Below, in pieces: positions 1 to 34,148 of a DNA stretch of 34,148 bases (its first letter is position 1; every line of letters starts with the position of its first letter). Origin of the DNA: Spirochaetaceae bacterium (GTDB taxonomy: Bacteria; Spirochaetota; Spirochaetia; Treponematales; Treponemataceae); the NCBI GenBank assembly GCA_017614995.1, contig JAGAAX010000063.1, positions 1 through 34,148 on the forward strand, read 5' to 3'. Made by a program: the position numbers and the translations under genes. The notes below the pieces were generated by a model. That model did no database searches and was not told the DNA's origin. It saw only the letters and a program-made list of their open reading frames with translations.

Positions 1-32
1 CTCTTGAAAAATAAAGTTACTAAAGATAAAAT

Positions 33-1052
33 TTGTTCATACATAAGCGTATCCCTTTGATTTTTTTGTTGGGCAAAACAAATTTTAAAGGTTTACGCTT
101 TTTTTGTAAATTTTTACTGAAACTCGAAATTCGGGCTATTATATTTTTATCAATAACAGTTTTCCGCACAAACACACAGAGCGCATACACCGCCGGAAAG
201 CTTGCAAAATATGAAGACACAGGCGCAGTAGCCTATCAGCTTATGGTTGTAGAAGACGAGCGCACAAGTAAAATCTGCCGGCATCTGCTTGTTGAATCGG
301 GCTACGGCGCAATTCTGCCTATAGGACACAACTTCTGGAAGAAATACGGCTTTCCGCCGTACCACTTCAACTGCCGCACATCAATCTGCCCTGTCTACAG
401 CTCTCAAGTCGGCACACCAGGCTACAACGTTGAAAACATACCGATGAAGCGTTTCAGCAAGTTCAAACCGCAGGACGGCTTCGGCGGCAATCCGCTGGAT
501 ACTGGAAGTTGGTGGAAAATGACCGATAATATGGTGAAACGTGCAAAAGATTTCGGAATAATCGAATCAATAAAAGAAAAACTTATAAAGCCCGAAAAGG
601 TAGATACAAATATCGTGAAAAAAGGTTATGCACAAAGACTTAGAAATGCTTTTAATGAAAATACAAAGGCTTATCTAGGCAAATCGATACAAAACAAATC
701 TACAGGAATAGAAGCATATTTCTCATCAACAACGCAAAGAGAATTACGAAGTCAATTGAATGATTCTAAACGCAACGGTTTTACGATTGGCGAACACTTT
801 GAAATGGCAAATCAGATAATCGATTTGTTTGAAAATGCTGATTTTGTAAAAGTTCACGATGATGTAAAACACCATGATGAAGGTTTGAAAATTGAAAGGT
901 TTTTAAGTGAGGAGATAATTCTCCATTCAGGGAAAAAGGTAAGAGCTTGTATTACTGTTAAGCATTCTTTGGTTAAGGAAATTCGAAATTTGTATTCATT
1001 AGAAGTAATGGACACAAAAAAAGCCCTTGAACAAACAAGGGCGAAAGGATAA
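33..1052 (+). CDS. 5'-truncated MuF head-morphogenesis protein fused to a C-terminal nuclease-like toxin domain
   Basis: The open frame encodes 339 residues, but phage homology begins only near residue 44 (FRTNTQSAY, about position 159). The 42 codons before it cover the terminator hairpin, start with TTG and have no ribosome site, so the true 5' half is missing. Residues 44-125 resemble the end of the Mu gpF/SPP1 gp7 minor head domain (MuF), including the cysteine-containing CRTSICPVY segment. Residues 126-180 are a linker (VGTPGYNVENIPMKRF) shared with a second cassette at 1862. Residues about 200-339 resemble phage-associated BECR-fold nuclease domains (LPD3/PBECR type), with GFTIGEHFE and a late YSLEVMD strand; this domain name is a tentative recognition. 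MuF-toxin fusions are known in temperate phages. No immunity gene fits before the terminator at 1091. It is probably a remnant and may be silent. Confidence 0.6.
   Translation: MFIHKRIPLIFLLGKTNFKGLRFFCKFLLKLEIRAIIFLSITVFRTNTQSAYTAGKLAKYEDTGAVAYQLMVVEDERTSKICRHLLVESGYGAILPIGHNFWKKYGFPPYHFNCRTSICPVYSSQVGTPGYNVENIPMKRFSKFKPQDGFGGNPLDTGSWWKMTDNMVKRAKDFGIIESIKEKLIKPEKVDTNIVKKGYAQRLRNAFNENTKAYLGKSIQNKSTGIEAYFSSTTQRELRSQLNDSKRNGFTIGEHFEMANQIIDLFENADFVKVHDDVKHHDEGLKIERFLSEEIILHSGKKVRACITVKHSLVKEIRNLYSLEVMDTKKALEQTRAKG
45..105 (+). terminator. Long hairpin terminator of an upstream, off-window gene
   Basis: A long imperfect hairpin has outer arms aagcgta (45-51) and tacgctt (94-100) and A/T-rich inner pairing, with gggc near the tip. 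It is followed by a run of seven T (99-105). This is the form of an intrinsic terminator for rightward transcription entering from before the window. It also means the phage gene remnant just downstream is unlikely to be expressed by read-through. Confidence 0.6.
408..472 (+). repeat. Constant 5' linker of toxin cassette, copy 1
   Basis: This 65-bp block encodes the start of the VGTPGYNVENIPMKRFSKF linker. It matches 1862-1926 at 62 of 65 bases. Similarity at the protein level continues about 28 residues further (GFGxNPL..GS.W.M.DNM). It is the upstream anchor of an exchangeable toxin cassette. Confidence 0.85.
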
Positions 1053-1090
1053 GACCTAAAAGGCGATTTATCCAACAATTAATACTATAC

Positions 1091-1137
1091 CACATTTCCC
1101 CAAAAAAGCAAGCCCCAGACACAGCGTCCGGGGCTTT
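1091..1137. terminator. Bidirectional terminator; 3' constant block of toxin cassette, copy 1
   Basis: A 47-bp block is identical to 2578-2624. It holds the hairpin gccccagac / gtccggggc (one mismatch, loop acagc), followed by a T run on the plus strand. On the minus strand the stem is also followed by a T-rich tract (gcttttttgg). It lies between the converging MuF-toxin gene and the reverse-strand gene ending at 1144, so it can serve both. Confidence 0.75.
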
Positions 1138-1143
1138 TTATGC

Positions 1144-1404
1144 TTAAAAAATCTCTGTCCATGTTTTTACACGAGAAAGAAACTCTTTCTTGCTTAACAA
1201 GACAGTACCGCCTAAATCGTAGCCGTCTTTGAGCCTGTCAAAGACCGCTCCTCTAAAATACGGCGTTTCGTCCGTTGCTTCCAACTGCCAGCCGCTTTCA
1301 AGAAAAGTGCCGACAAGACGCTCGCCCTTAACCTTGAACGGCTTGCCGTCCAGCTGAATCGTGTAATCATTGCTGATACACGCAATAAGACTATATTTGT
1401 TCAT
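1144..1404 (-). CDS. Small phage-module protein of unknown function (86 aa)
   Basis: The product begins MNKYSLIACISNDYTI and ends KTWTEIF. It is a compact, beta-rich soluble protein (DYTIQLDGKPFKVKGERLVG, then YFRGAVFDRLKDGYDLGG). I do not recognise a family. The ATG at 1404 is chosen because it overlaps the stop of the preceding 27-codon gene (ATGA), implying translational coupling. The frame stays open further upstream, but that part is low-complexity and overlaps other genes. It is the last gene of a three-gene reverse-strand unit ending at the bidirectional terminator. Its place next to toxin cassettes makes an immunity role conceivable, but nothing in the sequence shows this. Confidence 0.55.
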   Translation of the reverse strand: MNKYSLIACISNDYTIQLDGKPFKVKGERLVGTFLESGWQLEATDETPYFRGAVFDRLKDGYDLGGTVLLSKKEFLSRVKTWTEIF

Positions 1405-1484
1405 TTTAAGCCGTCCATTATCTTGTACAGAATTACTGCGCTTATCACCAGCACAATAACCGCTAACAGCTCGCCGTCCGTCAT
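1401..1484 (-). CDS. 27-residue single-span membrane peptide
   Basis: The short frame MTDGELLAVIVLVISAVI... ends KIMDGLK. Residues 5-21 form one hydrophobic segment with a short charged tail, typical of small phage membrane proteins. It has a very good ribosome site (gggaggaagc just before the ATG at 1484). Its start overlaps the stop of the upstream gene (1481-1484) and its stop overlaps the start of the downstream gene (1401-1404), both as ATGA. This tight double coupling is the main argument that it is real despite its size. Function unknown; a holin-like or accessory role is only a guess. Confidence 0.6.
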   Translation of the reverse strand: MTDGELLAVIVLVISAVILYKIMDGLK

Positions 1485-1861
1485 GCTTCCTCCCATGAGC
1501 TGAAACAATCCGGCTCCGTCTCCGGCCACCAGCTGAGCCGGAAACACCTTGCATCCTTCACAAGCGGATGCCTGGCAAACAGCTCGTCAAGCCGCTCTTC
1601 CTTCATCAGGCTTTCAGTCTTTTCTGCTTTTGCAGAAACTGTGCGCTTCGCTTCTTTTTTCTGCTCGTAAGCCTGCTGAAGCTTCTCAAGGCTGCTCCTG
1701 CTTACCCACGTTCTGCCCTTCCTGCCGAAATTCCGGATTATTGCAGGAATCTCCTGTTTATAGATTGCCGACTGGATGTAATGCGCCGGAATGCCGAAAA
1801 GCTCCGCACCTTTCCTCAGATTGTAAAAGCCTTCAATGTGCCAGTTGCGGGCAAAGCCGGG
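1481..1861 (-). pseudogene. 5'-truncated phage DNA-binding (excisionase/HTH-like) protein
   Basis: Read on the reverse strand, the recognisable part starts near LRKGAELFGIPAHYIQSAIY and continues IPAIIRNFGRKGRTWVSRSS, the pattern of a small excisionase- or terminase-small-subunit-like helix-turn-helix. A lysine/glutamate-rich helix and a tail ending SWWPETEPDCFSSWEEA follow. There is no ATG, GTG or TTG between the domain and position 1862. Beyond that point the frame runs into the antisense of the toxin-cassette linker. The gene therefore lost its 5' end when that cassette was joined here. Its stop overlaps the next small gene's start. Confidence 0.55.
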
Positions 1862-1926
1862 GTCGGCACACCCGGCTACAACGTAGAGAACATACCGATG
1901 AAGCGTTTCAGCAAGTTCAAACCGCA
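1862..1926 (+). repeat. Constant 5' linker of toxin cassette, copy 2
   Basis: This 65-bp copy of 408-472 has three mismatches. It marks the exact left junction of the second cassette: sequence to its left belongs to the reverse-strand phage gene and shows no MuF coding. Confidence 0.85.
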
Positions 1927-2515
1927 AAAAGGTTTTGGAGCAAATCCTCTTTCAAGCGGTTCTTTTTGGCTTATGAGTGACAATATGAAAGAACGTGCAT
2001 TAAACTTCGGTCTTGTTCCTGATATCGTGAAAATGGCTCATAATATCGGACTGAATAATTATGATTTTGAACTTGCAAGTAATTTTGCAGAACCTCAACA
2101 GCTCCAAAAAACAAAATACAAAGTGAAAGCTCTCAAAAAAGCAAAGCCAAAACAAAAGGAAATATTAACTGCAAAAATACTTGAAGAAAATGGTCATTCA
2201 GTTGTCATGCTTCCAGAAGTCGGATTGCAAAATATTAGTAATCCTGATGCCTTGATTGATTTTGATATTGTTGCAGATTTTAAAGTTCCTGATGGAAACA
2301 GTTTTAGAGCTGTTCGAGGTGCAATACAAGATGCAGATGAACAAAGTGTAACTCACATGGTTTTTTATCCTCGAGAGCATAACTATACAAAACAAAATGC
2401 CGTAAAAGAAATAGCTCATCGTTTAAAAGCAACAAAAAAATTAAAAGAAGTATGGTTGATATGGAATGAATGGGACGGATTGAAAATAACGGTTGTAAAA
2501 AAAATAAAAGCCTAA
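1862..2515 (+). pseudogene. Headless (orphan) toxin cassette with CdiA-C-like tRNA nuclease domain
   Basis: The frame carries the shared linker, then GFGANPLSSGSFWLMSDNM, a lysine-rich spacer, and a terminal domain. That domain contains EILTAKILEENGHSVVMLPE and NPDALIDFDIVADFK and later HMVFYPREHNYTKQNAVKEI and VWLIWNEWDGLKI. The pattern resembles the C-terminal tRNA nuclease domain of some contact-dependent inhibition (CdiA-CT) proteins; the assignment is by eye. There is no MuF head and no proper start: the open frame extends left to 1568 only across antisense DNA of the neighbouring gene. It looks like a silent reserve allele for the gene ending at 1052. The 3' block at 2578 follows directly, leaving no room for an immunity gene. 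Confidence 0.6.
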
Positions 2516-2577
2516 GATTATGGTCGCACATGCAACATGCTTGATAGTTCCATAACTGTAGGCTTATATAACTATAG

Positions 2578-2624
2578 CACATTTCCCCAAAAAAGCAAGC
2601 CCCAGACACAGCGTCCGGGGCTTT
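2578..2624. terminator. Terminator; 3' constant block of toxin cassette, copy 2
   Basis: Identical over 47 bp to 1091-1137, including the gccccagac / gtccggggc hairpin. The plus-strand T run is shorter here (cttt then gcc), so termination is probably weaker than at copy 1. Confidence 0.7.
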
Positions 2625-3036
2625 GCCACTCCCCAATCCGCGCAAGAAAAATAAAGCACACACCTTTCACAATGAAAATCTATGTAGATTGTATTATTCT
2701 GGCGGAAAGTAGTGACTTGCGGACGCGGTTCGCATTTGGATGAATCTACAATATGAGAATTAATCTGGCGAACCCGCCAAGTTTTGCTTGCGCAAAACTT
2801 GAAGGATGATGTACATGCGAGCAATCTGTACATTAATCTTTACCAGTTTTTGTAAAGCAAAAACTGGCAGGGTTTGCCGATAAAGCTAATTTGTGAATTT
2901 ATCAAAAATGCAAACCTGGGGCACGGATTTCCGCCAAGTATAAGTGCATCTCATAGCTTTTCATGTTGTAGTTTATTGATGTAATTTATTTTTCCCCTTA
3001 TACTGAAACATCAAACTTATAAGACAGGGGACGCAA
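2625..3036. other. Gene-free region with folded elements
   Basis: About 410 bases show no convincing coding frame. An 8-bp inverted repeat tgtagatt / aatctaca (2683-2690, 2743-2750) brackets a GC-richer loop, and a four-stem element follows at 2766-2879. The last 150 bases lead into the gene at 3037 and hold its ribosome site (acagggga); no clear promoter was found. Confidence 0.6.
2766..2879. ncRNA. Candidate structured RNA or folded repeat: closing stem plus three hairpins
   Basis: A closing stem pairs ggcgaaccc (2767-2775) with gggtttgcc (2870-2878), with one G-T pair. Inside it are three hairpins in series: caagttttgc / gcaaaacttg (2778-2801, perfect), atgtaca / tgtacat (2809-2833, perfect) and ccagtttttg / caaaaactgg (2843-2867, perfect). 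The stems nest exactly and nearly all of the 114 bases are used. The strand is undetermined because both fold. It could be a structured RNA, a leader of the gene at 3037 or a palindromic repeat element. Confidence 0.4.
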
Positions 3037-4053
3037 ATGACATACGCGGAAGTTTTGGAAAACGCACAGAGCTGCATGGGCAAATGGTGCAAGGCTTGCA
3101 ATATATGCAACGGAAAGGCTTGCGGAAATCAGATTCCGGGACCGGGCGCAAAAGGCACAGGCGATACGGCTTTCCGCAACTACTCAAAGTGGCAGGAAAT
3201 CCGCGTAAACATGGACACGCTCACAGAGAACAAGCCGGTAGACACAGGCTTTGAGCTTTTCGGAAGGCAGTTCAAGTACCCGTTCTTTGCTGCCCCGGTC
3301 GGCGCGGTCAACACACATTACAGCGACAAATACAACGACCTGACTTACAACAATGTTCTGGTCTCAGCCTGCGCCAAAGAAGGCATAGCGGCTTTTACCG
3401 GCGACGGCGTTGACCCAAAAGTTATGGAATACGCTTCTGACGCAATCAAGCTTGCAGGCGGCACAGGCATTCCGACGATAAAACCCTGGAACATAGACAT
3501 AATCACCCAAAAAATCGCACTCGCCAAAAAGTCTGAATGCTTCGCAATGGCAATGGACGTTGACGCCGCCGGGCTTCCGTTCCTTAAAAACATGACACCG
3601 CCGGCAGGAAGCAAAAGTGTCGAAGAACTTGCAGAAATTATCAGACTTGCCGGAAAGCCGTTCATCGTAAAAGGAATTATGACAGTTAAAGGTGCGCTCA
3701 AGGCAAAAGAAGCCGGTGCAAGTGCAATCGTTGTTTCTAACCACGGCGGCCGCGTGCTTGACCAGTGCCCTGCTACGGCAGAAGTGCTTGCAGAAATTGC
3801 AGACGCCGTAAAAGACAGCATGAAAATCTTTGTTGACGGCGGCATCCGCTCTGGCACAGACATTTTTAAGGCACTTGCGCTCGGCGCAGACGCAGTGCTC
3901 ATCTGCCGTCCGTTTGTAACGGCTGTTTACGGCGGTGCAGAAGAAGGCGTAAAGCTCTACATCGAAAAGCTAGGCGCAGAGCTCAAAGACGCCATGCAGA
4001 TGTGCGGCGCCCACAGCCTAAAAGAAATCACCAGAGACATGGTACGTCTGTAA
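3037..4053 (+). CDS. FMN-dependent alpha-hydroxy-acid oxidoreductase (lactate dehydrogenase/oxidase family)
   Basis: This 338-residue TIM-barrel enzyme belongs to the family that oxidises L-2-hydroxy acids such as lactate with FMN. Family marks are the active-site lysine in IVKGIMT (K212), the catalytic histidine in SNHGGR (H236, with the substrate-binding arginine) and the FMN phosphate loop DGGIRSGTD (about 267-275), followed by ALALGADAVLICRPF. The N-terminus is unusual: cysteines at 13, 18, 21, 24 and 29 could bind a metal or iron-sulfur cluster. This recurs in anaerobe members as far as I recall and suggests electrons go to something other than oxygen. The start has an acagggga ribosome site. 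Substrate not determinable from sequence. Confidence 0.85.
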   Translation: MTYAEVLENAQSCMGKWCKACNICNGKACGNQIPGPGAKGTGDTAFRNYSKWQEIRVNMDTLTENKPVDTGFELFGRQFKYPFFAAPVGAVNTHYSDKYNDLTYNNVLVSACAKEGIAAFTGDGVDPKVMEYASDAIKLAGGTGIPTIKPWNIDIITQKIALAKKSECFAMAMDVDAAGLPFLKNMTPPAGSKSVEELAEIIRLAGKPFIVKGIMTVKGALKAKEAGASAIVVSNHGGRVLDQCPATAEVLAEIADAVKDSMKIFVDGGIRSGTDIFKALALGADAVLICRPFVTAVYGGAEEGVKLYIEKLGAELKDAMQMCGAHSLKEITRDMVRL

Positions 4054-4083
4054 AGCAGTTACTTACATAGGAGCAAATTAAGA

Positions 4084-5142
4084 ATGGTTTTGTTTTTCTT
4101 TATTTTATTGATTGCAGAAATTATTGCTTTCATAATCACAAAAAAGTTAATGCGCAAAAACCAAGCAAAAAAAGGATTCAGGATTATGGCAGTAATTGCT
4201 TTTCTTGTGCTTTTTGTTATTACCCTGAAATTTGTGCTGTTTCCGCCAGTAAAAGAAATTCCAGTTACAGGTGAATACAAGATTGCTTCAGAAGATTATT
4301 GGGTAGATGAAGACAAGGCAGACCCATATCTTGCAGACGGAACGCTCCGCCAGCTTCAGGTGCGGAAATGGTACCCGCTTGACTGCAATGTGCAGCGTCC
4401 GGTAATCATAGCTTCACACGGTTCATGCGGAACTATTGACAACAACCTGACTTTGTACCGCGAACTTGCAAGCCACGGTTATACAGTGCTTGCGCCGGCA
4501 CATTCCGGTCAGACAGCAAATATCACCTACAAAAACGGAAAAAAAGCCGGCCCGAGCGGCATCTTCATCAAGCAGATGTCGGGTCTGAACCCCGAAAAAG
4601 ACGCGGAAAAGACTTTTCTGCTTTTTAAGGAATGGATGGCAATCCGTATAGACGACTTGAACGCCGTTATGGACGCTTATCTTGCAAAAGAAGGCGAAAC
4701 AAAGTTCATTGTTCTGGGGCACTCCCTCGGCGGTTCGGCAGCTTATGCAATAGCTAGAGTCAGAAGCGATGTGCTTGCCTGCATCGCGCTGGAATCTCCG
4801 TTCATGTACGATGTTAAAGGAGTAGAAAACGGCACGCTTGTCTTTGATGACAGCGACTACAAGATTCCGCTTTTGAACATTTATTCTGATTCAAGCTACA
4901 AATATCTTAGAACATGGAGTCAGTACAAGAACAACGCAAAATTCCTTGACAGCAGTAACAAGCTCTACACAAATATTTATTATCCGGGCATAGGGCACAT
5001 GGGGCTATGCGATTTGTCGCATGTATCGCCGGTTTTGTCATGCCTTTTTAGCGGAACTGGTCAAAAAGTAAAAGCCGCGGTTCAGCTTAAAAGGATAAAC
5101 GACGACTGCCTGAACTGGCTTGAAAACACTATTATAAAGTGA
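4084..5142 (+). CDS. Membrane-anchored alpha/beta hydrolase (PAF-acetylhydrolase/dienelactone hydrolase-like)
   Basis: This 352-residue protein has two N-terminal membrane spans (about 2-20 and 33-53) and then an extracytoplasmic or periplasmic-facing hydrolase domain. The oxyanion region is IIASHGSCG, the nucleophile elbow is GHSLGGS (Ser214) and a late GIGHMG supplies the likely catalytic His305. The layout matches PAF acetylhydrolase-like and dienelactone hydrolase-like esterases; the substrate is unknown. It starts 30 bases after the oxidoreductase gene with an aggag ribosome site and is followed after 6 bases by the RNA methyltransferase gene, so all three are probably co-transcribed. 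Confidence 0.8.
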   Translation: MVLFFFILLIAEIIAFIITKKLMRKNQAKKGFRIMAVIAFLVLFVITLKFVLFPPVKEIPVTGEYKIASEDYWVDEDKADPYLADGTLRQLQVRKWYPLDCNVQRPVIIASHGSCGTIDNNLTLYRELASHGYTVLAPAHSGQTANITYKNGKKAGPSGIFIKQMSGLNPEKDAEKTFLLFKEWMAIRIDDLNAVMDAYLAKEGETKFIVLGHSLGGSAAYAIARVRSDVLACIALESPFMYDVKGVENGTLVFDDSDYKIPLLNIYSDSSYKYLRTWSQYKNNAKFLDSSNKLYTNIYYPGIGHMGLCDLSHVSPVLSCLFSGTGQKVKAAVQLKRINDDCLNWLENTIIK

Positions 5143-5148
5143 ATTGAT

Positions 5149-6030
5149 ATGAAAGAAACAAAAGTTATTGCCAAAGACAGCACTTTTCAGAAATTTGAGG
5201 TTCTTAAGACAAACAGGAACAAGCGCTACAAATACAACGAGTTTCTGGTTGAGGGCGTGCGGAGCCTTAAAGAAGCCGTCGCAAACAAATGGAACATCAA
5301 GTCGTTTATCTACGGCAGCGGCAACCTCTCTGACTGGGCGCGCGGCACGATAAGCAGCGTAAAGACGCAAGAAAACTTTGTGCTCACGCCGGAACTGATG
5401 AAAGACTTGAGCGGCAAAGAAGACACTTCGGAACTTATGGCAATAATTGAGATGCGCGAGGACAGGCTTGAGAACGTGCCGCTTTCAAAAACGCCGTTTA
5501 TCGTTCTTTTTGACCGCCCCTCAAACAAGGGCAACCTCGGCACAATAATCCGCTCATGCGATTCGCTCGGCGCAGACATGCTGATTATCACAGGTCATGC
5601 CGTCGATTTATACGACCCGGACGTTGTTGTTTCAGCAATGGGCTCGTTCTTCAACATGCCGGTAATCCGCATAGAAGACAACAATGACCTTTACTCCTAC
5701 ATTGATAATCTAAAAGGAAGCTACCCTTCCCTACTTGTTGCCGGTTCGACAGCGCATAAAGAAACACCAATCGAAGAAGTGGATTTTACGCGCCCGCTTG
5801 TTCTGATGATTGGCAACGAAACAATGGGCTTAAACAAGGCGTTCAAAGACTACTGCGATGTTCTTTGCACAATTCCGATGGACGAGAAATCTTATGCCAC
5901 GTCTTTTAACGTAGGGTGCGCCGCTTCAATTATGATGTACGAAGTTACAAGACAGAGAAAAAGTCTCGCCGCGCTTAATGAATCTGTTCATTGCAGGCAT
6001 CTCGGCGAAGACACAAAAATGACATACTAA
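5149..6030 (+). CDS. TrmH/SpoU-family RNA 2'-O-methyltransferase
   Basis: This 293-residue protein is expected to methylate a ribose 2'-OH in tRNA or rRNA using SAM bound in a knotted fold. A substrate-binding N-terminal part (RNKRYKYNEFLVEGVRSLKE) is followed by the three SpoU motifs: FDRPSNKGNLGTIIRSCDS (about 120-139), LMIGNETMGL (about 219-228) and IPMDEKSYATSFNVGCAAS (about 242-260). Motif 3 has SFNVG instead of the common SLNVS, a minor change. It begins 6 bases after the hydrolase stop with no strong ribosome site, so translation is likely coupled. Exact RNA target unknown. Confidence 0.85.
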   Translation: MKETKVIAKDSTFQKFEVLKTNRNKRYKYNEFLVEGVRSLKEAVANKWNIKSFIYGSGNLSDWARGTISSVKTQENFVLTPELMKDLSGKEDTSELMAIIEMREDRLENVPLSKTPFIVLFDRPSNKGNLGTIIRSCDSLGADMLIITGHAVDLYDPDVVVSAMGSFFNMPVIRIEDNNDLYSYIDNLKGSYPSLLVAGSTAHKETPIEEVDFTRPLVLMIGNETMGLNKAFKDYCDVLCTIPMDEKSYATSFNVGCAASIMMYEVTRQRKSLAALNESVHCRHLGEDTKMTY

Positions 6031-6047
6031 ATTGATTTGGAGGAATT

Positions 6048-6419
6048 ATGTTTGCAATTATTGGTGCATGTCTTTTTTCGGTTGTGATTGTACTTTCAAT
6101 CTTGATAATCTGCGGGCTGCCGCTCGGCGAGCTTACGATGGGCGGGCAATACAAGGTGTTTCCGCCAAAACTGCGCTTTGTTCTTGCGGTTCAGCTTGCA
6201 CTGCAAATCTTTTTTGTGATAATTATCCTGCAAAAAGGCGGAATTATGCCGCTCTGGTTTTCGCAAAAAGCCACAAAAATTATCAGCATTGTAATGGCGG
6301 TGTATCTTTCGCTCAACGCGCTTATGGACTTTTTCTCAAAAAGCAAAAAAGAAAAGTACATAATGACGCCGCTCGCCCTAGCCTGTGCCGTCTGCTTCTG
6401 GATTACCGCCCTGCAATAA
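6048..6419 (+). CDS. Small four-span membrane protein
   Basis: This 123-residue protein has four hydrophobic segments (about 2-25, 44-62, 76-93 and 106-122). A conserved-looking loop GGQYKVFPPKLRF lies between the first two, and a lysine-rich loop (KSKKEKY) before the last. The general pattern fits small bacterial DUF membrane proteins; I cannot name it. It has an excellent ribosome site (ttggaggaatt before the ATG at 6048) and lies 17 bases after the methyltransferase gene, so it ends that operon. No signal peptide cleavage site or catalytic motif is visible. Confidence 0.75.
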   Translation: MFAIIGACLFSVVIVLSILIICGLPLGELTMGGQYKVFPPKLRFVLAVQLALQIFFVIIILQKGGIMPLWFSQKATKIISIVMAVYLSLNALMDFFSKSKKEKYIMTPLALACAVCFWITALQ

Positions 6420-6455
6420 GCAGACAGGCTGGCGGGGTGCAAAAGCCTGTATATG

Positions 6456-7667
6456 TCACACAAACTCTAGCGGCAGAGCCTGCACTGTTTCAGACAGGAA
6501 CATTTTTTTATCGCACTGACAGAGAATTGTTCCTGTCTGTATTTCATTCAGCAGCTTGACTGCCGGAAAATTCTTTGCCATAGAAATTGAGACCTGTGCT
6601 GATTTCTTTATTTCAACAGGAAACAAAGAGCCATTTTTTGATATGAGCAGGTCAATTTCTTTCTGATTGCTGTCACGATAGAAAAAAAGACTTCGCAAAT
6701 CAGCACCGCTATTAAAATAAGTCTTTGCAATTTCACTTATTACAAAAGTTTCAAACAATTCTCCTGCCATTGCTCCGTTTTGAGCAACTTTCGGGTTATC
6801 CCAACCCACAAGATAACATACAAGACCTGTATCGTTAAAATAAATTTTGGGAGTTTTTACGGTACGCTTCAAAATGTTGTTCTCATACGGGCGCAAAAAG
6901 AAGATTATGCCTGACGCCTCAAGAACTGAAATCCAATTCTGTATTGTCTTTAGCGAAACACCAGTTGAATTTGCTATATCAGCAGCATTAAACAGACAGC
7001 CTGTTCTTGCAGCAAGCGCTACCATGAATTTATAAAAAAGACTTTCATCTTTTATATTCATCAGATTGCGGACATCGCGCTCAATATAAGATTTTACATA
7101 AGAACGGTAAAAAAAGTTCCAGTCAATTTCTTTATTGGTCATTTCAGGCATTGAACCGTAAAAAATATCGTTCCAGATGCCGTTATATTGAACTAAATTT
7201 TCTAAGCGGTTCTGTATATAGTCTGAATTCGGAACAAACGGTTCAAAAAAATTGACTCTCTGTTTTTCTCTCAACGAAAGTCCCTGTAACTCAAGGATTC
7301 CAATTCTTCCGGCAAGAGATTCGCTCACGTTCTGCATGAGTGAATATGTCTGCGAACCTGTAAGACAAATCTGACCTTTTGCATCGCTCTTATCAACAAG
7401 AAATTTTATATAACGGAACAACTCCGGCGCATACTGAACTTCGTCAATTACAACAGGCAGGCTGTGATTTTTAAAAAAAAGCGCAGGATCACTTCTTGCC
7501 TGTTCAAGTTCTGCCATATCGTCTAAAGTGACGTATTCAAAATTTTTAAGCTCATTTTGTAAAAGCGTACTCTTGCCAACCTGTCTTGGACCTGTAACAA
7601 GTACAACTTTAAATTGAGATAACATCTTCATCAACGTCTGTTTTGCATGGCGCTGTATATATGGCAT
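6456..7667 (-). CDS. AAA_14/DUF4143 ATPase with intact PD-(D/E)XK-like C-terminal domain
   Basis: This 403-residue protein is of the AAA_14 plus DUF4143 type, common and often multicopy in anaerobes and archaea, with unknown function. Walker A is GPRQVGKS (26-33), Walker B is VVIDEVQ (Asp75-Glu76) and the sensor is ICLTGSQ. A winged-helix segment (AADIANSTGVSLKTIQNWI) precedes the C-terminal domain, which keeps the nuclease-like residues KEID (Asp339) and VEIKK (Glu352, Lys354). The start has an agagg ribosome site. A 41-bp palindrome lies 11 bases upstream, and an 11-bp direct repeat (6421-6431, 7769-7779) brackets gene plus palindrome. It is oriented against the preceding operon and begins the AT-rich accessory zone. 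Confidence 0.85.
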   Translation of the reverse strand: MPYIQRHAKQTLMKMLSQFKVVLVTGPRQVGKSTLLQNELKNFEYVTLDDMAELEQARSDPALFFKNHSLPVVIDEVQYAPELFRYIKFLVDKSDAKGQICLTGSQTYSLMQNVSESLAGRIGILELQGLSLREKQRVNFFEPFVPNSDYIQNRLENLVQYNGIWNDIFYGSMPEMTNKEIDWNFFYRSYVKSYIERDVRNLMNIKDESLFYKFMVALAARTGCLFNAADIANSTGVSLKTIQNWISVLEASGIIFFLRPYENNILKRTVKTPKIYFNDTGLVCYLVGWDNPKVAQNGAMAGELFETFVISEIAKTYFNSGADLRSLFFYRDSNQKEIDLLISKNGSLFPVEIKKSAQVSISMAKNFPAVKLLNEIQTGTILCQCDKKMFLSETVQALPLEFV

Positions 7668-7678
7668 AGCAACCTCTT

Positions 7679-7719
7679 TTTTATGCTAAAGTGGAGTGCA
7701 ACTCCATTTTAGCATAAAA
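7679..7719. promoter_or_regulatory. 41-bp palindrome just upstream of the DUF4143 ATPase start
   Basis: The arms are 7679-7697 and 7701-7719, 19 bases each with 18 matches, around a gca centre; the right arm begins actccattttagcataaaa. It ends 11 bases before the ATPase ATG, so in the mRNA or DNA it abuts the ribosome site. It is too long and too close for a routine operator. Alternatives are a binding or processing site for the ATPase itself, or part of a mobile unit. Confidence 0.7.
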
Positions 7720-7813
7720 TTTCAAGATTTTGCTATATATAATACTGAAAAAAATGATTTTCTGGATACAGACAGGCTGCTCAATGGAATAGTGCTGTAC
7801 GATTACTGTACGA

Positions 7814-8095
7814 TTAATAGAACAAGTCGGTGTGACTACCTGTGTCAAAAAGTTCCAAAATAAGGACATTATCCAGATACCGATAAACCAACAGCCAGTC
7901 TGGCTCTATATGACATTCTTTGAATCCCTCATAGTTTCCGCTTAGGCTGTGATTTTTGTATTGTACGGGCAAAGTTTCTCCATCAGCTAGAAGTGCAACG
8001 ACCTTTTCAAGTTTAGAAATATCTTTACCGCGTTTTATTGCCTTCTTATAGGCTTTCTTAAAACGGTTAGAAAACTGAACTTCGTACTTGCTCAT
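7814..8095 (-). CDS. YafQ-family mRNA interferase toxin
   Basis: This 93-residue RelE-superfamily toxin cuts mRNA on the ribosome and blocks translation. All residues known to matter in E. coli YafQ are present: the NHSL histidine (H49), CHIEPDW (H62, D66, W67) and the C-terminal GSHTDLF histidine (H88). Length is normal for the family. The start overlaps the antitoxin stop by four bases (ATGA), the usual coupled arrangement. It is probably a functional toxin, silenced by complex formation with the antitoxin. The neighbours are unrelated, as expected for a mobile toxin-antitoxin pair. Confidence 0.88.
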   Translation of the reverse strand: MSKYEVQFSNRFKKAYKKAIKRGKDISKLEKVVALLADGETLPVQYKNHSLSGNYEGFKECHIEPDWLLVYRYLDNVLILELFDTGSHTDLFY

Positions 8096-8373
8096 TTACG
8101 CAGATCAGCCCACATTTCATCAAGATTGCTATACCGTTTATACTTCTCTGGATGTTTTTCCATCTTTTTAGATTCTCGCAAAGCTGCTTTTAGCCGTCTT
8201 GAGGGTCTGTGAATTCCATCAATGGTGTCATCTTTTCTTTTGAACAGGCGTGAAAAAAAACGAGTTTTTGCGGGAATGAATTTTCCAATGTTCACACCAT
8301 TTTCTTCTATTAGCACAGGTTCATTATATGTTCTCAAATTATTATTAAAATCAGAAACAGAAACTACAAGCAT
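8092..8373 (-). CDS. Antitoxin partner of the YafQ-like toxin (Phd-like N-terminus)
   Basis: The 93-residue antitoxin starts at 8373 (MLVVSVSDFNNNLRTYNEPV), chosen for the agagggtaat ribosome site; an upstream in-frame ATG at 8421 falls inside the promoter and is rejected. The N-terminus (VSVSDFNNNL...VLIEENG) looks like the Phd/YefM DNA-binding fold. The C-terminus (SKKMEKHPEKYKRYSNLDEM) is a charged, helix-forming toxin-wrapping tail of the kind seen with YafQ/RelE partners. It would neutralise the toxin and repress its own promoter at 8393-8421. Confidence 0.8.
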   Translation of the reverse strand: MLVVSVSDFNNNLRTYNEPVLIEENGVNIGKFIPAKTRFFSRLFKRKDDTIDGIHRPSRRLKAALRESKKMEKHPEKYKRYSNLDEMWADLRK

Positions 8374-8392
8374 ATTACCCTCTCTTATGAAA

Positions 8393-8421
8393 AAAATAAC
8401 ACAGCCATTTTCTGTAGTCAA
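8393..8421 (-). promoter_or_regulatory. Promoter of the toxin-antitoxin operon
   Basis: On the reverse strand, TTGACT (8416-8421) and TATTTT (8393-8398) are separated by 17 bases, ending 19 bases before the antitoxin ATG. The spacer holds a weak dyad acag / ctgt that could be the autoregulatory operator. Confidence 0.55.
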
Positions 8422-8470
8422 GGTAAAATAAATAGAGCTTTAACATGAAAAATAAGCAGGAATCGATTTC

Positions 8471-8490
8471 CTAAAACATGAGCGAATATT
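8471..8490 (+). repeat. Isolated copy of the ctaaaa-tgagcga repeat
   Basis: The sequence ctaaaacatgagcgaatatt differs by one base from the copy at 10677-10696 and is related to those at 10613 and 10645. The region 8422-8540 otherwise holds a 12-bp perfect palindrome, gtaagtacttac (8511-8522), and one copy of a 19-bp direct repeat. Confidence 0.7.
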
Positions 8491-8497
8491 AAAGGCG

Positions 8498-8516
8498 ACA
8501 ACATTTTGCAGTAAGT
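8498..8516 (+). repeat. 19-bp direct repeat, left copy
   Basis: The sequence acaacattttgcagtaagt matches 9336-9354 with one mismatch, in the same orientation. The two copies bracket exactly the retropepsin-like gene and its partner (8541-9252). Confidence 0.7.
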
Positions 8517-8540
8517 ACTTACAAGAACTTGCTGCAAGGC

Positions 8541-9023
8541 TTACAGCCTTTCGTATCTTGTAAAATCAATCGGTTCTAATACAGTCGGAAATCTCATCGA
8601 AAAGACTAAAACATCAGTACTACCTGTCAATGCAATATCGCCTTTTGAAAGAATGTCCATTCCAATAATGATATCAAAGTTTTCACTGCCGGCTACTTCT
8701 GTTACAAGGACATTTTGAAACATTGTTCCACAAGGAAGCTTTATATCAGCTTTATACACAGGCGCAAGACCTGTACCTTGTGCAGAAACGATTTTCATAA
8801 CAGAAACTCTTTCAAGGTTACAGGCACTTGCAAGACGACGGCTTATGCATGTACCATTTGCACCTGTATCAATTAGAGCTTTTACTTTTATTTGTATAAT
8901 TTTTGAAGTATCTGCGGCTTCAATTTCAGTTATAAACTCGGAATCAACAATTACTGCATTTTTTTGTGAATACGGATAACAGCAGGTATATGTTCTTACA
9001 TCAGACCCGGCAAAACTCCACAT
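8541..9023 (-). CDS. Retropepsin-like aspartic protease (single domain)
   Basis: This 160-residue protein has the single-lobe aspartic protease signature ALIDTGANGTCIS (catalytic Asp52-Thr-Gly) and the second hydrophobic-Gly element FDIIIGMDILSKGDIAL that precedes the flap-closing strand. Such single-lobe proteases work as homodimers. There is no signal peptide, so it is probably cytosolic. The gene overlaps the end of the upstream 83-codon gene by 23 bases and has no ribosome site of its own, so translation is presumably coupled. The two genes are bracketed by a 19-bp direct repeat and look like a transferable pair. Its substrate, possibly the partner protein, is unknown. Confidence 0.75.
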   Translation of the reverse strand: MWSFAGSDVRTYTCCYPYSQKNAVIVDSEFITEIEAADTSKIIQIKVKALIDTGANGTCISRRLASACNLERVSVMKIVSAQGTGLAPVYKADIKLPCGTMFQNVLVTEVAGSENFDIIIGMDILSKGDIALTGSTDVLVFSMRFPTVLEPIDFTRYERL

Positions 9024-9252
9024 TCACATTCTGAAACATATTATTTTCTTGTTCTCGTGGAATGCAATATTGAGCAAGGAATTCGCCGACTTTTAATCCT
9101 TTTTGTTTAGCAAATTTTGAGGCATCTTTTTGTTCTTTGAAGTATCCTAGATTTTCGTTATTAGCAACTAAAACCCATTCTCCATTATGACCTTTTATAA
9201 GAGTATCTCGATTCAAATCAAACCAATCATATAAAGAAGTTATTTTATCCAT
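9001..9252 (-). CDS. Small partner protein of the retropepsin-like protease (DUF5678-like)
   Basis: The 83-residue protein begins MDKITSLYDWFDLNRDTLIK and contains NGEWVLVANNENLGYFKEQK followed by an alanine/lysine helix and VGEFLAQYCIPREQEN. A tryptophan-containing strand, a short loop, then a helix resembles small DUF5678-type proteins often encoded next to aspartyl proteases; this is a tentative match. The start has a gaggtgg ribosome site and a promoter just upstream. As first gene of the pair it could be substrate, inhibitor or adaptor of the protease. Confidence 0.65.
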   Translation of the reverse strand: MDKITSLYDWFDLNRDTLIKGHNGEWVLVANNENLGYFKEQKDASKFAKQKGLKVGEFLAQYCIPREQENNMFQNVNVEFCRV

Positions 9253-9270
9253 AAATAAGCCACCTCACAT

Positions 9271-9299
9271 ATTATAACATATAAAAGAATAAATATGAA
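9271..9299 (-). promoter_or_regulatory. Promoter of the retropepsin operon
   Basis: On the reverse strand, a perfect TATAAT (9271-9276) lies 17 bases from a weak TTCATA (9294-9299). The start codon follows 18 bases after the -10. Confidence 0.5.
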
Positions 9300-9335
9300 T
9301 TAGAACTTTTTGAAGCCAAACGATACTCTGCATTT

Positions 9336-9354
9336 ACAACATTTTGCTGTAAGT
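9336..9354 (+). repeat. 19-bp direct repeat, right copy
   Basis: Matches 8498-8516 at 18 of 19 bases, same orientation. It lies between the retropepsin operon promoter and the palindrome array. Confidence 0.7.
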
Positions 9355-9374
9355 CCACAAATCATAATATTTTT

Positions 9375-9556
9375 CTTACCTTGTGTAAGAATTCCTCAAA
9401 AAACACATTTTCTTACACAAGGTAAGAATTTTCAAAGAACCGCAAATTCTTACACCGAGTAAGCATGTACACCTTACACTGTGTAAGATACGAATCTTAA
9501 CTTGTTTAAGAAACATATCTTACCAATGTTAAGGTATGTTTCTTACATTTATTAAG
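9375..9556. repeat. Array of seven regularly spaced 15-bp interrupted palindromes
   Basis: Each unit is CTTA(C/A)-N5-(G/T)TAAG. Units start at 9375, 9412, 9449, 9473, 9496, 9519 and 9542, so the start-to-start distances are 37, 37, 24, 23, 23 and 23. Half-sites are conserved while the five central bases vary (cttgt, acaag, accga, actgt, cttgt, caatg, attta). The 37-37-23 rhythm and dyad symmetry suggest a multi-site operator or a folded element, not coding sequence. It lies upstream of the retropepsin operon and downstream of the small winged-helix gene at 9739. Confidence 0.8.
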
Positions 9557-9588
9557 CATACTATGCAAATTATTTTAGACGCATCGCT

Positions 9589-9686
9589 CAAGAGCCAACT
9601 CTCGTCAGATTTTATTCTGCGAATTAAACTCACACCTTCGGTGTTCGTGCAATTCGCTTCACAAAATCTATCTACGCAGGCTCTTG
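9589..9686. repeat. Nested hairpin element (four stacked stems)
   Basis: Four perfect stems nest in order: caagagcc / ggctcttg (9589-9596, 9679-9686), agatttt / aaaatct (9607-9613, 9663-9669), gcgaatt / aattcgc (9619-9625, 9651-9657) and acacc / ggtgt with a ttc loop (9632-9644). A separate gctatgaa / ttcatagc pair (9698-9705, 9722-9729) follows. The form suits a palindromic intergenic repeat or structured RNA; the strand is undetermined. Confidence 0.55.
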
Positions 9687-9738
9687 GATAGTGCAAAGCT
9701 ATGAAAATTGTAATTAGTTGCTTCATAGCAACAAAGAA

Positions 9739-9993
9739 TTATTTTAGAAAAAATTTAACATTTTTTGCTCCATATTTTCTTTTAGAAATCATATTCTTAC
9801 TCATTAGATTTCCTAATACGCTGTATGTTAAATAATTAGTCTGGCTTCCTTCATGAGAGCTTCTAAGATTAAGATTTGAAGCAATTTCAGAATTTGACAA
9901 TCCATCAGGATAAAGCTTCAATAAATTAAGAATTGATTCCTCGATAAGAGAATTACCCTTTTCTGCCAAAGCTTTTATTTCAAGAATATCCAT
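9739..9993 (-). CDS. Small winged-helix DNA-binding protein
   Basis: This 84-residue protein is nearly all one winged-helix domain. Helices ESILNLLKLYPDG and SNSEIASNLNLRS form the turn-helix, then NYLTYSVLGNLMSKNMISKR is the recognition helix, and KYGAKNVKFFLK the wing. The fold is inferred from pattern; I cannot name a family. It has a strong ribosome site (aaggaggataaac). With no partner domain it would act as a small repressor. The palindrome array at 9375-9556 lies on its 3' side and is a candidate target, but nothing proves it. Confidence 0.65.
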   Translation of the reverse strand: MDILEIKALAEKGNSLIEESILNLLKLYPDGLSNSEIASNLNLRSSHEGSQTNYLTYSVLGNLMSKNMISKRKYGAKNVKFFLK

Positions 9994-10079
9994 GTTTATC
10001 CTCCTTGTAACAGTATAAAAAGTCTTGATATCTTTTAAATTGCATTATATATCCAATTTATCAAAAAGAAGATTTTTAG

Positions 10080-10349
10080 TTAAAAAATTGAAGCACTGTT
10101 TATCCGTATAATACAGAACATATATCTCCGTAAAAACTCCAAATATTCAGCCGTCTGCCCATCAAGCGAATGAAACTCTATATATGGAACATTGTATAAA
10201 AGAAGTTCAATGCTGTATCGCTGCCTTATGTCATGAAACTTGCTATTAAGAGCAAACCATTTTTTTGATTCGTAAAGAAATACAATCTCGTAAAAGTCGG
10301 CGACAACTTCCCGCAATTCTTTTGGTTTAAAGCTAAAAAAAATATTCAT
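10080..10349 (-). CDS. Unknown small protein (89 aa)
   Basis: The product begins MNIFFSFKPKELREVVADFY and contains SKFHDIRQRYSIELLLYNVP and TAEYLEFLRRYMFCIIRINS. It looks soluble, helical and aromatic-rich. I recognise no motif. The start has a good ribosome site (tcggaggatttc before the ATG at 10349). It stands alone on the reverse strand between the winged-helix gene and a 360-base gene-free stretch. Confidence 0.55.
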   Translation of the reverse strand: MNIFFSFKPKELREVVADFYEIVFLYESKKWFALNSKFHDIRQRYSIELLLYNVPYIEFHSLDGQTAEYLEFLRRYMFCIIRINSASIF

Positions 10350-10494
10350 GAAATCCTCCGATTAATCTTTAGTTTTCTTAATTGTATTATGAATCTTTAG
10401 ACGAATAAATATACATTTTTTAAATCATCCTTAAATCGCCTGTACAAGTACTACTTAATCGATATTAGTGCATGATTTCTAATCTCATCAGTGT

Positions 10495-10566
10495 AACTAC
10501 TATCATCTTGAGTGCAACGAAGTATCTCTTGCAGATTCTTCGCTGCACTCAAGAATGACGGTAGTT
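10495..10566. repeat. Palindromic intergenic repeat (CTTGAG...CTCAAG type)
   Basis: The outer arms are aactac / gtagtt (10495-10500, 10561-10566). The main stem is cttgagtgcaacgaag / cttcgctgcactcaag (10507-10522, 10538-10553) with a single mismatch and a 15-base loop. The wording, tcat...cttcgc...aagaatga, resembles widespread bacterial palindromic repeats that read like CATTCTGAG...CTTCGC. It is most of what the gene-free stretch 10350-10712 contains, besides the repeats at 10613-10696. Confidence 0.65.
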
Positions 10567-10612
10567 CGCCAGATTTACGGTTAAAGTAAAAACGTACAGA
10601 AGCACAGCCTTC

Positions 10613-10696
10613 CTAAAACATGAGCGAATTTTTCTCAGTTTTCACTAAAATATGAGCGAGTTTTTCGTACTTTTCACTAAAACGTGAGCGAATATT
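10613..10696 (+). repeat. Three tandem copies of ctaaaa-tgagcga, period 32
   Basis: Copies start at 10613, 10645 and 10677, exactly 32 bases apart. The core is ctaaaa(c/t)(a/g)tgagcga followed by a/gt-rich sequence; copies 2 and 3 are preceded by ttttca. A fourth copy sits 2.1 kb away at 8471. Repeated subterminal motifs of this sort occur at the ends of some insertion sequences, such as the IS21 family, but no transposase lies in the window. They could be a solo end or an operator array. Confidence 0.6.
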
Positions 10697-10712
10697 ATCA
10701 TGAACGCAGAGC

Positions 10713-11459
10713 TTATTGCTTATATTCCTTGAGCCATTTGTTCGTTTCCGAATATATATTATAATTTCTGTTATAATATTTAGTTGACCAGTTATCTGCC
10801 ATAAGATAATTTTTATAATTCTTAGCTCTTGGTTCTACTTCTATTATCTGAAACCCTGTATCTATTCCTATAAACAGATGGTGCATCTTATACGGCGCAG
10901 GTTTCTTGTTGCGTATGATAATACAACAGGGTTTTCTATCGGGATATTTCTCATCCCAATAGATTTTGAAAAGCACTGCATAATCAATACAGTTGACCAG
11001 ACCGTCTCCATTAATATCATGTACATAAGTCTTAACCTTGTGCATCACACACTCAATGCGTTCATCTAATTCAGGTTCAACAGGTTTGTCACCCGGAGCA
11101 CCTTCAATAAGATATGCCAGACCAATGCATAATAGTAATGGTACTATAATGCACATAAATATAATAAAGCCTATATGTTTTAAATAACCTGAGAATGACA
11201 TCCACTGACTTGGGTCATAAGAATATCTTACATAATTTTCTGATATATATGTAGATAAACGCTGCCTGTCATACTCATTCATTTGGTTGTAGCAAGTTTT
11301 ATACTGTGCATGAATTCGGCAGTACTTACAATCATTCTTAGTGCAGCGGCCAAATTGTAATTTACATATACAAGCAGCACGTCCCTTAGCCAGCTCACGG
11401 ACAGCAAGATCGTTAAATGATTCTTGTCTTGTTACTAATCTGAATTCATTATCTGACAT
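10713..11459 (-). CDS. Membrane-anchored protein with possible transglutaminase-like cysteine domain
   Basis: The 248-residue product starts at 11459 (MSDNEFRLVTRQESFND), chosen for the tggaggatatt ribosome site. Residues about 30-60 hold a cysteine cluster (AACICKLQFGRCTKNDCKYC). One membrane span follows (about 98-122, IIFMCIIVPLLLCIGLAYLI). The C-terminal half has HDINGDGLVNCIDYAVLFK, which reads as a calcium-loop-like turn leading into a Cys, then HHLFIGIDTG and IIEVEPR. The Cys-His-acid order fits a transglutaminase-like or cysteine-peptidase fold. That is inference; I know no named relative. It is the last gene of a five-gene reverse-strand operon. Confidence 0.6.
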   Translation of the reverse strand: MSDNEFRLVTRQESFNDLAVRELAKGRAACICKLQFGRCTKNDCKYCRIHAQYKTCYNQMNEYDRQRLSTYISENYVRYSYDPSQWMSFSGYLKHIGFIIFMCIIVPLLLCIGLAYLIEGAPGDKPVEPELDERIECVMHKVKTYVHDINGDGLVNCIDYAVLFKIYWDEKYPDRKPCCIIIRNKKPAPYKMHHLFIGIDTGFQIIEVEPRAKNYKNYLMADNWSTKYYNRNYNIYSETNKWLKEYKQ

Positions 11460-11512
11460 AATATCCTCCATTTTGGAATTTTCTAAACACGCAGAGCCAA
11501 GTGCCGCCGTTT

Positions 11513-11701
11513 TTACGGTTCTATATCCTCATTTGTTAATTCACGCTGCAACCTCTGCATTCTTTCCTGCTTTTTCTGCTTATCCAACCAGTAAGAGTTT
11601 CTTAGCCCCTGCCAGAACATAGGATTAATAAGAATACCAAACACAAGACTAACAAGCGGTACACCTACAAACAAAGGAATCAATTCATAAATATCTTCCA
11701 T
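11513..11701 (-). CDS. 62-residue single-span membrane protein
   Basis: Starts at 11701 (MEDIYELIPLFVGVPLVSLV) behind a strong ggaggaataaagat ribosome site. Residues 8-27 form one membrane span. The rest is a charged, probably cytoplasmic helix (WLDKQKKQERMQRLQRELTN). It starts 4 bases after the stop of the 40-residue gene, so it is part of the operon. Function unknown; it could anchor or scaffold the other small proteins encoded here. Confidence 0.6.
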   Translation of the reverse strand: MEDIYELIPLFVGVPLVSLVFGILINPMFWQGLRNSYWLDKQKKQERMQRLQRELTNEDIEP

Positions 11702-11705
11702 ATCT

Positions 11706-11828
11706 TTATTCCTCCAAGATTTTGTGCCAGTATTCGATAACCTCGAAATCATATTCCGGCATTCTGATAAAAACATACATCATGTCTATTCCCAAATCAC
11801 GGGAATACTGTTGGCTATTACTCAACAT
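11706..11828 (-). CDS. Possible 40-residue protein in the small-gene operon
   Basis: The frame begins MLSNSQQYSRDLGIDMMYVF and ends EYWHKILEE. Its ATG at 11828 overlaps the end of the 50-residue gene by 11 bases, a common coupled arrangement; a ggag lies 14 bases upstream, rather far. It ends just before the next gene, whose ribosome site lies within its last codons. Amphipathic and soluble. Small and unrecognised, but the packing argues it is translated. Confidence 0.45.
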   Translation of the reverse strand: MLSNSQQYSRDLGIDMMYVFIRMPEYDFEVIEYWHKILEE

Positions 11829-11970
11829 TACGGAATATTGCTCCGCAATTAGGACAGCCGTAGATACAAATCATTCCTCTAGCTCCCCATTCAAACCGCA
11901 AAAACTGCAAAAATCCAAAACAAAATGAACCGTCCATTTCATTGTGCGTTGTTCCAATAAGGTTATACAT
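11818..11970 (-). CDS. 50-residue protein with a zinc-ribbon-like cysteine motif
   Basis: The frame begins MYNLIGTTHNEMDGSFCFGF and ends with CIYGCPNCGAIFRNVE, giving a C-x3-C-x2-C group that resembles half of a zinc ribbon. The start at 11970 has an excellent ribosome site (caaggaggcacagt). It overlaps the following small gene by 11 bases. Without a second cysteine pair inside the same protein, metal binding may need dimerisation or Cys17. Function unknown. Confidence 0.55.
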   Translation of the reverse strand: MYNLIGTTHNEMDGSFCFGFLQFLRFEWGARGMICIYGCPNCGAIFRNVE

Positions 11971-12012
11971 ACTGTGCCTCCTTGTAAAAAAATCTATTGA
12001 TGAGATTTTCCA

Positions 12013-12450
12013 TTACAGACTTATTATTCCTTTTGTTAATAGCTCTGTAACCGATTTCTTAAAATTGCTTTTTGTGATTTTCAACCCACCATTAGCATCC
12101 AATCGGACAACAGGCGGATACCCTATTGTGTTCTCCATTTGAACTAATATACTGCTTGAGTTTTCTTTTCCATGTGCAGAATGTGGCAAACTTCCAACCA
12201 TAATTGCAGCCCACTTTTTATTGTTCTGCAATTCGTTATAGTTATAATTATCAACTTTTCTTGCTTCATAAATAAACACGAATCTTTCTTTTGGATTTAA
12301 TCCACAGTTCTTGCAAACAGACATTAAGATATTCACATTTTCCATATCTTTTCCAATTACAAGAACTTGTCCCATTGGGTTTGTTGACATTTTTTTCGCA
12401 ATAGGCAAAGTTAGTAAATCATTATGTTCTGAAAAACAACCTTTCTGCAT
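12013..12450 (-). CDS. Unknown 145-residue protein heading the small-gene operon
   Basis: The protein begins MQKGCFSEHNDLLTLPIAKK. A Rossmann-like stretch (MGQVLVIGKDMENVNILM) is followed by SVCKNCGLNPKERFVFIYEA, a strand WAAIMVGSLPHSAHGKENSS and a C-terminal helix VTELLTKGIISL. It may be a small alpha/beta protein; I do not recognise a family. The ribosome site is gacaggaggtacaaatt. Upstream lie an inverted repeat (12464-12495) and a 26-bp element shared with the next operon, so it is probably the regulated first gene of 12450-10713. Confidence 0.55.
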   Translation of the reverse strand: MQKGCFSEHNDLLTLPIAKKMSTNPMGQVLVIGKDMENVNILMSVCKNCGLNPKERFVFIYEARKVDNYNYNELQNNKKWAAIMVGSLPHSAHGKENSSSILVQMENTIGYPPVVRLDANGGLKITKSNFKKSVTELLTKGIISL

Positions 12451-12463
12451 AATTTGTACCTCC

Positions 12464-12495
12464 TGTCAGGTTATGTGTATAATATAACTCTGACA
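12464..12495. promoter_or_regulatory. Inverted repeat at the operon promoter
   Basis: Arms tgtcag (12464-12469) and ctgaca (12490-12495) extend inward as gttat / ataac with a one-base offset. It overlaps the predicted -10 (GTTATA on the reverse strand, 12483-12488) and ends 13 bases before the start codon. Likely operator. Confidence 0.45.
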
Positions 12496-12505
12496 AGAAA
12501 TACTG

Positions 12506-12531
12506 TGGTCAACTGACGGGCGACTTTTTCA
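12506..12531 (-). promoter_or_regulatory. Shared 26-bp upstream element, copy 1 (contains -35 TTGACC)
   Basis: Matches 16444-16469 at 24 of 26 bases in the same orientation. Read on the reverse strand it ends in gtcagttgacca, giving a -35-like TTGACC (12507-12512) 18 bases from GTTATA. The element ends 55 bases before the first gene of its operon; the other copy ends 57 bases before its own. The equal distance argues for a shared promoter or operator. Confidence 0.6.
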
Positions 12532-12539
12532 AACTCGGT

Positions 12540-13073
12540 TTAGATTTTTATATTTATAAATTCATCTGGTTTGTGAGATATGCGGCGATTAACTTTTTCA
12601 ATTACTTTACTAAGTTCATCTTGTTTAAGACGAACATAGACTTTCTGACTTTTTGTAACAAGCCGGAAACGCTCAAGTACCTCTTCATCTGATAATTCGA
12701 TTCCTGTATCTAAGCCATATTTTATCCTTGCTATCTTTTGTTCTCTTGTTGTCAACGAATTGATTATACTTAGAACATCATTTTGGAAATCTGATAATGG
12801 CTTTTTTTCTACGGAATCCTGAACATTTGTTCCTTTCAGCTCTCTTTCTTTTAACGTAAGGCGATGAATTGCTTTTGCTTCTATTCGTCGAATACCCTCT
12901 TTTGTTATATCAAATTTTTTACCAACCTCTTCTAAGCTTAGTGAATAACCATTTTTTAAGCCAAATCTCATTGTAATTACATCTTGTTCAAAAGGTGTTA
13001 GTAAAGATAATATACTTCTTAACTGTTCTTGAAGTTTTTCAAATGCTTCTTTCCATGAATTTTCATTATTCAT
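12540..13073 (-). CDS. Protein with two sigma-70 region-4-like HTH segments
   Basis: The 177-residue protein has LLTPFEQDVITMRFGLKNGY then LSLEEVGKKFDITKEGIRRI and EAKAIHRL at about residues 24-75. That is a textbook sigma-70 region 4 reading. A second, weaker copy follows (SLTTREQKIARIKYGLDTGI, about 105-135). There is no region 2, so it cannot act as a normal sigma factor; it more likely binds -35-like DNA or RNA polymerase as a regulator or anti-sigma-like protein. It starts 2 bases after the ankyrin gene stop and ends its operon. It is a natural candidate to act at the TTGACC-containing element upstream of both operons. Confidence 0.7.
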   Translation of the reverse strand: MNNENSWKEAFEKLQEQLRSILSLLTPFEQDVITMRFGLKNGYSLSLEEVGKKFDITKEGIRRIEAKAIHRLTLKERELKGTNVQDSVEKKPLSDFQNDVLSIINSLTTREQKIARIKYGLDTGIELSDEEVLERFRLVTKSQKVYVRLKQDELSKVIEKVNRRISHKPDEFINIKI

Positions 13074-13075
13074 TA

Positions 13076-15007
13076 TTATTCATCCTCCTCACTTTCAACT
13101 AATGCCTTGAAGAATACTTTTCCAGTAACTCCATAAATACGATCATTCCAATCATATAATTTATAATTCTTTTCATTTAATAAAGTCTTTACTTCTAAAT
13201 CTTTTTTATCCATTTCTGAAAAAGCATACCCAGCACTCTGGAGGAAATCTTCACTTTCATTCAATGTAAGTTTTAGTCCAAGTGCAAGTTGAATAACAGT
13301 ATCCTTTTTAGGTCTAAAATCGGGTTTTCGATTACTTATAATTTTTGAGAAATTTTGCTTTGAAATTCCTGCATCTTTATATATATCTGACTGTTTATTA
13401 TTAGGGAAACGTTCCAGATACTTTTGCATATACCAATCGAATCGATCTAGAAAAGGTTGATGTTTTTGAGGAATTTCATCTTTTCGATTTATTTCTGTCG
13501 CTGGAAGTTTTAACTTCATTCGTTCAATTATTAATTGAGAAAATGAACGGTTATCAAAGCTTTTTGTATAATCTTCAAAAGTTTTTCCACTTTTGTCTTT
13601 TACAGTTTTATCTGCTCCATTCCGAATAAGAAGCATAAGCAGGTTTGGATTATTTTTACTTGCAGCATACATCAGAGCTGTAATACCATTTTCATCAACC
13701 TTATTTATGTCTGCATCATATGCAATTAGTTGAGCTGCTGCTTTGTCTGCATTTATGTAACTTGCTATCATTAATGGCGACATTCCAAAATAAGGGGAAT
13801 CATTTATATCACAATCAAAATCCATACAAACATGAACTACATTCGCATTATTGGTTAAGCAAGCAGAAGTTAAAGCTGCGATAGTCATCTCTTTTTGATT
13901 TTTACTATTCTCTAGTAGAACTACTAGAACATCAACATTACCTTTCATAGCTGCCTTTATAACAGCTCGGGTGTATTCTTCATCTGATATTTTCTGCGTA
14001 TCTATCAGAAGTTTTGTGATTCTCGCGGAATTATTTTCTGCTGCAACAAGAAAAGCTGTATTTTGATTTATATCTTTTACGAAAGGATCTGCACCAGACT
14101 TTAGCAAAGCTTCTGCAATTATATTATTATCATATTGTGCTGCAACTATCAGAGGAGTTCTCCCCATTTTATCTGAGAAATTAACATTTGCGCCATATTG
14201 AATAAGTTTCCTAGAAACATTCCAATTCTTCTGACTTATAGTATGTGTTAATGCTGATTCTCCATAATAATTTACAGCATCAATATCTGCTCCAGATTCT
14301 ATCAGATAGTCAAGAACTTCATAACTTCTATGTGCAGCAGCTTTCAACAAGGCAGTTGAACCTGTAATATCTTTTTCTTCTAATTTGATTTCTTTGCATC
14401 CTAATAGAAGTTTTACAGAATAAACAGAATTATTAAATGTTGTATACATCAATGGTGTCTGTCCATTTGCATCAGTAGCATTAATATCTGCCCCAAGTTC
14501 TATCAGTACTTTTGTTGATTCACAGGCATCAGCAGCACAAGCAAGCATCAATGATGTTGTACCACTCTCAATACATTGGTCAACATCATAACCAGTAGCA
14601 ACTAAGTCTTTAATTTTTTCAACATCATTATCTTGAACATAATTGAACATCTTAATAATACTAGAATTCTTCCCATCGGTAGTTAGATTCTCTAGAAAAA
14701 CAATGAAAGGAAACTCATTATTCGAGTCAAAATAATTTAAAACCGCAAGTTCAGAAGTTATTACTAAAGACCAAGTCGCTCCTAATTCTGTCATTTTTTG
14801 TTGTACATTATTTGCAAGTGAAGGATTCTCTCTAAAATCTTCTGGATTTGGGATTCGACATCCAAATGATTTCAGTTTCTCCGAAATTACAGTAAAATCA
14901 TTTGTCATTAGATACACATAGTTTTTCCCTTGAATTCTAAGAGGAACCCTTTTTTCAAGTACAAGTTCTTTTTCTGATTTTTTTGATGTGTCAAATATTA
15001 AAGACAT
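13076..15007 (-). CDS. Ankyrin-repeat protein with C-terminal Cro-like HTH
   Basis: The 643-residue protein starts at 15007 (MSLIFDTSKKSEKELVLEKR), chosen for the aaaggagttttt ribosome site. An N-terminal domain of about 110 residues is unrecognised. About ten ankyrin repeats follow (roughly 125-470; e.g. NGQTPLMYTTFNN, MGRTPLIVAAQYDN, NGITALMYAASKNN). The C-terminus (about 520-610) reads DIYKDAGISKQNFSKIISNR, PKKDTVIQLALGLKLTLNES and FLQSAGYAFS. It closely resembles the HTH tail on many Firmicute macro-domain and related conflict-associated proteins. No membrane span or signal. Ankyrin repeats would bind a protein partner, while the HTH could bind DNA or act as a sensor. It lies between a nuclease-like gene and a sigma-like gene. 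Confidence 0.8.
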   Translation of the reverse strand: MSLIFDTSKKSEKELVLEKRVPLRIQGKNYVYLMTNDFTVISEKLKSFGCRIPNPEDFRENPSLANNVQQKMTELGATWSLVITSELAVLNYFDSNNEFPFIVFLENLTTDGKNSSIIKMFNYVQDNDVEKIKDLVATGYDVDQCIESGTTSLMLACAADACESTKVLIELGADINATDANGQTPLMYTTFNNSVYSVKLLLGCKEIKLEEKDITGSTALLKAAAHRSYEVLDYLIESGADIDAVNYYGESALTHTISQKNWNVSRKLIQYGANVNFSDKMGRTPLIVAAQYDNNIIAEALLKSGADPFVKDINQNTAFLVAAENNSARITKLLIDTQKISDEEYTRAVIKAAMKGNVDVLVVLLENSKNQKEMTIAALTSACLTNNANVVHVCMDFDCDINDSPYFGMSPLMIASYINADKAAAQLIAYDADINKVDENGITALMYAASKNNPNLLMLLIRNGADKTVKDKSGKTFEDYTKSFDNRSFSQLIIERMKLKLPATEINRKDEIPQKHQPFLDRFDWYMQKYLERFPNNKQSDIYKDAGISKQNFSKIISNRKPDFRPKKDTVIQLALGLKLTLNESEDFLQSAGYAFSEMDKKDLEVKTLLNEKNYKLYDWNDRIYGVTGKVFFKALVESEEDE

Positions 15008-15037
15008 AAAAACTCCTTTGGGTGTTTCCAATTATTT

Positions 15038-15991
15038 TTACTCACTAATCACACAAACAATTTTTGTAAGACCAGATTTTTTCCAATGCCTATACTTAGT
15101 TGAATGTATATTACCCATTAAATTTGAATCAGGCCTGAAACTATAAGCATTCCATGTGTCTCTTTCTGGTTCTGATTTATTTTTATAATACCAAAACCGA
15201 TTTGCAATCTTTTTAATTAACAGCCTGTCTTTAAACTCTCTTGAAGAAACTACTCTGTCACCAATCATTAATACAACTGCAGGAGCATCAGAAATATCTG
15301 CTTTATTTATAATCAAATCAGACGGAGAGCCATAAGAATTATTAGTTATCTGAAAGTCATCCTTTGTATAACAATTGAATCTGTAATCTGAAATTGCTGC
15401 TTCGACAGTTTCAGAATCAAAATCCTTTTTAAAATACTCTTTTACTATAGTATTCAAAAATTCAGATGTCAATTTTTCTTGAATTATTCTTACATTATCT
15501 TTTTTTTCAGCATATCCTGTTATAAATGATTTTATTTTCGTTTTGTTAAAATTGTCTTTAGTAAATAATTCCAAAAATTTTATACCAATTGGATTATTTT
15601 TTGAAAAAGTTATTTCAACAAAAGAATAATCATTATCTTTGCTCAAGCAATCATAATCATAAATATAAAGTTTATCACAAATTAAAATGCCCAAATCGAT
15701 TTTCAGTTGATTTAAATATGAAAATAACTGAGCTTTACCTTCATGCAAAACAGAGCGTTTTAATTCAACAACAAATAAATCTTCTCCATTATTTTTTATT
15801 ATAATATCAGGATATTTTGTACTGACTCCCATCTTTACCGGACGCTGAGAATCAATATCTCCATCTAACCGACTATAACCGAATAATTCTGAAAAGATAG
15901 ATTCCCATGCTAATTGTACTATCTGTTCTTGAGAACCCTTATTCTTATTATAAATTTCAACTATCTTGTTCCATTTATCTTTCAATTCCAT
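15038..15991 (-). CDS. HsdR N-terminal-like PD-(D/E)XK nuclease-fold protein
   Basis: The 317-residue protein starts at 15991 (MELKDKWNKIVEIYNKNKGS) behind a gacaggagtttaatt ribosome site. Its first 120 residues resemble the N-terminal nuclease domain of type I restriction R subunits. They include the motif KYPDIIIKNNGEDLFVVELK with Asp62 and Glu76-Leu-Lys78, the catalytic pattern of PD-(D/E)XK enzymes. There is no helicase domain and no methylase or specificity gene nearby, so this is not a complete restriction system. The C-terminal part (RLLIKKIANRFWYYKNKSEP, WNAYSFRPDS) is unrecognised. It could be the effector of the four-gene operon. Confidence 0.75.
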   Translation of the reverse strand: MELKDKWNKIVEIYNKNKGSQEQIVQLAWESIFSELFGYSRLDGDIDSQRPVKMGVSTKYPDIIIKNNGEDLFVVELKRSVLHEGKAQLFSYLNQLKIDLGILICDKLYIYDYDCLSKDNDYSFVEITFSKNNPIGIKFLELFTKDNFNKTKIKSFITGYAEKKDNVRIIQEKLTSEFLNTIVKEYFKKDFDSETVEAAISDYRFNCYTKDDFQITNNSYGSPSDLIINKADISDAPAVVLMIGDRVVSSREFKDRLLIKKIANRFWYYKNKSEPERDTWNAYSFRPDSNLMGNIHSTKYRHWKKSGLTKIVCVISE

Positions 15992-16059
15992 AATTAAACT
16001 CCTGTCATTATAATTATTTTTCATTCAAACAATATTTCGTTATTTAACACATCTTTCTT

Positions 16060-16386
16060 TTATAAGTTTTTAGTGTATAGCCATACCCCTTCACGTCCTG
16101 TAGATATAGGCCATTTTCGGCCTTTTGCTTCAGAATATGTTGTTATGTGAGTGAAATTCATCATATCTCGTCGTTCTTTAAAATATAAATCCAGAAGAGC
16201 TTTTTTTGATTTTTCATGATGTTTCCTAGCAGCCTGTTCCCACCAATAAGAAGCTCCGTCAAAATCTTTATTGTGATAACATTTTATACCTCTTCGATAT
16301 AAGTCATTTGCATCCACTTCATTCTTACAAAGTGGATTTCCTTGAATGCTATCAACCTTTCTTAAGATTTCTGCAATGTTTGACAT
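16060..16386 (-). CDS. Small protein with one Sel1-like repeat
   Basis: The 108-residue protein is MSNIAEILRKVDSIQ... with NDLYRRGIKCYHNKDFDGAS and YWWEQAARKHHEKSKKALLD at about residues 26-65, a single TPR/Sel1-like hairpin pair for protein binding. The C-terminus (FTHITTYSEAKGRKWPISTG) is unrecognised. The ribosome site is aggagaaattatt. It is first in a four-gene reverse-strand operon, 68 bases before the nuclease-like gene. Its promoter region carries the 26-bp element shared with the other operon. Confidence 0.6.
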   Translation of the reverse strand: MSNIAEILRKVDSIQGNPLCKNEVDANDLYRRGIKCYHNKDFDGASYWWEQAARKHHEKSKKALLDLYFKERRDMMNFTHITTYSEAKGRKWPISTGREGVWLYTKNL

Positions 16387-16443
16387 AATAATTTCTCCTA
16401 ATCACATTTGATAATTCAACTATAAAGAATAGCAATAGAAAAC

Positions 16444-16469
16444 TGGTCAACTGATAGGCGACTTTTTCA
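16444..16469 (-). promoter_or_regulatory. Shared 26-bp upstream element, copy 2 (contains -35 TTGACC)
   Basis: On the reverse strand TTGACC (16445-16450) is 18 bases from TTTATA (16421-16426), giving a promoter for the operon starting at 16386. It differs from 12506-12531 at two bases. The rest of 16387-16586 has no gene apart from the promoter of the plus-strand module. Confidence 0.6.
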
Positions 16470-16560
16470 TCATTTACTAAACAAATACTTAAATGATTGA
16501 GTATTGTAAGGCTTTAAAATGAAAGCAAAAAAAACAAGTGTTTTTTGTATTGGCTTATGC

Positions 16561-16586
16561 TATAATGATTCTCACTGGAGATTTAT
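16561..16586 (+). promoter_or_regulatory. Extended -10 and ribosome site of the DUF3791-DUF3990 module
   Basis: A perfect TATAAT (16561-16566) is preceded by tgc, giving an extended -10; no good -35 is seen. A ctggag ribosome site sits 6 bases before the ATG at 16587. Confidence 0.55.
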
Positions 16587-16802
16587 ATGTGTAAGAAAGC
16601 AGAAATGCAGTTTTCGGTTTTTCTCATTCATCAGTTGGCGCAGAGCTGGCAAAAAACTCCGCAGGAAGTTTATCACATACTCGACAAGACACACATTCTT
16701 GACGACTACATCATAAAACATTACGATGTTCTGCACACAATGGGCGAACAAAGTCTTATAGAAGACATCACCGATTTTGTAAAGGAAAAACAGGCTGTAT
16801 GA
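16587..16802 (+). CDS. DUF3791 small protein
   Basis: The 71-residue protein (MCKKAEMQFSVFLIHQLAQS, then YHILDKTHILDDYIIKHYDV and LHTMGEQSLIEDITDFVKEK) fits DUF3791. This family is usually encoded directly before DUF3990 genes, as here. It is all-helical and has no catalytic motif. Its last codons overlap the start of the next gene by four bases. By position and size it is the likely antitoxin or adaptor of the DUF3990 protein, but this is inference. Confidence 0.75.
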   Translation: MCKKAEMQFSVFLIHQLAQSWQKTPQEVYHILDKTHILDDYIIKHYDVLHTMGEQSLIEDITDFVKEKQAV

Positions 16803-17287
16803 CAGTTTATCATGGCTCAACAACCGAAATCAAAAAGCCGGATGTCTCTTTTTCAAAAAAATATCTTGATTTTGGCATAGGGGTTTACGTTACAGCTTTT
16901 AAAAATCAGGCTGAAAAATGGGCATTGCGAAAAGCAGACCGAGTTGAAAAGGGAATTGCCACTGTCAATGTTTTTGATATAGCAGAAGAACTTAACGATT
17001 ATAAAGTTCTTGACTTCAAAACAGAAAATGAAGAATGGCTTGATTTTGTCTGTGACTGCCGCAAAGGTTCTGAAATCTATAAAAATTATGACATCATAAT
17101 TGGCGCAGTTGCAGATGACGATGTTTTCAAAACTGTAAACATGTATTTCCGGGGTTTTTGGGATAAAAAAAAGACTCTTGATGAAATCCGCTATTACAAA
17201 ACCAACAATCAAATTTGCATAACAAAGCAGGAAGTAGTGGACAAGATTCTCACTTTCAAATATTCGTACACTGTGGAGGCTAAATAA
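16799..17287 (+). CDS. DUF3990 protein (ADP-ribosyltransferase-like fold)
   Basis: The 162-residue protein begins VYHGSTTEIKKPDVSFSKKY and continues LDFGIGVYVTAFKNQAEKWA. The YHGS strand, FGxGxY(V/L)T and the following helix match DUF3990 and resemble the NAD-binding core of ADP-ribosyltransferases. Later EWLDFVCDCR, YDIIIGAVADDDVF and NQICITKQEVVDKI complete the family pattern. It may be a toxin that ADP-ribosylates a cellular target; the reaction is inferred from fold only. It overlaps the DUF3791 gene (ATGA) and is followed after 2 bases by a third small gene. Confidence 0.75.
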   Translation: MTVYHGSTTEIKKPDVSFSKKYLDFGIGVYVTAFKNQAEKWALRKADRVEKGIATVNVFDIAEELNDYKVLDFKTENEEWLDFVCDCRKGSEIYKNYDIIIGAVADDDVFKTVNMYFRGFWDKKKTLDEIRYYKTNNQICITKQEVVDKILTFKYSYTVEAK

Positions 17288-17289
17288 AA

Positions 17290-17523
17290 ATGACTGATAA
17301 AAATGCCCTTACAGTTTTTTACCGGCAGGAACTTGAAACAAGCATTATCGAATATCTTGCAGATAAACTGAAAATTGATTTTCGTGATGCTATGAAAGTC
17401 TACTACAATTCAAAACTTTCTGAACAAATTGAAAAAGGCGAAAACGGAATCGACAATCTCGACTACAAGAATCTTGCTGAAGATTTGATAGAAAACGAAT
17501 ACAACTATTTTTGTAAATCATAA
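17290..17523 (+). CDS. Small protein downstream of DUF3990
   Basis: The 77-residue helical, acidic protein (FYRQELETSIIEYLADKLKI, then MKVYYNSKLSEQIEKGENGI) commonly accompanies DUF3791/DUF3990 pairs as far as I can tell; I know no named family. The ribosome site is ggaggctaaataaaa, overlapping the DUF3990 stop. It closes the three-gene module. The duplicated start of the WYL gene begins 34 bases later, so the regulator was once probably the fourth gene. Confidence 0.65.
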   Translation: MTDKNALTVFYRQELETSIIEYLADKLKIDFRDAMKVYYNSKLSEQIEKGENGIDNLDYKNLAEDLIENEYNYFCKS

Positions 17524-17536
17524 CAGGCTGATTTTC

Positions 17537-17587
17537 ATTATAAGACGGAAGGGCAAAATGGCTGTAGACTTCACTGAAAAGGCAAAA
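17537..17587 (+). repeat. 51-bp direct repeat, left copy (duplicated WYL gene start)
   Basis: Matches 19164-19214 with one mismatch. It includes the ribosome site (gacggaagggcaaa) and the first ten codons (MAVDFTEKAK) of the WYL regulator. Beyond base 17587 the two copies diverge completely. Confidence 0.9.
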
Positions 17588-17656
17588 AAAATCAACGAAC
17601 CCCGATGCAATCATCGGGGTATGAGCCATAGAAATAACAATATCTATTCGCAATAG
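17558..17656 (+). pseudogene. Abortive copy of the WYL gene start
   Basis: The duplicated start runs ten native codons (MAVDFTEKAK), then enters the inserted structured DNA (KINEPRCNHRGMSHRNNN) and stops after 32 codons at 17654-17656. It keeps the native ribosome site, so a short peptide may be made, and ribosomes would run through the hairpin at 17600-17619. Confidence 0.6.
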
Positions 17657-17755
17657 TATTATCCACAAAATACAGAAAGGGTTCGTTGTTCTCATAAGGT
17701 ATTGCAGTCGGGTTTAACACCCCTTTTTCGACCCAAGGGTCGGGGTATTAAACCC
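17593..17755 (+). other. Structured non-coding leader with several hairpins
   Basis: An outer pair caacgaaccc / gggttcgttg (17593-17602, 17679-17688) is perfect. Next to it is the hairpin ccccgatg / catcgggg with loop caat (17600-17619), then tatgag / ctcata (17620-17625, 17691-17696). A second hairpin has arms gggtttaacacccc / ggggtattaaaccc (17710-17723, 17742-17755) around cgaccc-aa-gggtcg. The stretch 17756-17839 shows nothing further. Confidence 0.5.
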
Positions 17756-17839
17756 TCCGCACGAATAAAACACACCACTACAAATTTAAACTTGTTTCTC
17801 TAAACAATCAACAAAACTTGGTATGTCAATTAAAACGTT

Positions 17840-17886
17840 GTTAACGGGGTAAATTTTCAAAAACAATCAAAAATTACCCCGTTAAC
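17840..17886. promoter_or_regulatory. 47-bp palindrome upstream of the second ATPase
   Basis: Arms gttaacggggtaaatttt (17840-17857) and aaaaattaccccgttaac (17869-17886) match at 17 of 18 bases around an 11-base loop. It ends 44 bases before the ATPase start. Its sequence is unrelated to the palindrome upstream of the first ATPase, but its position is analogous. Confidence 0.7.
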
Positions 17887-17930
17887 TTGCAAATAACGCA
17901 TGTATAGCATATAATAATGATGAGATTTAT

Positions 17931-19160
17931 ATGAAATATTACAAACGCGAATCTTATTTGCAAAAAATCCGTGGTTTTTATGACGAAGCAGAGATTATAA
18001 AGGTTATAACAGGAGTGCGTCGTTGCGGAAAGTCTAGTCTTATGCAGACCATTGCAGATGAAATTTCGGAGCGTGGTATTTCTTCTGAAAATATCATTTA
18101 CCTTAATCTGGATAAACGCGGATACCGTTCTATCAAAACACCTGAACAGCTTGAGCAACTTATTGATGAAAACTCAAAAGCATCCGGCTTAAAATATCTT
18201 TTTATTGATGAAGTTCAGAATGTAAAAGATTTCGAGGAAGTTTTAAATGAATACCGCGATGACGGGGAATTTTCAATTTTTATAACAGGTTCAAACTCAT
18301 ATCTTTTAAGTGGAGAATTGATTACAAAGCTTACTGGCCGTTACATTGAGTTTGAAATGTTTCCTTTGAATTTCAATGAATACCTTGAAATGAAAAAATT
18401 CTTTAAGAAGCCGCTCAGCCAGAATCTTTTAGAAGAGTTTGATAACTATCTTATTGAAGGCGGATTTCCAAAGGCAGTTCAGTTTGATTCAGTTAAGGAT
18501 AAGCGAACTTATATTTCCAGCGTCATTTCGGAAATTTTCGAAAAAGACATTAAGCGTCGGGTTAAGATAAAGAATACTTCTGTATTTAATAAGGTTCAGC
18601 AATATCTGATTAATAATTTTGGTTCAACTACAAGTTTGAGCAATATCCTTTCAGATTTGGAAAAATCAGGAATGAAAATAAAGCGTGAAACCTTAAACCG
18701 GTATATAAAGATTCTTTGTGATGCAAAAGTTCTTTATGAATGTGAACGCTTCGACCTGAAATCCAGAAAATCAATTTCTGGCGAAAAAAAATATTATCTT
18801 TCTGATTTGGGATTCTATTATGCAACGAATACGGACAACCGGATTAATTATGGCCCTGTATTGGAGAATCTTACATATATTTACGCAAAGGGAAATGATT
18901 ATTCGGTAAGTGTAGGCCGAATCGGGAAATTTGAATGTAATTTTATTTTACGCAAGAACAATAATGATTATAGTTATATTCAGGTTTGCATGACGATGAT
19001 GGCAAGTACTGATACTGAAGAGAGGGAATATAAACCTCTCGAAACTATCAAAGACAATTTTCCAAAATATATTCTTACCCGCAGCGATCCTATACAACAT
19101 CGAAATGGCATTATTCACAAAAACATGCCGGAACTTATGAAGAATGGAGAATTGTTTTAA
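17931..19160 (+). CDS. AAA_14/DUF4143-type ATPase, altered nuclease-like motif
   Basis: This 409-residue protein has Walker A GVRRCGKSS (28-36), Walker B YLFIDEVQ (Asp93-Glu94), sensor FITGSNSYLLSGE, then a winged-helix region (TLNRYIKILCDAKVLYECER). The C-terminal domain reads GKFECNFILRKNNNDYSYIQ. Where relatives have an Asp (EVDFI-like) this protein has Asn337, and the later E-x-K position is Gln-Val-Cys, so nuclease chemistry is doubtful. The end (REYKPLETIKDNFPKYILTR) is typical of the ~400-residue subfamily. It is only distantly similar to the ATPase at 6456. The ribosome site is weak (gatgagatttat). It is the only gene of the insert between the 51-bp repeats. Confidence 0.85.
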   Translation: MKYYKRESYLQKIRGFYDEAEIIKVITGVRRCGKSSLMQTIADEISERGISSENIIYLNLDKRGYRSIKTPEQLEQLIDENSKASGLKYLFIDEVQNVKDFEEVLNEYRDDGEFSIFITGSNSYLLSGELITKLTGRYIEFEMFPLNFNEYLEMKKFFKKPLSQNLLEEFDNYLIEGGFPKAVQFDSVKDKRTYISSVISEIFEKDIKRRVKIKNTSVFNKVQQYLINNFGSTTSLSNILSDLEKSGMKIKRETLNRYIKILCDAKVLYECERFDLKSRKSISGEKKYYLSDLGFYYATNTDNRINYGPVLENLTYIYAKGNDYSVSVGRIGKFECNFILRKNNNDYSYIQVCMTMMASTDTEEREYKPLETIKDNFPKYILTRSDPIQHRNGIIHKNMPELMKNGELF

Positions 19161-19163
19161 TTT

Positions 19164-19214
19164 ATTATAAGACGGAAGGGCAAAATGGCTGTAGACTTCA
19201 CCGAAAAGGCAAAA
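19164..19214 (+). repeat. 51-bp direct repeat, right copy (intact WYL gene start)
   Basis: Matches 17537-17587 with one mismatch (c for t, synonymous in the shared Thr codon). It begins 3 bases after the ATPase stop codon and leads into the complete WYL gene. Confidence 0.9.
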
Positions 19215-20207
19215 CGGTATCAGGCAATTGATGAGATAATCGCTTCGGGGCGCAAGCTCAAATGGAAAGAGATTATTTCCGAGCTTGGCGAAAAATATGA
19301 CATAAAGACAAGCCGCACTTCGTTTTTCCGCGATATTGAAGAACTTCAGGAAAAGTACGGCGCACCAATCGACACAGACTTTGAGACAAGCGGCTATTTT
19401 TACACCGACCCGAAATACCGGCTTCCGCGCTTTTACACAGACGAAAATGCGGCAAAAGCTGCAAAGCTTATAAAAACGCTCATGGACATGGTAAAAGGCA
19501 ACCCGCTTTACAAAGAAGCGCAGGAAGTCTTTGAATCGCTTTCGATAGAAAACCACGATTTGGCATTGGAAAACATCAGAATAAATAAAAATCCGCAGAA
19601 TGACAGAATTATCTTTGTGGGTGCGCCTAACAAAGAAGTTCCTGCTGAAACTTGGCGCATTATAGACAAAGCTTTGAAGGAAAACCGCGTTATCACTTTT
19701 GATTATCAGTCGCTTACGGACAATGCGCCTAAAAACAGGCGTGTGCAGCCATGGCAGCTTATTTTTGACAACGGCAACTGGAATCTTCACGCTCTTGACG
19801 TAATAAAAAACGCGCCCCGCCGGTATACGCTTAGCGAAATAAAGAATTTGCAGCTTACAGACGAGGTTTTCACACTTCCAAAAGACTATGACTTCCGCAA
19901 AATGACGCTCGGCTCATTCGGGTGCATGTGCCATGACCAGTATCTTGATTTTAAGATTCATCTTCATGGGTATGCGTCGCGCTATGCCAGAAACCGCATT
20001 TGGGGAGAAAATCAAAAGGTTGAAGCAGACAAAGAACACCCAGGTCATGAAGGCGAAGGAATCATTTTGAGCTTTAGAAGCAACCAGCTTTTATCTATAC
20101 AACGGTGGGTGTGGCAGTGGGCAGACGAAGCATGGCCGCTTGAACCCAAAGAACTCGTTGACGACTGGAAAAACAGGCTGCAAAAGGTCAATCAGATTAA
20201 GCTCTAA
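19185..20207 (+). CDS. WYL-domain transcriptional regulator
   Basis: The 340-residue protein has an N-terminal winged helix (about 10-75: YQAIDEIIASGRKLKWKEII, then TSRTSFFRDIEELQEKYGAP). A WYL domain follows at about 155-230 (VITFDYQSL, then RRVQPWQLIFDNGNWNLHAL, the family's W-Y-L position reading WNL). A C-terminal WCX-like part ends in RWVWQWADEAWPLEPKELVD. Such proteins sense ligands, often nucleotides or nucleic acids, and frequently regulate defence and mobile-element genes. The ribosome site gacggaaggg lies in the 51-bp repeat. Before the insertion it would have been the fourth gene of the DUF3791-DUF3990 operon. Confidence 0.85.
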   Translation: MAVDFTEKAKRYQAIDEIIASGRKLKWKEIISELGEKYDIKTSRTSFFRDIEELQEKYGAPIDTDFETSGYFYTDPKYRLPRFYTDENAAKAAKLIKTLMDMVKGNPLYKEAQEVFESLSIENHDLALENIRINKNPQNDRIIFVGAPNKEVPAETWRIIDKALKENRVITFDYQSLTDNAPKNRRVQPWQLIFDNGNWNLHALDVIKNAPRRYTLSEIKNLQLTDEVFTLPKDYDFRKMTLGSFGCMCHDQYLDFKIHLHGYASRYARNRIWGENQKVEADKEHPGHEGEGIILSFRSNQLLSIQRWVWQWADEAWPLEPKELVDDWKNRLQKVNQIKL

Positions 20208-20224
20208 AGCCCCGAAACCGCCGC

Positions 20225-20944
20225 TTACACTCTTTTTGCGATTTTCTTCAGTGCAAAGAGGATATATGCTGCTGTAAGCGCGAACGAAACTGCAAGAGCG
20301 GCAATGCCGTAAGCATTTTGGTTCAGGCAGAATTCTGTAAACCAGAATGTCGGCAAAATTCCTGCAAGATATTTTACCCAGTCTTTGATAAAAAACGCCG
20401 CAAAAGGGCCTAAAATCAAAAAGCCGCTGAATTTTGAGAACGCAAGCCCTTCTACCTTGTTAGACGCAAGTGCCCCTATAAGGCAGACAAGCCAGATTCC
20501 CGTAAAAAAGCTGAAAACACAGCCGAGCAGCAGCTGCACTAAGCTTAAGTCTGAAAGGCGCAGGAAAAGCTCGACGGCAAAGCCGTAAACAGAAGCTATT
20601 GCCGAAATAAGTACAAGCCTCGAAAGAAGATAGCCCTTCATGCCGAGCGGAGTTACAGCGAGGTAGTTTAATACGCCGGTGTCTCGTTCCTCTAAAATTA
20701 CCATAAGCCCTGCATAGCCGAACATTACCGGTGTCGCAAAAATTATGGTCAAATCAAAGAGCATGTAATAAGGCAAAAGCACTTGCGGCATTTCAGTCTT
20801 AGCCGTTAAAAACGCCTCCGCAAACGGCACACCGAATTTGAACAGCAGCCCGAGAAAAACCGGCAGAAAAGTTATGGCAATAAGCATTGCGTCTTTAAAA
20901 ATCTCTCTTATAAAGCGCGAAAAAGCAATGTACACAGGCTTCAT
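20225..20944 (-). CDS. ABC-2-type permease, second subunit
   Basis: The 239-residue integral membrane protein has about six spans. The loop after the second or third span, MVILEERDTGVLNYLAVTPL, is the hallmark coupling region of ABC-2 exporters. It starts 4 bases inside the end of the preceding permease gene (20941-20944), so the two are translationally coupled and likely form a heterodimer. It ends 17 bases from the convergent WYL gene; no terminator hairpin is evident between them. Substrate unknown; small exporters of this layout often move drugs or lipids. Confidence 0.8.
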   Translation of the reverse strand: MKPVYIAFSRFIREIFKDAMLIAITFLPVFLGLLFKFGVPFAEAFLTAKTEMPQVLLPYYMLFDLTIIFATPVMFGYAGLMVILEERDTGVLNYLAVTPLGMKGYLLSRLVLISAIASVYGFAVELFLRLSDLSLVQLLLGCVFSFFTGIWLVCLIGALASNKVEGLAFSKFSGFLILGPFAAFFIKDWVKYLAGILPTFWFTEFCLNQNAYGIAALAVSFALTAAYILFALKKIAKRV

Positions 20945-21633
20945 AAACTGCCCCCTTCAAGATTTTTAAGCATTTTGGCGGCGGCTTTGCTTGTAATAAA
21001 GAAAACAGCTGCGTTCCACACAAGCAGACTGAAAACCGAAGTAAGGCACTGAACTATGCCGTTTTTCATAAACAGAAGATTCATTGCCGCAACGCCAGGG
21101 TGAATAAGCCACAAAGGCGAACTTATTCTGCCGAAAGCAAACAAAAAGCCGGGCGTGCTTATAAAAATCTCAACAGGCAGAGTGCATATAATAAACTGAT
21201 TCAGGCTGTGCGTTCTGCACGCCACAAAAAGCCCGCACATTGAAAAAAGCAGAGAACCGCCCGCAAGACCGAGCAAATCAGGCACGTTCAGGCTTCTTCC
21301 GCTGCCAAAAGCAATAATAAGACCAACCGCAAGCCCTGCAATCAGAAACGCCACCGCTTTTGAAGCAACATATTGTTCCACCGTAACCGGCGAAACCGCA
21401 AGCGAGCAGTTTACTCTCTGGCTTTTTTCGAGGAGCACAACTGCGCCCATAAAAAACAGCCCCATCGCCGCCGGATCAGAAAAAACCAGAAGCTTCATTA
21501 CAAAATTGCCTGCTTCGCCCCGGATATAGTGGAGCATAATAAGATACACCACAATAAAAAGGGCATAAACCAAAAAAAGTCCGTATTTTGCAAGAAAGAA
21601 CAAATCTCCCTTTATCAAGCGCAATAATTTCAA
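20941..21633 (-). CDS. ABC-2-type permease, first subunit
   Basis: The 230-residue membrane protein has about six spans. I place the start at a TTG (21633; MKLLRLIKGDLFFLAKYGLF) that overlaps the ATPase stop, because the frame further upstream is only the antisense-like extension over the ATPase gene. The coupling segment reads VVLLEKSQRVNCSLAVSPVT. It has the same fold class as the next gene, with which it pairs. The TTG start with a ggaagggga ribosome site at normal distance suggests moderate, coupled expression. Confidence 0.75.
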   Translation of the reverse strand: MKLLRLIKGDLFFLAKYGLFLVYALFIVVYLIMLHYIRGEAGNFVMKLLVFSDPAAMGLFFMGAVVLLEKSQRVNCSLAVSPVTVEQYVASKAVAFLIAGLAVGLIIAFGSGRSLNVPDLLGLAGGSLLFSMCGLFVACRTHSLNQFIICTLPVEIFISTPGFLFAFGRISSPLWLIHPGVAAMNLLFMKNGIVQCLTSVFSLLVWNAAVFFITSKAAAKMLKNLEGGSL

Positions 21634-22478
21634 TTCAGTCCCCTTCCAGTTACTTCCATAAAAATGTCGCCCAAATCGGGTTCCATTGAATGAATTGTAA
21701 GAATCTTGCCTTCGGCGATGAGTTTCTGCAATTTTGCGTCTTTGCCTGATTCTGTTACAGGGCACTCAGCTTTTATTTCTTTTCCGTTTTCAAGGTATGA
21801 ATAACTGATAATGCCTGCGCCTTTTTTCATTATAAGATTGTGCGGCGTGTCCAAAGCCTTAACGTGTCCGTCTACAATGAAAGCTACCCTGTCGCAAAGT
21901 TCTGCCGCGTCCTGCATGTTGTGCGTCGTAATGATTATCGATTTTCCGGCGTTTTTCTCTTCGAGAATCATGTTCTTCATAATTCTGCTGTTTGAAGGGT
22001 CAAGTCCGCTCGTCGGTTCGTCAAGAAAAAGGATTTCCGGGTTATGTATAAGCGCCTTTACAAAATTGAGTCTGCTTTTCATGCCCTTTGAATAGCTTGC
22101 AACCTTTTTGTCTTTGTCGCGGAGCAGACCAATCTGCTCTAAAAGGCTGTCTATATTGCGCGGCGTGTTCTTATAAAGAGACGAAAAGAATTTCAGATTT
22201 TCCGCGGCAGAGAGTTTCTCGTAAAAACTCGGAAACTCAAAGTCTATGCCGATGTGCTCGTAATAATCGTCTTTCTGGCCGCGGACCTCTTTGCCGAGTA
22301 CCTGTACACTGCCCTTATAGTTTTTCAAAAGCCCGATAAGAATTTTCTGAAGCGTGCTTTTACCCGCCCCAGACGGACCTAAAAAACCGAAAATTTCGCC
22401 CTTTTTCACCTCAAAATTCACGTCTGAAATAAACGGCTTTTTGTCGTAGCTGAAAGCACAGTCTTTTACTAAAATCAT
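21630..22478 (-). CDS. ABC transporter ATP-binding protein
   Basis: The 282-residue ATPase starts at 22478 (MILVKDCAFSYDKKPFISDV) with ribosome site aaaaaggagacgcaaa. Its motifs are Walker A GPSGAGKST, Q-loop region, signature SYSKGMKSRL (a common variant of LSGGQ in CcmA/NatA-type exporters), Walker B EILFLDEPTSGLDP and the H-loop IIITTHNM. It also has a C-terminal regulatory tail of about 80 residues. Its start overlaps the TetR gene stop (ATGA) and its stop overlaps the permease TTG, so regulator, ATPase and permeases form one operon. Confidence 0.88.
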   Translation of the reverse strand: MILVKDCAFSYDKKPFISDVNFEVKKGEIFGFLGPSGAGKSTLQKILIGLLKNYKGSVQVLGKEVRGQKDDYYEHIGIDFEFPSFYEKLSAAENLKFFSSLYKNTPRNIDSLLEQIGLLRDKDKKVASYSKGMKSRLNFVKALIHNPEILFLDEPTSGLDPSNSRIMKNMILEEKNAGKSIIITTHNMQDAAELCDRVAFIVDGHVKALDTPHNLIMKKGAGIISYSYLENGKEIKAECPVTESGKDAKLQKLIAEGKILTIHSMEPDLGDIFMEVTGRGLN

Positions 22479-23083
22479 TTTGCGTCTCCTTTTTGGGGTT
22501 TTGAGAACATCTGCCTTACAACGCCGCGTATGCACAGCTTGAAAACTTCTTCAAAGCGCGGGCCAATCTCTTTTTTATACGGAAGCATGAGGAACAAGCC
22601 CCGGAAAGCCGCGCTGAATAAGTCAGCATCAAGAGATTCAAATTGAGGAAGCTGCATTAAAAGCTTAATAAGGCGGTCGTCTTCGTTTGCAATGTGGGCG
22701 TCTACAACTTCAGAAGGAAGCTTACGGATAAGATATTCAATATCGCCGTTTGTGATTACATAGCCAAGCCCGCAGTCAAAGCACAGCATGTAGGCGTCAT
22801 AAATAAAATCTGAAAGATTTTCCTCTGTAATCTGAGTGATTTTCTGCATTCTGCCGAACATCATGTCTTCAAGCTCTGAATGCCAGCGGAGAATTACATC
22901 CCAGAAAAGCAGTTCCTTTGTCTTATAAAAAGCGTAGAACGAACCTTTTGCGATGTGGCATGCGTCTACAATCTCGTCCACCGTAGTTTTTTGAACGCCT
23001 TGCCGGCTTATGAGCTCTTGAGCCGCATCTAGCAGCGATTCCTTGATTTTCGTTTTTTCTTCTTCCGAAAAAGCCCTTGCCAT
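22475..23083 (-). CDS. TetR-family repressor of the ABC exporter operon
   Basis: The 202-residue protein has a TetR N-terminal HTH (LLDAAQELISRQGVQKTTVD, EIVDACHIAKGSFYAFYKTK) and a helical ligand-binding domain. The ribosome site is agaggatta. It is first in a four-gene operon whose genes all overlap by about four bases. A dyad operator covers its own promoter, so it most likely represses itself and the exporter until an exported substrate or drug binds. Confidence 0.85.
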   Translation of the reverse strand: MARAFSEEEKTKIKESLLDAAQELISRQGVQKTTVDEIVDACHIAKGSFYAFYKTKELLFWDVILRWHSELEDMMFGRMQKITQITEENLSDFIYDAYMLCFDCGLGYVITNGDIEYLIRKLPSEVVDAHIANEDDRLIKLLMQLPQFESLDADLFSAAFRGLFLMLPYKKEIGPRFEEVFKLCIRGVVRQMFSKPQKGDAK

Positions 23084-23107
23084 TTAATCCTCTTTTTAGC
23101 TCGCACG

Positions 23108-23151
23108 CTATGACTGATTATGATTTTACAGTCATAGATAAATTATGTCAA
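23108..23151 (-). promoter_or_regulatory. TetR operator overlapping the operon promoter
   Basis: On the reverse strand TTGACA (23146-23151) and TAAAAT (23123-23128) are exactly 17 bases apart. A perfect 9-bp inverted repeat ctatgactg / cagtcatag (23108-23116, 23129-23137) straddles the -10, the expected place for TetR binding. Confidence 0.75.
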
Positions 23152-23215
23152 GAAAAATTTAAAAATATTGAATAATTCATATACATAGCGCATGATAACA
23201 AAGGAGCTGAACAAC

Positions 23216-23659
23216 ATGAACAATATTGAAGTGATGCGAGCAGAACAGGAATGGCAGAGAGCTGGTGCTTATTCGGTGAGAATTCAGGGCATGAACAGGC
23301 AGCATAATATTTCGCTGCGCGAAGAATTTGATGAGCATGACTGTGACGGAACAAAATACATTGTGCTTCTTGACGAAGGCTATCCTGTGGCAACCTGCCG
23401 TTTTTATCAGACTGGCGAAAAACATGTTGTACTTGGGCGTGTTGTTGTTCTGCCTGAATACCGCGGGGAAAAACTCGGCACAATGCTGATACAAGAAGCC
23501 GAAAAATGGATTCGTGAATGCGGATTCAACGAAATAGAAGCAGACAGCCGGATTGTTGCAACCGGCTTCTATGAAAAACTCGGCTTTAAAGCAAACAACA
23601 GTTCCGTAATCAAAAGCGGAAACTTTGACTGCATCAAAATGACAAAGCAGCTTTTATAA
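23216..23659 (+). CDS. GNAT-family N-acetyltransferase
   Basis: The 147-residue protein starts at 23216 (MNNIEVMRAEQEWQRAGAYS); an in-frame ATG at 23192 is rejected because aaggag lies between the two at the correct distance from the second. The acetyl-CoA pyrophosphate loop is VVVLPEYRGEKLGTMLIQEA and a late FYEKLGF closes the fold, matching ElaA/YjcF-like GNAT proteins. The acceptor substrate is unknown. It is divergent from the TetR operon, and its promoter region is close to the TetR operator. Confidence 0.82.
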   Translation: MNNIEVMRAEQEWQRAGAYSVRIQGMNRQHNISLREEFDEHDCDGTKYIVLLDEGYPVATCRFYQTGEKHVVLGRVVVLPEYRGEKLGTMLIQEAEKWIRECGFNEIEADSRIVATGFYEKLGFKANNSSVIKSGNFDCIKMTKQLL

Positions 23660-23673
23660 TTAACAGAATTATC

Positions 23674-24555
23674 TTAAAAACATGAAGCCTGTTTTATGAA
23701 TTCTTCCAGTTGATGCACCGTAAGATTCTGGCAGGAATAATCACCGATAGTTTCTATTTCAGAGAATTTTGGTATTTCGTTATTAGATATGTTTTTATTA
23801 TAAACAATTTCATATGAACCACAATTTGTTCTAATAAATACTTTTCTATTGCCAATCAACATATATCCAGCATTAATCACAATTGCATGCAAATCTGTTT
23901 TTATTTTTTGGAACAGATAGCTGTCAACTAGAAAAGACATCTTATACTTTTCTGCATATTCTGAATTATTCTCAACCTGATTAAGATTATTCTTGCAATA
24001 TTCAAAAAGCGAATGGTCTTCTATTTCCAAAGCAGTTGATGAAACTTCGTATTGAGCATGGTCACCATATTCTTTATAACGGAATAAAATTCCATTTATA
24101 ATGAAATCTTTTCCAGAAATTTCAATAAGATTTATTTCAGGAAACAGTCCCTCTTGTTTTATAAATTTCAAATAATCCATAGAAGTATCATATTCATTAA
24201 GGAGCTTATCCCGTTTTTTAACATAGCATAAAACAAAAAGGATCAAATTTCCTAATGGAATAAAACTTATCAGACTATACCACCCGGAGAGATTAATATC
24301 ATGAAGCCGTCTTATTGTAAATTGTTGAAGTTTAAAACTATATATAACGATTGCAATAATTCCTAGTAAAGTTAAATACTGCAAGTTATATTTAGGAAAC
24401 AAAGTATAAGAAAGAATAGCATAGATAATAATTATTACAAATGACATCAAATGCACTTTAATATATCTATTACGGCTTATTCTTCCAGTTGTTATATGAA
24501 TTACAATTCCAGAAATTATGAGACCGAAAAACAAACTAATATCTAATAATGACAT
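23674..24555 (-). CDS. DUF805 membrane protein with long C-terminal domain
   Basis: The 293-residue protein starts at the ATG at 24555 (MSLLDISLFFGLIISGIVIH). It has four hydrophobic spans in the first 135 residues. The DUF805 hallmarks are GRISRNRYIKV after the first span and RRLHDINLSGWYSLISFIPL before the last. The remaining 150 residues (DFIINGILFRYKEYGDHAQY and onward) are soluble and unrecognised; DUF805 proteins are usually only about 120 residues, so this is an extended form. AT-rich relative to its neighbours. Function unknown. Confidence 0.75.
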   Translation of the reverse strand: MSLLDISLFFGLIISGIVIHITTGRISRNRYIKVHLMSFVIIIIYAILSYTLFPKYNLQYLTLLGIIAIVIYSFKLQQFTIRRLHDINLSGWYSLISFIPLGNLILFVLCYVKKRDKLLNEYDTSMDYLKFIKQEGLFPEINLIEISGKDFIINGILFRYKEYGDHAQYEVSSTALEIEDHSLFEYCKNNLNQVENNSEYAEKYKMSFLVDSYLFQKIKTDLHAIVINAGYMLIGNRKVFIRTNCGSYEIVYNKNISNNEIPKFSEIETIGDYSCQNLTVHQLEEFIKQASCF

Positions 24556-24657
24556 AATGATTATTCTATTATGAGTTTTGATTCTCTTCAAGCATTAAAT
24601 ACAATCAGAAAAAGCAAATTTTTAGAATTCAAATATCCGCAGAAGCCTTTATGCACT

Positions 24658-25059
24658 TTATAAATCTTTTATCAGATGAAACTTCTTGTTTCCAGTTGGA
24701 ATGTCGTCAAGCTCGCTTATGACTTTGTAGCCTGACTTTTTATAGAAGTCCGGTGCCTGCCATGACATTGTATCAACATGAACAGAATGGCAGCCGCGCT
24801 TTTTGGCTTCTTCTTCGGCAGCGTGCAGCAGCTTTGAACCAAGCCCTGCCTTACGGTGCTTTTCATCAACCCAAAGAATATCAATGTGCATCCAGCCCCA
24901 ATAAGTTCCGCCAAGAATTCCAGCTATCACGTTCTTGGCTTCATCGTATTCAACAATGTTCAAAAGCTCATGATTATCCGGCCCGACTTTTTCGTCATTA
25001 AACTTGGCGAGAGCGCTGCTGACAAATTCAATTTCTTTTTCGCTTGGATTAAAGTTCAT
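24658..25059 (-). CDS. GNAT-family N-acetyltransferase
   Basis: The 133-residue protein has the acetyl-CoA loop ILWVDEKHRKAGLGSKLLHA, preceded by GGTYWGWMHI and followed by SVHVDTMSWQAPDFYKKSGY. This is typical of single-domain GNAT proteins acting on small molecules. It begins 11 bases after the methyltransferase gene stop, so the two are likely co-transcribed. Substrate unknown. Confidence 0.82.
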   Translation of the reverse strand: MNFNPSEKEIEFVSSALAKFNDEKVGPDNHELLNIVEYDEAKNVIAGILGGTYWGWMHIDILWVDEKHRKAGLGSKLLHAAEEEAKKRGCHSVHVDTMSWQAPDFYKKSGYKVISELDDIPTGNKKFHLIKDL

Positions 25060-25070
25060 TTTAGCCCACT

Positions 25071-25838
25071 TTATGCTTTCACAGCTTTTACAAGCAGAAA
25101 GTCCGGCTTGTGTCTAAGATCAAGGTGCTGGTCGTATTTTCCAGGATTTGCTTTCACCATTTCGTCGGTGGGGTACGGCTCAACCAGCTTTTCAAGCTTA
25201 AAGTTATTGTCTATAAGCGTGTTGATGACCGTAGAAAAAGTACGGTGATACTTTTCAATGCCCTCTACAAACCATTTTGACTCGCGCTTTCCGTCTACGC
25301 TGTAATTTGACAAATTTGCATAAAGCTTATTGCCGTTCTCGTCCACAGTCCAGCGGCTGCCGGTGGTAAAACACGTATTAATCGGGCTTTCCTGTGAGAA
25401 AATGAAATACCCGCCGTCTTTCAAAAGCGCATAAATCTTTTTTACAAGACCGGCGTAATCTTCTACATAATGAATGGCAAGCGAGCTGACAACAAGGTCA
25501 AACTTCCCGCCAGCCGGCAGCAGATTTTCAAGCGAAATATCTTCCATCGGCATGTTTTTATATTCAATTTTCGGGTTAGAATTTTCAGCCTTTGCAATTT
25601 CAAGCATCTTTTCTGAAATATCAAGGCCGATTACTTTGCCCGCGCCCATCTCGGCATATTTCAGACAATTCTCACCGTAACCGCAGCCCAAATCAAGAAC
25701 GCACTTATCATGCAAATCCGGAAGCAATGCAAAAAGCGCCGGCTTTTCAAACAGATTGTTTGCACTATTAGTTTTTTCGCGGAGTGTCTTATAACCTTCA
25801 AAGAAAGTTTCGTTATCATAGATATTTTGCTTAGACAT
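25071..25838 (-). CDS. Class I SAM-dependent methyltransferase
   Basis: The 255-residue protein starts at 25838 (MSKQNIYDNETFFEGYKTLR) behind an aaaaaaggaaacag ribosome site; upstream in-frame codons are low-complexity. Its motifs are I VLDLGCGYGENC, II VIGLDIS, the acidic post-II region MPMEDISL and IV FDLVVSSLAIHYVED. A cap with RTFSTVINTLIDNNF and KPDFLLVKA ends the fold. It resembles UbiE/Methyltransf_11-type small-molecule methyltransferases. The substrate is not evident. Confidence 0.85.
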   Translation of the reverse strand: MSKQNIYDNETFFEGYKTLREKTNSANNLFEKPALFALLPDLHDKCVLDLGCGYGENCLKYAEMGAGKVIGLDISEKMLEIAKAENSNPKIEYKNMPMEDISLENLLPAGGKFDLVVSSLAIHYVEDYAGLVKKIYALLKDGGYFIFSQESPINTCFTTGSRWTVDENGNKLYANLSNYSVDGKRESKWFVEGIEKYHRTFSTVINTLIDNNFKLEKLVEPYPTDEMVKANPGKYDQHLDLRHKPDFLLVKAVKA

Positions 25839-25921
25839 TTTTTCTGTTTCCTTTTTTATTTTTTGGAACACAAATGTACAATAGCTTTTCTTGAAAGTCA
25901 ACAAAGAAAATTTGTTTCACT

Positions 25922-25966
25922 AGGGCGCATATTTTGTGCGGTTTGCAGCATCAGAATATGCGCCCT
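25922..25966. terminator. Perfect 12-bp hairpin between the YbjQ and methyltransferase genes
   Basis: Arms agggcgcatatt (25922-25933) and aatatgcgccct (25955-25966) are perfectly complementary around a 21-base loop with its own short tgc / gca pairing. It follows the YbjQ-family stop codon by 8 bases in the reverse direction. There is no T run directly after it, so it may stabilise the 3' end more than terminate. Confidence 0.45.
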
Positions 25967-25973
25967 GCATGAA

Positions 25974-26288
25974 TTAGTTTTTGAACTTAATGGCTGTGCC
26001 GTAGGCGACAATTTCGGCTGCACCCTGCATTACGGCAGATGAGCCGTATCTTACGCCGATAATAGCGTCTGCACCGAGGGCTGTAGCTTCGTCAACCATG
26101 CGCTTTGTGGCAATCTGGCGGGCTTCGTTGAGCATTTCGGTGTAGCCCTTAATTTCGCCGCCGACAAGCGTTTTTAGCCCTGCCATAAAATCGCGGCCAA
26201 AATTCTTAGACTGAACTATTGTTCCTTTTGCCATTCCTAAAACTTCAAATTCCTTTCCGGGAATTGAATCAATACTTGCGAGCATCAT
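25974..26288 (-). CDS. YbjQ/UPF0145-family protein
   Basis: The 104-residue protein starts at 26288 (MMLASIDSIPGKEFEVLGMA), chosen for the ggagg 8 bases upstream, inside the end of the MerR gene (20-base overlap). The family pattern is complete: KGTIVQSKNFGRDFMAGLKT, VGGEIKGYTEMLNEARQIAT and ALGADAIIGVRYGSSAVMQG. UPF0145 proteins form small pentamers; their role is uncertain, with metal binding suggested. Coupling to a MerR-type regulator hints at a stress or metal response. Confidence 0.82.
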   Translation of the reverse strand: MMLASIDSIPGKEFEVLGMAKGTIVQSKNFGRDFMAGLKTLVGGEIKGYTEMLNEARQIATKRMVDEATALGADAIIGVRYGSSAVMQGAAEIVAYGTAIKFKN

Positions 26289-26913
26289 ATTCTTCGCCTC
26301 CATCAATTTCTTTTATTCTTTGAACAAGAACTACAATTGTTCCTATTAACAGACTTAAGATAATTATACCGGGAACAAGCATAGGCAGAACAGGAGCGGA
26401 ATCTCCTGTAACGCCATAAGCCAAAAGCCCCAGCACCATAAGCATAAGCACGCAGAAAATTGCGGCGGCGGCAATTGCGCCGGTTTTCTTTTTGCGGTTT
26501 ATGTCCTCTTTTTCAATGTCTTTAAATTTTGTTCCCTGCTGTTCCATTTTCTCCATCTCCGTCAGATATTGTGAAGCATCAAGAGCGTTTATGTCCACAG
26601 CCTCATCTCTAAGCCGGACACAAAGCCCTTTCATAACTTCCGCGCTCTGCTGCTCTTTTTCAATCCGTTCAATTTGCTGCGTCATGCTCTGCGCAAAAGA
26701 CAACTGCCCTCTTTGCAAAAGTCTGATTTCTTCAATTGGAACGGAAAGCTTGCGGAGCAGCTTGATTTTTTCCAGAACCTTTACGTCTGCAAGCGAATAT
26801 TCCCTGTAGTCGTTTTCAGGATTTCTGCTTGGACACAAAAGCCCCTGATCCTCATAAAAGCGGATATTTTTCTTTGTGATGCCGACAAGCTCTTCAACCT
26901 GATAAATCTTCAT
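26269..26913 (-). CDS. MerR-family regulator with C-terminal membrane domain
   Basis: The 214-residue protein has an N-terminal MerR HTH and wing (YQVEELVGITKKNIRFYEDQ, GLLCPSRNPENDYREYSLAD), then a long coiled coil (about 75-135). Two membrane spans follow (about 147-167 AIAAAAIFCVLMLMVLGLLA and 176-200 MLVPGIIILSLLIGTIVVLV). Ending a MerR protein in a membrane hairpin instead of a ligand pocket is unusual but known in Firmicute-type sequences. It is presumably tethered and senses envelope state. Its promoter has the long spacer typical of MerR control. Confidence 0.82.
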   Translation of the reverse strand: MKIYQVEELVGITKKNIRFYEDQGLLCPSRNPENDYREYSLADVKVLEKIKLLRKLSVPIEEIRLLQRGQLSFAQSMTQQIERIEKEQQSAEVMKGLCVRLRDEAVDINALDASQYLTEMEKMEQQGTKFKDIEKEDINRKKKTGAIAAAAIFCVLMLMVLGLLAYGVTGDSAPVLPMLVPGIIILSLLIGTIVVLVQRIKEIDGGEEYDARKY

Positions 26914-26942
26914 ACAGTTTTATTGCACCTCTTTATAGCTTG

Positions 26943-26973
26943 ATTCTAAGGCTTCCACTTGGTGGAAGGTCAA
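26943..26973 (-). promoter_or_regulatory. MerR-type promoter with 19-bp spacer and central dyad
   Basis: On the reverse strand TTGACC (26968-26973) and TAGAAT (26943-26948) are separated by 19 bases, too long for normal activity. The spacer contains the perfect dyad cttccac-ttg-gtggaag (26952-26968). This is the classic layout that MerR proteins activate by untwisting DNA, so the gene is self-regulated. Confidence 0.8.
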
Positions 26974-27028
26974 GAAAAAATTTCAAAAAAATTGCTTTTT
27001 TTCCATTTTTTTTGAAGTTTTTGTGCGT

Positions 27029-27041
27029 TATAATGCTTTTT
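27029..27041 (+). promoter_or_regulatory. -10 element immediately upstream of the MBL gene (leaderless)
   Basis: A perfect TATAAT (27029-27034) ends only 7 bases before the ATG at 27042, so transcription would start at or next to the A of the ATG. There is no ribosome site. The -35 is not recognisable. Confidence 0.5.
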
Positions 27042-27857
27042 ATGAAAATCAAAGTGCTTATTGACAATATTTCTAAGAACACCCTCAAAAAAGAATGGGG
27101 CTTGAGCATCTACATTGAGTACAACGGCAAAAAATTTCTGCTCGACACAGGCGGCTCGGCAAAGTTCGCCAAAAATGCAGAATCGCTTGACGTTGACATT
27201 CCGGCTGTAGATTTTGCCGTCCTGTCGCACGCGCATTACGACCATTCAAACGGAATGGCGGCTTTTTTCAAGCTGAACAAAACCGCGCCGTTTGTGCTGC
27301 GCGAAACAGCAGGTGAAACGTGCTACCACCACAATTTTGGCTTTATAAACAAATACATCGGAATCAGGCGCGGGTGGCTCAAAAAATTTGCAGACAGGCT
27401 CGTTTTTGCTTCTGGCAAGTATAAGCTTGAAGACGGCGTCTATCTTCTGCCACACACCACTCCGGGGCTAGAAGAAAAGGGAAAGCGGGCGCATCTTTAC
27501 ATAAAAGAAAACGGCAGAATTGTGCCCGACTCTTTTAAGCACGAGCAGAGCCTTGTCTTTGAGACTGAACAAGGGCTTGTAATCTTTAATAGCTGTTCGC
27601 ATGGCGGAGCAGACAACATCATAAAAGAGACAGCAGCCGCGTTTCCAAATCAAAAAATTTACGGAATCATCGGCGGCTTTCATTTGTTCTGTCTGCCGGA
27701 AGATGCAGTGCGCCAATTTGCGCGGCGTGTTGCAGACACAGGCATAGAGCATGTAATTACAGGCCACTGTACAGGACAGAGAGCCTACGAGATTCTCCGC
27801 GAAGAGCTTGGCGATAAAGTTCAGCAGATGTATTCCGGCATGAAAATGGAAATCTAG
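27042..27857 (+). CDS. MBL-fold metallo-hydrolase (COG1237-like)
   Basis: The 271-residue protein starts at 27042 (MKIKVLIDNISKNTLKKEWG); upstream in-frame codons lie in the promoter. Metal ligands are in LSHAHYDHSNG (HxHxDH). FNSCSHGGADNII, IIGGFHLF and ITGHCTG are characteristic of the family annotated as dihydropterin-aminobenzene phosphate synthase-like (COG1237). The actual bacterial reaction is unsettled. It is likely cytosolic. Its stop codon shares a CTAG with the stop of the convergent MATE gene, with no terminator between them. Confidence 0.83.
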   Translation: MKIKVLIDNISKNTLKKEWGLSIYIEYNGKKFLLDTGGSAKFAKNAESLDVDIPAVDFAVLSHAHYDHSNGMAAFFKLNKTAPFVLRETAGETCYHHNFGFINKYIGIRRGWLKKFADRLVFASGKYKLEDGVYLLPHTTPGLEEKGKRAHLYIKENGRIVPDSFKHEQSLVFETEQGLVIFNSCSHGGADNIIKETAAAFPNQKIYGIIGGFHLFCLPEDAVRQFARRVADTGIEHVITGHCTGQRAYEILREELGDKVQQMYSGMKMEI

Positions 27858-29251
27858 CTTTCAGTTTTGCCGGTTGAAATACGCTTAATCCACTTTTCGC
27901 TTTTAAGGCGGCAGACGCACCAGAGCGTCTTTACAATCTGGTCAGATTTTAGGCACACATAAATCCAGAACGCAGGCCACTTGAACACAAAACCTGCAAG
28001 TATGCCAAGCGGAATCGACAGAACCCACAAAAAGCAGTTGTCCGCTATCATAAGCATTTTTGTGTCGCCGCCGCCGCGCAGCACGCCTTTTGTCATAATG
28101 CTGTTTGTGGCATGAAACACTATGATAAAGCTTATTGCCGCCATAAGCTGTTCCGCAATTCTTACAGTTTCTGCGCTTACGTTGTATCTGCTGATAATAA
28201 AGCCGGAAGCGCACATAATGAACAAAGCCGAAACTGTGCCGAGCGCAAAGCCAAGCCCAAGAAAGAGCCAGCCCTGCCGCATTGTCTTTTCCCGCTGCCC
28301 GGAGCCGAGCGTCTGGCCTGTTACAATTGCGCCCGCCTGACTTACGCCCTGAATTACTACAGTACTAAGCTGCTGCGTAACGCTTGTAATTGCGTTTGCG
28401 GCAACAAAAGCAGCGCCGAGCCTTCCTATAACCATAGCAACAGAATTGTTGCCAATAGCAAGTATCGCGTCGCTTACAAGCACAGGAATTGAAATGCGTA
28501 TATATTCTGAAATCAAAGAGCCTGTCTTTAAGAAAATGTCTTTTATTCCAAAGCGGATTTTTTTGTCTTTAAAGAAGAGATAGCCCAAAATAAAAGAGGC
28601 TTCAAAAAGCCGCGCAATCAAAGTGCCCAAAGCCGCGCCGGCAACTTCCATTCTGGGCGCGCCAAGTTTTCCAAAGATGAAAGCGTAGTTTGCAAGCAGG
28701 TTGACGAAAAACGCCCCGATTGAAACATAAAGCGGAAAGCGCACCTGCCCTACACTTCTAAGCACAATCGTTGTAACAAGCGAAGTGCCTAAAAAAAAGT
28801 AAGTAGCCACAGACCACTTGAAATACACTTTTCCGGGCTTTATTATCGCGGCATCGTCTGTGTACATTTTCATAAGAGTTTCGGGCATTACAAGCGTCAA
28901 AAGTGCAAACACAAGAGCCAGAAACAGCGTAATGCGGAGCATAAGACAGACAGTCTGTTTCAGTGCTTTTGAAGCGGCGGCTTCTTCAGTCTTTAGACCA
29001 GAAAGCTTCATGCCGTAATAGCGCGAGACAAGCACAGACGCGCCCATGCCAAGCCCCATGCAGAAAATGTGGTAAATGGTGATAAACGAATTTGCAAGCG
29101 ATGTTGCGGAAAGCGCGTTTTCGCCGAGGCTGCCCACCATGATTGTATCAAGCATGTTGACGCCTATGCTTATAAGGCTCTGCAAGGCAATTGGCAGCGC
29201 AAGAGTAAATACCTGTTTATAAAAATCAAAGTCTTTTTGAAAGAGTTTCAT
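27854..29251 (-). CDS. MATE-family multidrug/sodium efflux protein
   Basis: The 465-residue protein has twelve predicted membrane spans in two halves of six, as usual for MATE. Family marks are IALQSLISIGVNMLDTIMVG near the start, GMGASVLVSRYYG in span 2, and in the second half ISIPVLVSDAILAIGNNSVA and GVSQAGAIVTGQTLGSGQ. It exports cationic drugs or metabolites using an ion gradient. It starts 2 bases after the EAL protein stop codon, so the two are co-transcribed. The ribosome site is weak, indicating coupling. Confidence 0.88.
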   Translation of the reverse strand: MKLFQKDFDFYKQVFTLALPIALQSLISIGVNMLDTIMVGSLGENALSATSLANSFITIYHIFCMGLGMGASVLVSRYYGMKLSGLKTEEAAASKALKQTVCLMLRITLFLALVFALLTLVMPETLMKMYTDDAAIIKPGKVYFKWSVATYFFLGTSLVTTIVLRSVGQVRFPLYVSIGAFFVNLLANYAFIFGKLGAPRMEVAGAALGTLIARLFEASFILGYLFFKDKKIRFGIKDIFLKTGSLISEYIRISIPVLVSDAILAIGNNSVAMVIGRLGAAFVAANAITSVTQQLSTVVIQGVSQAGAIVTGQTLGSGQREKTMRQGWLFLGLGFALGTVSALFIMCASGFIISRYNVSAETVRIAEQLMAAISFIIVFHATNSIMTKGVLRGGGDTKMLMIADNCFLWVLSIPLGILAGFVFKWPAFWIYVCLKSDQIVKTLWCVCRLKSEKWIKRISTGKTES

Positions 29252-29253
29252 GT

Positions 29254-31245
29254 TTAAGCTTGCTGCGGTTCGGTTTTGCCGTAAGCGCGCTCTTCAAATT
29301 CGTTTATAGGCAGAGGCTTGGCAAAATAAAAGCCCTGAATCAAGTCGCAGTTCTGCTTGGCAAGAAAATCAACCTGCTCTCTTGTCTCAATGCCCTCGGC
29401 AACAATCTGCATACCGAGCTTTTTCGCAAGCGAGATTGTATCGCCGACGATGAGGTTTGAACGCTCCAAATCGTCAACGCCCCTAAAGAATTCGGCGTCA
29501 AGCTTGATTATGTCGAGCGGCAATTCTTTAAGCGAATTCAACGAAGAATAGCCCGCGCCAAAATCGTCCATTGAAACTTTAAAGCCGAAACTCTTAAGCT
29601 TCTTTACAGTTTCAAGCAGCGCAGATTTGTCGTCAAAGAAGGCACTTTCTGTAAGTTCAAGTTCAATATATTCATGCGGAACTTTATAGGTGTCAACGAT
29701 TGAACAGATGTGCTCGGCAAGGTCATAGCGCGCAAAATGCGCCCGCGAAACATTGACCGAAATCGGCACAAGCTTCTTGCCTTCCTGCATCCATTTAGCC
29801 TGCTGCTTTGCAACTTCGTCAAGCATGTAATCGTCAAGCTTTAAAATAAAGCCGTTGCGCTCAAAAATCGGAATAAACTTGCCGGGGTTTATAAAGCCCA
29901 AGCTCGGATGAATCCATCTGACCAATGCTTCTGCGGCAGAGAGCACTTCTTCTTTTGTGGAATACTTCGGCTGAAGATAGACTGTAAACTCGCGGTTCTC
30001 CAAAGCCTTGTCCATGTCGTCTTCGATGTGGCGTTCCCAGACCTGCTCTTCTTTCATAGAGGCATCAAACCAGACAATGTTGTTCGACGACTCGGAACGC
30101 TTTGTAATTGCAAGCCCTGACGAAGTTAAAAGATTTTCTACATCGTCGCGGCGTGTCTCAACACGGCAGATACCCACAGAAAAAAGCAGATGCTGATTTT
30201 CTCTTGCGCCGCCGAGCGTGTCTAAAATTGAATTTACCCTTGCCTCGATGTTTTCGTCTGTGTCAGAAAACAAAAGCAGGGCAAAATCAGCTTTCTCAAG
30301 ATGCGCCACAATTTCTTTCGGCTTAATGACGCCTGACAAAGCATTGTACAAATCTTCAAGAAGGTCTTCGCCCTCTTTTACGCCGTAAGCGGTGCAGTAG
30401 TTGCGGTATTTTTCAAGCCTTAGCTGAATCAGAACATAATCAGGGTTCTTTTTTATGTACTTTGCGGAATGTTTGATAAAATACTCTTTGTTGTTTCCGC
30501 CGGTTGCAGTGTCTGTAAAGACAAGCTTGTTTACTTTGCGCTGCTCAATAATATAGATTACAATTTTTTTAAGCTCATAAACGCCGGTTGCTAAAACTGC
30601 TGCGGCAATGCTTATTAAAAGCAGGCAAAGCATGTTATATTTGTCCGGATAAACCGGATAAAGTGTTTTTATACAAACATTAAGATTTTCAGTTTCAGTC
30701 TTTAGAGCAAGCCAGCCGCCCGCCGTAGCCGCGGATTTAATTGCACTGTCGAGCACGTTCTTTTTAAACATCAGCGAATGGATATTAAGCGAATTCAAGC
30801 TCAACTTTTCAAACTCAATAAGCACGTCGTCGTATTCATCGATTTCGTTTCTAAAAATGCCGTTTTTGGCAAGGTCTTTTTTAGCCTGAGAAACCTGAAA
30901 CTCTTTTTTGAATTCAATTTCAGCATTGTCAAATGAATTAATGATTTCAAAATCGTCGTCTACAAGATAGACTTTTGCTATGGACTCGTCGAGCTTCTCA
31001 ATTTCAGTTATTTTTTCAAACAAAGACTGGGCATCTGCCTTATAAGCGTTGACAATCTGAACTACAGTGTTGCAGCTTTTGTAATTTTCCACCAAAGTGT
31101 CGGCGAACATGCTCAATACGGTAAGCGTGCCAAAATAAAGAGCACCGCTTGCCAAAAGAATGTCAGCCAGAATAATGCCTATAACTCTCGGCAGCAGAGC
31201 CTTTCTGCGAAGCCGCTTTATTTTCAGTTCTTTCTTTAAACTCAT
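29254..31245 (-). CDS. Membrane-bound degenerate-GGDEF/EAL cyclic-di-GMP phosphodiesterase
   Basis: The 663-residue protein has a first span (about 20-45), an extracytoplasmic sensor region of about 160 residues and a second span (about 205-225). A GGDEF domain (about 240-390) follows in which the active-site loop reads [12 protein letters not shown] in place of GGDEF, so cyclase activity is lost. The EAL domain (about 410-655) is intact: [63 protein letters not shown] and [12 protein letters not shown]. It should hydrolyse c-di-GMP in response to an outside signal, controlling motility or surface behaviour. The ribosome site is aggaatcct. Confidence 0.88.
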
Positions 31246-31260
31246 AGGATTCCTAAAGTA

Positions 31261-31289
31261 AATTTACAGCATTTTCTACTGATTGACAA
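31261..31289 (-). promoter_or_regulatory. Promoter of the EAL-MATE operon
   Basis: On the reverse strand TTGTCA (31284-31289) and TAAATT (31261-31266) are 17 bases apart, with the start codon 15 bases downstream of the -10. Confidence 0.5.
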
Positions 31290-31300
31290 TCAACTTTTTC

Positions 31301-31329
31301 TTGCCGTTCCCAAATTTTGTGCGTATTTT
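31301..31329 (+). promoter_or_regulatory. clpB promoter, predicted leaderless
   Basis: TTGCCG (31301-31306) and TATTTT (31324-31329) are 17 bases apart. The ATG at 31336 follows after 6 bases, leaving no room for a leader. No CIRCE or other heat-shock inverted repeat is seen in the 90-base intergenic region. Confidence 0.5.
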
Positions 31330-31335
31330 AGGTAC

Positions 31336-33939
31336 ATGAATTACGAACAATATACCATAAAAGCGCAGGAAGCCCTGCGCAGCGCGACAATTCTTGCACA
31401 GCAGGAAGATCACAGTGAGGTCGGTACTGCACATATTTTAAGTGCAATACTTGAACAGGCAGACGGCATCATTCCGCCCCTTTTCGAGCGTATTGGTGTT
31501 CCTATAAAACGAATTCAGACAGAAGCAAAAGAGCTTGTTTCTCAGACTCCAAAAATGCATGGAAACGTGCAGATTTCAATATCGCCTGAAGCTGCAAAAG
31601 TGCTTGCAAAAGCCGAAAAAGAAGCGGCTCAGCTTAAAGACGAATATCTTTCGGTTGAGCACATTCTGCTTGCGCTTACAAACGCTGACGACAGAACAGC
31701 CGATTTGCTCCGTCAGAACGGCGTAAACCGCGAGGACATTTTAGCGGCGCTCAAAGAAGTGCGTGGCAGCGACCATGTTACGTCGCAAGACCCAGATGCT
31801 ACGATGAAGAGCCTCGACAAATACTGCCGCAATCTTACGGCACTCGCCAAGCAGGAAAAAATCGATCCTGTTATCGGCAGAGACGAAGAGATAAGGCGTG
31901 TTATGCAGGTTTTAAGCCGCCGCACAAAGAACAACCCTGTTCTGATTGGCGAACCTGGTGTCGGCAAAACCGCAATTGTTGAAGGTCTTGCGCGGCGCAT
32001 TGTTTCTGGCGACGTGCCGGACAGTCTTAAAAACAAAAAGCTTCTTGCACTTGATTTAGGCGCGCTTATTGCAGGCGCAAAATTTCAGGGCGAATTTGAG
32101 GAGCGCCTTAAAGCCGTAATCAATGAAGTGCAGAAAGCCGAGGGCGGCGTCATTCTCTTTATTGATGAGCTTCATACTCTGGTTGGAGCAGGCGCAAGCG
32201 GCGGCGGTGCAATGGACGCAAGCAATCTTTTAAAGCCTGCGCTTGCACGCGGCGAGCTCCGCTGTATTGGTGCTACAACACTCGACGAATACCGCAAGTA
32301 CATCGAAAAAGACGCTGCGCTTGAACGCCGTTTTCAGCAGGTTTACTGCGCCGAACCGACTGTCGAAGACACAATCGCAATTTTGCGCGGTCTTCAGGAA
32401 AAATACGAGATTCATCATGGCGTGCGCATCAAAGACGAGGCGCTTGTAGCCGCCGCCACTTTGAGCAACCGCTATATTACAAGCCGCTTTTTGCCGGACA
32501 AGGCGATTGACCTTGTGGATGAAGCCGCAAGCCGCCTTAAAATTGAAATTGAAAGCCAGCCGACTGAGCTTGACCAAGTTGAGCGGCGTATTCTTCAGCT
32601 TACAATTGAAAAGCAGGCTCTTTCAAAAGAAGACGATGAGGCTTCAAAAGAGCGGCTTTCAAAGCTTGAGAAAGAACTTTCAGAGCTGAATACAAAGCGC
32701 GATGCGATGAAACTTCAGTGGCAGAACGAAAAGTCAAGCATTGACGAAATAAGGCAGCTTAAGGAAAGTCTTGAGCAGATGCGCATTGAAGAGACAAAGT
32801 ACACGCGCGAAGGCAACCTTGATAAAGCCGCTGAAATCAAATACGGCAAAATTCCGGAAGCAACAAGAAAGCTTGAGGAATTGACCTCTAAAGTTGAAAA
32901 AGCAAAGGCAGAAACCGAGCAGAACGGCGCGGCCCGTCCGCTCTTACGGCAGGAAGTTTCTGAAGAAGACATTGCACAGGTAATTTCAGTCTGGACAGGC
33001 ATACCTGTAAGCAAGATGATGTCGAGCGAAATGCAGAAGTATCTTGACCTTGAGAAGATTCTGCACGAGCGCGTCATCGGTCAGGATGAGGCAGTTTCTG
33101 CCGTTGCCGATGCAATCAGGCGAAACCGCGCAGGTCTTTCAGACGAGAACAGACCGCTCGGAAGCTTTTTGTTCATAGGTCCGACCGGCGTTGGTAAGAC
33201 TGAACTTGCAAAAACACTTGCAGATTTTCTGTTTGACGATGAAAAAGCTCTTACCAGAATTGATATGAGCGAGTACATGGAAAAGTTCTCTGTTTCACGG
33301 CTCATTGGTGCACCACCTGGATACGTGGGCTATGATGAGGGCGGTCAGCTTACAGAAGCTGTAAGACGGCGCCCGTACAGTGTTGTTCTGTTTGATGAGA
33401 TTGAGAAGGCACACCCGGATGTATTCAATGTGCTTTTGCAGGTGCTTGATGACGGCAGACTTACAGACAGCCAGGGCCGCGTAGTAGATTTCAAGAACAC
33501 CATCATCATAATGACGAGTAACCTGGGTTCTCAGCTTATTCTTGATGCTGAATCTTGCGATGCGATTAAGCCGCAGATTGACGCTATGCTTAAGTCTACG
33601 TTCAGACCGGAATTCTTGAACCGCATTGACGAGACGATTATGTTTAACAAGCTTGACCGCTCGTTTATCAACAAGATTGTTGAAAAACAGATGAAGCTTG
33701 TAGCAAAGCGGCTTGAATCTAGGCGCATTACGCTTGAAATTGGCGAAGACGCCGTTCAGTTTATTGCTGATACAGGCTATGACCCGCAGTTTGGTGCGCG
33801 TCCGTTAAAGCGTGCGGTACAGACTTATCTTGAAAATCCGCTTGCACGTGCATTGCTTAGCGGCGCATATCTTGAGGGTTCTGTTATTGCAGTTCATACT
33901 GCGCCCGACGGCAGCGGCTTAAGCTTCAGCAAGAAATAA
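31336..33939 (+). CDS. clpB: ATP-dependent disaggregase ClpB
   Basis: This 867-residue AAA+ chaperone resolves aggregated proteins together with DnaK. It is full length and unbroken. The N-terminal Clp repeat domain covers about 1-150. NBD1 has Walker A GEPGVGKT (205-212) and [15 protein letters not shown] (Asp277). A long coiled-coil middle domain (about 410-530, [20 protein letters not shown]) separates ClpB from ClpA and ClpC. NBD2 has GPTGVGKT (615-622) and [16 protein letters not shown] (Asp687), and a C-terminal D2-small domain contains [16 protein letters not shown]. There is no ClpP-binding loop motif, as expected. It is divergent from the EAL gene. Confidence 0.96.
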
Positions 33940-34079
33940 GCTTGCCTAAAAGAGCTCATATACAAAAGCTTTCGGTTGCGGAGCACGGTTCAAAACCGCG
34001 CGATAACGCGCTTAACATCATCAACTTAAGACACTTTTTAAAATCTAAGAAAAAGGATAGAATTTTCCCGGGTGGGGAA

Positions 34080-34148
34080 ATGAGAAAATTCTTAAATATA
34101 AGACAGGAAAACGGGTATCAAAGAATATACGAAAGAAGAATAATTGAA
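34080..34148 (+). CDS. Possible start of a gene running off the window
   Basis: The frame MRKFLNIRQENGYQRIYERR stays open to the window end. Upstream gtgggga could serve as ribosome site, partly inside a hairpin. Only 23 codons are visible, so no identity can be given. The 140 bases between clpB and this frame hold a gcgcg-ataa-cgcgc hairpin (33998-34011) but no clear terminator with a T run. Confidence 0.3.
   Translation, partial: MRKFLNIRQENGYQRIYERRIIE

Follow-up and report, generated by a model that had tools for sequence, protein, structure and literature searches.

Class II activators of the C-protein and lambda-cI type have their operator dyad near −42, and sigma-70 region 4 recognizes −35 DNA in general. 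The spirochaete envelope is unusual, and to our knowledge few regulons are known in spirochaetes. For the BTLCP-type cysteine proteases LapG and DvhG, a C-H-D triad and active-site calcium are described (PMC13090378). In the open-access literature, no description was found of the Treponema ankyrin/transglutaminase/HTH system analyzed below. With moderate confidence, we propose that two adjacent operons belong to one regulon, in which an ankyrin-XRE activator turns on a membrane-anchored periplasmic cysteine hydrolase.

The window, i.e. the whole stretch of DNA analyzed (34,148 nt), is one 34-kb contig of a Spirochaetaceae genome of 3.05 Mb in 64 contigs. The relevant features are as follows.

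16419–16466, minus strand: control element 1, with the dyad at 16445–16466, a 20-nt spacer and the −10 box TATAGT at 16419–16424, before the S108/ankyrin-HTH operon
16060–16386, minus strand: S108 (108 aa), not assigned to a known family, with relatives next to E at L061/L089 and L080
15038–15991, minus strand: PD-(D/E)XK-like protein resembling HSDR_N at a score under the Pfam cut-off; related proteins at the E loci L057, L058, L059 and L073
13076–15007, minus strand: ankyrin-repeat protein with an N-domain and a C-terminal XRE-like HTH (13079–13462); proposed regulator
12540–13073, minus strand: free-standing sigma-70 region 4 protein, 177 aa, placed as in L080
12481–12528, minus strand: control element 2, with the dyad at 12507–12528, a 20-nt spacer and the −10 box TATATT at 12481–12486, before A-B-C-D-E
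12013–12450, minus strand: gene A, 145 aa, one weak relative
11818–11970, minus strand: gene B, 50 aa, CxxC motif, relatives in other genomes
11706–11828, minus strand: frame C, 40 aa, unsupported, with the ribosome site of D in its 3′ end
11513–11701, minus strand: gene D, 62 aa, one hydrophobic stretch followed by an NPxFWQGxRNSKxxD-type motif
10713–11459, minus strand: gene E, 248 aa, with a Cys cluster at the N-terminus, then a membrane helix and the C-terminal Cys157-His194-Glu209 domain

The five frames A, B, C, D and E follow each other in this order on the minus strand and have the sizes (145, 50, 40, 62 and 248 aa) given in the first-pass annotation. Its picture of a cluster packed with overlaps and strong ribosome sites applies as far as the packing is concerned, with gaps of 42 nt (A–B), 4 nt (C–D) and 53 nt (D–E); the sole overlap is that of B and C (11 nt), and recognizable ribosome sites precede A, B, D and E and are lacking for C. 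As it had also stated, no member is recognized: none of the five exceeded a cut-off in Pfam or NCBIfam. No RNA family or tRNA was found in the window.

A coding signal in relatives was good for B, D and E, weak for A and absent for C. In a genome-wide search with a profile built from the D genes beside E, 14 matches to D were obtained at E values ≤1e-9 in 12 of 190 genomes, and all 14 lie 21–319 bp from an E N-domain. Weak matches (1e-4 to 7.5e-4) came from three genomes, all without a match to the E profile. Conversely, at the 23 loci with an E N-domain (contigs seen twice merged; L091, weak and on the opposite strand, omitted) D is adjacent at 13, missing at 9 and 2.6 kb away at L065. By its conservation, D–E is a pair, with D as the putative partner of E. 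Relatives of B are present in 6 of 190 genomes including its own, one of them with an internal stop and one in two pieces. At L149, B is 48% identical over its full length and without gaps to the N-terminus of a 135-aa protein; here, the control element is followed by this B relative and directly thereafter by a Transglut_core protein (Pfam E value 2.1e-9, above the cut-off). Reading B and C as a single frame-shifted gene was considered and dropped, as the B relatives run into a Gly-rich tail unlike C. For A, one distant relative was detected in 195 genomes (E value 9e-6), the C-terminal part of a 446-aa protein from T. saccharophilum (L095), and none in plasmids or PDB sequences. Frame C, compared with 54 loci (some redundant), matched only itself. 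The small genes B and D (50–62 codons), which annotation may miss, gain support from these data.

The first-pass annotation had treated the five genes as one operon whose gene order might be conserved. The set as drawn is not: the D–E pair is conserved, B stands with a classical transglutaminase elsewhere, and A and C are unconserved, so that a core of the proposed unit survives. Its observation was partly confirmed and its interpretation partly supported. The five-gene unit is the wrong frame and the natural unit is wider: the row in T. bryantii XBD1002 (L080; S108, ankyrin-HTH, sigma-4, E) matches that of the window (S108, nuclease, ankyrin-HTH, sigma-4, A-B-C-D, E) minus two inserts. The small-gene cluster forms one branch of a proposed circuit of gut and rumen Treponema relatives that is built around a shared DNA switch.

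The Cys-His-acid order pointed out for E is real and conserved. In 19 aligned E sequences, D148, N156, C157, D159, F164, W168, N184, H194, L195, E209 and W224 are invariant, and an EF-hand-like loop (DxNxDGxxNCxDY) surrounds Cys157. These sequences form profile A5, which retained 19 of the 29 rows of A3 after removal of ten (N-domain-only rows, fragments, L063 and L064). A profile search placed E relatives in 41 of the 195 genomes of the family, its own counted; at the level of the order, a broader profile matched 40 of 291 genomes, which represent 11 of 82 genera and two families. Scanning genome contigs with the A5 profile gave 30 loci, 29 in entries titled Treponema or a spirochaete group and one in an entry named only 'bacterium', in a scan that used one degenerate pattern from the own family, so that distant groups could be missed. 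With the single E sequence, the contig scan yielded 56 pattern matches and no relative, and PDB sequences gave no convincing match to the profiles A1 and A8.

The genome of the window contains a second full-length E on contig C7 (38% identical) and a third locus on C34, at which the N- and C-domains are separate genes; genome G007 shows the same split. At L053, L055 and L058, the N-domain (Cys cluster and helix) is one gene adjoining D, and the C-domain is a separate protein of 316–339 aa with an exported-like start and a beta-rich end domain. Signal-peptide-like starts were found in the split C-domain homologues of L010, L011, L053, L055 and L058. From charge and these split homologues, E would be anchored in the inner membrane, the Cys cluster facing the cytoplasm and the C-domain the periplasm. 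The beta-rich end domain of the L055 protein recurs in a protein at L143 (E value 4e-7) that has the control element in front and no Pfam match; by eye, its HAWLWI and DPTW motifs suggest a transglutaminase. Given the exchange at L149 and the end domain shared with L143, the C-domain of E and transglutaminases occupy the same place in the system. Two further arrangements were noted: a 302-aa protein consisting of two E C-domains in tandem (L091:9992–10900), and an ADP-ribosylglycohydrolase (E value 1e-36) between D and an ankyrin gene in T. ruminis (L053:10170–10994).

The AlphaFold model of E (mean pLDDT 92.1, pTM 0.61) places Cys157 at the opening of helix 157–171, His194 on strand 192–200 and Glu209 at the end of strand 205–208, which is the element order of transglutaminase-like cysteine hydrolases. 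A Foldseek search with this model gave no match at E values ≤0.001, the best being vasohibin at 0.077. VIA-align returned menin (Z 8.0), LapG (7.6, 110 residues) and MOA (7.3; MOA-type lectin proteases), followed by NTAQ1 (6.4), TglA (6.0) and PeiP (5.8), where Z scores under 8 can reflect a common arrangement; most of these matches we take to be papain- or transglutaminase-like. Menin, although the top row, was not taken as kin of E. The transglutaminase-like domain proposed in the first-pass annotation is supported by the conserved residues, the model and the structural rows jointly, and E would accordingly be named a candidate membrane-anchored periplasmic cysteine hydrolase. As modeled, E shares with LapG and DvhG the Cys-His-acid order on helix, strand and strand (LapG being the best row besides menin), acidic calcium-type residues beside the Cys and a proposed extracytoplasmic site. 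It differs from them in having Glu in the place of Asp, in lacking Pfam membership, in being joined to a membrane helix and to a Cys cluster that is predicted to be cytoplasmic, and in its partner D; a c-di-GMP receptor was not found beside E. The true but unrelated Transglut_core member (PF01841) at L149 stands in the place of E behind the control element and gene B, whereas E itself does not match this family.

Alignment A6 comprised E and 24 of the 30 contig-scan loci (L067, L070, L075, L076, L077 and L091 omitted). Compared with the Pfam cysteine-peptidase and transglutaminase families, including Peptidase_C93 and PF01841, E and 24 relatives reached none; one of the 25 members touched Peptidase_C71 at 0.009 (cut E ≤0.01). 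The commonest Pfam touch was Dockerin_1, at E values ≤0.01 in 5 of 25 members (best 0.0019, below the cut-off). Together with the LapG-like matches at Z under 8, this would fit a non-catalytic C-domain, i.e. a calcium-binding, dockerin-like or scaffold domain sharing the arrangement. We consider such a role very unlikely: Cys, His and Glu are invariant in the 19 sequences though the loop varies (L049, L064), the single repeat of E, half a dockerin, scored 16.2 bits against a cut-off of 22.9 for dockerin type I, and a true transglutaminase-core protein is found under the same control element.

The control element that the first-pass annotation had reported as shared with the next operon was confirmed as a 26-nt repeat (12506–12531 and 16444–16469, 24 of 26 positions identical), and it recurs far outside the window. 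The element consists of a dyad and a −10 box at fixed distance, with the consensus AAAAGTCGCCTGnCAGkyGACC-N20-TAnnnT; the dyads at L059 and L073 are perfectly palindromic (GTCGCCTGACAGGCGAC). At ≤3 mismatches the own genome contains four sites only, two in the window and two at the C7 locus, and no match to the backwards control pattern. The element fronts the A–E operon, the next operon (ankyrin-HTH, sigma-region-4) and both operons of the paralogous locus; elsewhere it precedes genes for E, ankyrin-HTH, transglutaminase and exported proteins. The seven other genomes of the genus had no site at ≤3 mismatches. With a weight matrix derived from the four sites, other E loci scored 9.9 to 33.6 compared with a maximum of 4.0 in three shuffles. 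Without the −10 box, the pattern occurred 42 times among 190 family genomes, in 21 of them (control pattern, 3); dyad, N20 and −10 box at ≤1 mismatch gave 32 sites, spread over 18 of the 281 genomes of the order, and none for the control. Because the genomes include close relatives, the sites are not independent. One full element with one mismatch was observed in another family of the order (G330:C42:5498–5545).

TAnnnT lies exactly 20 nt past the dyad in 41 of 50 distinct sites, compared with 8 of 50 for the next-best offset, and four of the nine sites missing this spacing result from reading the same dyad on the opposite strand. A TG one base ahead of the −10 box was found in 19 of 50 sites. 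With transcription starts placed from the −10 box (first base taken as −12), the dyad would be centered at −42, which is the class II activator position. Sites with GCGACC as the second half lack a −35 box, as expected for an activated promoter. The element is, on the other hand, not universal at E: in 19 of the 30 scanned E-locus regions, including most WYL-D-E loci, the third locus of the own genome and G007, no site was found at ≤3 mismatches, so that E is not tied to this one switch. Two of the 11 regions with sites have them away from E, and the element is ahead of a D–E pair in this genome only (window and C7). That A and C are almost without relatives would suit a collection of unrelated orphan genes with a chance repeat. 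We give this reading practically no credence, as it is already contradicted by all of the evidence on B, D, E and the element, together with control patterns of 0 to 3 matches.

In its model (pLDDT 81), the C-terminal domain of the ankyrin protein (P0007) is an XRE-like five-helix fold resembling DdrO, C.Esp1396I and SinR. The Foldseek probability for DdrO was 1.00 at an E value of 0.096, and the search gave no match at E values ≤0.001; Pfam HTH_3 was matched by 2 of 22 HTH members, the one of the window not among them. The control element stands directly before ankyrin-HTH genes at L082/L150, L136, L137, L141, L151, L153, L154 and L155, and just after such genes at several. An HTH-domain match is present within 6 kb of 30 of the 42 sites, such stretches making up about 0.26% of the sequence; the remaining 12 sites have none within 6 kb, some of them on contigs ending nearby. 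The HTH is present in 18 of 21 genomes with sites versus 49 of 169 others (Fisher p 7e-7). The latter 49 have no element site at that stringency; in G095, G137 and G186, sites occur without an HTH match. The ankyrin-repeat protein probably reads the dyad. It would resemble the C proteins of restriction-modification systems and other lambda-cI-type class II activators in its XRE fold, self-regulation and a dyad near −42, and would differ from them by its envelope targets and by the conserved N-domain and ankyrin repeats to which the HTH is joined.

Sigma-4 proteins adjoin E or its N-domain in the window and at L047, L048, L066, L080 and L148. In view of the general recognition of −35 DNA by sigma region 4, and of the 12 sites without a nearby HTH gene, the dyad might instead be read by a sigma-region-4 protein or the WYL regulator, the ankyrin-HTH genes being mere members of the regulon. 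This is unlikely in our judgment, considering that far more site loci have HTH-domain genes than sigma-4 genes, that a bare HTH protein without ankyrin repeats precedes the element at L148 and L152, that a dyad fits a dimeric regulator and that WYL-D-E loci mostly lack the element.

Under the proposed regulation by the ankyrin-repeat protein (13076–15007), its XRE-like HTH would bind as a dimer to GTCGCC-N5-GKYGAC at −42, within reach of sigma region 4, and would switch on its own operon and A-B-C-D-E from a −10 box 20 nt beyond the dyad. By their conservation, D and E are made together, with D as a one-helix membrane protein always located beside the N-domain of E. Perhaps with the help of calcium bound by the EF-hand-like loop beside the catalytic Cys, E might then cut or cross-link an envelope protein or peptide, much as LapG does, in response to a cytoplasmic signal sensed by the ankyrin regulator. 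A list of orphan genes would in this way become a testable circuit, composed of a regulator with an unusual ankyrin sensor, a DNA site whose geometry is fixed, and an enzyme for which catalytic residues and a partner can be named. In many genomes from gut and rumen, the dyad search alone points to candidate genes of the envelope.

The surroundings of the two operons would also fit another function. They lie in a low-GC island (approximately 8–19 kb), the PADLOC models WYL, PDC-M72A, PDC-M13 and PDC-S01 match genes of the window, and a YafQ-type toxin is encoded at 7814–8095. A WYL gene was found in the fetched stretch of 11 of the 23 E N-domain loci, and E has a patchy occurrence (41 of 195 genomes). 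The island might thus serve in anti-phage defense or conflict, with the ankyrin protein as sensor, the HSDR_N-like protein as nuclease, E as membrane effector and the WYL regulator in control. Against this, A, E, the HSDR_N-like protein and P0009 match no PADLOC model, the PDC-M72A match spans the ankyrin repeats only, E has no relative in phage records, and the genes driven by the element besides E often encode exported proteins, for which envelope work is the better fit. MzaA of the MZA anti-phage system resembles the window proteins in sigma-70 region 4 (E value 3e-17; P0006) and by a faint ankyrin touch (0.001), but its sigma end alone matches (residues 596–679 of 683), and the PADLOC scan of ten window-related proteins contained no other MZA gene. 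A defense role is therefore an alternative that we regard as unlikely while still according it appreciable weight; the activation of an envelope hydrolase by the ankyrin regulator remains our preferred reading.

Several features of the island and its flanks were recorded in addition. The YafQ-type toxin and the gene upstream of it (7814–8421) are likely a toxin-antitoxin pair, and a retropepsin-like aspartyl protease domain (gag-asp_proteas) is encoded at 8541–9023 in the same low-GC island. A 23-nt repeat with the core CTAAAA-ATGAGCGA is present in four copies (8468–8490 and 10610–10696); directly past the end of E, three of these are spaced by 32 nt. At 16799–17523, a DUF3990 protein is followed by a 77-aa gene, with a match to the candidate defense models PDC-M13. 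Two ATPase-like genes with PDC-S01 matches (6456–7667 and 17931–19160) flank the island. The WYL-domain regulator, near or beside D–E pairs at the 11 loci mentioned, has its window copy at 19185–20207, about 8 kb from E.

In T. bryantii NK4A124 (L047:3358–4689), and also at L066, the gene directly behind E encodes a fusion of sigma-70 region 4 with a stand-alone C-terminal domain of FlhA (FHIPEP, E value 2e-53 in the L047 fusion), of which L046 and L052 have shortened versions. As a speculation to which we attach little credence, the system could be a modular inside-out circuit, in which the ankyrin sensor is the class II activator, free-standing sigma-region-4 proteins from the same gene sets tune it, and the NK4A124 FlhA fusion couples flagellar export to envelope proteolysis by E.

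The paralogous set on C7 of the own genome (L009:3739–10794) is built in two halves, each with one control element ahead of it. The first encodes a Cys-rich 193-aa protein and two ankyrin-HTH proteins, and the second a 61-aa gene product, an SSB-like protein (below the cut-off), two small gene products, D and E.
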